A stretch of DNA of 64,000 nt, taken from the NCBI GenBank assembly GCA_024711005.1, contig JANJTQ010000009.1, positions 1 to 64,000 on the forward strand, read 5' to 3'. This stretch comes from Opitutaceae bacterium. Its GTDB lineage: Bacteria > Verrucomicrobiota > Verrucomicrobiia > Opitutales > Opitutaceae. Positions within the stretch are counted from its first letter, which is position 1, and each line of letters begins with the position of its first letter. A program made the position numbers and the translations under genes. Positions 1-64,000 of this stretch are shown here, piece after piece. Below the pieces are notes generated by a model that saw only the letters and a list, made by a program, of their open reading frames with translations, was not told the origin of the DNA and made no database searches.

Positions 1-114
1 TTTCGGCAACGCGGCCCGCCGCGTTGATCCCCGCTTGGGCGGGGCGATCGGAGGCGGGCTGTCGGGCCGGCCCGTCCAAAGCGGCGAGGGCTCGCCGCAC
101 TCCATATTCCCGCC

Positions 115-1365
115 TCAGGGCGCGGACGGGCGCATGCGGGGAGTTTCAAACGCGCACTGGTCGAATACCTCTCCGGCCGCGTCAATGGCTTGCACCAACG
201 CGCTTCCCTCCGGACGGAGGGTCACCACAAACACGTGGCGTCGCGACTCGGAGCGCTGGAGATACCACGCCTGCTCGGGCGTGGCCGCCGGACGCACGTC
301 GACACCCCACGCACCGTCTCCCAGATAGACAATGCCGTCCGCATCGTCGCGTTTACCGGCCCGGATCGGATAGGTGCGTTTATAGGCATGATGGTCGTTT
401 TCGAACACCGCCGTCACACCGTGGCGCTCGAAAAGCGGCAGCCACTCGCGCTGGATCTTTTTCGCAAGGGGATGTTCGCTCGGAAGGCCGCCATCTTTGG
501 GACGTTTGGTCGTGCCATAGGCGGGATAATGGTAACTCGGAAACACGAAGCGGCGTTGTACCCGCGCGGCGAGCGCCTCGTCCAACCAAGCCGTTTGCTC
601 TCCCATGATCGGTTGGGTGTGGTCGGTGTCCAAGACGATGAGCGAGAGATAATCGCCGAAATCGAGCGCGTTGTACGACCGGTTTTCCGGCAGCGCGAAG
701 AACCCGTAGAAGTAAGGCGCGTCCTCCGGGATCTTTCCGTTGTAGTGCCCTCGCACTTCATGGTTGCCGATCACCAGGACCATCGGAATGAGCAGGCCGT
801 CCGGCGTGCGCAGGTTCCGGTAGCAAGACTGAAACCAATCCACCCAGCGTGTCGCATCGACACCATTGGCGTAGGCAAGGTCACCGCCGAGGAGGGCGAA
901 ATCCGGATCCTGGGCGCCCACCCGGCGGTTCATGACATCGATCCACTCACGGTTGTGCATCATGTCGCCGCCGCTGACGAAACGCACCGGCCGATCAAGC
1001 GTGTCCGGCGGGGTGCGAAACCGTTCCACGCCCTTGTCGTCCTCCGGCGCTTTCTCACCGAGCGCAAATTCGTACACCGTGTCGGGACTCAGCCCGGTCA
1101 ATTCGACGCGTCGCACCTGATACACCGACGGCTTCGCCACCGAGTGAACGCCGTCGCGCGATACCCACTCCGACTCGCCACTGGCGAGACGATACCAGAC
1201 GCGCGCGGAGGTGTGTTCGTAGAGATTGACCCAATTGACGACCATCGTGGTCGAGGGATCGTGCTGCCAGGTGAGATATAACCCCACCACGTCCCGCTGC
1301 GCAAAGAGCGGACCGGTTACCGCCAACGCCAGCAACCAGACACCGACACGAATAAAAATATTCAT
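115..1365 (-). CDS. Purple-acid-phosphatase-like metallophosphoesterase, secreted (start set to MNIFIRVGVWLLALAVTG signal peptide)
   Basis: ORF track; motifs GGDLAYANG, GNHEVRG, ENDHHAYKRTYP; N-terminal fibronectin-like PAP region; signal peptide at internal Met (1365). Confidence 0.85.
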   Translation of the reverse strand: MNIFIRVGVWLLALAVTGPLFAQRDVVGLYLTWQHDPSTTMVVNWVNLYEHTSARVWYRLASGESEWVSRDGVHSVAKPSVYQVRRVELTGLSPDTVYEFALGEKAPEDDKGVERFRTPPDTLDRPVRFVSGGDMMHNREWIDVMNRRVGAQDPDFALLGGDLAYANGVDATRWVDWFQSCYRNLRTPDGLLIPMVLVIGNHEVRGHYNGKIPEDAPYFYGFFALPENRSYNALDFGDYLSLIVLDTDHTQPIMGEQTAWLDEALAARVQRRFVFPSYHYPAYGTTKRPKDGGLPSEHPLAKKIQREWLPLFERHGVTAVFENDHHAYKRTYPIRAGKRDDADGIVYLGDGAWGVDVRPAATPEQAWYLQRSESRRHVFVVTLRPEGSALVQAIDAAGEVFDQCAFETPRMRPSAP

Positions 1366-1593
1366 CTGGTGTGTATCGGCGCCCGTCGTCCCCCTGGCAA
1401 GCGGGATGACAATGGATGACAAAGCCAGTGATTTTGGTGGAGCGTTTCGAGCTTGAACGACCGTCCGCCACTCGCTTGAGCCCACCCGAATTCATGCGTA
1501 TCGTGGCACGAACGTTGCATGCCGCGGAGCGCACGCGCGGCTTGCCAACCCTCGGCGACGCAACTGACTCTCTCCCTTCCCTAACAACCATCC

Positions 1594-4401
1594 GTGACCG
1601 GTCGCATTCAAAAACACGCTCTCGAGCGCCTCAATTTCGTCGGCGAAGTACCCGCCCCCAAACGCCTCTCGGCGTGCAAGACGTTCCTGCGACTCGAAAG
1701 CGCGATGATCCGGATGCGCCACGACGCCGGTGAGTCGGGACTGACGATCACCCGCGCCCGCAGCGCGATGATCGACGTGATGCTCTCCCATTTGTTCGAC
1801 TATGCGATCGCCTCCTATGAGCGGGAGCACGGCAAGCTGTTCACCCCGGTATCGCTGCTCGCCCTCGGTGGTTACGGGCGCAGCGAGTTAAGCCCCCACA
1901 GCGACATCGACATCATGTTCCTGTTTCCTTCGAAGATGAAGGAAGCGGCCCTCAAGCCGCTGCAGGCGCACCTCACCAACGAGATTCTCTACATCCTCTG
2001 GGACTGCGGTCTCAAGGTCGGCCACTCAACACGCATGCTGGACGAGGCGTTCGCCGAGGCCCGCAAGGACATCCAGAGCAAAACCGCCCTGCTTGAGTCC
2101 CGTTTGGTCGCCGGTTCAACCACGTTGTTCGAGGGGTTCTCTCAAAGCTACAAAACCTATTATACGGTCGAGGACCCGAAGGGCTACATCGCCTCCCGCC
2201 TCGAAGATCAGCGCACCCGCCGGGCCAAGTATGGCGATTCGGTTTTCCTTCAGGAGCCCGACATCAAAAACGGCGTCGGCGGACTGCGCGACTACCAGAA
2301 CACCTTGTGGATGGCCCGGGTGAAACTCGGGATCACCGACCTCAAGGAGTTGGAGGAGCAAAACTATCTTCGACGAAACGAACTGCGAGAATTCCACCGG
2401 GCCTACGAGTTTCTCCACCGCGTCCGCAACGAGCTGCATATCCAAAAAAAACGTCCCACCGACGTCCTCGATCTCGAAGCCCAGCCGCGCATCGCCCTCG
2501 GCCTCGGCTACACCAACCGCGACATGCTCGGCCGGGTCGAACAGTTCATGCGCGACTACTACCGGTCCGCGCAGACGATTTACCGCATTTCCAGGCTCGT
2601 TGAGAATCGCCTCGCCCTGACGCTGGAGAAGCCGGCCGGCCGCTTCATCTCGTTTCGCGAAATCGTGCGCGCCCGTCGCTTTGAACGCGTAAAACACATC
2701 GACGGTTTCGTCCTGCGCAACCGTGAGCTCAGCGCCGAATCGTCCGATGTTTTTCGCGACGATCCCGCGCGTCTCATTCGCGTCTTCCGCCATGGCCAAA
2801 GCCTCGATGCGAAGATGGATTTCAACCTGCAGACGCTCATCCGCGAATCGCTCCCGCTCATCACCCGGAGAGTGTCCGAATCCGCCGACGCCAACACCAG
2901 TTTCAAGGCCATCCTGGATGAGGCCGGCAACGTCCACCCCACCCTCGCGCTCATGCATGAACTCGGCGTGCTCGGGCGTTTCATCCCGGAGTTCGACGGC
3001 CTCACCTGCCTCGTGCAGCACGAATATTACCACCGCTACACGGCGGATATTCACACGCTCAACGCCATCCGTGAACTTGACCAGGTTTTTACCGAAGCCG
3101 AACCCATCACGCTCAAATACCGCGAGACGCTCCATGAGACTGCCGAGCCCACGCTGCTGTATTTAATCTTGTTGCTCCACGACATCGGCAAGGCCCGCGG
3201 CATCCAAGGCCATGCCGAAAGCGGGGTGGAGATTGCCCTTCCCATTCTCAAACGACTGAACGTCAGCCCCGAAAATCGCGAGCTGGTGGCGTTCATCATA
3301 AAAAATCATCTGATCATGGCACGCTTTTGGCAGAAGCGGGATGTAGATGATCCCAATACCGCCGCCGCTTTCGCCGAATTGGTGCCCGCCGCCGACAAGC
3401 TCAGGTATCTGTATGTCCACACGTTTTGCGACGCCCGCGGTACCGCGGCGGGTCTCTGGAATGGCTACAAGGACGCCCTCCACACGAGCCTCTTCCTCGC
3501 CACGCTCGATCACCTGATCCACGGCGAATCCCTGGTTACTCGCAATTCGGAACGCCTGCAAATGACCTATCAGGACCTCATCTCGAAAACCATTCCGGGC
3601 ATCAGCCAGGACGAGATCTCGGCGCACTTCAACCTGCTCCCCGAACGGTATTTCATCCACACGGACCAGGACGAAATCGCCCTGCACATTCGCATGGTCA
3701 ACCAGCTGCTCAGGTCGATCACCCAGGCCGACTCCGTGAGCTCCCTCCGCCCGATCATCGACTGGAAGGACGACATCAACCGCTCCCTCACCGTCGTCAA
3801 CGTCGTCACGTGGGACCGCGCCGGCCTCTTCTACAAACTCGCCGGCGCCTTCAGCGTCGCCGGCCTCTCCATTCTCGGCGCAAAGGCGATCTCCCGCTCC
3901 GACCACATCGCCATCGACACCTTCTACGTGGTCGAACCCGGCCGCGGAGTCGTCCAGAGCGCGAAGGCCCAGGACATTTTCGCCCGCACCATCGAGGAGG
4001 CTTTGGTATCCAACAAGGATCTCTATCCCGACATCCTCGCCCAGGCCCGCAAGCACGCCCCGGTCCGCTACACCGCCCAGCCCTCCGCCGGGGAAATGAT
4101 CCACGCGTCCTTCCCGCCCACCGTCGACGTCTACCACGAGCTCTCCATGCAGCGCACGATCGTCGAGGTGCAGGCTCGCGACGAGATCGGCCTCCTCTTC
4201 CGCCTGGCCAAGACAATCAGCGACCACGGTTTCGACATCACCTTCGCCCGCATTGGCACCGAGCGCGGCTTCGCGATCGATACGTTCTACATCGAGAACG
4301 CATCGCCCGACGCGACCGACGACGAACCCCGGTTGCACACGCTTCGCGACGCCCTTTCGACCATCATCGCCCCGTCGGAGACCCCCGCCGACGCGATCTG
4401 A
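1594..4401 (+). CDS. glnD: [Protein-PII] uridylyltransferase / bifunctional GlnD
   Basis: 935 aa; nucleotidyltransferase motif GGYGRSELSPHSDIDIMF, HD motif LLHDIGKARG, two C-terminal ACT domains. Confidence 0.95.
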   Translation: MTGRIQKHALERLNFVGEVPAPKRLSACKTFLRLESAMIRMRHDAGESGLTITRARSAMIDVMLSHLFDYAIASYEREHGKLFTPVSLLALGGYGRSELSPHSDIDIMFLFPSKMKEAALKPLQAHLTNEILYILWDCGLKVGHSTRMLDEAFAEARKDIQSKTALLESRLVAGSTTLFEGFSQSYKTYYTVEDPKGYIASRLEDQRTRRAKYGDSVFLQEPDIKNGVGGLRDYQNTLWMARVKLGITDLKELEEQNYLRRNELREFHRAYEFLHRVRNELHIQKKRPTDVLDLEAQPRIALGLGYTNRDMLGRVEQFMRDYYRSAQTIYRISRLVENRLALTLEKPAGRFISFREIVRARRFERVKHIDGFVLRNRELSAESSDVFRDDPARLIRVFRHGQSLDAKMDFNLQTLIRESLPLITRRVSESADANTSFKAILDEAGNVHPTLALMHELGVLGRFIPEFDGLTCLVQHEYYHRYTADIHTLNAIRELDQVFTEAEPITLKYRETLHETAEPTLLYLILLLHDIGKARGIQGHAESGVEIALPILKRLNVSPENRELVAFIIKNHLIMARFWQKRDVDDPNTAAAFAELVPAADKLRYLYVHTFCDARGTAAGLWNGYKDALHTSLFLATLDHLIHGESLVTRNSERLQMTYQDLISKTIPGISQDEISAHFNLLPERYFIHTDQDEIALHIRMVNQLLRSITQADSVSSLRPIIDWKDDINRSLTVVNVVTWDRAGLFYKLAGAFSVAGLSILGAKAISRSDHIAIDTFYVVEPGRGVVQSAKAQDIFARTIEEALVSNKDLYPDILAQARKHAPVRYTAQPSAGEMIHASFPPTVDVYHELSMQRTIVEVQARDEIGLLFRLAKTISDHGFDITFARIGTERGFAIDTFYIENASPDATDDEPRLHTLRDALSTIIAPSETPADAI

Positions 4402-4441
4402 GTTTGCCCGCCGTGCCGCCCGCGCGATACTGACGGAAAAC

Positions 4442-6148
4442 ATGGACGTCGAATCTGATCCTCGCGCCGATCGCGCGCTTTATCGCATCAGCAGCCTCGC
4501 CGGCCGCATCGACGATCCGCACGAGGCCTTGCAGGCGATCCTCGCCATTTGCATCGAGACGTTGGGCGCCTCTTCCGGCTCCGTCTCGCTCCTCAATCCC
4601 GACACCGGAAAACTCGAGATCGACGTCCACCAAGGTCTCTTCAACACGGCCGACGATGTCAGTCTCCGCCTTGGTCAGGGCATCACGGGTTGGGTCGCTT
4701 TCCACGGACGGCCCCAACTCGTCACCGATGTCACGGTCGACCCCCGCTACATTTCCATCCGCAAGGACATCCGCAGCGAGATGGCCGCGCCCATGGTCGA
4801 GGCCGGCGGTCAGATCCTCGGCGTCGTCAATGTGGACAGCGATCAGTTGAACGGCTTCAACGACCGCGATCTCGCGCTCCTCATTCGCCTTTGCGAAGAA
4901 GCGACCGCCGTCATGCAACGCCTCTGGCAGTTGCGCCACCTGAGCGGCAAGGCCCGTCAGCTCGAGTCCCTCATCACCATCGGCCAGTCGCTCGTCGGCA
5001 AACTGGAGCAACAGGAACTCTTCGATACGATCACCCGCGACGCCCGCACCATCACGGGCACCCGCGCCTGCGCATTCTACCTTTACGATTCCGCCCGCCA
5101 GACCCTGCGCCTCATCTCGCTGACCAACCCCGCGACCACGCCCCTCCCCGAGCCCGACTTGCCGATCGCTTCCTGCCTCGTCTCGTCCGCCATCCAGACC
5201 CGCCGGCAAATCGAATACCTCAACGTCCAGTCGCCCGAGTTCATCGATGTCATCGACCTGCCCCGCGATCCCGCGCTTCGCTCTCTGCTCGCCGCGCCCG
5301 TCCTCTACGAAAACGAAGTGATCGGCGTCCTCGCCGTCTTCACCGACCACATCCACCGCTTCAACAACGACGAGAAACGCCTGCTCGCCGCCCTCGCCTC
5401 CCTCGGCGCCGTCGCCCTGCAAAATTCCCGCCTCTACTCCCGCGTTTTCCAAAGCGAGGAATCCCTTCGCAAGAACGAGCAGCTCACCACCCTCGGCCTG
5501 CTCGCCGCCGAAATCGCCCACGAGATCCGCAATCCGCTCACCGTCATCAAACTCCTCTTCGGCTACCTTGATCTCGATTTCCCCACGGAGGACCCCCGCC
5601 GCACCGACGTGCGCGTCATCAGCGAAAAGCTCGACCAGCTCGAAGCGATCGTTTCGCGCGTCCTGAACTTCGCCAAGGCTCCCTCCAGTCTCCACTCGCG
5701 CTGGGTCCTCGCCGACATGATTGGCGACACCATCGTCCTCATCCGCCTCAAGCTCGCGCAAAGCAAGATCCAGCTCCGGTTCGAACCGCCTTCGCACCCG
5801 ATCGTCGTCGACGTCCACAAGGGCCAGATTCAACAGGTGCTCTTGAATCTCCTGATCAACTCCACGCAGGCGATGAACGACGGCGGCACCATCATGATCC
5901 GCTGCTCGACCGAAAAGCGCGCCGACACCGACTTCGTGCTGATCGACATCAGCGACACCGGACGGGGCATTCCCGCAGAACTGCGCGAGCACATCTTCGA
6001 TTCGTTCCTCTCCGGCCGCGCCGACGGCACCGGCCTGGGCCTCGCCATCGCCAAACGCATCCTGCTGTCCCATCATGGCGACATTACCTTGCTCGATTCG
6101 AGCCCCGCCGGCACCACCATGCGCATTGCACTTCCCATCGTGAGCTGA
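4442..6148 (+). CDS. GAF-domain sensor histidine kinase
   Basis: Two GAF-like regions, H-box LAAEIAHEIRNPLTVIK, N-box LLNLLINSTQAM, G-box DTGRGIP/GTGLGLAI; start MDVESDPRADRALYRISS. Confidence 0.9.
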   Translation: MDVESDPRADRALYRISSLAGRIDDPHEALQAILAICIETLGASSGSVSLLNPDTGKLEIDVHQGLFNTADDVSLRLGQGITGWVAFHGRPQLVTDVTVDPRYISIRKDIRSEMAAPMVEAGGQILGVVNVDSDQLNGFNDRDLALLIRLCEEATAVMQRLWQLRHLSGKARQLESLITIGQSLVGKLEQQELFDTITRDARTITGTRACAFYLYDSARQTLRLISLTNPATTPLPEPDLPIASCLVSSAIQTRRQIEYLNVQSPEFIDVIDLPRDPALRSLLAAPVLYENEVIGVLAVFTDHIHRFNNDEKRLLAALASLGAVALQNSRLYSRVFQSEESLRKNEQLTTLGLLAAEIAHEIRNPLTVIKLLFGYLDLDFPTEDPRRTDVRVISEKLDQLEAIVSRVLNFAKAPSSLHSRWVLADMIGDTIVLIRLKLAQSKIQLRFEPPSHPIVVDVHKGQIQQVLLNLLINSTQAMNDGGTIMIRCSTEKRADTDFVLIDISDTGRGIPAELREHIFDSFLSGRADGTGLGLAIAKRILLSHHGDITLLDSSPAGTTMRIALPIVS

Positions 6149-6185
6149 TCCGGCCCGCTTCAAACACCCCGCCCTCGACAATCCC

Positions 6186-6368
6186 ATGCCTTCGCCCTCG
6201 GACAAACGTCCCGTGATGATCGTCGCCGTCATCGCACTCCTGATTGCCGGCATCGTGGTGCTCAGCCTTGCCCGCCTTCCCCTCCCGCTGCGCCTCGCGG
6301 CTGCCGGCGTCGATTTGATCGCCGCCCTCGTCCTCTTCACCCTCAGCCGACAACCAGGCTCCGACTGA
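6186..6368 (+). CDS. Small membrane protein, hypothetical (60 aa)
   Basis: Hydrophobic helix pair VMIVAVIALLIAGIVVLSLARL...LRLAAAGVDLIAALVLFTLS. Confidence 0.55.
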   Translation: MPSPSDKRPVMIVAVIALLIAGIVVLSLARLPLPLRLAAAGVDLIAALVLFTLSRQPGSD

Positions 6369-6454
6369 TCCGCCTGCTCCCTCCGACACCGATTCCGCTT
6401 CCTCACTTCTCCGCTTTACAACATATCATCCGATTCGCATACGTTGATACGTAA

Positions 6455-7333
6455 ATGAAGCCCGACCGTCCCATCTCCGCGCTGTTTGCCGAAAATCGTC
6501 CGCTCCGCTCGCTCGAATTTTTTCCGCCCAAGGACGATGCGGGCGTCGAGGCGCTCCGGCAAACCGCGACCGCCCTCAAGATGATTCCATGGGATTTCGT
6601 CTCGGTGACCTACGGTGCCGGCGGCACCACGCGCGAGCGCACCGCCCAGGTCAGCCGTCTGCTTAAAGACGAGTTTGATTTTACGGTGATGCCCCACCTC
6701 ACGTGCGTGGGCCACAGCCGCGCCGAACTCACTGCGCTCGCCGACCAGATTCATGACAATGGTTTCCGCAACATCATGACGCTCCGCGGAGATCCGCCCA
6801 AAGGCGCGACCGAGTTCACCGTCGCCCCCGACGGCCTGCGCTACGCCAACGAACTCGTTGCCTTGCTGAAGGCCCGTCACGCCGACTTCTGCCTCGGAGT
6901 CGGTGGCTATCCCGAGAAACACCCCGAGGCGACCTCGCTCGCCATCGATCTCGACAACCTCAAGCGCAAGATCGATGCCGGGGCGGATTTCATCACGACG
7001 CAGTTGTTTTTCGACAACGCGATCTATCTGCGTTTCGTGGACAAATGCCGGGCGGTCGGCATCACCGCGCCCATCGTCCCCGGACTGATGCCCGTGCTGT
7101 CGGTGAAACAGATCCAGCGCATCGCCACGCTTTCCGGGTCGGTTTTGCCCACCACGCTCGCCCGCCGCCTGGCGGTTGCCGAATCCAATCCCGACGTGGT
7201 CGAGATCATCGGCATCGATTGGACGCTCACGCAGATCCGCGACCTCCTCGCGCATGGAGCCCCCGGCTATCATCTCTACATCTTGAACCGCGCCAAGAGC
7301 GCCCTGGCCCTCGCGGCGGGACTGGCCGCGTAA
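6455..7333 (+). CDS. metF: Methylenetetrahydrofolate reductase
   Basis: RSLEFFPPKDDAGVEAL, SVTYGAGGTTRERT, PHLTCVGHSRAEL, GGYPEKHPEA motifs. Confidence 0.95.
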   Translation: MKPDRPISALFAENRPLRSLEFFPPKDDAGVEALRQTATALKMIPWDFVSVTYGAGGTTRERTAQVSRLLKDEFDFTVMPHLTCVGHSRAELTALADQIHDNGFRNIMTLRGDPPKGATEFTVAPDGLRYANELVALLKARHADFCLGVGGYPEKHPEATSLAIDLDNLKRKIDAGADFITTQLFFDNAIYLRFVDKCRAVGITAPIVPGLMPVLSVKQIQRIATLSGSVLPTTLARRLAVAESNPDVVEIIGIDWTLTQIRDLLAHGAPGYHLYILNRAKSALALAAGLAA

Positions 7334-7427
7334 AGCACGGCACGTCCGGGAGTGGCATGGGGGCGGTCGCTTAGATGTTAAACCGAGTGAATGGCTGATT
7401 TGAGCGCACACATAAGGATTCCGTCTC

Positions 7428-7453
7428 ATTTTTCTGCCCCCATTTTTCTGACT
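7428..7453. repeat. Left arm of perfect 26-bp inverted repeat (ATTTTTCTGCCCCCATTTTTCTGACT)
   Basis: Exact reverse complement at 7679-7704. Confidence 0.95.
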
Positions 7454-7459
7454 TAAACG

Positions 7460-7672
7460 ATGCCCATCATTAGCCCGCAGGATTTGCACCCGATCAATCA
7501 AGAGGAATTTGCGAAACTGGATTATCGCGTGATGCGAATCGCCTTCGAGTGTCAGAATGAACTGGGAAGACTCTGCGAAGAGTCGATTTATCAAAATGAC
7601 TTGGTTACACGCACTCCACAGTGGGTGAACTTGGGACGTCACAAGATCCAATTGATATCGCTGACCCGATAA
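7460..7672 (+). pseudogene. Truncated GxxExxY-family protein remnant
   Basis: N-terminus HPINQEEFAKLDYRVMRIAFECQNELGRLCEESIYQNDL resembles GxxExxY proteins; downstream conserved body is missing. Confidence 0.65.
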
Positions 7673-7678
7673 ATCTTC

Positions 7679-7704
7679 AGTCAGAAAAATGGGGGCAGAA
7701 AAAT
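7679..7704. repeat. Right arm of perfect 26-bp inverted repeat (AGTCAGAAAAATGGGGGCAGAAAAAT)
   Basis: Exact reverse complement of 7428-7453. Confidence 0.95.
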
Positions 7705-7769
7705 CGCCTGAACCATAGGTTAATGCCCATGCGACGGGATTGCCAATGCCACGCTCGATCCGAGGAGCT

Positions 7770-8072
7770 TTATTCGGCGTCGTAGATCTGGACCTTGGTC
7801 CAGTAGCTCTTGAAGCGATTCACGAAGGCGAGGTGCACCGGATCAACCTGATAGGCGTTGTGCGCCGCCACGTCGGCGAACACCGCCGTAATCGCGAACG
7901 TGAAACTCAGGTCAACGACCGGACGCGGCGGGATGCTGGCCGGGACGCCGATGAAAAGCTGTTGCACCGACGAAATCGGGCGCAGCGACTCGAGACCTTC
8001 GTTGCGGAACTCCTGTTTTTGCGCGTCGGTCAGGTCGCCGCGCAAGTAAAAGATAACGGTATGAACGAGCAT
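7770..8072 (-). CDS. Dabb (stress-responsive alpha/beta barrel) family protein
   Basis: MLVHTVIFYLRGDLTDAQKQEF... typical Dabb N-terminus; internal Met chosen as start. Confidence 0.85.
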   Translation of the reverse strand: MLVHTVIFYLRGDLTDAQKQEFRNEGLESLRPISSVQQLFIGVPASIPPRPVVDLSFTFAITAVFADVAAHNAYQVDPVHLAFVNRFKSYWTKVQIYDAE

Positions 8073-8193
8073 GGCCCGCCACGCTGGCAGCGCGCCGCTC
8101 CGGTTGTCGAGCCGCCTTGATGCGCGAAACCAGGCGCCTTGAAAATTACGCTTTTCTCCGCACGCCGCAGCCTCGTAGGGTCCGGGTTCAATC

Positions 8194-8499
8194 GTGCAAA
8201 CGCCCGCCAACATTCAGCTCATCGGCAACGAGGTCGCCATCATTTGGAGCGACGGCGTGGAAACCTATTTCACGATGGAAGACCTGCGCGCCGCCTCGCC
8301 AAGCGCGCAAAACGTCGGCGAACGCGACATCCTCGGCAATCAATACGGCGGCGACGGACCGAAGAAATTCCCGGGTGTCACCGTCACCGGCTGGGATCAG
8401 GTCGGTAATTACGCCCTCCGTTTCGAGTTCAGCGACGGCCATCGCACCGGGCTCTACAGCTACGACTACCTGCGTCAGCTGGCCGAACGACATCGGTAG
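8194..8499 (+). CDS. DUF971 (gamma-butyrobetaine hydroxylase-like N-terminal) protein
   Basis: VAIIWSDGVETYFTMEDLR ... GNYALRFEFSDGHRTGLYSYDYLRQL. Confidence 0.85.
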   Translation: MQTPANIQLIGNEVAIIWSDGVETYFTMEDLRAASPSAQNVGERDILGNQYGGDGPKKFPGVTVTGWDQVGNYALRFEFSDGHRTGLYSYDYLRQLAERHR

Positions 8500-8615
8500 G
8501 AGCCGGCCGCCGCGCGCCTTCACACCGCCGCCGGTCGCTCCGTTCCTCACGCCCGCCCACTGCGTGCCTTCACCTACTCGCTACTCACCACCCGCTACTC
8601 GCTACTTTTTAAAAA

Positions 8616-9074
8616 ATGTCTTTTCCCGCCCGCACCACCACCGCCGAAATCGAACTCGGCTCCACGCTTCAGCCCAAATTCGGAGCTGACGGCCTCATCC
8701 CTTGCATCACGCAGGACATCGGCACCGGCCAGGTGCTCATGTTCGCGTTCATGAACGCCGAATCCCTCGCCCACACCCTCAAGACGAAAAAAGCCACCTA
8801 TTGGAGCCGCTCCCGCAACAAGCTCTGGGTCAAAGGCGAGGAATCCGGAAACGTCCAATGGGTGAAGGAACTCTACACCGACTGCGACCAGGACGTCGTC
8901 TTGATCAAGGTCGAACAGAGCGGCGCCACCAACGCGTCCTGCCACAACGGATACAAGAGCTGCTTTTATCGTAAGTTGGAAAACCTCGACGGCGCCGCCG
9001 CCGGCGCCGGCTACGGGCTCTCCTACATCTCCGAGCCGCTCTTCGATCCGGCCGTGGTCTACAAGAAAAAGTAA
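8616..9074 (+). CDS. hisI: Phosphoribosyl-AMP cyclohydrolase
   Basis: ATYWSRSRNKLWVKGEESGNVQWVKE and DCDQDVVLIKVEQ motifs. Confidence 0.93.
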   Translation: MSFPARTTTAEIELGSTLQPKFGADGLIPCITQDIGTGQVLMFAFMNAESLAHTLKTKKATYWSRSRNKLWVKGEESGNVQWVKELYTDCDQDVVLIKVEQSGATNASCHNGYKSCFYRKLENLDGAAAGAGYGLSYISEPLFDPAVVYKKK

Positions 9075-9350
9075 CCCGGTCGCCAGCCGGACAGCCCGGC
9101 GTCCGTCCCCACCGTTCACCGTCCGACCTCCGTGTTGTCCGATCCGGCCCACACGGAGGCGGACCCTCGCGCAAAACGATGGCCGGCGACGGCATATTCG
9201 CCGTCTTTTCCGGGGAAAATTGTGTTTACTTGCCCGGGCCGCCCCCGAGGGTTTCTTGAGCGTTTCCCCCAGCGGACATGTCTTGCTTCTGCTCACCAGC
9301 GCAAGTCGACCCGGCAAGGGAAGATGCCGTGCAGCTTTCTTCTCCGTATC

Positions 9351-11321
9351 ATGGTCCCGTTTCTTCGTTTTTTTCGCCCGTCCGCTCTCACCCTGAGCGC
9401 CTTCCTCGTCGTCGTTCACACCGGGTGTCAAAACACCACGGCTCCGGCCACCAAGCCGCCGGAGAAAGCCATCGCACCGCCCCCCCAACCCGAGCCGCGT
9501 CCGGCCATCAGCAACCAATACGACGACGAACTGCGCGCCGTCCTCGACCTGGCCCGGGCCGGCAAATGGACGGAGGCCGAAGCCCAGATTTCCGCGCTCA
9601 AGCGCATCGCCCCCACGGATCCAACCGTGGAGCGCGTCCACCTCTGGACCTTGACCGAGGCCCGCCGCCGGCGTGATCGCTCTCTGGAAACCGAGTTGCG
9701 CGAAATCGAGGCAACCGACTCCCGGTTTACCCAAACCGTCGACGATCTCCTGTTCGAATCCACGTCCCGAGGCATCGATCTGCCGCGCAGTTTGCGCGAA
9801 ACACTCGACGACGTGGACAAGGCGTCCAACGTCCCTCCGTCCTATGGCCGCACCGTCGACAAGGCCGCTCCGACCACCGCCACGACCGCCGCCGCCACCG
9901 TGTCGCCTGCCATGGACGACGTCCTGGCCAAACCCGTCACGATCCAGGTCGACGACCTCACCCTCGAATCGATCATCTTCACCATCGGCAAAAATACCGG
10001 CGTGAACTTTGTGGCCGACCGCGGACTCCCGCAGTTCCAACAGAAACTGAGCGTCAATATGACGGACGTTCCGTTCTCCCAGTTCCTCGATTACGTCTCC
10101 CGGCAATTCGGTCTTCACTTCGAGATCGGCGAGAACCTCGTCTGGATCGTCGATGCCAAAAACAAGAAGGCCAGCTTCGAGGAAACCCGTTTTTATCGCC
10201 TGAACCGCGGTTTCATCATGCCCGCCCAATTCGGGGCGAACGAGATCAGCCAGACCCGCGTCAAAGACAAGGACAAGGAAACCGTCAGCTCCACGCAGAA
10301 GATCGAACAGTTCGTGCGCGACGGCGCACCCTCGGCCCCGACCATCGAGCAGGCGATCAAGATGTTCTTCAAGGGTTCGACCCACATGATCGACTACGAG
10401 CGCAACATCATCGTCGCTACCGGCACGCGCGATCAGTTGAAGGTCCTCGACAGCATCATCGCCGAATTCGACCGGCCCGTGCAGCAGGTGCTCATCGAAG
10501 CCCGCTTCATCACGATCACAGAGGCCGCATTCCAGCAACTCGGCCTCGATTGGGAAACGGGCCGTCCGACCACCGCCAGCCGCTCCGCCACGGATTACAC
10601 CGGCATCGGCACCAACGTCGGGCTAGGCCTCCAAAAAACCTGGACCAACGTCTTCAACAGCAGCTCCCTCACCGCCACCCTCGCCGCCATCGAGCAAAGC
10701 GGCGAGAGCCAGACCCTCAGCGCGCCCCGCCTGACCGTCGTCAACAACCGCCCCGCCACCATCCGCGACGGCAAGACCCAGTATTACTACGAGGAATACA
10801 CCGTCTCCCAAACCATCCTCGAAAACCGCTCCACCTCCTCGCTCGTTCCCAAGGGCAAACCCACCAAGCTCACCGCCGGCGTCTCGCTCGACGTGCTCGC
10901 CAGCATCGGCGGCGACGGTCGTAACATCATGCTCGCCCTCAAACCCGCGGTTTCCCAGGACGTGGAACTCGTCACCTTCGCCACCATCAGCGATCTCGAT
11001 TCCAGCGGCCGGGTGGCCAGCACGTTCGACATCAAGCTCCCACAGTCCCGCGACCAGGAAATCTCCACCCGCGTCGTCGTTCAATCCGGCGAGACGGTTG
11101 TCATGGGCGGCGTCATCGAAAACGAGCAGTCCACCTTCACCGAGTCCGTTCCGATCCTCGGCAAACTCCCGTTCGTCGGCGCGGCCTTCCGCAAAAAAAC
11201 CGAGATCAGCAAGCCCCGGTACCTGCTGATCTTTGTGACGGCCACGTTGCTCTCGGACACCGGAGCGTTCATCCGCTACGCGCCCGACACGCCCGCCGCC
11301 TCCGTACCGACCGCTCCGTGA
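9351..11321 (+). CDS. Secretin (type II/type IV pilus GspD/PilQ-like outer-membrane channel), lipoprotein
   Basis: Lipobox-like VHTGC; C-terminal secretin signature VPILGKLPFVGAAFRKK...YLLIFVTATLL; start at 9351 chosen by signal peptide. Confidence 0.9.
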   Translation: MVPFLRFFRPSALTLSAFLVVVHTGCQNTTAPATKPPEKAIAPPPQPEPRPAISNQYDDELRAVLDLARAGKWTEAEAQISALKRIAPTDPTVERVHLWTLTEARRRRDRSLETELREIEATDSRFTQTVDDLLFESTSRGIDLPRSLRETLDDVDKASNVPPSYGRTVDKAAPTTATTAAATVSPAMDDVLAKPVTIQVDDLTLESIIFTIGKNTGVNFVADRGLPQFQQKLSVNMTDVPFSQFLDYVSRQFGLHFEIGENLVWIVDAKNKKASFEETRFYRLNRGFIMPAQFGANEISQTRVKDKDKETVSSTQKIEQFVRDGAPSAPTIEQAIKMFFKGSTHMIDYERNIIVATGTRDQLKVLDSIIAEFDRPVQQVLIEARFITITEAAFQQLGLDWETGRPTTASRSATDYTGIGTNVGLGLQKTWTNVFNSSSLTATLAAIEQSGESQTLSAPRLTVVNNRPATIRDGKTQYYYEEYTVSQTILENRSTSSLVPKGKPTKLTAGVSLDVLASIGGDGRNIMLALKPAVSQDVELVTFATISDLDSSGRVASTFDIKLPQSRDQEISTRVVVQSGETVVMGGVIENEQSTFTESVPILGKLPFVGAAFRKKTEISKPRYLLIFVTATLLSDTGAFIRYAPDTPAASVPTAP

Positions 11322-13099
11322 TGCCGGCCGACGATCAGTCACGCGCCTTCCTTCCCATGCGTCCGTACGCGGCGTTGACGCGGATGTTCAGCTCGCGGCA
11401 ACACATCGCCGTGCAGGCCGGCAGCCGCTTCGCGCGCATCATGCTCGCCCGCCGCGAGGGACGATCCCTGCGCATCGAACGCCTGCTCGTGATCGACCTT
11501 CAGGCCAACGGTCTGCTCACCCCCGGCGAACTGGCGACCCACCTGCGCGGAGTGCTGGCCACGTTGCCGACCGTTCCCGTCACCGTCACGCTCCAGCCGG
11601 GCCGCACCCATTCACAGGTGCTCGAACTCAAACCCGGCGACCCGCTGGCCGCCGAATGGCTCGCCCAGGCCGTCGGCGGACGCCAATTCGACCAGATCCT
11701 CAGCGTTTACGACGCACGCCCGCTTCGCCCGTTCCCCGGCCATCCCCATCCGCAATGGGTGACCATCGCGCGCGATGCCGATGTCACCATCCAGCTCATG
11801 CGCTGCGGACTCGATCCCGAGCGCACCGCCCATGTTGTCAGCGCCGACGCCGCCCTCGTCGCGGCCTACAACGCCACCTCCCGAGCCGGCGATCCAACCT
11901 CCGCGGTCCTGGTCGAGATCGGCTCCGACGCCAGCACCCTCGTCGTCATCGAGGAAGGTCAGGGCGTGTTCGCCGCCAACTTCGATCTGGGCACCGCCTC
12001 GCTGATCGCCGCCCTTGCCGTCGACCTCGACTGCTCCCTCCCGGAAGCCGAACGCATCCTGGTGCGTGAAGGCGCCGCCGCCTCGGGGCCGGCCACTCCC
12101 CGCCTGGTCACGGCGCTCGCCCGTTGGCGCAACGCGTTCGAGAACGTCCTCAAGGAACATGCCCGCGAAACCGGCCGGTCCCCCGAGCCGTTGCTCGCGC
12201 ATCCCCGGCGTTTTAGCGGCGCACTGCTCGCGAACGCCGGCATCCGCGCCCTCTTTGCGAGCACCGCCGACTTGGTCCCCGTGCAAGACTGGCCGGACGT
12301 GCCATCCTCCGAAGGCGAACCGGTGAACGCCTCCGGCTGCGCCATCGCCTGCGGCGCCACCGCCATCGGACTCGATCTCGCCCCCACCTCCGTCGACCTC
12401 CTGCCCGCAACCTCGCGCACGGCGCGCAGTGCCGCACGCCGCATCGGCTGGCTGCACGTCGCGGGCCTCGCCATCGCCGCCACCGGCCTGCTCTTCGCCG
12501 CAAACACGCTTTGGCAACGCAGTGTTTCGATCGAGGCCAAGGAAACCCGCCTCGAACTCCTCCAGCGAGCCCGCGACGCCGGCCCGCAACTCACCGACAC
12601 CCTCGCCGCCCGCGATCAAGCCTACCGCGAAGCCGTCCCGCTGCTCTATTTTCAAAAACGCACCCGTGATTTCGTCGCCGCCACGCGCCTCCTGCGCGAA
12701 CAGCGCAAACATCCGGGCTTCTGGTTTGCCCTCGTCGCCGACTCCGAAACCTACCACGCCAACTCGCTGCCGCGCGGCACCCCCGCCGCCACTCCCGAAA
12801 CCCAGCTTTTGCGCAATTGCCTCGCGCGCCCAACGGGCCTGGTGGTCGAACTCAGCCTGGCTCCCGGCGGCGGCGACCAACTCGGCAAGATCAGCACGCT
12901 CGTGACCGAACTCCGCGCCTCCCCGCTGTTTTCCGGCGTGGATATTCTGCCCGCGCGCGCCCGCCAATCGCTCGCCGATCGCTCGGTGTTTTCCAGCGGC
13001 GACGGCTTCGCCCTTTCCCTCGAAACCCCGACCTTCGAGCACTTCCTGCCGCCTCCCGCCACCCCGGGTACCACCTCCGGAGGACTCTTCGCGCAATGA
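11318..13099 (+). CDS. GspL-like / PilM-PilN fusion assembly protein
   Basis: N-terminal PilM/actin-like region (HIAVQAGSRFARIMLARREG...), central TM (IGWLHVAGLAIAATGLLFAANTLW), coiled coil and ferredoxin-like periplasmic segment; in secretin locus, overlapping secretin stop. Confidence 0.65.
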   Translation: MMPADDQSRAFLPMRPYAALTRMFSSRQHIAVQAGSRFARIMLARREGRSLRIERLLVIDLQANGLLTPGELATHLRGVLATLPTVPVTVTLQPGRTHSQVLELKPGDPLAAEWLAQAVGGRQFDQILSVYDARPLRPFPGHPHPQWVTIARDADVTIQLMRCGLDPERTAHVVSADAALVAAYNATSRAGDPTSAVLVEIGSDASTLVVIEEGQGVFAANFDLGTASLIAALAVDLDCSLPEAERILVREGAAASGPATPRLVTALARWRNAFENVLKEHARETGRSPEPLLAHPRRFSGALLANAGIRALFASTADLVPVQDWPDVPSSEGEPVNASGCAIACGATAIGLDLAPTSVDLLPATSRTARSAARRIGWLHVAGLAIAATGLLFAANTLWQRSVSIEAKETRLELLQRARDAGPQLTDTLAARDQAYREAVPLLYFQKRTRDFVAATRLLREQRKHPGFWFALVADSETYHANSLPRGTPAATPETQLLRNCLARPTGLVVELSLAPGGGDQLGKISTLVTELRASPLFSGVDILPARARQSLADRSVFSSGDGFALSLETPTFEHFLPPPATPGTTSGGLFAQ

Positions 13100-13872
13100 T
13101 CCCGCTGTCCCATCCTCGCGTGTTTTACGCCGTCATCGTCCCCGCGGCGATGATCCTCGCGTTCGCCTGGATCGCGCATCGCTCGCTGGCCTCTCGCGAG
13201 GCCAGTCTCGATGCCCGGATCGGCCGGCTCCACGACGAACTCACCCGCCGAGGAATCGCCACCGACCCGGTGAGCCTCGACGAACGCACCCGCGACCTCG
13301 CCCGCGAAACCGACGAGCTGCGCGCCCTCTCCGGTCGCGGACTCACCCTCGCCCGCGACCCGCTCGTCGCGTCGCACGCCACGCGACCGTTCCAGCTCAT
13401 CGAATTCGAGCAGGAGCGCACCGCCGCCGCCCGCGCCGCGCAAGCCGCCGCCACCCAGGCCGGCGTAAAGATCGACGCCCTCGCCTTCGACGTGCTCGCC
13501 GACACCACGGAAAGTCCCGCTCAACCGCGCCGCCGCTGGGCCCAGCTCGCCCTCGCCCGCCTCGTGGTCGACCGGGCCATCGACGCACGCGTCGCCACCC
13601 TCGAAATGCTTCCGGTGCCCGCCGTGCGGGAGTTGCGCCTCGACACCGGCGCGCCGGTGCTCGCCGAGGAAATCCTCGTCTCGGTCCGTGTCACCGGCCC
13701 CGGCGCCCGCGTGCAGGCCTTCCTCGAACATCTGATTCTCGCCGACCCGGCCAACCCGCTCCTGCTGGAACACTTCATCCTGCGCAAAGAAGGCACCGCG
13801 AGCACCGATCTCGCCTCCGCCACCGTCGTGGTCGCGGGTCTGCTGCCCCCGCAAAACGCTCCGCAGCCATGA
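13096..13872 (+). CDS. GspM/PilO-like single-TM inner-membrane protein
   Basis: N-terminal TM (VFYAVIVPAAMILAFAWIAHRSL), coiled coil; position in operon; start overlaps previous stop. Confidence 0.5.
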   Translation: MIPLSHPRVFYAVIVPAAMILAFAWIAHRSLASREASLDARIGRLHDELTRRGIATDPVSLDERTRDLARETDELRALSGRGLTLARDPLVASHATRPFQLIEFEQERTAAARAAQAAATQAGVKIDALAFDVLADTTESPAQPRRRWAQLALARLVVDRAIDARVATLEMLPVPAVRELRLDTGAPVLAEEILVSVRVTGPGARVQAFLEHLILADPANPLLLEHFILRKEGTASTDLASATVVVAGLLPPQNAPQP

Positions 13873-14411
13873 CCCCCGCCCGCCGTCACATCCTGCTTTG
13901 CTCGTGCGTCCTCGCGCTGCTGACCGTGCTCACGGCTCTGTTCATATTCGGCGGCTCTCCGGATACGCCCGCCACCGTTATCGGACAGCCCCCGGCCGCC
14001 ACCGACGCACCCCGGCTCAGCACCGCGGACAAGGCAACCCTTTCGTTTTTCCAGAAACCGTCCGCGCCCGCAAAGAACGACCGCAGCCTGTTCGAAACCG
14101 ATTTCTTCAAACCGCCGCCCGCGCCCAAACCCGCGCCGGTCAAAGTCGCTCCGGTCCCCGTTCGCACCGTGTCGGTCGTGTATCGCGGACTCGCCCGTTT
14201 CCCCGCCGGCGCGGACATTGCCTACCTCTCCGTCGATGGAAACACCGCCGCGCTTGCCGCGGGCGACCCGGTGAAGGACGGCTGGGCACTCGACACCTTT
14301 GACTCCGCCGAAGCCGTGCTCGTTCAAGGCAAACAACGCGTTTCCCTTCGTTTTAACCGCCCCGCCACCCTGCCCGCCCAGGTACCGCCGCCCGCAGCCG
14401 ATAAGAAATAA
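13869..14411 (+). CDS. GspC/PilP-like inner-membrane protein
   Basis: N-terminal TM, proline-rich linker, HR/PilP-like beta domain (VRTVSVVYRGLARFPAGADIAYLSVDGNTAALAAGD); operon context. Confidence 0.5.
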   Translation: MTPARRHILLCSCVLALLTVLTALFIFGGSPDTPATVIGQPPAATDAPRLSTADKATLSFFQKPSAPAKNDRSLFETDFFKPPPAPKPAPVKVAPVPVRTVSVVYRGLARFPAGADIAYLSVDGNTAALAAGDPVKDGWALDTFDSAEAVLVQGKQRVSLRFNRPATLPAQVPPPAADKK

Positions 14412-16130
14412 ATGAACCCGTCCGATCATGAAGTCGCCACACTTCGCCGTCACGCGAGCGTGGACGAACGCCAGTTGGAACTCGCCCGCCGACGCAGCGA
14501 ACTCCAGCGCATTCCCCTCCACCGCTCGATTGTCGATCTCGGGTTCGCCTCGGAACAAGCCGCATACCGCGCCGTCGCCGAAACCCTCGGCCTTGAGTTC
14601 ATCACACTCGACGACTTCACCGCCCCGCGCGACGTCACCGCGCAGATCCCCATGCGCATCGTGCTCTCACATCGACTCGCGCCCATTTCCATCGAGGAGG
14701 GACAACTCACCGCCGCCTTCGCCGAACCGCCGTCCATCGGCGACCTGGGCAAGCTCCGCCTGCTCCTCGGCCTGCGCATCCGCCCGTTGCTCTGCGGCCC
14801 GCGCGCGATCCACGACTACATCAAACGCCACCACGGCCTCGGCGCCGGCACGATCCAGCGCCTGCGCGAGCAGGAAGGTCCGGGTCGCTCCTCCGGCGAG
14901 ATTGTCTTCGACGTGCAGGGCACCGATGCGGCCGAAAGCGCCGACGCCACGATCACCCACTTTGTCGATCAATTGATCTCGGAGGCGCTGCGCCTGGAGG
15001 CGACCGACATCCACATCGAGCCTTTCGGCGACACCGTCAAATTGCGTTACCGCATCGATGGTTTGCTCACAGACGTTCCCCTGCCCGAGGGGCTGCGCGC
15101 CCACTACGCCGCGCTCGTTTCGCGGCTCAAGGTCATGGCCGAGCTCAACATCACCGAGCGCCGCGTGCCCCACGACGGACGCATCGCCATGAAGCGAGGC
15201 GACGAGCAATACGACCTGCGCGTCTCCATCATTCCAACCGGCCATGGCGAATCCATCTGCCTGCGCGTCCTCGGTCGCGACCGGCTTCTCAACGATCTCG
15301 CGCTTCTCGGAATGGAGCCCGAACAGCAGGCCTTGCTCGAAGAACTCGCCCGCCTGCCCCAAGGCCTCGCGCTCCTCACCGGCCCGACCGGCAGCGGCAA
15401 AACGACCACGCTCTATGCGCTGCTTTCGCACGCCCGCGACGGTCAGCGCAAGATCGTCACCATTGAAGATCCCGTCGAATACAAGCTCGACGGCGTGTCA
15501 CAGATTCAAACCCGCGAGGACCTCGGCCTCGACTTCGGCGCCGGACTTCGCTCCGTGCTCCGTCACGATCCCGACGTCATTCTCATCGGCGAAATCCGCG
15601 ACAAGGAAACCGCCGATGTGGCGATGCGTTCCGCGCAGACCGGCCATCTTGTTTTCTCGACCCTGCACACCAACGACAGCCTGAGCGCCCTCACCCGTCT
15701 GATCGACATGGGGGTGGAGCCGTGGGTCATCGGCGCCTCGCTCGTATGCAGCATCGCGCAACGCCTCGCCCGCCGCGTGTGCCGCCGCTGCGCCACGCCC
15801 GACGAGACGATTCCCGACGACGTTCGCGCCGAGATGGCGGCGGCGCTCGGCATCGCGCCCGGGGAGGTGCGGGCGTCGCACGGGGCCGGCTGTCCCGAAT
15901 GCCGCGGCACGGGCGAACGCGGACGCGTGGCCATCTACGAGATTTTCCTGATCACGGACGAAGTGGTGGACAGTCTTTCGTCGAACATGAAAACCGTGGC
16001 CCTGCGCGACCTCGCGCGACGCCAAGGATGGAAGTCCCTGCGCGAACAAGGCTGGAGAAAAGTCCAGCTCGGCCTGGTTTCGATCGCCGAAAACCAACGC
16101 CTCACCCGCCGCCTCCAGCTGAAGGCGTGA
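14412..16130 (+). CDS. GspE/PilB type II secretion / type IV pilus assembly ATPase
   Basis: Walker A LLTGPTGSGKTTTLYALL, ATDIHIEP, VTIEDPVEY, DPDVILIGEIRDKETA, CRRC...CPECRGTGERGR zinc site. Confidence 0.95.
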   Translation: MNPSDHEVATLRRHASVDERQLELARRRSELQRIPLHRSIVDLGFASEQAAYRAVAETLGLEFITLDDFTAPRDVTAQIPMRIVLSHRLAPISIEEGQLTAAFAEPPSIGDLGKLRLLLGLRIRPLLCGPRAIHDYIKRHHGLGAGTIQRLREQEGPGRSSGEIVFDVQGTDAAESADATITHFVDQLISEALRLEATDIHIEPFGDTVKLRYRIDGLLTDVPLPEGLRAHYAALVSRLKVMAELNITERRVPHDGRIAMKRGDEQYDLRVSIIPTGHGESICLRVLGRDRLLNDLALLGMEPEQQALLEELARLPQGLALLTGPTGSGKTTTLYALLSHARDGQRKIVTIEDPVEYKLDGVSQIQTREDLGLDFGAGLRSVLRHDPDVILIGEIRDKETADVAMRSAQTGHLVFSTLHTNDSLSALTRLIDMGVEPWVIGASLVCSIAQRLARRVCRRCATPDETIPDDVRAEMAAALGIAPGEVRASHGAGCPECRGTGERGRVAIYEIFLITDEVVDSLSSNMKTVALRDLARRQGWKSLREQGWRKVQLGLVSIAENQRLTRRLQLKA

Positions 16131-16276
16131 ACAGCCGGGTATGCGGTTTCAACCGCTGTTTTTAGGCACAGTTCAGCAATCAATCGCAAAGACGGGCCGA
16201 CTATGTCGGCCCGTCGAAAGCGGCAGTGAAGCGCTCACCGCGCGCTACATTTCGATCTTGGTGACGGCATCGCCGG

Positions 16277-17698
16277 TCACTTCACATTGATCGTCACGTA
16301 ACGCAGCACACCCCGATACTGGACGAGCAGGACGTTGAGCCCCGGCTTGATCATCGACTTGGCTCCGGCCACATCGGCCACGGGGCGCCGGTTGATCTCC
16401 ACGATCACCAGCCCGGGCACGAGAATATCCGAGTAGGCCGAACCATCGGCAACCTCCGTGATCACGACGCCGCTCTCGATCCGTCGGTCGAGTCGGAACT
16501 GGCTGCGAAGTTCGTCATCGAGGGTCTTCACGGTGACACCGGGGAGGATCTCGTCGGCGGCGCCGGAATGTTCGTCGAGGCTGCCCATCTTCACCTTGAA
16601 TGTCTTTTCCTTGCCGTCACGAAGCACCGTCACAGTGGCTTCGGTTCCCGGGACGATCTGGGCGACGACCAAACGAAGCGCGAACGGAGAGTCCACCACG
16701 CCCTTATTTACCTTCGTAATGATGTCATTGCGCTTAAGACCGGCCTTCTCGGCGGGAGAATCTTTGACCACGTCGCTGATGGCCACGCCCTTCGTGGAGG
16801 CAGGCACCCCCAGACTCTCGGCGAGCTTCGGATCGAGGTTCTGACCGGCGACGCCGAGGTATCCGCGCTGAACCTTGCCGGTGGCAATCAGGCTGTTCAT
16901 CACCCCGGCCGCCTGATTGATGGGAATCGAAAAACCGATGCCGCTGTTGCCGCGCGACGGGGAGATGATCGCGGTGTTGATGCCAATCAGCCGGCCTTTC
17001 GCATCGATGAGCGCGCCGCCGGAGTTGCCCATGTTGATGGCGGCGTCGGTCTGAATGAAATTCTCGTAGCCGCCCACCTCTTCAAGCAGTCCGAGACTGT
17101 TGCGACCGGTCGCGGAAACAATGCCCATCGTCACGGTCTGGCCCACGCCAAGCGGATTGCCGACCGCGAACACCACGTCGCCGACCCGCAGCTTGTCGCT
17201 GTCCGCCATCGTGGCAACCGGCAGGTTCGTCTCGTCGATTTTGATGACGGCAACGTCGGTCTTTTCGTCGGCGCCAATGACCTTCGCGACAAACTCCCGT
17301 CCATCGGCCAGCAGGACCTTGAGTTCGTCCGCTCCGGCGACGACGTGGTTATTGGTCAGTATGTATCCATTTGTCGATACCACCACCCCGGATCCAAGCC
17401 CCTCCTGCCGCGACTCGCGCTCGGGGATCTGGTCGCCGAAAAACTGGCGAAAGAACGGGTCGATCCGAACGCGCTCGCGAACGATCTTGGTGGAATAAAC
17501 CGAGACCACGGCTTTTTGCACCGGGTCGATCACGTCGGCGTAACTGGTGATGACCTTGCCGGTGTTTTCGCCCACCGGCGAACTATCGAGTTTGAGTTCG
17601 GGCTTGGGCGCGGAGGGCTTCTCCTGGGCGCAACCGATCGAGAACAGCGAAGCCACCATGGCGGCGGCCAGCACACGGGTTAAAAACTTGGTTTTCAT
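16277..17698 (-). CDS. Do-family (DegP/HtrA) serine endopeptidase with PDZ domains
   Basis: VVVSTNGYILTNNHVV (His), DVAVIKID (Asp), QTDAAINMGNSGGALID (Ser); start at signal peptide MKTKFLTRVLAAAM. Confidence 0.93.
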   Translation of the reverse strand: MKTKFLTRVLAAAMVASLFSIGCAQEKPSAPKPELKLDSSPVGENTGKVITSYADVIDPVQKAVVSVYSTKIVRERVRIDPFFRQFFGDQIPERESRQEGLGSGVVVSTNGYILTNNHVVAGADELKVLLADGREFVAKVIGADEKTDVAVIKIDETNLPVATMADSDKLRVGDVVFAVGNPLGVGQTVTMGIVSATGRNSLGLLEEVGGYENFIQTDAAINMGNSGGALIDAKGRLIGINTAIISPSRGNSGIGFSIPINQAAGVMNSLIATGKVQRGYLGVAGQNLDPKLAESLGVPASTKGVAISDVVKDSPAEKAGLKRNDIITKVNKGVVDSPFALRLVVAQIVPGTEATVTVLRDGKEKTFKVKMGSLDEHSGAADEILPGVTVKTLDDELRSQFRLDRRIESGVVITEVADGSAYSDILVPGLVIVEINRRPVADVAGAKSMIKPGLNVLLVQYRGVLRYVTINVK

Positions 17699-17769
17699 AG
17701 GCGCGTTCAGGACCACTTGAAGCGGTGGATTGTTCCACCGCAAGCCCTTGAAAGCGCCTCCCCGCCCGA

Positions 17770-18717
17770 TCAGAAGCCTTTGATCTTAAACAGACTCGTG
17801 ACGCTCTCGTTATTGTTGATGCGCACGATGGCGTCGGCCATGAGGCTGGCGATGCTCAGCACCCGAATGGGCAGGCCTCGCGTGTCAACCGGGACGGAAT
17901 TGGTCGTGATCAGCTCATCGATGTGGCCGAGCGCCAGACGCTCGTAGGCGATCGGGCTGAGCAAGGCGTGGCTCACGGCCGCGCGCACGCTCAAGGCGCC
18001 GCTGTCACGCATGATCTTGGCGGCGTTGGCCAGGGTGCCGGCCGTCTCGGTGATATCATCCACGAGGAGCACGTCCTTGCCGGCGACGTCGCCCACCACG
18101 TTGACGGTCTCGACCGTGGTGGCGTTGGTGCGCTTCTTCCAAACCATGCCAAGCTGTGCGCCCAGGATGCCGGCATACGCGGCGGCCATCTTCATGCCAC
18201 CGACGTCGGGCGAGACGACAACCATGTTGTCGCCGCGGAACTGCTCGAGGTATTTAAAGAAAACGGGTGAGGCGAAAAGGTGGTCAACCGGGATGTCGAA
18301 GAAGCCCTGAATCTGTTGCGAGTGCAGATCCATCGTCAGGATACGGGTGGCGCCGGCCGCAACGAGCAAGTTGGCCACGAGCTTGGCGGTGATGGGCACG
18401 CGGGGCTGGTCCTTGCGATCCTGACGGGCGTAACCATAGAACGGCATGACGGCCGTGATGCGATGAGCCGAGGCGCGCTTGGCCGCATCAATCATAATGA
18501 GCAGCTCCATCAACGATTGGTTGGTCGGCGTACAGGTCGGCTGAATGATGAAAACATCATGACCGCGCACGTTTTCGTTGATCTTCACGAACGACTCGCC
18601 GTCCGGAAAACTCGTCACCGTGGCTTCGCCCAACGGCATCCCGATGTGATGGCAAATCTCCTCGGCGAGAGGGCGATTGGAGTTACCGGAGAAGACTTTC
18701 AGGCGATGCGAGCTCAT
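17770..18717 (-). CDS. prs: Ribose-phosphate pyrophosphokinase
   Basis: FSGNSNRPLAEEI, YGYARQDRK, VVVSPDVGGMKMA, VLLVDDITETAGT motifs. Confidence 0.95.
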   Translation of the reverse strand: MSSHRLKVFSGNSNRPLAEEICHHIGMPLGEATVTSFPDGESFVKINENVRGHDVFIIQPTCTPTNQSLMELLIMIDAAKRASAHRITAVMPFYGYARQDRKDQPRVPITAKLVANLLVAAGATRILTMDLHSQQIQGFFDIPVDHLFASPVFFKYLEQFRGDNMVVVSPDVGGMKMAAAYAGILGAQLGMVWKKRTNATTVETVNVVGDVAGKDVLLVDDITETAGTLANAAKIMRDSGALSVRAAVSHALLSPIAYERLALGHIDELITTNSVPVDTRGLPIRVLSIASLMADAIVRINNNESVTSLFKIKGF

Positions 18718-18745
18718 GTGGAAGGGGCGGATCGTGTCAGGAATG

Positions 18746-19801
18746 TTACGGGGCGGAAGACTTTTTTAGACCTTCCATCACGGTCTCAAGGGCATCTACC
18801 CGCTTGAATAAGTCGGGGAGCTTTTTACGGAGGACGTTGATGCGCTGCTCCATGTTGTAGGGCAGAAAGGGCGATCCCTTGATGAAACTGCCTGGCGCGA
18901 CATCGGAATTGATGCCCGTCTGGCCATCGGCTTTGACTCCTTTGCCAATGGTAATGTGACCGGCCACACCGGCCTGGCCGCCGAGCACCACGTAATCCTC
19001 GAGCGTGGTGCTGCCCGAAATACCGACCTGCGCGCAAATGAGGCAGTGCCGCCCGATGACGACGTTGTGTCCAACCATCACGAGATTGTCGATTTTGGTC
19101 CCCTCGCCCACCACCGTGCGACTGAAACGGGCGCGATCGAGCGTGGTGTTCGCACCGATTTCGACATCGTTTTCGATGACCACGTTGCCGACCTGCGGGA
19201 CCTTTTCATGACGGCCTTGGAGGAACTCGTAACCGAAACCATCGGACCCGACGACGACGCCGGGCTGAAGGCGGACACGGTCCTTGAGGACGCACTCCGT
19301 GGCGACGACCGCACGCGGCATCAGCCAACACTCGGCGCCGATGCGGGCGTTGCGACCGATGAAGACGTGGGCCTGCAAGTGAGTGCGTTCGCCGATTACG
19401 GCACCCTCCTCGATCACGCAAAACGGCCCAACGGTCGCGGTGCCCGGAACGTGAACGCCGGGCGCGATCACTGCGGTCGCATGAATGCCGGGAGCGGGTT
19501 TGGGCCAGAGGAGTTGTTCGATTCGACCGCACAGACGGGCAAGCGCGAGGGAGGGCTTTTCAACGAAGAGGAACTGCTGTCCCGGCGCAGGATCTCCCTC
19601 GTAGTCCGACGGAAGCAGGATGATGGAGGCGGCACTCGCGGCGACCTCGGTCTTATATTTGGGGTTGCCGAGAAAGGAGAGATCGCCGGCTTGAGCGGCA
19701 TTCAGGGACGCGATGCCGCGCACGGTGGCATCGGTTGAGCCTTTGACGGATACGGGTTGGACGATAGCCGCGATGTCGGCGGCGCTGAAAGCGAGCTGCA
19801 T
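18746..19801 (-). CDS. lpxD: UDP-3-O-(acyl)glucosamine N-acyltransferase
   Basis: Left-handed beta-helix hexapeptides; [49 protein letters not shown]. Confidence 0.93.
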
Positions 19802-19936
19802 ACGGAAAAACGGTGGGAGTGGCCGCGATCCATGGCAATGACCGAGCAGGCGGCGGCGCAAAAAAGTAAAAGATGCCTGGAGCAAGCTCCAAGGCATTGA
19901 AATGCAGGAGACAGACCCGCTTGCAGGCCCAGGCTT

Positions 19937-20008
19937 GAAAGTGGCAAGGGTGTCCTGCCCGTGGGATTGAGGGATCGGATCGTCGGCAGGATGCCCATGC
20001 CACTTTTT
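19937..20008. repeat. REP-like imperfect palindrome (AAAGTGGCAAGGGTGTCCTGCC ... GGCAGGATGCCCATGCCACTTT)
   Basis: Self-complementary arms read by eye in the lpxD/ompH intergenic region. Confidence 0.6.
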
Positions 20009-20044
20009 CGAACCTGCTCACTTCCCACTTACCCGACACAAAAA

Positions 20045-20070
20045 AACCCCGCTCGAAAGGGAGCGGGGTT
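20045..20070 (-). terminator. Intrinsic terminator of the ompH/bamA transcription unit
   Basis: AACCCCGCTC-gaaagg-GAGCGGGGTT with flanking A-tract (T-tract on minus strand). Confidence 0.8.
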
Positions 20071-20094
20071 GATGGAAACGAAATTCGCGGCGGG

Positions 20095-20754
20095 TTACTT
20101 CTTGGCGCCCGGGAAGGAGACCGCAGGAGTATCACCGGAGGCGGCGGGTGTGGCGGCGGCCGGAGCAGCGGAGCCGGCCGGACGGTCCTTGTCGATCTCC
20201 TTGGTCACGTCCGCGGTGATGTCGTAGGCGGGATCGAAATAGAGCAAGCTAGGCAGGCCGATGAGGGTCGGGCCGGACTTGTCGATGAGGAGAGTCGCAC
20301 CCTTCTTCTTGGCGATATCGACGGCGATCTTGCTGATTTCCTCGAGGAGGAACTGCTTGAAGTTGTTGATGCGCTGCTGAAGGGACCGCTGCGTGTTGGC
20401 GCGGAAGGCATTCACTTCATTCTGCTTGCGCTGGATCTCTTGTCCCTTGGCTTCGAGGTCCTGCTGGGCCTTGGCCTTGGCATCGGCCGAAAGCGCAGGG
20501 TTGTTCACCTGCTCCTTGAGCTCGTTGAAGTCCTTCACGAGGGTATTGCCCTCGGTGTTGAGCTTCTGGAGTTCGTCCTCGGCCTTCTGCTGGTCAGCCT
20601 TGAGTTTGCTGTTCTGCTCCTCGGTTTTGTAATGGGCGTCGTAGAGCTTGGCCATGTCCACGACAAAAATCTTGGGGGCGGGCTGGGCTTGTGCGGCGAC
20701 GGCAAACAGGCCGGCAAATGCCACAGCAAGGAAGGATTTAAAGGATGTCTTCAT
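20095..20754 (-). CDS. OmpH/Skp family periplasmic chaperone
   Basis: Signal peptide; coiled-coil KIFVVDMAKLYDAHYKTEEQNSKLKADQQ; adjacent to bamA. Confidence 0.9.
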   Translation of the reverse strand: MKTSFKSFLAVAFAGLFAVAAQAQPAPKIFVVDMAKLYDAHYKTEEQNSKLKADQQKAEDELQKLNTEGNTLVKDFNELKEQVNNPALSADAKAKAQQDLEAKGQEIQRKQNEVNAFRANTQRSLQQRINNFKQFLLEEISKIAVDIAKKKGATLLIDKSGPTLIGLPSLLYFDPAYDITADVTKEIDKDRPAGSAAPAAATPAASGDTPAVSFPGAKK

Positions 20755-20790
20755 AAGTTGGTTAGGGTGATTGAGGGTGAGAGTGCTAAA

Positions 20791-23142
20791 TTAGAAACGG
20801 GTTCCAAACGAGAAGTTAAACTGCCCGCCGTTGTCGTTCTCCGGGTCGGACGTGATCGGAATGCCGTAGTCAAGGCTCAGAGGAGCACCGGCGATCAGCA
20901 GGCGCAGACCGAAACCGAAATTGTCGTTGTAATCGTTCGGGCTGAATTCGTAGGAGCCGTCATTCACGAAGCCGACGTCATAGAAGAAGGCGAAGCGGAG
21001 CGGTTCAACGATATCGACCGAGTACTCGAAGCTGAGGAATCCGTAAGTGTTGCCACCAACCGGAACGTCGTCCGATCCGACCTTCTCTTTCGGACCGACA
21101 TCGCGATATTCAAAGCCGCGCAGGGTGTACGGTCCGCCCAAGTAGAATCGATCGTAGAACGGCACTTCGTTGGTATCGCCGAAGGCATCGATCACACCGG
21201 CGCGGCCGATGACGGCGAGCACCTGATTCTGCGTGTCGAAGAGCGGGAAAAATTGGGAGCCCCGTGCCTCCAGCTTGTAATAATCCTCCTCGCCGCCGAG
21301 CGCGCTGGTGGTGATTTCGGTGATCAACTCCAGACGATTACCACGCGTCGTGTTGACGAGTTTGTCGCGCGTGTCGCGAAGGAGCTGGAGTCCAATCTTG
21401 GAGAGCGCGGTGCTTTCCTCGGGATAAACACCGAGATAGGCGGCGTCGACGTCCTGAATATCAACGATCTCGTAGCCGTAGGAGAGGCGTCCCTCAACCA
21501 ACTCGAATAGACGCTTGCGGAGGTAAATCTCGGCGCCGGTGCGGACTTCGTCGTAGAACGAGCTGTTGTAATCGGACTGGGAACGGAAGATCGAGAAACC
21601 GAGCGCGAGTTGCTGTTCAAACAGCCAAGGCTCTTCAAACGAGAGAATCGCCTCACTGGATCGCGAACCGACCTGAAGGCGAAGACGGAACTTCTGACCA
21701 TCGCCTTGGAACATCGAGCGGCGGTTAAAGAGGTCGAAGTTTGACTGGGTGAGTTCGGCGAACACCACGGCGCGTTCGAGCGAACTGAAGCCGGCACCGA
21801 AGGTGAGATTGCCCGTGCGTCCTTCCTTGACCGAGATTTTGAGATTTTTGCGACCGGGGATCGTGGTGGTCTCGGGCGTGACGTTTACCTCTTCGAAGAA
21901 ACGCGTGTTATCGAGACGCTGCTTGGAGGTCTTCATCCGCACGGAGTCGAAAACGTCGCCGGGCCCGAGGGCCAGTTCGCGGATGATCACGATGCTCTTG
22001 GTCTTGGTGTTGCCCTCGACGCGAATGGATTCGACATGAAACTTGTCGCCTTCCCGGACGCGGTATTCGACGTCGATGGCGCCGGTGTCGAGATTGGGCT
22101 TACGGACCAGCTGAACGCGCGTCTCGATGTAGCCGTCTTTACCGTAGGCGTCTTCGAGCGCGGTCACATCCCGGTCGATCTTTGAGGGAGCGAAGAGCGA
22201 ACCGGTCGTCTGCTTGAGCACCGCAAGGAGTTGGTCGGTCGGGATGATGGTGTTGCCGGTGATGGTGATGTCGCCGACCCGGTATTGCCGGCCCTCGTTG
22301 ATGCGAATGGTGAGGACCAGCTTACGGGAGCTGGGGTAATCATAGGCGACTTGGTCGGCAGGAACCTCGACATCGAGGTAGCCAAGCTCGCGGTAATAAT
22401 CGCGGAGCTTGTCCAAATCGTCCTGAAATTGGTCGTCCTTAAAACGTCCGGAGCCGGTGAGCCAGGAGAAGATGGTCCATTTTTTGGTGTCGATCGCTTT
22501 GCGAAGCTTGCCGGTCTTGACGTGCTCGTTGCCGACAAAATTGACGCGGGCGATCTTCACCTTGGCCCCCTCGTTGATCTTAAAGGTGACGTTGCCAAAA
22601 CCGGTCGAACGATTGCGGTCGATGATGTAGCTGACCTGAGCCTGGTTGTAACCCGACTTTTGGTAATATTCGCGGATCTTGGTTACGTCCTCCTTGACCT
22701 GACGTTCGTCCAAGGCGGCGTTGGCCCGGGTCTTGATCTCCTTGTCGAGACGGCGGCTCTTGACCTTGACGTTCCCGTCGTAGTTGACGCGGAGCACGCG
22801 GAACTTGGGCGTGAGCTCAAACACCAGGTTGACGGTGCGATCGGCTTCGCGCACATCGCGCTTCACCTCGATGAACTCAAACAGGCCGGTCTTGTAGAGG
22901 GACCGGATGTCCTGATCGATCATCGTGTCATCGAGTTCAAGTCCCTCACGCATCTGCATGTTGGCGCGGACGACCTGCTCGTTGACGTTGGCGGCACCAA
23001 CGAACTTCAGGTCCAGCGAGCCCACCTTATAGCTGGAAGCGGCGGATTGAGCCCGGATCGCCCCGCCCGTCGTGACGAGCAAGGCAATGATCAAGAAAAG
23101 ACGAACGACCCCGAAAAAGGGGTTACTGGGTGTAGTTTTCAA
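20791..23142 (-). CDS. bamA: Outer membrane protein assembly factor BamA
   Basis: 783 aa; POTRA repeats, C-terminal Omp85 barrel with LGGPYTLRGFEYRDVGP and terminal aromatic (FGTRF). Confidence 0.95.
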   Translation of the reverse strand: MKTTPSNPFFGVVRLFLIIALLVTTGGAIRAQSAASSYKVGSLDLKFVGAANVNEQVVRANMQMREGLELDDTMIDQDIRSLYKTGLFEFIEVKRDVREADRTVNLVFELTPKFRVLRVNYDGNVKVKSRRLDKEIKTRANAALDERQVKEDVTKIREYYQKSGYNQAQVSYIIDRNRSTGFGNVTFKINEGAKVKIARVNFVGNEHVKTGKLRKAIDTKKWTIFSWLTGSGRFKDDQFQDDLDKLRDYYRELGYLDVEVPADQVAYDYPSSRKLVLTIRINEGRQYRVGDITITGNTIIPTDQLLAVLKQTTGSLFAPSKIDRDVTALEDAYGKDGYIETRVQLVRKPNLDTGAIDVEYRVREGDKFHVESIRVEGNTKTKSIVIIRELALGPGDVFDSVRMKTSKQRLDNTRFFEEVNVTPETTTIPGRKNLKISVKEGRTGNLTFGAGFSSLERAVVFAELTQSNFDLFNRRSMFQGDGQKFRLRLQVGSRSSEAILSFEEPWLFEQQLALGFSIFRSQSDYNSSFYDEVRTGAEIYLRKRLFELVEGRLSYGYEIVDIQDVDAAYLGVYPEESTALSKIGLQLLRDTRDKLVNTTRGNRLELITEITTSALGGEEDYYKLEARGSQFFPLFDTQNQVLAVIGRAGVIDAFGDTNEVPFYDRFYLGGPYTLRGFEYRDVGPKEKVGSDDVPVGGNTYGFLSFEYSVDIVEPLRFAFFYDVGFVNDGSYEFSPNDYNDNFGFGLRLLIAGAPLSLDYGIPITSDPENDNGGQFNFSFGTRF

Positions 23143-24532
23143 AGCGTGTAATATCCCTCAGGAACGTAAGTTTCAATTCTCCTACCGGTCCGTTTCGTTG
23201 TTTGGCAACGATTAACTCCGCGGAGTCTGCGGCCACTTGAAATTTTTCATCCGCATCCTTCGGTCGGGCGAGCATCAGAACGACGTCGGCGTCCTGCTCG
23301 ATCGAACCGGATTCACGCAGATCGGAGAGCTTCGGCGTGCGGTTTTCTTTTTCGGCCGAACGGTTGAGCTGTGACAACACGATCACCGGGACATCGAGTT
23401 CCTTGGCGAGGGACTTCAGGCCGCGCGAGATTTCCGAGACCTGTTGTTCACGGGGTGTTTTAGAATCGGTCGGAGCGAGGAGCTGAAGGTAGTCGACCAC
23501 GATCAAACCCAGCTTGCTCCGCGCCTGAAGGCGGCGGGCTTTCGCGCGAAGTTCCATGATCGTGAGATGACTGGAATCGTCGATGAAGATGGGAGACTTG
23601 GAGAATTCGTCGGCGGCTTCCAGCAGACGTTGCTGCTCCTCGCCATTCTTGGAGAGAAGACCATCGCGCAACAGCTTCATGTTCACCTTGGCCCGCGCGC
23701 ACAACATACGAAGTGCGAGCTGGGCCGCGCCCATTTCGAGCGAGAAGATCAAGATCGGAACACCCTCCCCTCGCCTCGGCATCGCGGCGGCCTCGGCAAA
23801 ATTCAGCGCCAGCGAGGTTTTGCCCATGGAAGGACGAGCCGCGAGGATGATCATTTCCTGCCGCTGAAATCCGTAGGTAAACGCGTCGAGGTCCTTGAAG
23901 CCGGAGGATACGCCGGTGAGTTCCCCCTTCTTCATCATCATTTTCGTGATGACGGCCATCGCCTCGCTGGTCGGCCCCTTCATCTGGCGGGCACCGTCCG
24001 AGACGCGGTCTTGGGTGACCTTAAAAATATCCTGTTCGACCTTGTCGACGAACTCCTCGAGTCCGCCATCGTAGTCATAGCAACTTTCGACCGCGGTGGT
24101 GGCGACCTTGATAAGTTCGCGCAGCAGGTGCAGCTCGCGAACCTTCTCGATGAAGTAATTGGACTGGGCGGTCGTCGGGATACGACTGCTGATCTGCGTG
24201 AGGAAGGCGTAGCCGCCGATCTCGTCGAGCTGCCGGCTCGTTTTGAGTTCCTCGGCGAGGATCTGAAGATCGATCGCCACGCCCGAATTGTAGAGCCCGA
24301 CCAGCTTTTCAAAAATGATGCGGTTCGCCGGCGAATAAAATGCGGCGGGGCTCAGCTTACCCTCAAGGCAGCGGGCCACGATGTCGGCTCCATCAAGGAA
24401 ACAGCATGACAGCAAATACTCCTCGGCTTCGATGCTGTGCGGAGGAACGCGGCCGATCACCGAGGCCGCATCGCGGGGTTCGGAGATGTCGCGACGAGGG
24501 CGACGGGGGGATTTCGTGAAGTTCTCAGCCAT
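23123..24532 (-). CDS. dnaB: Replicative DNA helicase DnaB
   Basis: PHSIEAEEYLLSCCF, ARPSMGKTSLALNFA, FSLEMGAAQLALRML, LIVVDYLQLL. Confidence 0.95.
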   Translation of the reverse strand: MAENFTKSPRRPRRDISEPRDAASVIGRVPPHSIEAEEYLLSCCFLDGADIVARCLEGKLSPAAFYSPANRIIFEKLVGLYNSGVAIDLQILAEELKTSRQLDEIGGYAFLTQISSRIPTTAQSNYFIEKVRELHLLRELIKVATTAVESCYDYDGGLEEFVDKVEQDIFKVTQDRVSDGARQMKGPTSEAMAVITKMMMKKGELTGVSSGFKDLDAFTYGFQRQEMIILAARPSMGKTSLALNFAEAAAMPRRGEGVPILIFSLEMGAAQLALRMLCARAKVNMKLLRDGLLSKNGEEQQRLLEAADEFSKSPIFIDDSSHLTIMELRAKARRLQARSKLGLIVVDYLQLLAPTDSKTPREQQVSEISRGLKSLAKELDVPVIVLSQLNRSAEKENRTPKLSDLRESGSIEQDADVVLMLARPKDADEKFQVAADSAELIVAKQRNGPVGELKLTFLRDITRFENYTQ

Positions 24533-24587
24533 GAAACGGAACCATGAGGCAAGGGCCTGCGGCGGGAGAAGCAATGCCTCCGTGGGA

Positions 24588-24860
24588 TTTTTTATTATGG
24601 TTATTCACAGGCAAAAAGGCGGGCAAAATTCCCCGGCATCACTCGGTCTAGCGCGATACAGTGGGCATTCCGAACCGACGTCGGAAGCGACGGCCTCCCC
24701 GAACGGGGAGCGGGTAAATAGAGGTCCCGTCTCCGGAGCGAACTCCGGGCGCGAGGCCGATCCCCTTTGTCACTTAATAAGTGACAAACGGGCTTGGGCG
24801 TCCCGCGGATATTGCGAGCCCGCAGGCTCGTTTCGAGTCATGACTCAAGACCCCCCGTGA
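24588..24860. repeat. Intergenic cluster of short palindromes
   Basis: Includes TTTGTCACTTA-a-TAAGTGACAAA, CGAGCC-cgca-GGCTCG, GAGTCATGACTC and CCCC-gaa-CGGGG-type stems. Confidence 0.6.
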
Positions 24861-24863
24861 ATA

Positions 24864-24890
24864 AAAAAGCCGCAGTCGTGAGACTGCGGC
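24864..24890 (-). terminator. Intrinsic terminator downstream of rplI
   Basis: AAGCCGCAGTC-gtga-GACTGCGGCTT flanked by A-tract. Confidence 0.8.
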
Positions 24891-24926
24891 TTGGATTGGG
24901 ATGTGATCGGGCGGAAGGCGAACGCC

Positions 24927-25505
24927 TTACTTCTTGCGCTCGCTGCGCTTCGCCTTCTCGGCGCGACGGGCGGCCTGCTTTTCGAGGGCGGCGTGCTCGG
25001 GATACTCTTCCTTGCTCTTCGGAGCCTCGGCGGCGGCGACCTCGACGATCGGATTCTCGGAGACGACGTCGAAGGACACGTCAACCGAGACCTCGGCGTG
25101 CAGCTTGATCTTCACCTCGTGCTTGCCGAGGGTCTTCACCGGCGTGTGGAGGTGGATCTTGCGCTTGTCGATTTCGATGCCGGCCTCGACGAGCTTCTGA
25201 TGAATGTCGGCGGAGGTGATCGCGCCAAACATCTTGCCGCCTTCGCCGGTCTTGACGGCGAACGCGATGGAGACCTTGGAGATCTTGTCGGCGAGCGCCT
25301 GGGCGCCGGCGAGTTCGGACGACTCGCGCTCGGTGCGGCGCTTCTTCAGCGCATCGACGCGCTTGCGATTGGCCTGGGTGAGAGCGACCGCGAACTTCTG
25401 CGGGAGGAGGTAGTTACGGGCGTAGCCGGCGCGGACTTTGACCTGGTCGCCTTCGGCGCCCAGACCGTCAACGGGCTTGAGGAGCAAAACTTCGTTGTGA
25501 GCCAT
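24927..25505 (-). CDS. rplI: 50S ribosomal protein L9
   Basis: NEVLLLKPVDGLGAEGDQVKVRAGYARNYLLPQKFA. Confidence 0.95.
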   Translation of the reverse strand: MAHNEVLLLKPVDGLGAEGDQVKVRAGYARNYLLPQKFAVALTQANRKRVDALKKRRTERESSELAGAQALADKISKVSIAFAVKTGEGGKMFGAITSADIHQKLVEAGIEIDKRKIHLHTPVKTLGKHEVKIKLHAEVSVDVSFDVVSENPIVEVAAAEAPKSKEEYPEHAALEKQAARRAEKAKRSERKK

Positions 25506-25556
25506 GATGGTGTGTGTGTTTGAATTTTATTTTGAGAGGGTGCGAACGCGGAGCGC

Positions 25557-26048
25557 TTAGAACGGAACGTCTTCGTCGATGTTGTCTTGGGGGGGCGGCG
25601 TGGGCTTGGTGTTGCCGCGGGGAGGCGGCGTGTGGCGTTCGATCGTTTGATCGATGCCTTCGTCACCACCTGAAGCGGCGCCACGGGGAGCACCACCAGG
25701 ACCACCTTCGCCTTCGCGGCCACCGAGGAACTGGAAGTTCTCGAGGACAATCTTCATCTTGCTGCGCTTCTGGCCGGTCGTCTTGTCATCCCAAGTGTCG
25801 AGCTTGAGACGGCCTTCGACGAACAGCGGACGGCCCTTGGCGCAGTATTTGGCGACGGTCTCGCCCTGCTTACCCCAAGCTTCGATATCCACAAAGGTCG
25901 TCTCATCGCGAGTGGCACCCGACTCGTCCTTGAACGTGCGGTTGACCGCGAGGCCAAACTGGCAGATGGCCGTGCCTTTCGGCGTAACCCGGAGTTCGGG
26001 ATCACGCGTCAGGTTGCCAATGAGCATTACTTTGTTGAGGGAAGCCAT
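25557..26048 (-). CDS. ssb: Single-stranded DNA-binding protein
   Basis: MASLNKVMLIGNLTRDPELRVTPKGTAICQFGLAVN; acidic tail ending DEDVPF. Confidence 0.95.
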   Translation of the reverse strand: MASLNKVMLIGNLTRDPELRVTPKGTAICQFGLAVNRTFKDESGATRDETTFVDIEAWGKQGETVAKYCAKGRPLFVEGRLKLDTWDDKTTGQKRSKMKIVLENFQFLGGREGEGGPGGAPRGAASGGDEGIDQTIERHTPPPRGNTKPTPPPQDNIDEDVPF

Positions 26049-26071
26049 GGGAGCGTTGCGTTCGCCCGGAC

Positions 26072-26371
26072 TCAGACGGTCTGGAGGAAGGTGCGGTAGA
26101 CGGTGCTGTTGAGACGCAGGCGCTCTTTGAGGGCGGCCGGGCCGGAGGCGGGGGCGCTGAAAGCAACCTGGACATAGGTTGCGCCGGGGAGGTTGCGATC
26201 GGTGACGCGCGCGAAATCGCGGCGTCCGAGGGTTTCGACAGAGGAGACCTCGCCATCGACGGCGACGATATCCTTCTTCACGCCGTCGATGATCTGATCG
26301 ACGGAGTCTTCCTTGCCGCGGTTATCGAGGATAAAGGTCGCGCGGTAGTTGCGTTTGGTGGTGGTGCTCAT
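26072..26371 (-). CDS. rpsF: 30S ribosomal protein S6
   Basis: NYRATFILDNRG..., position next to ssb/rplI. Confidence 0.88.
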   Translation of the reverse strand: MSTTTKRNYRATFILDNRGKEDSVDQIIDGVKKDIVAVDGEVSSVETLGRRDFARVTDRNLPGATYVQVAFSAPASGPAALKERLRLNSTVYRTFLQTV

Positions 26372-26952
26372 TGTGAGTCTCTGCGGTTGAGTTGATTCAT
26401 GGCCCGGTCGGCTCCGTGGTCTAGCACGAGGCGGAGTCCGGACACGTAGCGTTCTAAAGTCTGATCGATGATGAGTTGTTGTGGGGGAGTAAATTTGCCG
26501 AGGACGAAGTCTTTGATGTCCATCTGGGCCGGTTCTTTGGGCCCGATGCCGATGCGGTAACGAGTAAACCCGTTGCCGAGTCGCTCAAGCAGGCTGGCCA
26601 CACCGTTGTGACCACCGGCGCTGCCGCTTACGGTGACTTTCACGAGACCGAGGTTGATCGTGAGGTCGTCATAAACGGCGATGACCGCAGTGCCGGGGAT
26701 CTTGTAGAACCCCGTCATTGCCTGAATCGCGCGCCCGCTCTCGTTCATATACGTGAGCGGCTTCGCGAAGAAGACGGTGCGGCCGGGCACCGGATCCCAA
26801 CGGGCGGTCTCCGCCTCGAACGATCGTTGCTTTTCCCAAGCAAGACCGAGCTGGCGGGCGAGCGCCTCGACGACGACAAAACCCACGTTGTGGCGGGTGT
26901 TGTCGTATTCGCGACCCGGGTTGCCGAGTCCGGCAACAAGCGAGATGGACAT
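26368..26952 (-). CDS. pth: Peptidyl-tRNA hydrolase
   Basis: LVAGLGNPGREYDNTRHNVGF, KPLTYMNESGRAI, SAGGHNGVASL. Confidence 0.95.
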   Translation of the reverse strand: MSISLVAGLGNPGREYDNTRHNVGFVVVEALARQLGLAWEKQRSFEAETARWDPVPGRTVFFAKPLTYMNESGRAIQAMTGFYKIPGTAVIAVYDDLTINLGLVKVTVSGSAGGHNGVASLLERLGNGFTRYRIGIGPKEPAQMDIKDFVLGKFTPPQQLIIDQTLERYVSGLRLVLDHGADRAMNQLNRRDSQ

Positions 26953-27011
26953 GACTCAAAGAACAAACGCCGGGCCCATCGCGGTCAAGCGGCGGGCCGG
27001 GGCGGCAAAGC

Positions 27012-27719
27012 TTACTTCTTGGCGGGAGCAGCGGCGGGCTTGGCAGCACCGGCGGCGGGAGCAGCGGCACCGGCAGCGGCAGCGGGAGCAGCGGCACCGG
27101 CGGCGGGAGCCGCGGCGGCACCAGCGGCGGGAGCAGACGAGGCGATTTCGCCCACGGGCTCGACGCAGGAAACGACCGGCTGGCCCTTGGCATCAAGGAA
27201 CTCGACGCCGGAGATGGGCTGGAGGGTGCCGACCTTGAACGCCTCGCCGACCTTCAACTCGGTCACATCGACCACGATGACGGGGGGCAGATCCTTGGGA
27301 AGGCAGCGCACGCGCAAGGTGTGCGTGGCGATTTCCAACACGCCGCTCTGGTTTTTCACACCGAACGACTCACCGGTGACCTGAATCGGCACCTGGATTT
27401 CGAGCTTCTCATCGGCCTTCACTTCCTGGAAGTCGACGTGGAGAAATTTATCGGTGATAGGATCGCGCTGGACTTCCTGGAGGAAGGACAGGGCCTTGCC
27501 GGAGGAGTCCTTGCGGCTGAGCTCGATGAGGAGGGCACGGCCGGCGACGGATTTAAGGAGGCGAACGAACTCGGGGGCGTCGATGGCGATCGCTTCCGGG
27601 TTGGTGTGCTTGCCGTAAAGGATCGCAGGGATTTGGTTGGCCTTGCGCACGCGGCGCGAGGCGGAACGACCGGTTTGAGGACGGGCCGTGACGTTAAGGA
27701 TCAGTTGTTCTTTGCTCAT
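27012..27719 (-). CDS. rplY: 50S ribosomal protein L25/general stress protein Ctc, Ala/Pro-rich C-terminal extension
   Basis: RKANQIPAILYGKHTNPEAI..., C-terminal APAAGAAAAPAAGAAAPAA tail. Confidence 0.92.
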   Translation of the reverse strand: MSKEQLILNVTARPQTGRSASRRVRKANQIPAILYGKHTNPEAIAIDAPEFVRLLKSVAGRALLIELSRKDSSGKALSFLQEVQRDPITDKFLHVDFQEVKADEKLEIQVPIQVTGESFGVKNQSGVLEIATHTLRVRCLPKDLPPVIVVDVTELKVGEAFKVGTLQPISGVEFLDAKGQPVVSCVEPVGEIASSAPAAGAAAAPAAGAAAPAAAAGAAAPAAGAAKPAAAPAKK

Positions 27720-27898
27720 GGATTCGTTCCCCCTGTTCCTCCGGAATTAGAGGCAGGCGTATTAGAAAAGAGGCCGAAGACACGGGATTCCCCCGGGGAT
27801 GGCAAACAAAACTTTGAAAATCTCCCGTGAACGGCAAAAGGAGCATTGACAACCGATGCCGGTGAATTGTTTTTCACCCCTCCTTCTTGGAGATATAT

Positions 27899-27973
27899 TG
27901 CCTGGTAGCTCAGTGGCAGAGCAGGTGACTGTTAATCACTTGGTCGTAGGTTCGACCCCTACCCGGGCAGCCA
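27899..27973 (+). tRNA. tRNA-Asn (anticodon GTT), CCA encoded
   Basis: TGCCTGG...CCGGGCA acceptor pairing, GGTGA-CTGTTAA-TCACT anticodon arm, GTAGG-TTCGACC-CCTAC T arm. Confidence 0.95.
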
Positions 27974-27977
27974 TTTT

Positions 27978-28010
27978 GGCCCCAAGGACTTGAAAAAGTC
28001 CTTGGGGCTT
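27978..28010 (+). terminator. Intrinsic terminator after tRNA-Asn
   Basis: CCCCAAGGACTT-gaaa-AAGTCCTTGGGG followed by CTTTTCTTT. Confidence 0.88.
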
Positions 28011-28207
28011 TTCTTTGCGCCTTTTTCCAGCGTTCGCACCACGAGGTTCCCGTGCCGTCGGGAGAAAATCCACGGGGCATGCAGCCGGAACACCGCCCTA
28101 TGATTCCCCGCGCCCTTCCATGATAGGCTTGGCGCGTCGAGTCCCCTCACGCCGCGTCCCCCGTCCCTATTTCCGCGGATATAAGGCGCACACCGCTTTC
28201 TGAAATC

Positions 28208-30940
28208 ATGCGAGCCCCTCGTTGCACCTATCGGATCCAACTGCATGCCGGCTTTACCTTCGATGCCCTGACGGCGCTCGTACCCTATCTCCACGCACTC
28301 GGTGTCTCCGATTGCTATTGTTCCCCGGTTTTTCGGGCAACACCGGGCAGTCGGCACGGGTATGACGTCTGCGATTATCACCTCATCAACCCGGAGCTGG
28401 GCGGGGAAAACGCATTGCGCCGGCTCGCCGATCGTCTGCGTGAACATCGCATGGGACTCTTGCTCGATTTCGTGCCCAACCACATGGGAATCGACGGCCC
28501 GTTCAACCGTTGGTGGCTCGACGTTCTCGAACATGGACTGAACTCCTCCTATGCCCGGTTCTTCGACATTCACTGGAAGGCCAACCACGAGCCCGGCGGC
28601 TCGCGCGTCTTTGCGCCCTTGCTTCCCGAACATTACGGGGTGCTCCTCGAATCCGGCAGACTGCGCCTGGTCTACGAAAACGGAGAACTGACCCTGGCTC
28701 ACGAACAAGCGCGCTTCCCCGTACGTCCGGAGACCTACGCGGATATCCTCCGCCGGATCGTTCCAACCTATACGTCTGTCACGGAACCGCCTTCAAACGC
28801 CCCCAACCCTTTCAAGCAACACCTCGCCGATCTGCTCGCCCAAAAGCCGGAGATGCACGCCGTCCTCGATCGCTGTTTGGACCGCCTCAACGGGACTCCC
28901 GGCGACCCCGGCAGCTTTGATGAGCTCGATCGTATAATCGAGAGCCAGCACTACCGGCTCGCCCGCTGGCAGGCTGGTGCCCACGGCACCAATTACCGGC
29001 GTTTCTTTGCGATCGATACCTTGGTGGGCATGCGCATGGAGGACCCGAAGGTCTTCGAGGAAACCCATGGCCGTCTGCGTGAACTGATTCGCGAGCGGAT
29101 CGTGACAGGACTGCGCATCGACCATGTCGATGGCTTGCGCGATCCGCAGGGTTATCTGGAACGCCTTCAGTCGCTCGCCAGCAACGCGTCCGAGGGCGAC
29201 CCCGCAAGGACACCCGACTCCTTCTACGTGGTTGTGGAAAAAATCCTCGCCGAAGGAGAAACCCTCCCGCCCTCCTGGGCTACCCAAGGCACCACCGGTT
29301 ATGACTTCATCGGTCAGCTTGCCGGCCTCTTCTCCGACTCCCGAAACGAAGAGGCATTCGACGAAATCTACGCGGACTTCACTGGCCGCCGTCCTCCGGA
29401 CTTCGAGTCCGTGGTTTACCAGAAGAAGCGTCTGGTCCTGGACGAAATGTTTGCCAATACCGTGCACACCTTGGCGACGACGCTCGCCGAACACATCGCC
29501 ATCGACCGACGCTGGCGCGACCTGACGCCGACCGAATTGTCGGCTGTCATCCGCGAATTGCTCGCGGGGTTCAGGGTTTACCGCACCTATCGTCGCCAAG
29601 GTCCGGCTTCATCAACCGACCGGGCTGAGATCGAACACGCGGCATCGTCGGCATTGGCGCGCAATCCACGACTCGAGCCCGCGGTCATCCGCTTCGTGCG
29701 CGACGTCTTGCTCGGCGATTACCCGGAACCCGCCGCGGTCCCGGCGCACCGAAACGCCATCAATGACTGGGCGCTCACCTTCCAGCAATACACCGGGGCC
29801 GTCACCGCGAAGGCCGTCGAAGACACCGCCTATTACGCTTTCAATCGTCTGATCGCGCTCAACGAAGTCGGCGGGGCACCGGGCACGTTCGGTGCCAACG
29901 TGAAGGGCTTCCACGAAGCGAACAGCCTGCGGCTTGCCCGGACTCCGCACACGTTGCTCACAACCTCGACCCACGACACCAAGGTCAGCGAAGACGTGCG
30001 CGCCCGGCTCTACGCGCTCTCCGAGATCCCCGATGAATGGCGCGCCTGGCTCGACGAATGGAGCGCGTTGAACGCCGTGCACAAAACCGCCCTCGACGGA
30101 CATCTCGCGCCGGATGCGGACGAAGAATACCGCCTGTACCAAACGCTTCTCGGCGCATGGCCACTGCCTCCGGCCACCCCCGACGACGGCTTTCGTGAAC
30201 GCATCGTCGGTTATCTGCGCAAGGCGGTGAACGAGGCCAAGGTTCACACGAGCATCATCCATCCAAACGACGCCTGGCTCGAAGCCTGCGATCGTTTCGT
30301 GAATGGGTTGCTGGCACCCGACGGAGGGTTTTTCCCGAGTTTTCAATCCGCCGCCGCACGCCTCGCGCGCCTCGGACTGATCAACTCTCTCGCCCAACTC
30401 GTGCTCAAACTCACCGTGCCAGGCGTGCCGGATATTTACCAAGGGAACGAAGCTTGGGACTTCAGCCTCGTCGACCCCGACAATCGGCGCGATGTCGACC
30501 GCTCCGCATCACAGAAGTGGGACGCAACCACCGCGGACACATCCGTCGGCGAACTGTTTGCCCGCTGGGAAACCGGCGAAATCAAATTCGCACTGACCCG
30601 ACGCTTGTTGCGTTTTCGAGGAGAGCATCCGCGGCTCTTCAGCGATGGCGGCTACACACCATTGGAAATTTCGGGAGTCCTCGCCCGTCATCTCGTGGGG
30701 TTCGCGCGGGATGAAGGCGACGACTGCCTCGTCGTGCTTGTGCCGCGGCTTACATCGAGTCTCCCCTGGCCTCCCCTCGAGGCCGCATGGGCCGACACGC
30801 ACGCACAATTGGACCCATCGTGGGGAACGCACTGGACGGACGTTCTCACCGGCGCGCCCATCGAAGCGCGGAAGGACGTTGCGCTACGGGACGCGTTTGC
30901 CGTGCTGCCCGTTGCCGTGCTGCACGCACGTCGTGACTAG
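28208..30940 (+). CDS. treY: Malto-oligosyltrehalose synthase
   Basis: 910 aa; TYRIQLHAGFTFDALTALVPYL, LLLDFVPNHMGID, VTGLRIDHVDGLRDPQGYL, PGVPDIYQGNE. Confidence 0.95.
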   Translation: MRAPRCTYRIQLHAGFTFDALTALVPYLHALGVSDCYCSPVFRATPGSRHGYDVCDYHLINPELGGENALRRLADRLREHRMGLLLDFVPNHMGIDGPFNRWWLDVLEHGLNSSYARFFDIHWKANHEPGGSRVFAPLLPEHYGVLLESGRLRLVYENGELTLAHEQARFPVRPETYADILRRIVPTYTSVTEPPSNAPNPFKQHLADLLAQKPEMHAVLDRCLDRLNGTPGDPGSFDELDRIIESQHYRLARWQAGAHGTNYRRFFAIDTLVGMRMEDPKVFEETHGRLRELIRERIVTGLRIDHVDGLRDPQGYLERLQSLASNASEGDPARTPDSFYVVVEKILAEGETLPPSWATQGTTGYDFIGQLAGLFSDSRNEEAFDEIYADFTGRRPPDFESVVYQKKRLVLDEMFANTVHTLATTLAEHIAIDRRWRDLTPTELSAVIRELLAGFRVYRTYRRQGPASSTDRAEIEHAASSALARNPRLEPAVIRFVRDVLLGDYPEPAAVPAHRNAINDWALTFQQYTGAVTAKAVEDTAYYAFNRLIALNEVGGAPGTFGANVKGFHEANSLRLARTPHTLLTTSTHDTKVSEDVRARLYALSEIPDEWRAWLDEWSALNAVHKTALDGHLAPDADEEYRLYQTLLGAWPLPPATPDDGFRERIVGYLRKAVNEAKVHTSIIHPNDAWLEACDRFVNGLLAPDGGFFPSFQSAAARLARLGLINSLAQLVLKLTVPGVPDIYQGNEAWDFSLVDPDNRRDVDRSASQKWDATTADTSVGELFARWETGEIKFALTRRLLRFRGEHPRLFSDGGYTPLEISGVLARHLVGFARDEGDDCLVVLVPRLTSSLPWPPLEAAWADTHAQLDPSWGTHWTDVLTGAPIEARKDVALRDAFAVLPVAVLHARRD

Positions 30941-31090
30941 TCCGTAGCGATGGAATCGGACATGGCAGCCGAGCACAGGGACAGAGGCGCTGCGCGGCCC
31001 AGTTGTAACCGCAAGAAACTGGGTTGGCGTGGGCCGGGAAGGGCCATGTTTCTTGGGAGGTAACGAGGCTGATTGGTTTCAGCTCCGTTG

Positions 31091-31531
31091 CTACGACGAA
31101 AACACGTCTTCTCTCACCCGGGATGACGTCATTTCGCCAAGCAGTCGATTGCAGCATTCCTGACAATAGCGGCAGGTATCGGCACACGTGGCGCAATGGC
31201 CGTGCATCGACGCATGCGAAAAACATTCGTCGGCGCAGACTTGGCAGGCGAGTACGCAGGCATGCACCTGTGCCTGCACAAGCGAACTGTCGGTCTCGGT
31301 CTGCCGCGTGAGAAGCCGGGCCGTGGTCCCGCAGATATCGGCACAATCCAGATTCGTCCGGATACAGCGAATCAAACGCTCCCTATGCTCGGTTTCTCCG
31401 AGACAGGCATCGGCGCACGAGGTGCAAACCTGCTCGCAAGTGGCCAGCATCGCGACGGCCTCGGCATAGGATTCACGGGAAGTCGGCAGCGCACGAGGGT
31501 GCTGGTTGAGCATAATATCAATGGTTTTCAT
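31091..31531 (-). CDS. Four-helix bundle copper-binding protein (Csp/DUF326-like)
   Basis: Cys-rich CEQVCTSCADACLGE...CIRTNLDCADICGTT...CVLACQVCADECFSH...CATCADTCRYCQECC. Confidence 0.9.
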   Translation of the reverse strand: MKTIDIMLNQHPRALPTSRESYAEAVAMLATCEQVCTSCADACLGETEHRERLIRCIRTNLDCADICGTTARLLTRQTETDSSLVQAQVHACVLACQVCADECFSHASMHGHCATCADTCRYCQECCNRLLGEMTSSRVREDVFSS

Positions 31532-31674
31532 CGGCGGTGGTGGTGCCGGGAATGTTTACCACAACGCCCCGCAAACCGGCATCGGGCCCGCAGCCCAAAC
31601 GGCCACCGGTCAAAATGCCCGTGTCTCTTCCGACGCCGATCGCCAACGCGGTCGGCCCCTCCGAGCCACTCGGC

Positions 31675-32211
31675 CTACGCGGCCCTCCGACGATCCTCGG
31701 TCATCTGCCGCCTGCGGTGGCGGCCAGCGGCGAGGTTGTCCAAAAAACTCGCCAGCGTGGCACTGCTCGCCCCGCGATAGATCCGCTTCAGAATCACCTG
31801 GGCTTGCGGCAACGAACAGAGACATCCGGGAAAGTCGTGTTCATGTTCAAGTGTCGGAACCGTCACGTCCCTCGGCACCGACTCCACGAACAGGTGTTCG
31901 GGGTCGCCGATTCCAGCAAAACAGATCCGCGTCAGCCCATCCTTCGGCGTCACAATCAACTGCCCGGTTTCAAACAGGGCCCGGCTCAACCGGTTCGATG
32001 CCGCCGCTTCAGGCAAGTCGGTCGTTTCCTGTCCCGGGTCCCGTGGGTCCTGGTCCGCAAACGAGGGCGTGTCGCCGCCGGGCGAAACGACGAATCTCGG
32101 CACGCCACCGGTTTCCGGGTCTCCTTCCCGGTTGATGAATATCACCGGTAACATCACATCCTTTTTCTTCCCGGGCTGGTTCGTTCCTGTCGTGCGGACC
32201 CGATTGATCAT
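31675..32211 (-). CDS. Hypothetical protein (start approximate, MINRVRTTG...)
   Basis: ORF between the Csp gene and treZ; no recognised domain. Confidence 0.5.
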   Translation of the reverse strand: MINRVRTTGTNQPGKKKDVMLPVIFINREGDPETGGVPRFVVSPGGDTPSFADQDPRDPGQETTDLPEAAASNRLSRALFETGQLIVTPKDGLTRICFAGIGDPEHLFVESVPRDVTVPTLEHEHDFPGCLCSLPQAQVILKRIYRGASSATLASFLDNLAAGRHRRRQMTEDRRRAA

Positions 32212-32316
32212 TTCGTTTTCTCCTGATTGGCAGACTGCCATGCAGTCTTGGGGTTATTGTTTGACGCGTCTTTTGCGCAGTGGATTTCAAACATGTCACA
32301 AAACGTAAGCGGACGG

Positions 32317-34284
32317 TCATGCGGGACAGGGCAGCGGAAAATCCACTTCCCCGGACGGAGCCGGCTCTCTGGATTCGCACGCAACGGCCTCGGCCACGGC
32401 ACCGTTATCAACCTCGCGCAACAACACCGCGCCAGGAAGACCGACCAGTAAACCTTGGTCGCCGCCACGCCAGACGAGCTGCTTCGGCGATCCGCCGAAA
32501 CAGGGTTCGTTGCTCGCGATCACCAGCCGCCACCGATATCCGTTCGAGGGGCGGGTAAAGGGTTCACCATGCGCAATGCCCTCGTCCCCCTCGGCCACGC
32601 CCGCGAGCAGCAACCAATCGCCTTTGGGATCGCTCCAACGCACGCCGACGAGATGCCCGCCAATCTGTCGCACGGACCAGCGATCCCGTGAGGGCGATTG
32701 GAAAATCTCCTCCTGCGCGCGAAGTTGCAGGCAGTCGCGATAGAGATCGAGGACCTGGCGATGCGGGGTCTCGCAGCGCTCCTCCCAGTTCAATTTCGCG
32801 GAGATAAACGTTTCCCGTTGCTGCGGGTCCGGCATGCGTGCCAGCACGTCCTTCGGATAACGAGCGCCATAGTGGGCGAACTCCTTCAACCGGCTTTCCG
32901 CCATGCCCTCGCCCGCGTTTCCCGGCACGTCGGTGAAATAGGGAAAGGGCGTTCCGGCGGCCCATTCCTGCCCCATAAACAACAGCGGCGTGTAGGGCGA
33001 AAAACACAGCATCATTGAAACCGCGCGATAAGCGGCGGGCGTCACCACATCGTGCAGACGGTCGCCAAGCGGGCGGTTGCCAACCTGGTCGTGGTTCGAG
33101 ATGCAAACAACAAACCGCTCCGGCGGCACATGGCCGGCGGGCGTTCCGCGCGGACGTTTCCAATGCGTGAAAAACTGCCCGTCGTAGAGCCAGCCCTGCG
33201 TCAAGGTCCTCACCCATTCGCCCACCGCGCCCGAATAACTTTTGAAATGCGCTTCCTTCTGCCCCGTCAGTGCGACGCGAATCGTGTGATGAAGATCATC
33301 CGACCAAAGCGCATCGAGTCCCCACCCGGCCTTGCGCGCCGGCGTGATCACGTTGACGTCGTTGCGGTCGTCCTCGGCGATCACCCACGCGTTTCGCGCA
33401 TGGGCCGCGGCCGCGATCTCGGCGACGAGGTGCCGGGGTGAATCGTCGCGGATCGCATGCACCGCATCCACGCGGAGTCCGTCAAAGCGATACTCATCGA
33501 GCCACATGCAGACGTTCTGGACAAAGAATCGCCGCACCGCGGTCTCGTCATAGTTGAATGCCTGTCCCCAGAGGTTGCCTCGCTCCCGATGGAAATAGCC
33601 GTGGGCATACTCGGGCAGCACGTTGCCGCAGGGGCCGATATGGTTGTACACCACATCGATGATCACCGCGAGGTTGCGGGCGTGCGCGGCATCCACCAAC
33701 GCCCGCAGTTCGTCGGGCGTGCCATAACACCGGGCGGGGGCGAACAACGAGACGCCGTCATACCCCCAATTGCGTTCGCCGGGAAAATCGGCGAGCGGCA
33801 TCAGCTCGATCGTGTTCACCCCCAGGGCAGCCAGATTATCCAGCCGCGAAACAGCGGCCGCAAAGGTCCCCTCCGGAGTGAAGGCACCGACATGCAATTC
33901 GTAGATCACCCGCCCGCGAAACGAGGGACGGCGCCACTCGTCGGTTTGCCATGAATACGCGAGCGGATCGATCACTTGCGACGGTCCGGTCACACCGTGC
34001 GGTTGATAGCGCGACGCAGGGTCCGGGAGGAGTTTCCCGTCCACCTCGAACCAGTAGAGGTCACCGGCGCGTCCCCGGGCGTCCGTGCCGAAAAAAGAGC
34101 CTTCGCCATCGGCATCGAGGTCCATCCAACGCGAGTCCCCGTCCCTGTCGATTCGCACGCGCAACGATCGGTGGTCGGGAGCCCAGACGCGGTAAGTCAC
34201 TCCGTCTTCGGAAAGACCGGCTCCCACCGGAGGAAACGTGCCGGCCTCGGCCGCATGAACCAGAGAAAGTAACGGATCACTCAT
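32317..34284 (-). CDS. treZ: Malto-oligosyltrehalose trehalohydrolase
   Basis: VTYRVWAPDHRSLRV, YELHVGAFTPEGTF, IDVVYNHIGPCGN, GLRVDAVHAIRD. Confidence 0.94.
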   Translation of the reverse strand: MSDPLLSLVHAAEAGTFPPVGAGLSEDGVTYRVWAPDHRSLRVRIDRDGDSRWMDLDADGEGSFFGTDARGRAGDLYWFEVDGKLLPDPASRYQPHGVTGPSQVIDPLAYSWQTDEWRRPSFRGRVIYELHVGAFTPEGTFAAAVSRLDNLAALGVNTIELMPLADFPGERNWGYDGVSLFAPARCYGTPDELRALVDAAHARNLAVIIDVVYNHIGPCGNVLPEYAHGYFHRERGNLWGQAFNYDETAVRRFFVQNVCMWLDEYRFDGLRVDAVHAIRDDSPRHLVAEIAAAAHARNAWVIAEDDRNDVNVITPARKAGWGLDALWSDDLHHTIRVALTGQKEAHFKSYSGAVGEWVRTLTQGWLYDGQFFTHWKRPRGTPAGHVPPERFVVCISNHDQVGNRPLGDRLHDVVTPAAYRAVSMMLCFSPYTPLLFMGQEWAAGTPFPYFTDVPGNAGEGMAESRLKEFAHYGARYPKDVLARMPDPQQRETFISAKLNWEERCETPHRQVLDLYRDCLQLRAQEEIFQSPSRDRWSVRQIGGHLVGVRWSDPKGDWLLLAGVAEGDEGIAHGEPFTRPSNGYRWRLVIASNEPCFGGSPKQLVWRGGDQGLLVGLPGAVLLREVDNGAVAEAVACESREPAPSGEVDFPLPCPA

Positions 34285-34323
34285 GACTCGGAACGAAGCA
34301 TGTCCATTGAAGTTGAATCTCCG

Positions 34324-36615
34324 TCAGGCCGACGCGATGGGTCTGAGGAGCGTCGGAGGCACAGCCAGCGGGCCCTTCGCTTTGCTCGTCGGCGAAGGCT
34401 TTCCCGCGGGACGGTCCTTCCGCGGTACAGTCGACTCGTCGGCCGGATTTTTCAAGGTGCGGGCTTCGTCATCGGTGCCCTCCACCTGGACGTAAAGAGC
34501 GGTCGAATGCGCCGGCAGCGGCTGTTCGTCGCCGGCCTCAAAAACGAAGTCGTCGTCGATAAACCCCGCTTCGTCCGCCGTATCGACGAGGCGCCGCCAG
34601 CGAACATGTCCCTTGCCTTTGCCGGGCAGCGCCACCGTCGCGTCTTGCGAGTCGGCATTGAAATAAACGAGGAACGTGTCGTCGCGAACGGGTTCGCCAT
34701 AATAGTCGCGCAAGTCGAGCGAGTCGCCGCACAGCATCACTCCGAACACCTTGGCGAAGCCGGCCTGCCACGCTTCGTCGCTCATCGCGGAACCGTCGGC
34801 GCTCAGCCAATTGATATCCTTCACCCCGTCGCCGCGCAGGTCGTGTCCGCGGAAAAAGTCAGGCTGATGAAAGATTGGATGCTTGAGTCGAAAATCGATG
34901 AGCCGGCTGGTGAAGGTCGTGAGCCGCTGCGCATGCTCGTCACGCGACCAATCGAGCCAGCTGATCTCGTTGTCCTGACAGTAGGCGTTGTTGTTTCCTC
35001 CTTGCGTCGCCCCGTATTCGTCGCCGGCGCGAATCATCGGCACGCCCTGCGAAAGCAACAGCGACGACATAAAATTGCGCATCATTCGGCGGCGCAGCAC
35101 CTGGATTTCCTCCGGTGCATCGAGGCCTTCATGCCCCCAATTGCAGGAGTTGTTGTTGTCGGTGCCGTCCTTGCCCCGCTCGCCGTTCGCCTCGTTGTGT
35201 TTGTCGTTAAACGAGACGAGATCGCGCAAGGTGAAGCCATCATGCGCGGTGATAAAGTTGATGCTGGCCGAGGGTGTTCTGCTGGTGTTCTCGTAGATGT
35301 CGGCACTGCCGCAGAAGCGATAGGCGAAGCGGCTCATCCGGCCATCCTCCCCTTTCCAGTAACGCCGCAGGGTGTCGCGATAACGACCGTTCCATTCCGC
35401 CCAAAGCACCGGGAAATTGCCCACCTGATAACCGCCGTCGCCCAAGTCCCAGGGTTCCGCGATGAGCTTCACCTGCGAGATGATCGGATCCTGTTGAATC
35501 GCATCGAAGAATGCGGAGAGCTTGCTCACGTCGTGCAGTTCGCGCGCGAGCGCCGGCGCGAGATCGAAACGGAAGCCGTCGACATGCATCTCGGTCACCC
35601 AATAGCGCAGACTGTCCATCACCAGCTGGAGCACGCGCGGATGCATCATATTGAGCGTGTTTCCCGTACCGGTGTAATCCATGTAGTAACGTGGATCTTC
35701 ACCAACGAGGCGGTAATAACTGGCGTTGTCGATGCCGCGAAACTCAAGCGTCGGCCCGAAGTGATTGCCCTCCGCGGTGTGGTTGTAGACGACATCCAGA
35801 ATCACCTCGACTCCCGCCGCGTGCAGGCTGTTGACCATCGTCTTGAATTCATAGACTTGGGCGCCTCCGTGACCGACGCTGCAGTAGTCGCCTTCGGGCG
35901 CGAAAAAACCGAGCGTGTTGTAGCCCCAGTAGTCGCCGAGTCCCTGGTCGAGGAGGTGCTTCGATTCGGCATGCTCGTGCACCGGCATCAATTCAAGCGC
36001 GGTCACCCCGAGTTCCTTGAAATACGCGATCGCCTCGGGACTGGAGAGTCCGGCATACGTGCCGCGGATCCTGGCCGGAAGCGCCTCCCACCGCCGGGAG
36101 AATCCTTTCACGTGCAACTCGTAGATGACGCTCTCGTGAAACGGGCGATTAGGCCGGTTGTGGTCGCTCCAGTGGAACACGGTGTCCACGACCACCGCCT
36201 TGGCCGTGATGGCGGCGTTGTCACGATCATCGAACGAGAGGTCCTGATCTTCGTGGCCGATTCGATAACCGAACATTTCGTCCAACCACCGGGGGCTCCC
36301 GCAAACCGCCTTCGCATACGGATCGAGCAAGAGTTTGTTGGGATTGAAACGATGCCCGCTCTTCGGCTCGTAAGGTCCCTCGACCCGGTATCCGTAAAGC
36401 TGGCCGGGCCGCGCCTCGGGCAGGAATCCATGCCAGACATAACCGGTGCGCTCGGTCAGGCGGATACGGGCGGTTTCAGACCCGTCGGACTCGTCGAACA
36501 GGCAGAGTTCGACTCCGGTCGCGTTCTCGGAAAACAGAGTAAAATTAACCCCCGATCCCGTCCACGTGGCCCCGAGAGGGTAACTGTATCCTTTCCAGAG
36601 TTTGAACGCAGTCAT
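34324..36615 (-). CDS. glgX: Glycogen debranching enzyme GlgX/TreX
   Basis: YPLGATWTGSGVNFTLFSENATGVELCLFD, YELHVKGFSRR, VILDVVYNHTAEGN, GFRFDLAPALARE. Confidence 0.95.
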   Translation of the reverse strand: MTAFKLWKGYSYPLGATWTGSGVNFTLFSENATGVELCLFDESDGSETARIRLTERTGYVWHGFLPEARPGQLYGYRVEGPYEPKSGHRFNPNKLLLDPYAKAVCGSPRWLDEMFGYRIGHEDQDLSFDDRDNAAITAKAVVVDTVFHWSDHNRPNRPFHESVIYELHVKGFSRRWEALPARIRGTYAGLSSPEAIAYFKELGVTALELMPVHEHAESKHLLDQGLGDYWGYNTLGFFAPEGDYCSVGHGGAQVYEFKTMVNSLHAAGVEVILDVVYNHTAEGNHFGPTLEFRGIDNASYYRLVGEDPRYYMDYTGTGNTLNMMHPRVLQLVMDSLRYWVTEMHVDGFRFDLAPALARELHDVSKLSAFFDAIQQDPIISQVKLIAEPWDLGDGGYQVGNFPVLWAEWNGRYRDTLRRYWKGEDGRMSRFAYRFCGSADIYENTSRTPSASINFITAHDGFTLRDLVSFNDKHNEANGERGKDGTDNNNSCNWGHEGLDAPEEIQVLRRRMMRNFMSSLLLSQGVPMIRAGDEYGATQGGNNNAYCQDNEISWLDWSRDEHAQRLTTFTSRLIDFRLKHPIFHQPDFFRGHDLRGDGVKDINWLSADGSAMSDEAWQAGFAKVFGVMLCGDSLDLRDYYGEPVRDDTFLVYFNADSQDATVALPGKGKGHVRWRRLVDTADEAGFIDDDFVFEAGDEQPLPAHSTALYVQVEGTDDEARTLKNPADESTVPRKDRPAGKPSPTSKAKGPLAVPPTLLRPIASA

Positions 36616-36740
36616 TGGGAGAACGCCGGGGCCGCAGGGGTTTTACTCATAAGGAAGAGCCTAGTCAGGAACGGCATCGGCGTCATGCGGGTCCGCCCCC
36701 GCCCGCCGAGTGGGAGTTTTACCGCTATGTGGCGGATCGA

Positions 36741-37889
36741 TCAGTTCGGGCTTGCAGCCAAACATGTTTCCAGAAAAGCGAGCACGGCTTTCTCTTCCGC
36801 ACTCAAGTCCGCCCGGGCCGTGTGCAGTTCGGTCGCCGCCCGGGCCCTCAGCACGCGGACGGTTTTTCCGTCGAGGTAGCTGTCCATGATTGCGGGATGA
36901 ATATAACACTTCCGGCAGATCGCGGGGGTGTTGCCGAGCCGGCGGGCAACGATCCCGATTGCCGCGACGAGATTCCGTCGCGCCTGTGCACGGCTCCTGA
37001 AACGCTCGAACTCCCGCAAGGCAAGCGCGGCCAGCACCGTGCCGGCCCACGTGCGAAAATCCTTGGCGGAAAACTCCGCTCCGGCGATTTCGCGCAAATA
37101 GGCGTTCACATCGGTCGAGGAAATTTTCTGACGCCTCCCGTTGTCATCGACGTACTGAAACAGCTCCTGCCCCGGGAGCTCTTGGGTGCGACGAACGATC
37201 CGCGCAAGCCGCGGATCCTCGAGATCGATCTCATGTCGCTTCCCGCCCTTGCCACGAAAATTGAAGTGCAAGACCTCCCCTTTCACCGCGACGTGCCGGT
37301 CACGCATCGTGCTCAGGCCGACGGAACGGTTCTGCTTCAGATACTCTTCATTGCCGATGCGAACGAGCGTGGTTTCCAGCAGGCGCACCATCGCTGCGAG
37401 AACTTTCTCCCTCCCCAGACCGGTCATGTGCAGATCGCGGGCAACGCGTCGACGAATACGTGGTAACGCCCGGCCAAAGGCGATCGTCCGGCTGAACTTC
37501 GCGCCATCGCGAGTTTCCCTCCACTTGGGATGGTAACGGTACTGCTTCCGCCCGCGTTGATCGCGTCCGGTGGCTTGAAGATGTCCGTGCACATCGGGAG
37601 AAATCCATACATCCGTCCACGCCGGCGGAATCGCGAGACTTCGAATGCGCTTCAACGTGGCGTCGCCGTTGAAACGACGCCCCTGCGCGTTCATGTAAAC
37701 AAAACCGCGTCCCGCTCGTCGCCGGGTGATCCCGGGCGTTTCATCGGTCACATAACACAGCCCCGCTTCATCGGCGGCGACCTGCGCCTCCGCCACGATC
37801 GCGGAGGCAACCGGCGTTTCGTTCCGCGGTGGTGTCCTGTGTTGGGAACGCCTGCGCCGGACTGCGGACGACGATGACATGGACTTCAA
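36741..37889 (-). CDS. DNA topoisomerase IB (poxvirus-type)
   Basis: RRAGRGFVYMNAQGRRF, IPPAWTDVWISPDVHGHLQATGRDQRGRKQYRYH, AKDFRTWAGTVLA, Tyr motif CYIHPAIMDSYL. Confidence 0.93.
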   Translation of the reverse strand: MKSMSSSSAVRRRRSQHRTPPRNETPVASAIVAEAQVAADEAGLCYVTDETPGITRRRAGRGFVYMNAQGRRFNGDATLKRIRSLAIPPAWTDVWISPDVHGHLQATGRDQRGRKQYRYHPKWRETRDGAKFSRTIAFGRALPRIRRRVARDLHMTGLGREKVLAAMVRLLETTLVRIGNEEYLKQNRSVGLSTMRDRHVAVKGEVLHFNFRGKGGKRHEIDLEDPRLARIVRRTQELPGQELFQYVDDNGRRQKISSTDVNAYLREIAGAEFSAKDFRTWAGTVLAALALREFERFRSRAQARRNLVAAIGIVARRLGNTPAICRKCYIHPAIMDSYLDGKTVRVLRARAATELHTARADLSAEEKAVLAFLETCLAASPN

Positions 37890-37984
37890 ATTAACCGTCG
37901 TCGCGGCGTTGCGCCATCGGGTGTTTCACTTGGCAAAGACGTGCCGCCCGCGCCCCCTTAAGCAGCACGGTGATCACCCGTGGC

Positions 37985-38557
37985 TCAACGGGCTTCCTTG
38001 TGACGCTTGGCCTCCTCCAGATGCTCCTTGAGCTTCGGCAGCGCATCGCGGGCGAATCCGGCGATTTCAGGATCGCTCGACTTCGCGCCCTTTTCGAAGA
38101 GCTCCAAGACGTCCTTGTGATCGGAAACCATCTCGTCGATGTAGTCTTCGTCGAGCGTCTCCGACTGTTCGCTCCACTTTTCAACGAGGTCCACCTGCTT
38201 GTCCTCGGCCGGCAAGGAGACGCCTTTGCGATCGGCCAACGCCTTCAACTCCTTTCGCAAAGCCGCGTGGTCCTTGATCACCCTGCGGGCAAAATCACGC
38301 ACGGCCGGTTTGGTCACGTTGGGCAGCACGGTTTCCGAAACGACGATCTCCTTCGTCCCGGACTCGGTCGCCTTCTCCAAGAACACCCGATCGCTCCGTT
38401 TTACGATATCCCCGTGCGTCGTCACCCCGGGCTCGTGATAACCGGCGGGCGGAGGTTGAGGCGGCGTTGAAGGGGTGTCCTGAGCAACGAGGAGGGAGAC
38501 CGGAAAAACGGCGGCGCATGCCGCGAAAAAACGGTAAAAACCGAGGTGCGTATTCAT
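37985..38557 (-). CDS. DUF4142-domain secreted protein
   Basis: FLEKATESGTKEIVVSE...VRDFARRVIKDHAALRKELKALA. Confidence 0.8.
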   Translation of the reverse strand: MNTHLGFYRFFAACAAVFPVSLLVAQDTPSTPPQPPPAGYHEPGVTTHGDIVKRSDRVFLEKATESGTKEIVVSETVLPNVTKPAVRDFARRVIKDHAALRKELKALADRKGVSLPAEDKQVDLVEKWSEQSETLDEDYIDEMVSDHKDVLELFEKGAKSSDPEIAGFARDALPKLKEHLEEAKRHKEAR

Positions 38558-38776
38558 ATGCAGGTATTGGTCGTCGGGGTCCGTGCCCGGTTCCGCAGTC
38601 GTGCGGAAAAATGGCCGGCCCCCATGTTGCCGACGGAAGAAATCATGAGGGGCACCCCGGATATACAGCCATCCCTCGGGTTGAAGCGGGTAACCGGGAT
38701 TCCCGGCGGAGAGGCGTTCACTCGGGAGGTGAACCCATCACTTGCTTCAACTCACCTCTGCACATTAGTTCCAGAC

Positions 38777-39226
38777 ATGCCGAAGAACGTTTTGTTGGTC
38801 GCCGAAGACGACCCGGTTGACGCCTTGTTGATCGAACGCGCGCTTCGTCGTTCAGGCTCCGGATTTCGAATGGTGCGCGTCACCAACGGAGACGAACTGA
38901 TCGACTATGTCCGAGGGCATGGAGCCTATGCCGATCGGACCCTTCACCCGACGCCCGAGATCGTGTTACTCGACTTGAGGATGCCTCGAACCGACGGCTT
39001 CGCCTTCTTGCAATGGCGACAGAAAAGCCCGGATGGAAATCGCCTTCCGGTGGTCGTATTCTCCTCCTCCGCCCGCCAGCAGGATGTCGATCGCGCCTAT
39101 TCGCTCGGCGCCAGTTCCTACGTCGTGAAACCCACCGCGCCCGACCGGCTCGAGTCCATGGTCAGGGCCTTGCACGACTGGTGGGCCGTATTCAACACCA
39201 CCTCCACCTCGACTCGTCTCGCGTGA
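38777..39226 (+). CDS. Response regulator (Rcp1-like single receiver domain)
   Basis: LLVAEDDPVDALLIERAL, IVLLDLRMPRTDGF, VVVFSSSA, SYVVKPT; stop overlaps kinase start (TGATG). Confidence 0.92.
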   Translation: MPKNVLLVAEDDPVDALLIERALRRSGSGFRMVRVTNGDELIDYVRGHGAYADRTLHPTPEIVLLDLRMPRTDGFAFLQWRQKSPDGNRLPVVVFSSSARQQDVDRAYSLGASSYVVKPTAPDRLESMVRALHDWWAVFNTTSTSTRLA

Positions 39227-40440
39227 TGCCCACCCAGCCCCCCGTCACCTCATCACCGAGCTGGTTCACGCGACCGCTTTTCCGCTGGAGCATCGGTATT
39301 CTCGGCGCCGTCATCGGCGGCGTGCTTGCGTTCGAAGCGCTGGGCATCTCGGTGTTCTCGCGCATCGGCATGCCCCACGAGTTTTGCTACTTGCGGGATC
39401 CCAAACTCGTCTGGTTGCACGTTGTGGCCGATCTCCTGATCGGCCTGGCCTATGTATCGATTTCGGCGACGCTCGCCTACCTCGTTTACAAGGCCAGCAA
39501 GGGCATTCCGTTCAATTGGGTATTCCTTGCGTTCGGGCTGTTCATCGTCTCGTGCGGCTTCACTCATTTCATGGAAGTCTGGGTGATTTGGGAACCCGTC
39601 TACTGGCTCTCCGGCTACGTCAAGGTGGTGACCGCCGCCGCCTCCGTTGCCACCGCGATCGCCCTGTTTCCACTCCTGCCGAAGATCTTCACGTTGATCA
39701 AATCCGCACGCCAAAGCGAAGAGCGACGCGTGGAGATTGAACGACTCAACCAGGAACTGGAGCGCTTCAATTATTCCGTCGCCCACGATCTTCGCAGTCC
39801 CCTGCGAGGGATCTCCGGCTTCAGCCAGATTCTGCGCGAGGATTGCGCCGCGGAGTTATCCCCCGAGGCGCTGGAATACTTGGACCGGATCCAGAGCTCC
39901 GTTTCCAACATGGATACGCTTATCTCGGACCTGTTGAGATATGCCACCATCGGAAAGCAAAAGCTGAAGCTGACCGCCGTTCCGCTCGACGAGGTCTTGC
40001 GTTCGACCCTCGCACTGATGAGCGCGGAAATCGACGACCGAAAGGCCAAGGTGGTGACCACCGGTCCGCTGCCCATCGTGCTCGGCGACGCGACGCTGCT
40101 GCAGATCATCTTTCAGAATCTGATCGGCAACGGGATCAAGTTCGTTGCGCCGGACGTCCGCCCCCGCATCGAGATCTCCAGCAAGACCCACATTGGATTC
40201 GTGACAATTTACTTCACGGACAACGGACTGGGCATTCCCCCCGAGGCGCAAGGCCGCATCTTCGGACTGTTTGAACGCTTTCACGCACAGTATGCCGGAA
40301 CGGGCATCGGTCTGCCGATCGTTCACCGTGCGATCGAACGCCTGAACGGCGAAATCAGCGTCGGCCCGGCTCCGGCCGGCACCGGTTCGCGTTTCCGAAT
40401 CACCCTCGCATCAGCCGATCCTAAACCCACCTCGGCCTAA
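39226..40440 (+). CDS. Sensor histidine kinase with ETR1-like (ethylene receptor) transmembrane domain
   Basis: TM region ...VADLLIGLAYVSISATLAYLVYKAS..FNWVFLAFGLFIVSCGFTHFMEVW; H-box FNYSVAHDLRSPLRGISGF; G boxes DNGLGIPPEAQ/GTGIGLPI. Confidence 0.85.
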   Translation: MPTQPPVTSSPSWFTRPLFRWSIGILGAVIGGVLAFEALGISVFSRIGMPHEFCYLRDPKLVWLHVVADLLIGLAYVSISATLAYLVYKASKGIPFNWVFLAFGLFIVSCGFTHFMEVWVIWEPVYWLSGYVKVVTAAASVATAIALFPLLPKIFTLIKSARQSEERRVEIERLNQELERFNYSVAHDLRSPLRGISGFSQILREDCAAELSPEALEYLDRIQSSVSNMDTLISDLLRYATIGKQKLKLTAVPLDEVLRSTLALMSAEIDDRKAKVVTTGPLPIVLGDATLLQIIFQNLIGNGIKFVAPDVRPRIEISSKTHIGFVTIYFTDNGLGIPPEAQGRIFGLFERFHAQYAGTGIGLPIVHRAIERLNGEISVGPAPAGTGSRFRITLASADPKPTSA

Positions 40441-40828
40441 ACGGTGAAAACAAGGACGCGCGATGATCGTGCCTGTTCCTAATCCGTAGCCATCCAGCGG
40501 CGCAACCGGTCAACCGACCACTCGAACCATGGGGTGTTGCCCGACCGCGACATAAATAAGAGCGACGTCCATACCGGATAAACGGGACAGTCGCGGTTAG
40601 CGGGTGTCCGTGAATTAAGACGGACCATCGCTGGCGTTCTGCCCAGAGCCGTGAAACAAAGACCCAAGATCTACCAGTTACTCACCCGGTCTCGCCGCCA
40701 AATGCGCGTATCCAATCCCGGCGACAAAAATAGACGAACAATACCCTTATAACTAAGCGCCATTCGGATCATGTCGCTAGATGTTAATTCGGAGTTGCGC
40801 AGGAAGACGGTCGGGGCAGGAGTCATGC

Positions 40829-40882
40829 ATGGCAAGACTCCTCCCTGGCTACTTACATCAACTCAAACGTGCTAAAAACTAA
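40829..40882 (+). pseudogene. Remnant of REP-associated tyrosine transposase (RAYT)-like C-terminus, plus downstream flank
   Basis: MARLLPGYLHQLKRAKN* matches ..GYLHQFKRAKN* encoded at 45454 on minus strand. Confidence 0.5.
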
Positions 40883-40904
40883 CAAAACACGGCCAGTCCC
40901 CTTT
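40849..40904. repeat. Left arm of 56-bp long-range inverted repeat (54/56 identical)
   Basis: Reverse complement of 45432-45487 with two mismatches. Confidence 0.9.
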
Positions 40905-40930
40905 CGATCGCCCACCCCTTTCGATCGCCC
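40898..40930. repeat. Tandem pair of 16-mers CCCCTTTCGATCGCCC separated by 1 nt
   Basis: Read directly from sequence. Confidence 0.9.
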
Positions 40931-40990
40931 CCACCACCTTTGAATCGCCATCGTTGACTCGATTCGTGCGCAGGTTGTCCTCAAGTCCCG

Positions 40991-41434
40991 ATGCGACTCT
41001 TCTCCGCCACTGACGCAATCCGGACCACCGTCTTAATGGCGGCGCTGCTGACTCCAATATTCGCCCTGGATTCGGCTCCGAAAGCGGAAACGACTCCGAC
41101 ACCGCAACGCTGGGTGAAAGCCAATCCGAAGAGCGCGGAGTTTTGTGGCCTTTGGACGGGACGTTTCCGCGGAACGCATGAAATCCGCTTCACCGTCACC
41201 CCCCATGACAAAGGCGGTCCGGATCACTTCCGGGTGCTTTACGAATGCCAGCAGTATCCCGATGACAAACCTCACGCGGGCGTGTTCATCGCAACGTTGG
41301 ATGGATGTGGTTTGGTTGTGGGCAAGATGACGCTCTTCCTGATCGAACAAGAGCCGGGCCGGGCGATCGTCTACGGAAACTTTCACCTTGATCCCATGGT
41401 GGCCGACCTCGTGCGCTCTGAAGTAAAAAAGTAA
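40991..41434 (+). CDS. Hypothetical secreted protein (147 aa)
   Basis: Signal peptide-like N-terminus (TTVLMAALLTPIFALDS); no recognised domain. Confidence 0.6.
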   Translation: MRLFSATDAIRTTVLMAALLTPIFALDSAPKAETTPTPQRWVKANPKSAEFCGLWTGRFRGTHEIRFTVTPHDKGGPDHFRVLYECQQYPDDKPHAGVFIATLDGCGLVVGKMTLFLIEQEPGRAIVYGNFHLDPMVADLVRSEVKK

Positions 41435-41444
41435 GGTGCGAGGT

Positions 41445-44400
41445 TCAGCGGGGATCGCTGGATTGCTCCTTGGGCACCTGCTCACGCTCCGCTTTGAGTT
41501 GGATCAGGTAGGCCATGTCGGCGGTGGAAAAAACCGTGAGCGGAACGGTGAACACATTGCCGTCACTGCGTCGCAAGGTAACCTTTTGTTCAACAAAACC
41601 GAGGACTTCGGCCTTCATCGACCTGCCGGATGGATCCGTGAAATCCCGGAAAGGATTTTCCTTCACGCGCAACGCCACCGGTGCGGTGGTGGCAATGGGA
41701 GGCGGCGTCGCTTCCGGCGGAAGCGGCGGGGTCAACGCGGGCGGACTATACGATTTGTCCACGAGTTCCCGGGGAACGAGGTAAAAGAAACCACCGGTTT
41801 CCGCGGGAATAACGAAGCCGCGCTCGAAGGCAAAAAGCTGCGAGCGGTCGGTCAGCGAAAGCACATCAAAGGTTTTTCGGCTGGTTCCTTTTTCAATGGA
41901 CCCAAGAGCAATGCGGTTATCTTTACCACCCAGTAACAGCCAGAGTTTGTCCCCTAGAAAACTGGCGGCGCTCATGTGGCCGGTCTGGCCATTTGGCAAA
42001 ACCGCGGAGAGCGGCATGCTCGCAAAACGGGCGGTCATGGTTCCGCTCAGCGATTGGTCCATCAGCAACACGTCCAAAAAGGTCTCATATGAGTTTGAAA
42101 AAGAACGCCCGGCCCCCAACGCCTGCAACATGGAGTCCACCGGATACGGCTTGCCCGCCCGCCAATGCGTTCGCGTCGTGTAGAGCTCACTCCAATCAGC
42201 CTTCTCGTCGGATCGTCGATACAACAGGCCGCCGTCGATCCATGCATACCAAGTTTCATCTTTTTCAAACATGGCGGTCACGGTGAACTCTTTTCGTCCG
42301 TCCAGGCTATTCGTTGCGGGTTCGCGCATCGCGCTTGAGACGAGCTTCAGGCTTTGTTTGTCGGCTTGGTATTCATAGATCAACCCGGGCTTGCCCGAGA
42401 GCCAGACACGCTCGCGGCCGAACCACACACGGGCTTCGCCCATGCGCGGAGTATCCATCGAGCGCCAGGTCCGCGCCGTCAGATCGACTACGTAAAATGC
42501 ATTGTAGGTCACGAAAAAGAGACTGTTCCCCCGCACGCCAAACACATCGTAGCCGCGACTGTAACCGTTATCGGGCAGATCCAGCAGTCGCACCACGCGA
42601 AGCACTGTGCTCATGCTGGCGTCGAGCTCCAGCCAGGTGAAGGAATTGGGTTTAACCTCCGTGAACATCAGCCAGACATGCCCCTTTTCGTCACTGGCCG
42701 CCGAAACGGCGCGGCCATAATCGCCGCCCAGATTCAGTTGTTGCGCCATCACAACGCGCTCACTGGTGGAGGCCTTGCCTGCAGGCGAACGCAGGACCAG
42801 GTGCCGATTGACATCAATCAGGAGCGCAGGGACCGGCGCCTCGGACGCCTCCTGCTTCTGCCGTGCCTTCCAGGCTTGATTCAATCCTTCCTGGGCACGC
42901 GTATTTTCGGCACGCGTCATCTCTTTCAGCGGAGGTGCCGCCACCACAAAATATTCAAAAGCCTTGAGGACTTCCTCGTCGGTGGGCACGGGCATCGGAC
43001 GGGGAATCGGCCGCGTCACGTCCTCGGATTCTTTTAGAATCGAAAGCAACAGGTTCTCCGTTCGCCACTCATGCTCGACCCGGCTGCCTTTTGGTAAGCG
43101 GGCGAGGAGACGGTTCAGGCACTCGCGCAAATCCGCCTCAGGGAAGCGTCCCACCAAGTAAGGCCTGCGTTCACGCAAGATCATGCCGATGGTCCCCAGC
43201 ATGGAGTGCGAATAGGGCGTGGGGTGAACCACAAAAAAATCCTCTTCGGCGGAGATTCGATCAATCAGCCAGCGCGACCAGATCACAGAGCGTCGCCAGT
43301 CAGCCGACTGGCTTTGCGGCTCGACGCGATACGGCATGAGCGACGCAAAGACGCGCACCTGCGGATTTTTGTGACCCACCAGCACGTCGAAACGCGACGC
43401 GAAAGCCGAGGACGATTCCGTATGCGCAGCCCAGTTTACAAACCACGGATGATGCAGTGAATTCCGCTGGCCGTCGATATGGGTTAAAAGCGGAGAGTAG
43501 TAATCCTTGGACTCCTGCCGCGCCATCTCCTCGAACCACTCGGCATAGAGAGTGGCCAGTCGATCGGGGTCGGAAATCAGAAAGGCGCCATAACCGATCA
43601 AGGTGACCGGCAGGTGCTGATTGCTGCCAGAAAAATCCACGCGCTCCACCAGCTTCACATAGGGACTGTTGGAAAATTTCACCGTGGGATAAAACTTCCA
43701 CACGCGCTCCGTCATGATGTTCGCCATCTCGCGAAACCGTTCCCGCTCCAACAGGGTTCCGGGCAGCGCCTTGTCGCTGAAGTAAAGTGCCTGAAGCGTC
43801 TCCGCGACCCATGCCACCGCCTGTTCCGAGTAACGCAGATAGGCAATCTGCTCCGCGTAGGAAGCCGATTTGGACGGAACAGGGATACCCAGAAAACACT
43901 CCAGGCCATAGGAGGCGCGGGTAAAGACTTCCTCGTTCGGCGGCCTCGAGTAACGAAGATTACCACTGACGTAGGGCATCCTCGGCACCTGCAGATTGGC
44001 GAGAGCGCGAAGGTAGGCCGTCTCGGTATTTTTCGAGCCGAGATACAATGCGGTATCCGCCATCGCAGCCGCCTGTTCAAACGCCGACCACTTCCAGAAC
44101 CAGCGCGCGTTCCGCTCGAATTGCGCTGGCTCAAGATTGCTCGCCCGGCTTTTGCCTGAATTGAGGCGGTTGGAAATTTCCTTCGCTGCCGGAGCGATCA
44201 CGGCGTCGATCGACGTTCCCCCGGAATCCGGCGCAACGGAGAACTCCGCACCGTTCAACGTCAACTTGAGCCCAATACCCGAGCCAAGGTCAGTCAGCGA
44301 ACCCTCGAGGGTAAAATCCGGTTCCTTCACATCCGACACCATCGTCTTGCTCAACCACTGCTCAAAGGCGGGACTGCGCACGTCCCAACGCTCGACCAAG

Positions 44401-44966
44401 GCGATGCCGGAATACCCCTGAAGCAGGACCGCCAGCTTGTAGGTGGCCGATTCCGTCAACGGTGCCAGACGAGGGCTGTCGGCGCGCAAGAGGCCAAGTG
44501 CAACGATGCGGCGCGGCGTGGTGTTGTCGCCGCCCGTCAGCAGCGGTCCCAATCGCGCCCCGATCATTTCGCCCAATCGCTCGGGATCATCGCGCACGAA
44601 CGGATACCGCCACAATCCGATCACTTGAAGCGTGCGCGTGGAAATGACGCGAACGACCAGGGTCGGAGTTGCTTCCTTCGTCTCGGCAAACGTATTGAGC
44701 AGGATCAGAAAATCACATGCCTCCCACCCTGCCGCGCCGATCACGCCTTGAAGCGAGAGTTCTTCGTTGATCAACGAAAGTTTGCTGCGTTCGAGCAACG
44801 TCACCGATGCGTTCTGCGACAGCTTTACCAACAGCAACTCCTCGATCTGGCGTGTGCGGGTATCGGCGATAATGCCCACCTTGACCGCAACTGACGCCAT
44901 GCATGGAATCCACAGAAAACAAAACGCGAGCAACGCGGTTTTCAGGAGAAAAGTAAGCGATGGCAT
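41445..44966 (-). CDS. Large secreted protein: CsgG/LpoB-like N-terminus, unknown central region, SHD1-like C-terminal domain
   Basis: Signal peptide MPSLTFLLKTALLAFCFLWIPCMA; VGIIADTRTRQIEELLLVKLSQNASVTLLERSKL; C-terminal FRDFTDPSGRSMKAEVLGFVEQKVTLRRSDGNVFTVPLTVFSTADMAYL. Confidence 0.7.
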   Translation of the reverse strand: MPSLTFLLKTALLAFCFLWIPCMASVAVKVGIIADTRTRQIEELLLVKLSQNASVTLLERSKLSLINEELSLQGVIGAAGWEACDFLILLNTFAETKEATPTLVVRVISTRTLQVIGLWRYPFVRDDPERLGEMIGARLGPLLTGGDNTTPRRIVALGLLRADSPRLAPLTESATYKLAVLLQGYSGIALVERWDVRSPAFEQWLSKTMVSDVKEPDFTLEGSLTDLGSGIGLKLTLNGAEFSVAPDSGGTSIDAVIAPAAKEISNRLNSGKSRASNLEPAQFERNARWFWKWSAFEQAAAMADTALYLGSKNTETAYLRALANLQVPRMPYVSGNLRYSRPPNEEVFTRASYGLECFLGIPVPSKSASYAEQIAYLRYSEQAVAWVAETLQALYFSDKALPGTLLERERFREMANIMTERVWKFYPTVKFSNSPYVKLVERVDFSGSNQHLPVTLIGYGAFLISDPDRLATLYAEWFEEMARQESKDYYSPLLTHIDGQRNSLHHPWFVNWAAHTESSSAFASRFDVLVGHKNPQVRVFASLMPYRVEPQSQSADWRRSVIWSRWLIDRISAEEDFFVVHPTPYSHSMLGTIGMILRERRPYLVGRFPEADLRECLNRLLARLPKGSRVEHEWRTENLLLSILKESEDVTRPIPRPMPVPTDEEVLKAFEYFVVAAPPLKEMTRAENTRAQEGLNQAWKARQKQEASEAPVPALLIDVNRHLVLRSPAGKASTSERVVMAQQLNLGGDYGRAVSAASDEKGHVWLMFTEVKPNSFTWLELDASMSTVLRVVRLLDLPDNGYSRGYDVFGVRGNSLFFVTYNAFYVVDLTARTWRSMDTPRMGEARVWFGRERVWLSGKPGLIYEYQADKQSLKLVSSAMREPATNSLDGRKEFTVTAMFEKDETWYAWIDGGLLYRRSDEKADWSELYTTRTHWRAGKPYPVDSMLQALGAGRSFSNSYETFLDVLLMDQSLSGTMTARFASMPLSAVLPNGQTGHMSAASFLGDKLWLLLGGKDNRIALGSIEKGTSRKTFDVLSLTDRSQLFAFERGFVIPAETGGFFYLVPRELVDKSYSPPALTPPLPPEATPPPIATTAPVALRVKENPFRDFTDPSGRSMKAEVLGFVEQKVTLRRSDGNVFTVPLTVFSTADMAYLIQLKAEREQVPKEQSSDPR

Positions 44967-45166
44967 GTCATGGGCAAATGAAGGCTGGGGGGCGCTCGGT
45001 TCGCTAAGGGCGGGCGGATAATTCGACGGAGTCAAGACTGTGATCCAAGCGGCAGGATGCGCGCCAGTCCTGCACCGAGCCTCCGGCCTGTCACGCATCC
45101 CGTTTCCCTCCGCGCGCCCGAGCCATTCGGGTCAGGCCCCGGATCAAACAATCGAACCCTGCAAAT

Positions 45167-45426
45167 GCGCGGTGATTTTCCTGTGCAGACGGGAGAAGCG
45201 GGCCTGATGGCGCACGCCGCCGCATTATGATTTTATCCTCGATATGCCCCTTTCTTTCACCCCGAACGAAACGTTCACCCAGCTGAAACCCACGAGCCCC
45301 CACCGGGTGCTCGTCACCGGAGCGGGAGGACGCATCGGATCCTACTATGCCGAACATGCGCCGGCCCATCACGAGCGCCGACTCATGGTCCGTCCGGGAG
45401 ATCCCGACGCACAAAAACTGGCAGCC
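45167..45426 (+). pseudogene. Duplicated promoter/5' end of NAD-epimerase gene (truncated copy)
   Basis: Near-identical to 45857-46117; ORF diverges after KLAA into RAYT-associated sequence. Confidence 0.88.
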
Positions 45427-45431
45427 GATCC

Positions 45432-45487
45432 AAAGGGGACTGGCCGTGTTTTGTTAGTTTTTGGCACGTTTGAATTGATGTAAGTAG
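45432..45487. repeat. Right arm of 56-bp long-range inverted repeat
   Basis: 54/56 reverse-complement match to 40849-40904. Confidence 0.9.
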
Positions 45488-45735
45488 CCACGGAGAGTGG
45501 CAGGACCACCCAAGTGGAGATGCGCGGCCAGCCATGCGATTGACGCCCCGGACTCATTGCGAATCTCCCGCGCAAGCGCAATCTTCCAAGTCCCCTTACG
45601 CGGTTTCCTCTGTAGATCGGCGATCGTTTTATTTATGCGCACCAATCCGGCGTCCAAGCTTGCGCCCCGCATGCCTGAGTTCAACGCGTTATCGCGAGAC
45701 AAACCCATGGTAAGAGACTGCTGCCCATATTCCGT
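45454..45735 (-). pseudogene. RAYT/IS200-like (Y1 transposase family) C-terminal remnant
   Basis: RKGTWKIALAREIRNESGASIAWLAAHLHLGGPATLRGYLHQFKRAKN resembles the C-terminal helix-turn-helix tail of REP-associated transposases; catalytic HUH part absent. Confidence 0.6.
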
Positions 45736-45756
45736 CGCGAACGCCTTGCGCCATGC

Positions 45757-45856
45757 CGTCGGCCCGGCTCCGGCCGGCACGGGCTCGCGCTTCCGAATCA
45801 CCTTCGCATCAGCCGGCCCCCAAGCCGAAATCGGCCTGACCAGTGAAACACCAAAC
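45757..45856 (+). pseudogene. Duplicated 3' end of histidine kinase gene plus its downstream flank
   Basis: Encodes VGPAPAGTGSRFRITFAS, matching VGPAPAGTGSRFRITLAS at the kinase C-terminus (40359-40440). Confidence 0.88.
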
Positions 45857-45934
45857 GCGCGGTGATTTTTCCTGTGCGGGCGGGAGAGGCGGACCTGATG
45901 GCGTACGCCGCCGCATTATGATTTTATCCTCAAT

Positions 45935-46783
45935 ATGCCCCTCTCTTTCACCCCGAACGAAACGTTCACCCAGCTGAAACCCACGAATCCCCACCGGGTG
46001 CTCGTCACCGGAGCCGGAGGGCGCATCGGATCCTACTATGCCGAACATGCGCCGGCTCATCATGTACGCCGACTCATGGTCCGTCCGGGAGATCCCGACG
46101 CGCAAAAACTGGCGGCCTGGGGCGAGGTCGTCGAAGCCGCCCTCGATGACCGCGTGCGGTTGATCGAGATTTGCCAGGGCATGGACACCGTGGTCCATCT
46201 CGCGGCCAATCCGAATCCCAACGCCGATTGGGACAGCCTGCTTCAGGCAAATATCATCGGTACCTACAACCTCATGTCCGCGGCGCGCGTCGCAGGCGTG
46301 AAGCGCGTCGTCTACGCCTCGTCCATTCACGCGGTGTCCGGTTATCCGCCCGACGTGCAGGTGAAGACCAGCGAACCGGTCAACCCTGGTGATCTCTACG
46401 GCGTCTCGAAGTGCTTCGGTGAAGCCCTTGGTCGTTACTTTGCGGAACAGGAAGGCATGTCGGTGATCGCCCTGCGCATCGGTGCGTTTCAATCCCTTCA
46501 GAAGGCCGCCGATCCGCACAACGCCGGGTTGTTGGATGCCTTCGTGTCACGACGGGATTTGAACCAATTGCTCGTGCGGTGCGTGGACGACGAGACGCTG
46601 CGCTTCGCGATTTTTCACGGCCTGAGCAACAACCGGTTCAAGCGACTCGATCTCTCCGATGCACGCGCGCTCCTCGGTTACGAGCCGCACGACGACCTCG
46701 CGGCCGAGAACCCGCAGTTCAAACACACCGCACTCGCGGAAGATCCGGAAACGCACAAAGGCACGCCTCAAGGCCGGAAGTGA
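45935..46783 (+). CDS. NAD-dependent epimerase/dehydratase
   Basis: RVLVTGAGGRIGSYYAEHA, DTVVHLAANPNP, YASSIHAVSGY, YGVSKCFGEALGRYF. Confidence 0.92.
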   Translation: MPLSFTPNETFTQLKPTNPHRVLVTGAGGRIGSYYAEHAPAHHVRRLMVRPGDPDAQKLAAWGEVVEAALDDRVRLIEICQGMDTVVHLAANPNPNADWDSLLQANIIGTYNLMSAARVAGVKRVVYASSIHAVSGYPPDVQVKTSEPVNPGDLYGVSKCFGEALGRYFAEQEGMSVIALRIGAFQSLQKAADPHNAGLLDAFVSRRDLNQLLVRCVDDETLRFAIFHGLSNNRFKRLDLSDARALLGYEPHDDLAAENPQFKHTALAEDPETHKGTPQGRK

Positions 46784-46932
46784 TGCCGGGGACAGCACCG
46801 CCCTACGCAAACGCTCTCAGTCCCTGCGGAACATCCCCGGAGCAAACAATCGCGGCGTAAAGCCGCTCCCCTAACGGGCTCGATCAAATGCCTCCGGGCT
46901 TGCCCCGAGGATCTTTACTTCAAAGACATCGC

Positions 46933-47253
46933 CTACAACGCGGCCGCCGCCCAGCCCGGCAAACCCAACCGGCGGCCGCAGGCGTGGTCTTCGAGCAAAT
47001 TCTGCAGCCACGGCCGGGAGCAGGAGCATCCGCCGAGTTCGACGAAGTGCTTCCCTTGGTGATTCTCGACGCGGTAGTGATCGATGCGCACCGTTACCGG
47101 TTCGTTCTCACCAATTAACAAACACACGAGATCAACCGATTTCGCCTTTGAGTTGATCTTCAACTCGCTCACCTCGCCGTAGCGTTTGATCAGTCCGTTG
47201 ACATATCTGCGGGCGGCCTGACTGGCCAGGGCGTCTTTGGCGGCGGTGAACAT
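46933..47253 (-). CDS. Conserved hypothetical protein with Cys motif (GGCSCSRPWLQNLLEDHACGRRL)
   Basis: Compact 106-aa ORF with structured composition. Confidence 0.6.
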   Translation of the reverse strand: MFTAAKDALASQAARRYVNGLIKRYGEVSELKINSKAKSVDLVCLLIGENEPVTVRIDHYRVENHQGKHFVELGGCSCSRPWLQNLLEDHACGRRLGLPGWAAAAL

Positions 47254-47415
47254 AGAGGAAAATCGTGAGTTCGATCAACCGAGTGCGACGGGCTGAGCCG
47301 CCACAGTCAACGCACGGGACCGGGGTTCCGACAGGTGCCGGGATTCTCTCCCGAACCGGTCTCGTGAAACATGGTCGGTCATTCACATCCGTCAACCGCC
47401 CTCGGACATCCGACC

Positions 47416-49077
47416 ATGAAGCTCTCCATCAAGCACCTGAAACGTTACAAAGAGATCGCCTTCCTCCTGTGGAAATATGGCCGGTCCGATCTGGTGAAAA
47501 ACATGGGGCTCGATGAACCGTACGATCCCGAGAAAGAGGGTCGCACCTTGGGCGACGTCACTCCGGATCAGTTGGCGAACGACCTTGAAGCGATGGGGCC
47601 CACGTACGTCAAAATCGGACAGGTGCTGGCCGGACGGCCCGACCTGCTCCCGGAGCCTTACCTGAAAGGACTGGAGCGACTGCAGGACAAGGTCGCCCCT
47701 TTTCCCTACGAAGAAGTCGAGCAAATCGTCGTCAACGAACTGGGCGTGCGCATCTCCAAGGCCTTCTCCGAATTCAATCCCGTCCCCAGCGCCGCGGCCT
47801 CGCTCGGCCAGGTGCACGCGGCCGTCCTGCGCGATGGACGCGAGGTCGTCGTGAAGGTTCAACGACCCGGCATTCGCGCCCAAATCGCCGACGATTTCGA
47901 GGTGCTTGGTCGCATCGCCGAGTTCCTCGACCAACACACCGCCGCCGGCCGTCGCTACCGTTTTGTCACCGTGCTCGAAGAGTTCCGTCTCACGATCCAG
48001 CAGGAGCTCAACTATGAAAACGAGGCTCAAAACCTCATCACCATCGGCCGGAACCTGGAGGAGTTTCCGCTGATCACGGTGCCCCGGCCGGTGGCGGATT
48101 ACAGCACGCGCAGCGTGCTCACCATGGACTGCGTGCACGGCCGCAAACTCACCGCGATCAGCCCGCTCGCCCGCATGGATTTCGATGGCGCAGTCCTCGT
48201 CGAGGAACTCTTCAAGGCCTATCTCAAGCAGGTGCTCGTTGACGGTATTTTTCACGCCGATCCCCACCCGGGAAACGTTTTCCTGACCGACGACAACCGC
48301 ATCGCCCTGCTCGATCTGGGCATGGTCGGCCACACCGCGCCCGGCATGCAGGAAAACCTGCTCAAAATCCTGATCGCCCTGAGCGAGGGCCAAGGCGAAG
48401 AGGCCGCGGAAATCGTGATCGGCATGAGTGAAAAGATGCCGTCGTTCGACGCCCCCGAGTTCCGGCGCAAGATCAGCCAGCTCATCGCCCTGCGCCGCGA
48501 CCAGGGTCTCGAACGGATGAAGACCGGCCAGTCGTTGCTCGACGTAAGCGCCCACGCGCGCGACAACGGGCTCTTCGTTCCCAGCGAACTTACGCTCCTC
48601 GGAAAAACGCTCCTGCAACTCGACGAGATCGGTCGCATTCTCGATCCGTCGTTCGACCCCAACGCATCCGTCCGTCGCAATGTCACCGATCTGATGAAGC
48701 GGCGGATGAAAAAGGAGCTCACCCAGGGAAATCTCTTCAGCTCGCTTCTGGAGTTGAAGGATTTCACCACGCAACTTCCCCGCCGCCTGAACCGCGTCCT
48801 CGATGCCGTCACCAACGCCGAGGTCGAAGTGAAGGTGAAGGCGGTGGACGCCAAAACGGTTCTGGATGGCATGCAAAAAATCGCCAACCGCATCACCACG
48901 GGACTCGTGCTCGCAGCCTTGATTGTGGGTGCGGCCCTGCTGATGCGTGTTGAGACACGCTTCCAACTCTTCGGCTATCCCGGACTGGCGATCCTCTGCT
49001 TCTTGGGTGCCGCCGGTGGCGGACTCTGGCTCCTGATCGAGATCCGTCGTCACGATCCGCGCAGCGGCGAGGAGTAA
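47416..49077 (+). CDS. ABC1/UbiB/AarF family atypical kinase
   Basis: MGPTYVKIGQVLAGRPDLLP, VPSAAASLGQVHAAVLRDGREVVVKVQRPGI, FHADPHPGNVFL, ALLDLGMVG. Confidence 0.93.
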   Translation: MKLSIKHLKRYKEIAFLLWKYGRSDLVKNMGLDEPYDPEKEGRTLGDVTPDQLANDLEAMGPTYVKIGQVLAGRPDLLPEPYLKGLERLQDKVAPFPYEEVEQIVVNELGVRISKAFSEFNPVPSAAASLGQVHAAVLRDGREVVVKVQRPGIRAQIADDFEVLGRIAEFLDQHTAAGRRYRFVTVLEEFRLTIQQELNYENEAQNLITIGRNLEEFPLITVPRPVADYSTRSVLTMDCVHGRKLTAISPLARMDFDGAVLVEELFKAYLKQVLVDGIFHADPHPGNVFLTDDNRIALLDLGMVGHTAPGMQENLLKILIALSEGQGEEAAEIVIGMSEKMPSFDAPEFRRKISQLIALRRDQGLERMKTGQSLLDVSAHARDNGLFVPSELTLLGKTLLQLDEIGRILDPSFDPNASVRRNVTDLMKRRMKKELTQGNLFSSLLELKDFTTQLPRRLNRVLDAVTNAEVEVKVKAVDAKTVLDGMQKIANRITTGLVLAALIVGAALLMRVETRFQLFGYPGLAILCFLGAAGGGLWLLIEIRRHDPRSGEE

Positions 49078-49082
49078 GTTCC

Positions 49083-49997
49083 ATGACGTCGAGTAACGAT
49101 CAACCGACCGTTTGCATCCGACAGATTCCGCGTCTGCTATGGCGCACGATCCGGGCGTTTTTCGCCGACAGCGTCACACGACTCGGAGCCGCCCTCGCCT
49201 TTTACACCACCATCGCGGTCGCGCCGATGCTGGTGCTCACCATCGCCCTCGCGGGGGTTTTCTTCGATAGCGAGGACGCGGCTCGCGAACGCGTGCTGGG
49301 AGAGATTGAAAACCTCGCGGGCAAACAAGCTGGCGAGGCGGTCCAGGCGGTGAAACGCCCTGACCAAGAGACCGGCGGCCGGGGTGCCACCCTGATCAGC
49401 GCCGCCACCCTGATCGTCGGCGCCTTTGGCGTGTTCTACCATATGCAGGACGCGTTGAACGTCATCTGGCATGTGCCTCCGCCGAAAAAGATGAACATCT
49501 GGCGAACCCTCCTCAAACGACTCTTCTCGATGGCCATGGTGATGGCGACCGGCTTCCTGCTGCTCGCTTCGCTCGTGGTGAGCGCGCTCCTCAGTTGGGT
49601 GAGCGAACACACGCTTGGACGCCTGAATCTGCCTGCGATGATTCTGCGGATGATCGACCTCTTGCTTTCCACCGGAATGATCGCGGTGCTGCTTGCGGTG
49701 ATCTTTCGGATGCTGCCCGATACGCGTGTGCGCTGGCGGCATGTGTGGCTGGGTGCCGTGTTCACCTCCGTGCTTTTCACCGTGGGCAAGACCGCGCTCG
49801 GCCTCTATCTGGCAAACGCGAGTGTCGCCTCGTCCTACGGTGCCGCCGGCTCGGTGATCGTCCTGCTGCTCTGGTGCTACTACATGGCGCAGATTATTTT
49901 CTTCGGAGCCGAGTTCACCCGCGTGACCGATTTGAGCGATGGAGGACGGGATTTCTCCAAGCTCGACCGCCCGGTGGGACGCGATCTGTCGCTCTGA
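49083..49997 (+). CDS. YihY/BrkB family membrane protein
   Basis: GAALAFYTTIAVAPMLVLTIALAG, SYGAAGSVIVLLLWCYYMAQIIFFGAEFTRV. Confidence 0.92.
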   Translation: MTSSNDQPTVCIRQIPRLLWRTIRAFFADSVTRLGAALAFYTTIAVAPMLVLTIALAGVFFDSEDAARERVLGEIENLAGKQAGEAVQAVKRPDQETGGRGATLISAATLIVGAFGVFYHMQDALNVIWHVPPPKKMNIWRTLLKRLFSMAMVMATGFLLLASLVVSALLSWVSEHTLGRLNLPAMILRMIDLLLSTGMIAVLLAVIFRMLPDTRVRWRHVWLGAVFTSVLFTVGKTALGLYLANASVASSYGAAGSVIVLLLWCYYMAQIIFFGAEFTRVTDLSDGGRDFSKLDRPVGRDLSL

Positions 49998-50025
49998 GTC
50001 GAACGTGGCGGCGGACGGTTTGACC

Positions 50026-50078
50026 GTGGGAGCGAGCTTGCTCGCGATTCCGATCCTCGCGAGCAAGCTCGCTCCCAC
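50026..50078. repeat. Perfect 22-bp stem hairpin (GTGGGAGCGAGCTTGCTCGCGA / TCGCGAGCAAGCTCGCTCCCAC, 9-nt loop)
   Basis: Read directly; REP-like. Confidence 0.95.
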
Positions 50079-50162
50079 AAAATCACCGGCAAACAGCAGC
50101 GCGTTTCAAATGCCCCATCGCTTGCTCCAGGGATTTCAGCCCCAAACTATCCAAAACAAAAA

Positions 50163-50190
50163 GACCCGGCTTTCGCGCCGGGTCTCTTTT
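50163..50190. terminator. Bidirectional-type intrinsic terminator
   Basis: AAAAA-GACCCGGC-tttcgc-GCCGGGTC-TCTTTT between convergent genes. Confidence 0.8.
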
Positions 50191-50248
50191 CTGAACAGCG
50201 CGGCGTTTTCAACACCGGGCGGTGAGTGATGCGTTGCCCGTAGCGGCG

Positions 50249-50977
50249 TTACTTGGCCCAGCCCTTCACGCCTTCCATCAACATGGCCTTGTCTGGATCT
50301 CCGGCTTCGTCGCTCACCGGCCGCATGAAGTGCAATCCGGTCATGTAGGCCGGGCGCTCCCCCTTCAGGAACTGGCCCACTGCCTGCGCGTGTTGTTTGC
50401 GCGCTTCGTCGGGAGTGATTTTTCCCTCGATGATGTCGTGCGCCAGGTTAATCGCGAGGAAGTTCATTTCCTCCTGATCGCAGCGGGCTGACAACTCGCC
50501 CTTGGTGCGCTCGACAACGACGCTGCCGTCGTAGGTCGCGAGTTCGGTGAACTTCTCCACCGGCACGTCCAAGGCGATTCCCTGCCGGAGCATGTCCTTG
50601 TGCTGCATCGGGAAATTGTGATCGATCTCCTCGTTGACCAACTCGGTGAACTTCCACGGTCCCGAGCGATGCCAGATGAGCCGGTTCACGCTCACCTCGT
50701 GCGGCTGTCCATATTTCTGAATCGTTTTCCTCGCCACCTCACGCGGCTTCTCCCGCCATTGGGAAATGACCTCCTCGACCCGGGCGGTCTCGGCGGTGGT
50801 GTTGGTGGTGACCCCCGGTTGCCGGACGTCCACGGGCTGCATGCCGGAACCGCCGGTTTCCATGCGGCTCTGATCCTGGCTCTGGTCCGTGGGGCCCTGG
50901 ATTTTGCTCGATTGCTGCGCCGCCAAGGTGCCGGCGAGACAGACCGCCGAGGCGATTGCGATGGCTGTAATTTTCAT
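50249..50977 (-). CDS. Hypothetical secreted protein
   Basis: Signal peptide MKITAIAIASAVCLAGTLAAQ; no firm family. Confidence 0.65.
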   Translation of the reverse strand: MKITAIAIASAVCLAGTLAAQQSSKIQGPTDQSQDQSRMETGGSGMQPVDVRQPGVTTNTTAETARVEEVISQWREKPREVARKTIQKYGQPHEVSVNRLIWHRSGPWKFTELVNEEIDHNFPMQHKDMLRQGIALDVPVEKFTELATYDGSVVVERTKGELSARCDQEEMNFLAINLAHDIIEGKITPDEARKQHAQAVGQFLKGERPAYMTGLHFMRPVSDEAGDPDKAMLMEGVKGWAK

Positions 50978-51006
50978 TGGTTTCCTTTGGTTGGTGATTT
51001 TTTTCT

Positions 51007-51546
51007 TCAAGCAGCCCGTTCACTTCTCGGAACGGAAGATTCGCCCGTGGAGCTGATGTCCTCGGCTCCTCCATCCTTGAAAATCTTTTTGGCGGCGGAC
51101 ACCTCGTCGGAGTTTTCGGTATGGGCGGAGATGAGAATGTTGCCCGCCTTGATCTTGCCCTCGTAGCGCTTCGCCTCGAACTCGGGAATACCGAGTCCGA
51201 CAAGCGCTCCGGTAATGCCGCCGACCGCCGCGCCGACCGCAACACCGCTCAACGCGGCAACGATCGGACCGGCGGCGATGAACGGACCGGCGCCGGGAAT
51301 CGCAAGGGCGCCGATCCCGGCGATCCACCCGAGCGCGCCACCGGCGAGGCCGCCGGCACTCGCGCCGGCGATGGCGCCTTCCGGAGCCTTGGTGTTCTTC
51401 TCGTGCGCGAAGTCGCGGGTCGTATCCTTGTCGGGAAACAACACCGAGATATCGCTGTTGGAGAAATTGGATGCACGCAGACTGGTAACGATGCGTTCGG
51501 CTTGGGCGCGGGAGGTGGCGATGCAGAATACGGATTTTTTAGACAT
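51007..51546 (-). CDS. General-stress (YsnF/GSP17M-like) glycine-zipper protein
   Basis: SVFCIATSRAQAERIVTSLRASNFSNSDISVLFPD + glycine-rich hydrophobic middle region. Confidence 0.6.
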   Translation of the reverse strand: MSKKSVFCIATSRAQAERIVTSLRASNFSNSDISVLFPDKDTTRDFAHEKNTKAPEGAIAGASAGGLAGGALGWIAGIGALAIPGAGPFIAAGPIVAALSGVAVGAAVGGITGALVGLGIPEFEAKRYEGKIKAGNILISAHTENSDEVSAAKKIFKDGGAEDISSTGESSVPRSERAA

Positions 51547-51564
51547 GTGATTTCCTGGTTTGAT

Positions 51565-52794
51565 TTATTGTTCGGATTGAGGGGCGGACGAGGTGATGAC
51601 CTCAAGTTGGTTGGTCACGCGCTCCGGAGAGCCGGCCGTGCGCGCCGCAATCTCCGCGATGGCGGTCTTCTCGTCGTCGGTCCTGACCGGACCGCGCAAG
51701 GTGACACGGCCGTCACGCGTGATGATTTTCACATTTCGGGCGCTCATTGAAAAACCCTCGCGGGCACGGATCGCTTTGCGGATGCTGGCGGTGATGGCGA
51801 TATCCTCACGCGAATTGCCCTGGTTGATCGGAGTGAGACTCGCCCGCCCGCGATCCCGTTTGTTCAGACGGGTGTTATCCGCGGCCGTGCCCTTGGCGTA
51901 GGGCGCGGTATTATAGGAGCGATAGATCTCATCGGTGTACGCGCGATCGTTAAAACGCTCCGCATCCTCCTCCCGATAACGCGGTGCGTTCTTCAGCGTG
52001 TCCTTTGAGGCGGTGAGCAACAGTTCCTCTTTTTCATCGCCGAGGAATCCGATGGCCGAAGGCGGGACCGCACTCTTGCTGTCGCCGATGCCCAGAAAGC
52101 CGCCCGATCCGATGATCAGGACCACCACCCGGCCACCGGGCAAATCCACGATCAGGTCTTCAACCCCGCCCACCTTCGCATCCATCGAGTCCCTCACGGT
52201 CAGCTTGAGGAGATCGGTGGCGAGGATGACACGTCCGAGACGCACCGGCTCGACAGAGGAATCCTTCTTGCCGTGCGCGTGCACGCCGCCGGGTGTCGGC
52301 GGAGGGCCGGCCTCTTCCTCGGAGACGATGAAATAAGGCTCCTGGCCATAATGCCGATAGATTTCCGCGGCGCGGTCCCTCTGCTGCTGACGATTGGTGC
52401 CAGGCGGGCTGAATTTGGGAGCCGTGCCGAGCTTGGAGGCATCACCGCGCCATTTGATGGTCCGATCCTGCCACGTATAACCAAACGCGTGCGGAGGAAT
52501 CTCGCCCTCGCCCCCGGCGATCTTCTCGCCTGAAAGAATCACGTGGACGACCCGACCGTTATCCAAGTCGATGAGCAGGTCCTTGATCTCCGCGAACGGT
52601 GCGTCGTCGGCACCGTGAACCTCTTGTCCGATCAGCTTGGTGAACGGGATCGATTCGATCTGCATCGCGGCCGTGACTCGCTCGGTCGCGTCTTCATCGC
52701 CAACCATACCCGAAGTCGGACTGTCCTCCGCATATGATCCCAAGGACAGGAGAAGTGAAGCGGCAAGGAGGAGGAGGCGGTGTTGAGTGTTCAT
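51565..52794 (-). CDS. PRC-barrel (x2) and BON domain protein, secreted
   Basis: FTKLIGQEVHGADDAPFAEIKDLLIDLDNGRVVHVIL; DSMDAKVGGVEDLIVDLPGGRVVVLII; C-terminal BON VKIITRDGRVTLRGPVRTDDEK. Confidence 0.85.
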   Translation of the reverse strand: MNTQHRLLLLAASLLLSLGSYAEDSPTSGMVGDEDATERVTAAMQIESIPFTKLIGQEVHGADDAPFAEIKDLLIDLDNGRVVHVILSGEKIAGGEGEIPPHAFGYTWQDRTIKWRGDASKLGTAPKFSPPGTNRQQQRDRAAEIYRHYGQEPYFIVSEEEAGPPPTPGGVHAHGKKDSSVEPVRLGRVILATDLLKLTVRDSMDAKVGGVEDLIVDLPGGRVVVLIIGSGGFLGIGDSKSAVPPSAIGFLGDEKEELLLTASKDTLKNAPRYREEDAERFNDRAYTDEIYRSYNTAPYAKGTAADNTRLNKRDRGRASLTPINQGNSREDIAITASIRKAIRAREGFSMSARNVKIITRDGRVTLRGPVRTDDEKTAIAEIAARTAGSPERVTNQLEVITSSAPQSEQ

Positions 52795-53261
52795 GCGGAA
52801 AAGCGAGGGTTGTTGCGCTTGGAGATTCCAAGCGTGCGGCATGACCGGAGACGCCCCGCGACCGTTCCCCACAGCCACCTGAAACCGGCGGCCCTCCGGC
52901 TTGCCTCTGCGAAAATTTACCCGGGTCGACCCGCCAGCGCGTTCAGGGAACTTCCCCCAAGAATCCAAAGCCCCGGGGTACCCTCCTCTGAAAGCGCCAA
53001 ACAACGACAACAGGCAGGAATGTCCGTCTTCCTTTCCGACACGAAGTCCGGGGCGGCTACTTTTAGTTCCCCCATTCCCCCGGTTCGACGACCTCGAATT
53101 ACATCGAAAACGTTCATGTTGGCGCACCCACCCCGATAGGCGCTACGGAGTTCCACCCGATGGAGCTTTCGGGATGTCGTCACCGGTTTGCGTATTGCGG
53201 AGCCGACTCCGCGGCGGAAGCGTGATTCAGTCCCCTGACCCGGGGACCAACCACAAACCCA

Positions 53262-53822
53262 ATGAACAAAACAAAACTGATCCTCGCGGTTTCCTCTCTG
53301 TTCCTCGCGTCGGCATTCACCGCCAGCGCCCAGTACCAGACGGATACCTCTCCTCGTTACAGCAGCTTCGGTCCCGATGCCGGCGACTGGGAACTGACCC
53401 TCAGCGGCAATGGAACAAGCAACAAGGACTTCGATAACTCGCTCGGCGGCGTCAACCTGTCGCTCGGTTATTTCTTGTCCGATAACCTCGAACTCTCCGT
53501 GCGTCAGGCCATGAGCTATTCCAACGGTTCGGGCGGCGGAGCCGAATACGATGGCTCCACCTTTGTCGCACTGGACTACCACTTCGGTGTCGACCGGCTC
53601 CGCCCGTTCGTCGGCATCAACGCCGGTGGTCTTTATGGTGACACCACCAGCGACACCTGGGCCGCGGGCCTTGAAGCCGGTCTCAAGTTCTACGTTCAGC
53701 CGAAGACTTTCCTCTTCGCGCTCGTGAACTATGCGTGGACGTTCGATGACTCCGACGGCGTCACCGACAACTTCGACGACGGCGCCATCATCTGGAGCTT
53801 GGGCGTCGGCTATAACTTCTGA
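53262..53822 (+). CDS. Outer-membrane beta-barrel-like protein
   Basis: Signal peptide, alternating beta-strand pattern, terminal aromatic GVGYNF. Confidence 0.7.
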   Translation: MNKTKLILAVSSLFLASAFTASAQYQTDTSPRYSSFGPDAGDWELTLSGNGTSNKDFDNSLGGVNLSLGYFLSDNLELSVRQAMSYSNGSGGGAEYDGSTFVALDYHFGVDRLRPFVGINAGGLYGDTTSDTWAAGLEAGLKFYVQPKTFLFALVNYAWTFDDSDGVTDNFDDGAIIWSLGVGYNF

Positions 53823-53839
53823 ACCACGATCCTCACCCG

Positions 53840-53872
53840 CGCCCCGCAGAGAATTCTGCGGGGCGTTTTACT
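53840..53872 (+). terminator. Intrinsic terminator
   Basis: CGCCCCGCAGA-gaat-TCTGCGGGGCG-TTTTACTTT. Confidence 0.88.
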
Positions 53873-53880
53873 TTACGGAC

Positions 53881-55002
53881 ATGACGATCCTGCCGCACCT
53901 CCATCGCCTCCGGTCTTGGTTCCTGTTGCGTCCCCGTTTCTGGGGGATCCTCCTGCTGGTCCTCCTCGCGGTGCGCATCGTCCTCCCCCTTGGGATCCGC
54001 GACGCCATCAATGACCGCCTCGCCAAGGTCGAAGGTTATTCCGGCGAAGTCAAAGATGTGGACCTCCAACTCTTCCGCGGCGCCTACCGTCTGAACGAGG
54101 TCTCGGTGCTGAAGCATGAGGACTCCGGCGACGAACCGTTCTTCTCCGCGGAAACGGTTCACTTTTCGATCGCCTGGGGCGAGCTGATGAAAGGCCGTCT
54201 CGTCAGCGATATTTTTCTCGTCGCACCGCGCATGCAGATCACCCGAACCGGCGCGCCCGTTGATCCGTCCGAAGAGGGCCGGCGCTGGCAGGATGTGATC
54301 GAGGATATCTTCCCGATCGAGATCACCCATCTGGAAGTCAGCCGGGGCGAGATTCGCTTCGTCGACCCGGCCGCCACGCCACGCGTCGACATCTCACTTC
54401 ACGATCTTCACGTGGCCGCGACCGGATTGCGCAACACATCTACTCCAGAGAGCGGCCCCTTCCCCGCCGTGCTCAACGCCCAAGGCAACACCATCGGCAA
54501 TGGCCGCCTCAATCTCTTTGGGCAGGGCGATCCGCTTGCCGACCAACCCCGATTCCAAATCAAGCTCGATTTGCAGGACGTGGATCTGACCGCGCTGAAC
54601 GCATTCCTTGAGGCCTACGCCAACGTCGATGTGTCGGCCGGTCGGTTTCAGGTTTACCTGGAGGTCAACGCGGCCGACGGACTCTTCGAGGGCTACGTAA
54701 AACCCTTCGCCGATCAGGTCGAGTTCAAGAACCTCTCCGACAAATCCAAGGGCCCGTTGAGTCGCATCTGGGAGAGCATCGTCAGCGGCGTCTCCTCCGT
54801 GCTGGAGAACGAAGATCGTGAGCAAGTGGCCACCCGCATCCCGTTCTCCGGAAAATTCGGCGATCCCAAGGTGGGCGTATGGGCCACCATCGTAAATCTC
54901 GTGGGTCATGGCTTCGGACGCGGCCTGCCCGAAGGCCTCGACGACGAACCCACGCCCACCCAAGAAACACCTCCGTCCACAAAAGACGCCGACACCAAAT
55001 AA
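53881..55002 (+). CDS. DUF748/AsmA-like membrane-anchored protein
   Basis: N-terminal TM; DVDLQLFRGAYRLNEVSVLKHED...FFSAETVHFSIAWGELMKGRLVSDIFLVAP. Confidence 0.75.
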   Translation: MTILPHLHRLRSWFLLRPRFWGILLLVLLAVRIVLPLGIRDAINDRLAKVEGYSGEVKDVDLQLFRGAYRLNEVSVLKHEDSGDEPFFSAETVHFSIAWGELMKGRLVSDIFLVAPRMQITRTGAPVDPSEEGRRWQDVIEDIFPIEITHLEVSRGEIRFVDPAATPRVDISLHDLHVAATGLRNTSTPESGPFPAVLNAQGNTIGNGRLNLFGQGDPLADQPRFQIKLDLQDVDLTALNAFLEAYANVDVSAGRFQVYLEVNAADGLFEGYVKPFADQVEFKNLSDKSKGPLSRIWESIVSGVSSVLENEDREQVATRIPFSGKFGDPKVGVWATIVNLVGHGFGRGLPEGLDDEPTPTQETPPSTKDADTK

Positions 55003-55249
55003 TCCCCAGTGCGGGGGCCACGGACTAGGATTAACCGGGGGCTGCTTGCCGTCACGATGGTTGCAAAATGACCACGGCCCAAGACGGCTTCGTGCAATTT
55101 GAAGGTTCGCCCGGCCCCCGACCGAAGTCCTAAGCGGCTTCCTGCCCGTCGCTTGAGGAACGATGAAATAATGGCATACCGCCTGCGATGAAAGACGGCG
55201 CAACGAGGCGATGCACGCCTCGGCACGTCATCATCAAACCACCCTTACC

Positions 55250-55417
55250 ATGCTACGTTACACCATCATATTTTTGGTCGTCGCCTTGATTGCCGCCGCC
55301 CTCGGCTTCGGCGGCATCTCGGGTATCGCCGCCTCCATCGCAAAGGTCCTGTTCATCATCTTTCTGGTGCTGTTCATCATCTCGCTTTTCATGGGCCGAC
55401 GCGGACCATCGGTTTGA
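55250..55417 (+). CDS. DUF1328 small membrane protein (YtjA-like)
   Basis: [46 protein letters not shown]. Confidence 0.92.
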
Positions 55418-55548
55418 CCGCCCTCATCACGCAATGCCGCTCGACCTTGGATCGCCTCGGGCGGCATCCGAAAATCCCCTTAGATGCGATACAGGTGCAA
55501 CCCGATGCCGGGACACTCACTGAAACGATAAGGTAATCGGACGATTCC

Positions 55549-55938
55549 ATGAAAAAAACCGCCACTGAACCCGCCACTTACGCCACGCAAGAAAGCATCT
55601 CCCAACGTGCTCGCGAACTCTGGGAGCGCTATGGTCGCCCGGAGGGGCGCGACAACGAAATCTGGCTTGAAGCCGAGCGCCAACTCTTGGGCGTCGACGC
55701 ACAAGTCGAAGGCGAAGCCAACGCCTCCGTGTCGGCCCAACAGCTCGACGAGTCCACCAGCTATGACAAACCTCGCACCCGCGCCGGGGAATCGTCGTCT
55801 GTCCGCAAACCCGCCGCTTCCTCCAAAGCCGCGTCGTCCACGAAATCTTCGCCTCCCAAATCGTCGGCCAAGAGTTCTCCGGCTCTTAAAACCGCCGCTT
55901 CCGACAAGCCGGCTCTGCCCTCCCGCTCCAAGCGTTAG
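55549..55938 (+). CDS. DUF2934 domain protein with Ser/Lys/Ala-rich tail
   Basis: ESISQRARELWERYGRPEGRDNEIWLEAERQLL. Confidence 0.85.
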   Translation: MKKTATEPATYATQESISQRARELWERYGRPEGRDNEIWLEAERQLLGVDAQVEGEANASVSAQQLDESTSYDKPRTRAGESSSVRKPAASSKAASSTKSSPPKSSAKSSPALKTAASDKPALPSRSKR

Positions 55939-55962
55939 GAATGCCTTCGAGATAACACATCC

Positions 55963-56000
55963 GGACTCTGTTCTCCGAGGTGGACTCTGTTCTCCGAGGT
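55963..56000. repeat. Perfect tandem duplication of 19-mer GGACTCTGTTCTCCGAGGT
   Basis: 55963-55981 = 55982-56000. Confidence 0.95.
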
Positions 56001-56136
56001 AGGCGGCCTGCTTGCAGGCGCGGTTCGGAGTCCCCACACGCACAACGCAGCCCACCAAGAAAATTTATTTTGAAGACACCCCACGCGAAACGGCGCGACT
56101 TCGAGTCGAGGCCGGATTCCTTCGTCTTCTCGCAGG

Positions 56137-56185
56137 CCCCTCGCCGTCGTCACCCCTGCGACGGGCGAGGGGTTTTGTTTTTTTC
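56137..56185 (+). terminator. Strong hairpin + U-tract immediately upstream of the DUF4142 gene (terminator or attenuator)
   Basis: CCCCTCGCC-GTCG-tcacccctg-CGAC-g-GGCGAGGGG followed by TTTTGTTTTTTT, about 8-20 nt before ATG at 56193. Confidence 0.75.
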
Positions 56186-56192
56186 AGGCGTC

Positions 56193-56789
56193 ATGAAAAT
56201 CCGCGTCTTCATCCTCCCTCTTTTTTTCTTCGCCTGGGCCGCTCCCCTCGGATTCGCCCAATTGGTCGCGCCGGTGCTTCCCGACAAGCCCGCCCTGTTT
56301 CCATCCGACCCGCCCGTCAACGAAAGTTCTTCCGTCAATCGGCGCGACCGACACTTCGTCATCAACACGCTCAAGATTTATCACAATGAAACCGTGATCG
56401 CCCGTCTCGTGGCCGAACGCGCGATCACCCGTGAGGTCGGTGCACTCGCACGGCAGCTGGCCGCGGACCTCGACGCGGCCACCGGCGAGTTGCGCGCCCT
56501 CGCCAGGGATAAGCACATCATCCTGCCCGAACCGCGCAGCAAAGCCGGCGATCTGAAGAAATGGAATGAAAAGGACCCCAAAACGATCGACGCCGACTAT
56601 ATCGATCGAGTGAAGAAGGTCCTCGATGACCTCGCCAATCGCTACGAAAAGGCCGCTAAAACATCGCGTGATCCGTCGATCGTCGCTTTCGCCGAAAAAC
56701 TCCTGCCGGCCGTGCGCGAACAGCGGCAACGTGCCGATCGAACCAGCCCATCCCCGGCCCCGGAGCCCGCCGCCAAGACGAACCAGTAA
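56193..56789 (+). CDS. DUF4142-like secreted protein (paralogue of 37985-38557)
   Basis: Signal peptide; same helical layout and D-x-DYID segment as the other copy. Confidence 0.75.
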   Translation: MKIRVFILPLFFFAWAAPLGFAQLVAPVLPDKPALFPSDPPVNESSSVNRRDRHFVINTLKIYHNETVIARLVAERAITREVGALARQLAADLDAATGELRALARDKHIILPEPRSKAGDLKKWNEKDPKTIDADYIDRVKKVLDDLANRYEKAAKTSRDPSIVAFAEKLLPAVREQRQRADRTSPSPAPEPAAKTNQ

Positions 56790-56864
56790 TCGTCTCGACA
56801 GGTTGTCCCCGGCCCATCGAATCGAAGCGCCCGCCGTCGTGATCCGATGCGCCGGATGATCAGA

Positions 56865-58322
56865 TCAAATCGCCTGCGGCAACGACAGGGATTCCGCCGG
56901 TCCGGGCAGACGTTTCCGTTTCCGATAAAGCGTGGCTTGGTTGATGCCAAGGACGTGGGCGGCATAGCCGAGTGTCTGCGTGCGAGCCACCACTTCGCGG
57001 ATGTGCGCCTCCTCCAATTCCGCCAGACTGATGAGATCCCCGACCTGCGGGATACCGGCCGGCAGGGTCGCATTGAATGGCGGAAAATCATCCGCATCGA
57101 TATTCTCGCGGTCGGAAAGAATCGCCGCGCGCTCCACCACATTTCGCAGTTCGCGCAGATTACCCGGCCAGGAATGCGCCAGCAGCGCCTGACGCGCCGC
57201 CGGAGTGAAGGAGCGATTCCCGCGCAGATCCGCATCGCGCGTGACGTCGCGCAGAAACTCCTCGGCAAACGGCAGAATATCCTCGGGGCGGCGTCGCAAC
57301 GGAGGCATGTCGAGCGTGATGACATTGAGCCGATAAAACAGATCTTCGCGAAAACGACCGGCCTTCACCTCTTGGTGAAGATCGCGATTGGTCGCGGCCA
57401 GCACGCGAATGTTGGCATGACGGGTCTTCGTGTCGCCCACGCGCTCATACTGGCGGTCCTGCAAGAGGCGAAGAAGCTTCGGTTGAATCTCCAAAGGCAG
57501 TTCCCCGATCTCGTCGAGAAACAGCGTTCCCCCCTCCGCGGCGGCAACTTTTCCGAACGTGTCGTTCACCGCGCCGGTGAACGAGCCACGCACATGGCCG
57601 AACAACTCGCTCTCCAGCAACTGGGCCTGAAGACAAGGACAGTTCACGGTCACGAACGGCATGCGTTTGCGCAGGCTGCGGTCGTGGATTCCGCAGGCGA
57701 GCGCGGTTTTCCCGGTGCCATTTTCGCCAAGGATGAGAATATTGGCCGAGGTCGGCGCCACCCGCAGCGCCACCTGAAGAACCTGACGCATGCGCTGGCT
57801 TTGCGAACCGAAGGCGACGGTCGCCCCTCCTCTCTTCACATCCCCGGACGAGCCGTTCGGCGAAGGCGTTTTTTCCTCCGGCTGCGGAGGCAGGGGCACG
57901 CGGGCGCAGGTCTTCAACAAGGCTTTCAACTCATGCGTCGAAAACGGTTTCGTGATGCAATGATTGACTCCCTGCTGCCGGGCGGTGCGCGCAGTGAGTT
58001 CATCCGACACGGTGGCAACGATGGGAATCTCCGGATCGATCTGCCGGAGACGTCGCAGCAACAGTTGTCCGGAAGCGGCCTTCATCTCCCAATCAAGGAG
58101 CGCCACGCCGAATCCCGCGGTGGACGGCAAGGCATCCAGCGCCGCCAATGAGCCGGTGCACGTGACCGCGTCGTTCTCCCCCACGAGTCCGAAGGCGAGA
58201 AGGCGGCGGCTGCGCGCCTCGTCGCCAATCATCAAGAGCGTCAACGCGCCTCGTTCCGATCCTCCGGATTCCGCCTCGGGGACAAGTATTTTTTGCACGG
58301 ATTTCATGGTTGCGGCGTGCAT
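56865..58322 (-). CDS. NtrC-family sigma-54-dependent response regulator
   Basis: Receiver domain; [53 protein letters not shown]-terminal Fis-type HTH. Confidence 0.92.
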
Positions 58323-58480
58323 TTTAAACGAATGCGGGAATGCACAGAATCCGGCTGACTTCGTTCCACATAGGGGCGAATCCACCCCCGCAGCCATGGG
58401 GGATTCCCCGCCCCGAATGAATGAAGGCCCGAAGCCGCAATTCCTTAGGCAACGATCCGGCCGGGGACAAGAGCAGGCTC

Positions 58481-59176
58481 TCAATCGGCCGCGTCCGCCT
58501 GGGCTCGCAAAGCCGCCATGCGCTTGTGCCGCCTTCGCAGCCACCACAGGACGCCGGCAAAGATCGCGAGTTTGGTACCGTAAAAAATGCCCAAAAAAAC
58601 CAGCCCGCGATGAGACGGCGCGCCGCCAAAATCTCCTAGGAACAACGCGACATAGGAGCGCAACACATGGATGGGAAGCGCCACCGCGAAATAGACGCGC
58701 AAGGGAATGCCCGACAGCGCCAGGACGTAGTTGCGGATAAAATAAGGAATCGCCGGAGCCAGCATCACCATCAGCGCCACGGCGAAGTTTTCGCCAGGCG
58801 GCACCTCGGGTACATGGTGACGGCGACGCTCAACGGCTCGAACGATGGGCTTCCGCAGAAAACTGCGGGCGATCCAATGCGTGCCGAGCAAGTGAAGCGC
58901 CGTGATGCCGCTGACCACACCCAGCCCGAACACCGGGCCGAACCGCGCCCCAACCAGGAGATAGACCATGCTGATGGGAAAGCCCGCCAGCGGCAAAAAC
59001 GTCGTAAGCGCAAGGAGTGCGCCGGTGTTGAGCCGGTTCAGCGCGCGAGGAATCGCCCTCCAGTCAAAATCCGCCGCCACCAGCCACAGAATCACCACAC
59101 CGACGGCAAAGGCGGCAAGACCGCCGATCAGCCACCGACGTTTCGCCGAATGAGATCGAAATGCGCGCATGATCAT
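58481..59176 (-). CDS. TVP38/TMEM64 (VTT/DedA-like) membrane protein
   Basis: ALLALTTFLPLAGFPISMVYLLVGARFGPVFGLGVV; multiple TMs. Confidence 0.82.
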   Translation of the reverse strand: MIMRAFRSHSAKRRWLIGGLAAFAVGVVILWLVAADFDWRAIPRALNRLNTGALLALTTFLPLAGFPISMVYLLVGARFGPVFGLGVVSGITALHLLGTHWIARSFLRKPIVRAVERRRHHVPEVPPGENFAVALMVMLAPAIPYFIRNYVLALSGIPLRVYFAVALPIHVLRSYVALFLGDFGGAPSHRGLVFLGIFYGTKLAIFAGVLWWLRRRHKRMAALRAQADAAD

Positions 59177-59350
59177 CACGGTGCCATGGACAAAAAATGC
59201 GTGGCTCCACCGTGAAATGACCCGGCAAAAATCCTTTGGTAACGCTCGGACCGGCACAGGGAACCGTCCGTGTCACCCTCGGTCAAGGACCGGGTTTACC
59301 CCTGACTTGGCGCGTTTTCGCACGCCCTTTTCGCATCGTCGACCGCCCTC

Positions 59351-60697
59351 ATGTTTCGCCTGCCCCACCTATTGAAACGGCTTCGCTTCAAACGACACCG
59401 TCCGGTGTCGGCGAAGGACTCGAAACCATCCGTTCGTCGGGTGTGGCTGCTGTCGACGCTGGCGGTAATCTTAATCCTGGGGATCTTTTTCTGGTTCACG
59501 TCGGCTCGCCTGGTGACGGAGCGCGTCGAGATCACCATGCCGGTCGGCGATCCCGCGTTTGCCGAGTCGTTGGGATCCCTGCTCAGTGCGGATTTTTCCA
59601 AAGGAAACCGGGTGGAACTGCTGGTGAACGGGAATGAGTTTTTTCCGGCCATGTTGAAGGCCATCCGCGAGGCGAACCGAACCATCACCCTCGAAACCTA
59701 CATCTGGTCTTCGGGAAAAATCAGCGACCAGTTTATCGAAGCGCTGTCCGAACGGGCCCGCGCCGGAGTCGCCGTCCTCGTTCTGGCCGACGGCGTCGGC
59801 GTTAAAAAACTCACCCGCGAAGACCGGCAGCGTCTGCTCGACGCCGGCGTCGAACTGCTCATTTACGGCCGCGAGCATTGGTACGAAATCAAACCCAATA
59901 TTAATCATCGGACCCACCGGAAACTCATGGTGACCGACGGGCGCGTCGGTTTCACCGGCGGCATGTGCATCGATGACCGCTGGGATGGCGACGCGCAGTC
60001 CACCGAGGTCTGGAGAGAGACGCAGGTGCGCGTCGAAGGCCCGGTGGTCCGACAAATGCAGGCCGTCTTTGCGACCAACTGGATTCAGACCACCTCGCAA
60101 CTTTTGTTCGGTCCCGATTATTTCCCGACCGGTGGCGGCGGACTCGGCGGAGCCTTGGTTCATTGCTACAAAAGCGGTCCGAACGAAGCGCCCGAAAACG
60201 CGCGCATCTCGTATTTGGCCGCCATCGCGGCCGCCCGGGAATCCATCCGGATCGCCAATGCCTACTTCGTGCCGGACGACCTGATGGTGGAAATGCTCGT
60301 CGATGCCCGGCACCGCGGCGTGCACGTGCAAATCATCGTGCCGGCCATCAACGATTCTCGCTTCGGCCGCGCCGCATCCCGCTCCCGTTGGGGAAAGCTG
60401 CTGGCCGCCGGCGTTGAGTTTCACGTCTACCAACGAGCCATGTTTCACTCGAAAATGATGATGATCGACGATCTCTTCACCACGATCGGCTCAACCAATT
60501 TCGACAATCGATCCTTCGGGATCAATGACGAGGTCAACATCAACATCCTCGATGCCGGACTGGCCCGCCGCAGCCGGGAGATTTTCGAGAAAGACCTGAC
60601 GCACTCGCGGGCCGTCACCCAAGCCGAATTTGAAGGCCGGCCGCTCCACATCAAACTCTCCGACTGGTTCTGCGGACTTTTCCGGTCGCAGTTGTAA
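59351..60697 (+). CDS. Cardiolipin synthase / phospholipase D-like
   Basis: Two HKD motifs: HRKLMVTDGRVGFTGG and HSKMMMIDDLFTTIGSTNFD. Confidence 0.93.
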   Translation: MFRLPHLLKRLRFKRHRPVSAKDSKPSVRRVWLLSTLAVILILGIFFWFTSARLVTERVEITMPVGDPAFAESLGSLLSADFSKGNRVELLVNGNEFFPAMLKAIREANRTITLETYIWSSGKISDQFIEALSERARAGVAVLVLADGVGVKKLTREDRQRLLDAGVELLIYGREHWYEIKPNINHRTHRKLMVTDGRVGFTGGMCIDDRWDGDAQSTEVWRETQVRVEGPVVRQMQAVFATNWIQTTSQLLFGPDYFPTGGGGLGGALVHCYKSGPNEAPENARISYLAAIAAARESIRIANAYFVPDDLMVEMLVDARHRGVHVQIIVPAINDSRFGRAASRSRWGKLLAAGVEFHVYQRAMFHSKMMMIDDLFTTIGSTNFDNRSFGINDEVNINILDAGLARRSREIFEKDLTHSRAVTQAEFEGRPLHIKLSDWFCGLFRSQL

Positions 60698-60781
60698 CGG
60701 GATCGCCGCCGAAAACTTCGGCCGAGGAAGGAACCGGGCGGTAAATTGGGCCACCCTTGCCTTTATCCACCCCTCCCTCCG

Positions 60782-60985
60782 ATGAACAAAGCCCTCTCCA
60801 TCGCCATCCTCGTCGTCGGCGTGATTCTGCTTATCTACGGCATCAACGCCGGTGACTCCGTCGCGTCGAACGTTAAAGAAAGCGTCACCGGTACGCCCAC
60901 CGACAAGACAATGTGGCTCATCGTCGGCGGTGTTGTCGCGATGGTCGTCGGAGGTTTTGGTCTGTTGCGCGGCGGCAAGTCCTGA
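60782..60985 (+). CDS. DUF3185 small membrane protein
   Basis: MNKALSIAILVVGVILLIYGINAGDSVASNV...VGGVVAMVVGGFGLLRG. Confidence 0.88.
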   Translation: MNKALSIAILVVGVILLIYGINAGDSVASNVKESVTGTPTDKTMWLIVGGVVAMVVGGFGLLRGGKS

Positions 60986-61252
60986 CCCGCGCACGCAGGC
61001 CCGCACCGAAGTTTTGTTGGATTCCATGGAGAAATCCCGTGGCAATAGGCCTCCGCCTAGGCCTGATGCTACTCATTGGATAATCCGTAAGTAACGCAGT
61101 ACTTTTGTCTTTCAGAAGAGCCATGGGGGATTCTCCGGTGCAAGTTACGGAGATTCTCCGAAATCTTATGGCAAAAGGGGAAATGCTTTTGCCCAAGGAG
61201 GGTGATCGGGGATTGAATCTAAGTTTCCGGTTCTGGTTCGCCCCCTCCTTCA

Positions 61253-62167
61253 TTGGACAACCTCGCCCACATTTCTTTCACAGGCGTTGAGCAGACGCAG
61301 CGCACCTTGGTCGTTCCGAACTTTCGTTATCCGTCCGTGGCGATGAAGCGCCTGCCTGGGACCGATGGCAGCGCCGGAAAAATCAGGCCCGAGGCGGTGG
61401 AGCCGATGGAACCGCTGATGGAGTGGATGCTGGGGCGGGCCGGCTTGCAACCCGCCGCCTACCGAACGTCGGCGATACAGCGCAGGGTTCCCGCCTGTCT
61501 GCGTCAGTTGCGAGTGTCCTCGGTGCATTCGGCCCGGAAACTACTGGAAAGGAAGCCTGAGTTGCTGCCCCATGTCTTGAACACGGTGTTGGTGGGGGTC
61601 AGCGAGTTTTTCCGCGACCGGCCTGTCTTCGATTACCTGGCCGAAACCGTGCTGCCGGAACTGCTGAAAACACGCGCGGAGCTGAAAGTCTGCGGCGCAG
61701 GAGTGTCGGGAGGCCAGGAGATGTACTCAATCGCAATCCTGCTCGCCGAGGCCGGCGTGCTGGATCAATCCACGCTGCTCGGGGTCGACTGCCGGGTCGA
61801 TGCGATCAGAAGCGCCCGCAAAGGCCATTTCAAGTCGGACGACCTGACCGGCGTGTCCCCGGAGCGACGCGAACGCTTCTTCCGGCGGACGGAGGGCAAA
61901 TGGGAGGCGGTTCCCGCATTGAAAAAACGGATACAATGGCAAATGCAAGATCTGCTCGGCCTGGACGCCGGAGGCGTCTGCGACCTGATCTTGTTTCGCA
62001 ATGTGGCCATTTATCTCAACGACGGACATGGCGCCGGCGCATGGGCCCGCATCTGCGATCAACTCGCGCCCGGGGGATATCTGGTCACCGGCAAAGCCGA
62101 AAAGCCGCCCGCCTCGTTGCCGCTCACCCGCGTGGTCCCCTCCATTTACCGCAAGCATCAATCCTAG
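61253..62167 (+). CDS. CheR-type protein-glutamate methyltransferase (start uncertain; 61343 also possible)
   Basis: VGVSEFFRDRPVFDYLAETVLPELL, VCGAGVSGGQEMYSIAILLAEAG, CDLILFRNVAIYL. Confidence 0.88.
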   Translation: MDNLAHISFTGVEQTQRTLVVPNFRYPSVAMKRLPGTDGSAGKIRPEAVEPMEPLMEWMLGRAGLQPAAYRTSAIQRRVPACLRQLRVSSVHSARKLLERKPELLPHVLNTVLVGVSEFFRDRPVFDYLAETVLPELLKTRAELKVCGAGVSGGQEMYSIAILLAEAGVLDQSTLLGVDCRVDAIRSARKGHFKSDDLTGVSPERRERFFRRTEGKWEAVPALKKRIQWQMQDLLGLDAGGVCDLILFRNVAIYLNDGHGAGAWARICDQLAPGGYLVTGKAEKPPASLPLTRVVPSIYRKHQS

Positions 62168-62176
62168 CGTAAAAGA

Positions 62177-63940
62177 ATGCTCACCGACTTCATCTCCAAT
62201 TTGCAGCGCAAGCCGGTGCCCGCATGCACGATTGCGATCTATGTCGTGTGCACCGCCTTGATGGCGTGGGTCAGACTTGGCCCGACGGCCGACAGCATCG
62301 GAACCATCGGATACGGACTGCCTTTGCTGATCTGCCTTTGGTACCCCCAGAGGCGTTTGCTTTGGAGCCTGGTCGTCACGTTCGCGGCGATAGCGGCCTT
62401 CAACATCTTCATCACCCCTCCCCAATGGGCCCTCGGACAGCAGTTCCAAATATGGAACATGCAAATGATCAATATGCTGGTCACGGGCTTGGCCGTGCAC
62501 CTGGTGATTGTTTTGATGACCAAGCTTCGGACCCAGAAAGCGGAACTCGAGGCATCCAATCAGGAACTCCTTGCCCACGAGGAGGAGATTTCCCGGCAGA
62601 ATGAGGAGTTGCAGAGCCAGTCCGAGGAGCTCGCCCAGCAAAACGAGGAAATCCAGCAACAGGCCGAGGAACTACAGACGCAGACGGAGGAATTGCACGC
62701 GGCCAACGAGGAATCCAACAAACGCCAGGCGGTTCTGCAGGCGCTGCTCGAGTCCCTTCACTCCAACGATACGCACGATCTGCCCGCACGCGTCTGCCAC
62801 TTGCTGATGTCGCTCCTGGGCGACGCCGCCGAAGCCGCCGTCGTCTTGAAGAAGGACGGCGACGATCTCGTGGTGGTGGCGCAAGCTGGACCGATCGGCC
62901 TGCCAACCGATCGGTGGGCCTACGATCGGTCGTTCGCCGCCGTGGTGATGCAGCATGACCGCACCGCATATGTGCCCGACCTGCGGCTTCGCCCGGACCT
63001 GAAGGGCGCGCAGACAACGGACCGAATGTTTCGCTCGGTGATGGCGACGCCGCTACGGCTCGCCGGAAAACCGGCCGGTGTCGTCAAGGTATATTCCGTT
63101 CACGCGCACGAATGGAGCAAGGAACAGTTTCAAATCGTCGAATGGATGTCGGCCCAATGCTCGCTTCTGATGGATTCGCGCCGGCTTCAATTGGAACTCC
63201 AACGCGTCAACACCAGCCTCGATCACCTCGTGACCGAGCGCACCGCCGAGTTGCAGGAACTGGTCAACGAACTGGAGCACTTCTCCTACACGATCACCCA
63301 CGACCTCCGTGCCCCGCTGCGGGCGATGCATGGCTTCGCCGGCCTGCTCAGCGACGAGTGCAAAACCGTGCTTAACGAACAGAGTCGCGAATACCTCAGC
63401 CGCATCACCACCGCGGCCGGCCGCATGGATCGACTCATCACCGACGCCCTCAGCTACAGCAAGGTCGTGCGTCATAAAATGCCAATGGAGCCCACCGATG
63501 TGGATCGTCTGCTGCGAGGCATGATCGATTCGTATCCCATTTTCCAAGCCCCCAATGCGCACATCGAGATTGTCGAGCCGCTGCCTTGGGTTCTCGGCAA
63601 CGAAGCCGGACTCACCCAGTGTCTTTCCAATCTCCTCGGCAATGCGGTGAAATTCGTGGCTCCCGGACAGGTGCCGGTGATCCGCGTCAAGGGTGAACAG
63701 CTCGGCGACAAAGTGAGGCTCTGGTGCGAGGATAACGGCATCGGCATTCCGAAGGAATTGCAGACGCGCGTCTTCATCATGTTCCAGCGATTGAGCAAAG
63801 ACTACGAGGGAACCGGCATCGGCCTGGCGCTCGTCAAAAAAGTGGTCGAACGCATGGGCGGCGCCGTGGGCGTCGAATCGGAGCCCGGCAAGGGCAGCCG
63901 CTTCTGGATCGACCTTCAGTCCGTCGACTCCTCGTCATGA
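62177..63940 (+). CDS. Sensor histidine kinase (TM - long coiled coil - GAF - HisKA - HATPase)
   Basis: KdpD/DUF4118-like TMs; EELQSQSEELAQQNEEIQQQAEELQTQTEEL coiled coil; FSYTITHDLRAPLRAMHGF; GTGIGLALVKK. Confidence 0.92.
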   Translation: MLTDFISNLQRKPVPACTIAIYVVCTALMAWVRLGPTADSIGTIGYGLPLLICLWYPQRRLLWSLVVTFAAIAAFNIFITPPQWALGQQFQIWNMQMINMLVTGLAVHLVIVLMTKLRTQKAELEASNQELLAHEEEISRQNEELQSQSEELAQQNEEIQQQAEELQTQTEELHAANEESNKRQAVLQALLESLHSNDTHDLPARVCHLLMSLLGDAAEAAVVLKKDGDDLVVVAQAGPIGLPTDRWAYDRSFAAVVMQHDRTAYVPDLRLRPDLKGAQTTDRMFRSVMATPLRLAGKPAGVVKVYSVHAHEWSKEQFQIVEWMSAQCSLLMDSRRLQLELQRVNTSLDHLVTERTAELQELVNELEHFSYTITHDLRAPLRAMHGFAGLLSDECKTVLNEQSREYLSRITTAAGRMDRLITDALSYSKVVRHKMPMEPTDVDRLLRGMIDSYPIFQAPNAHIEIVEPLPWVLGNEAGLTQCLSNLLGNAVKFVAPGQVPVIRVKGEQLGDKVRLWCEDNGIGIPKELQTRVFIMFQRLSKDYEGTGIGLALVKKVVERMGGAVGVESEPGKGSRFWIDLQSVDSSS

Positions 63941-64000
63941 GTACCAACCTGCCGCGCGTGCTCTATGTCGAGGATGAGGAAGACGACGTCTTCTTTATGC
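63937..64000 (+). CDS. Response regulator, truncated by window end
   Basis: MSTNLPRVLYVEDEEDDVFFM; overlaps kinase stop (ATGA). Confidence 0.8.
   Translation, partial: MSTNLPRVLYVEDEEDDVFFM

Follow-up and report, generated by a model that had tools for sequence, protein, structure and literature searches.

The DNA stretch analyzed here (the window) comprises 64,000 nucleotides from an Opitutaceae bacterium and carries a two-component gene pair whose kinase resembles the plant ethylene receptor ETR1 in its membrane domain. The question raised by this locus is whether that domain belongs to the ETR1 family and, if so, whether copper and ethylene are what it senses. The features of the pair were as follows.

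38777–39226, + strand: receiver-only response regulator (RR) of the Rcp1/RcpB type, 149 aa (Response_reg, E = 1.7e-17; PDB match)
39226–40440, + strand: ETR1_N sensor histidine kinase, 404 aa (PF25487, HisKA and HATPase_c)
39274–39339, + strand: extra N-terminal transmembrane (TM) helix, residues about 17–38 (AlphaFold2 helix, hydropathy)
39370–39429, + strand: predicted extracytoplasmic PHEFCYLR segment with Cys54 (39385–39387), aligned to ETR1 Cys6
39400–39495, + strand: helix 1 of the ethylene-binding domain (EBD), residues 59–90; Asp69, Tyr76 and Ile79 kept, Ser80 (39463–39465) in place of Pro36
39514–39585, + strand: EBD helix 2, residues 97–120; Ile107 and the predicted Cu(I) ligands Cys110 (39553–39555) and His114 (39565–39567)
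39601–39843, + strand: EBD helix 3 and signalling helix into the dimerisation/phosphotransfer domain, residues 126–206; Lys133 corresponds to ETR1 Lys91
40084–40410, + strand: HATPase_c catalytic domain, residues 287–395 (E = 3.1e-20; N, G1 and G2 boxes)

The original prediction had assigned the kinase to the ETR1/EBD family by eye. This assignment was borne out by the profile search, in which PF25487 (ETR1_N) matched the kinase with E = 5.5e-36 and 123 bits against a curated cut-off of 27, and none of the 14 control genomes gave an ETR1_N match. Judged by this profile, the resemblance to the ETR1 sensor domain is far beyond chance. The source genome contained a single ETR1_N gene. As is characteristic of the family, three TM helices were found, with Asp69 in helix 1, the Cys-x3-His pair (Cys110/His114) in helix 2 and Lys133 in helix 3; the codons originally given for Asp69 (39430–39432), Cys110 and His114 were correct, and so was the extra TM helix placed before the three ETR1-like helices, which both hydropathy and AlphaFold2 located at about residues 17–38. 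When the EBD was modeled alone with AlphaFold2 from 13 sequences, three helices were obtained with a pLDDT of 83. In the full-length model, helix 3 and the DHp helix formed one continuous helix (126–206), and confidence was low in the EBD/membrane part (blocks of about 50–65). The PDB gave no match to the sensor sequence and nothing below E = 0.001 in a fold search with the EBD model; thus, a solved template for the copper site is lacking.

The named genomes nearest to the source genome were all from Opitutaceae: a Rariglobus sp. MAG (86%), Opitutaceae UBA4094 (82%) and Opitutus sp. (81%). Of the genomes sampled, 13 of 120 from the family Opitutaceae and 24 of 388 from the phylum Verrucomicrobiota carried ETR1_N, other phyla being sampled through plasmid records only. 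When 252 family genomes were searched, the EBDs fell into two clear classes. The first comprised nine genomes from four genera, including the source genome, with proteins 64–100% identical to the sensor in the window, and the second comprised other EBDs with 55% identity or less. The nine orthologues formed one well supported clade (99/94), which in the EBD tree was joined first by Deinococcus aquaticus (95/80) and then by the cyanobacterium Kovacikia minuta (99/96); this tree was built on 113 columns, and most of its deep forks were not resolved. Arabidopsis ETR1 was placed beside a cyanobacterial EBD (99/77), in line with the literature. A second EBD subtype was observed in other families and classes of Verrucomicrobiota (L020–L034), where RW.CG.W...HGWLH replaces the N-terminal PHG.CYLW and the Cys again lies 15 residues from Asp25. 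A literature search covering few subscription papers returned no paper on ethylene receptors of Verrucomicrobiota.

Conservation along the kinase was compared among the nine orthologues. Mean pairwise identity was 51% for the N-terminus with the extra helix, 81% for the EBD, 71% for the linker/DHp and 57% for the ATPase part, and the corresponding mean dN values were 0.44, 0.14, 0.22 and 0.38. As synonymous sites were near saturation, identity and dN were relied on instead of dN/dS. The EBD was the most conserved and slowest-evolving part of the kinase, and the N-terminus with the extra helix was the least conserved and fastest. Therefore, it was concluded that the sensor is under selection, and decay of the sensor was rejected on the comparison of the EBD (81%) with the ATPase part (57%).

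The kinase reading frame begins with the ATG at 39226 and ends at 40440. The stop codon of the RR gene (TGA, 39224–39226) shares its A with the first base of this ATG, and the two genes run in the same direction with a 1-base overlap, which confirmed the receiver-only partner predicted immediately upstream with a TGATG overlap. Pfam placed ETR1_N at residues 61–156, HisKA at 178–243 and HATPase_c at 287–395 of the kinase, which has neither a PAS nor a GAF domain, and found a single Response_reg domain and no other in the receiver. Read from the sequence, the pair has the parts of a two-component system: a predicted HisKA phospho-acceptor (His187, 39784–39786, within helix 126–206), the HATPase_c motifs NLIGNGIKF, DNGLGIP and GTGIGLPI, and a partner receiver with Asp and Lys, in which Asp66 (38972–38974) is the expected phosphorylation site. 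An NCBIfam scan gave generic kinase and regulator matches only, none near cut-off. The best PDB match of the RR was the phytochrome response regulator RcpB (E = 7e-22), RcpA and Rcp1 also being matched, and the kinase core matched bacteriophytochromes, among others. Cph1/Rcp1-type phytochrome systems likewise combine a kinase core with a receiver-only RR, but their sensor is a bilin-binding phytochrome and not an EBD. At seven of the nine orthologous loci, the RR lay upstream of the kinase, and the flanks examined at the other two yielded no RR; accordingly, the pairing is the usual but not the invariable arrangement.

Two genes, at 37985–38557 (before the pair) and 45935–46783, are kept beside the pair in two close relatives. 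At 62177–63940, the translation shows a second histidine kinase in which the H-box (THDLRAPLRAMHGF) is similar and the membrane sensor is different; it might share the receiver-only RR with the ETR1_N kinase. The source genome also encodes a CopA-type Cu(I) ATPase, which is weak support for the copper site because, to our knowledge, nearly all genomes have one. The window also carries ordinary trehalose/glycogen genes at 28208–36615 (malto-oligosyltrehalose synthase-like, trehalohydrolase-like and glgX-like), recognised from translations only.

Positive charges preceded the extra helix, followed helix 3 and occurred in the loop between helices 1 and 2. As this pattern fits the positive-inside rule, the extra helix would make the protein N-in/C-in and leave the Cys54 segment periplasmic. 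By this reading, the N-in/C-in arrangement corresponds to the way in which the ETR1 EBD is known to be oriented. The extra helix, being poorly conserved, probably acts only as a topology-determining anchor. The Cys54 equivalent was conserved in 50 of 57 homologues. ETR1 Cys6, to which it aligns, forms the inter-subunit disulfide in plants, and Cys54 is the predicted extracytoplasmic Cys for such a disulfide in this kinase. A disulfide role has been proposed for the single N-terminal Cys of bacterial receptors (PMC6682694). Plant subfamily 2 receptors likewise carry an additional hydrophobic stretch at the N-terminus (PMC6682694); it resembles the extra helix in position, and homology is not implied.

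The residues needed for ethylene binding were then compared. In AtETR1, alanine scanning identified seven such residues, namely, D25, Y32, I35, P36, I62, C65 and H69 (PMC11819568), and P36 is counted among the seven in PMC6586836 as well. Six of the seven were present in the kinase: D25, Y32, I35, I62, C65 and H69 correspond to Asp69, Tyr76, Ile79, Ile107, Cys110 and His114, and K91 and S98 to Lys133 and Ser140, whereas P36 is replaced by Ser80. All of these residues except P36 were kept in 9/9 orthologues, and the Asp and Cys-x3-His conservation originally claimed is thus invariant across the clade. Position 36 was Ser in all nine Opitutaceae orthologues and in Kovacikia and Ala in Deinococcus; among 57 homologues, 41 had Pro, 13 Ser, 2 Ala and 1 Gly. 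A sequencing error was ruled out because nine genomes agree on Ser. Thus, the kinase lacks one of the traits that define functional ethylene receptors, although membership of the domain family is still plain. The by-eye comparison had been right about Asp, Cys and His but had overlooked the loss of Pro36. Its copper-binding part stands on strong ground, and the predicted Cu(I) site is likely to be real. The ethylene part was not established and, with Ser80 in place of Pro36, is weaker than first supposed; the chance that ethylene is the physiological ligand of this kinase falls just short of even. No binding data for a Pro36-less homologue were found in the literature search.

Bacterial ETR1-like sensor kinases are already known, and both SynEtr1 and AzoEtr1 bind ethylene (PMC11819568). 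In Azospirillum brasilense, AzoEtr1/AzoRR-etr1 likewise combines ETR1_N, a histidine kinase and an adjacent receiver-only RR, with Asp, Cys, His and Lys conserved (PMC11819568), so the find is less surprising than had been implied. However, all seven residues are reported in AzoEtr1, which also differs in having a PAS domain, only three TM helices and its RR downstream; its EBD is about 38% identical to that in the window. Synechocystis SynEtr1 and Geitlerinema GeiEtr1/2 likewise have bacterial EBDs in which only one Cys is present at the N-terminus, and SynEtr1 signals through its own kinase to an RR; unlike the kinase in the window, these proteins are reported to have all seven residues, together with GAF/PAS domains (PMC6682694). 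The Arabidopsis ETR1/ETR2 subfamilies have the three-helix Cu(I) domain as well, but ETR1 keeps Pro36, has a GAF domain and signals through CTR1. In the EBD tree, the nearest proteins from beyond Opitutaceae, those of K. minuta and D. aquaticus, also lack Pro36; the former is a large hybrid kinase, and the latter has no N-terminal Cys and has Arg for Lys91. Accordingly, we consider the kinase to be probably a copper-site membrane sensor of the kind represented by SynEtr1 and AzoEtr1, and the Pro36-less Opitutaceae clade is a distinct, testable variant.

EBD proteins without a kinase were also observed in phages. In Maribacter phage Molly_1 (MT732451.1), a tblastn match proved to be ETR1_N (Molly1_65; 60.9 bits, E = 1.5e-16). 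This 289-aa protein without a kinase is annotated as hypothetical (L038:2959–3828, identical to L084:5001–5870), and its gene lies directly before an Amidase_3 endolysin gene. In a fold search with the window EBD model, the only match below 0.001 was a 289-aa viral protein, A0A8E4UZR7 (TM 0.79), which from its equal length is probably Molly1_65; the alignment behind the model included other viral EBDs but not this protein. At least six more kinase-less genes, encoding stand-alone ETR1_N proteins of about 120–155 aa, were found in IMG/VR contigs:

L076: 4983–5354
L078: 4989–5408
L079: 4977–5381
L081: 3195–3566
L082: 1300–1689
L083: 852–1313

The gene neighbours an endolysin-like gene in L078, lies between terminase and portal genes in L076 and has a terminase nearby in L083; lysozyme genes also occur near some of these genes. 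Two of the kinase-less genes in tailed phages are beside endolysin genes. Several adjoin a small gene resembling a TM helix plus coiled coil, and the stand-alone proteins are possibly membrane proteins of the lysis region. The viral EBDs keep the N-terminal Cys, Tyr32, Ile35, Cys65 and His69, with Cys-x3-His invariant, mostly lose Asp25 and Lys91 and often lose Pro36. A second scan with viral EBDs alone gave no further cases, so kinase-less phage EBDs are considered rare, and the same literature search returned no paper on them. The portal protein in L076 (5946–8624) has an Acb1 (anti-CBASS) domain at its C-terminus (PF23474, E = 1.1e-32).

As for Cu(I) binding, the ligand, the direction of the response and phosphotransfer to the co-encoded RR, we infer a working scheme. 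The kinase would be a dimeric inner-membrane sensor holding one Cu(I) per subunit between Cys110 and His114 of the second ETR1-type helix, positioned by Asp69. Helix 3 would be shifted either by a small molecule that enters the copper site from the membrane, possibly ethylene or a different soft ligand of copper, or by the copper load itself. Since helix 3 runs on into the phosphotransfer domain, this shift would change kinase output, and phosphate would pass from His187 to Asp66 of the Rcp1-type receiver, which, having no output domain, would signal by protein contact.

What the copper site would report can be read in different ways. In one reading, quite possible if short of an even chance, the kinase is a plain ethylene receptor like AzoEtr1 that still binds ethylene with Ser80 in the place of Pro36, the pair controlling attachment or motility in response to plant or microbial ethylene. 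All copper ligands and the Asp-Lys relay are kept, and the layout of a histidine kinase with a receiver-only RR is that of AzoEtr1/AzoRR and of a Novosphingobium plasmid pair; however, the residue that alanine scanning found necessary in ETR1 is absent from every clade member. The persistence of the Cu-site residues and Asp69–Lys133 despite the loss of Pro36, in the Opitutaceae orthologues and in Kovacikia, would also suit a kinase that uses the EBD copper site to sense copper itself or a different small copper ligand, such as CO or other alkenes, but not ethylene; we hold this reading as tentative and somewhat doubtful. The phage stand-alone EBDs point the same way: in them, Cys-x3-His persists although Pro36 and Asp25 are often gone, so that the copper site can be uncoupled from the remaining residues needed for ethylene. 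On the other hand, no copper-resistance gene was recognised beside the pair among the window translations.

Loss of Pro36 could also fix the output, as in dominant-insensitive plant alleles, leaving a signalling-locked or decaying receptor whose domain is a mere anchor. The tomato ETR3 Pro36Leu change does render the plant ethylene-insensitive (PMC6727826). However, within the kinase, the EBD has changed most slowly and the N-terminal anchor region most rapidly, and the other six binding residues are invariant in nine genomes, which makes this explanation very improbable.

Direct evidence of bacterial ethylene perception has so far come from a few cyanobacteria and Azospirillum. The clade described here, from another phylum, has a copper site under strong selection and a change in one residue essential for ethylene. 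Thus, the Pro36-less clade offers a natural test of the role of Pro36 and of whether the domain senses anything besides ethylene. It is rather unlikely, but conceivable, that the clade has re-purposed the EBD to sense copper or another copper ligand instead of ethylene and, together with the kinase-less phage EBDs, shows that the "ethylene-binding domain" serves generally as a Cu(I)-site module in membranes; if this is true, ethylene sensing would be one use of such a module.
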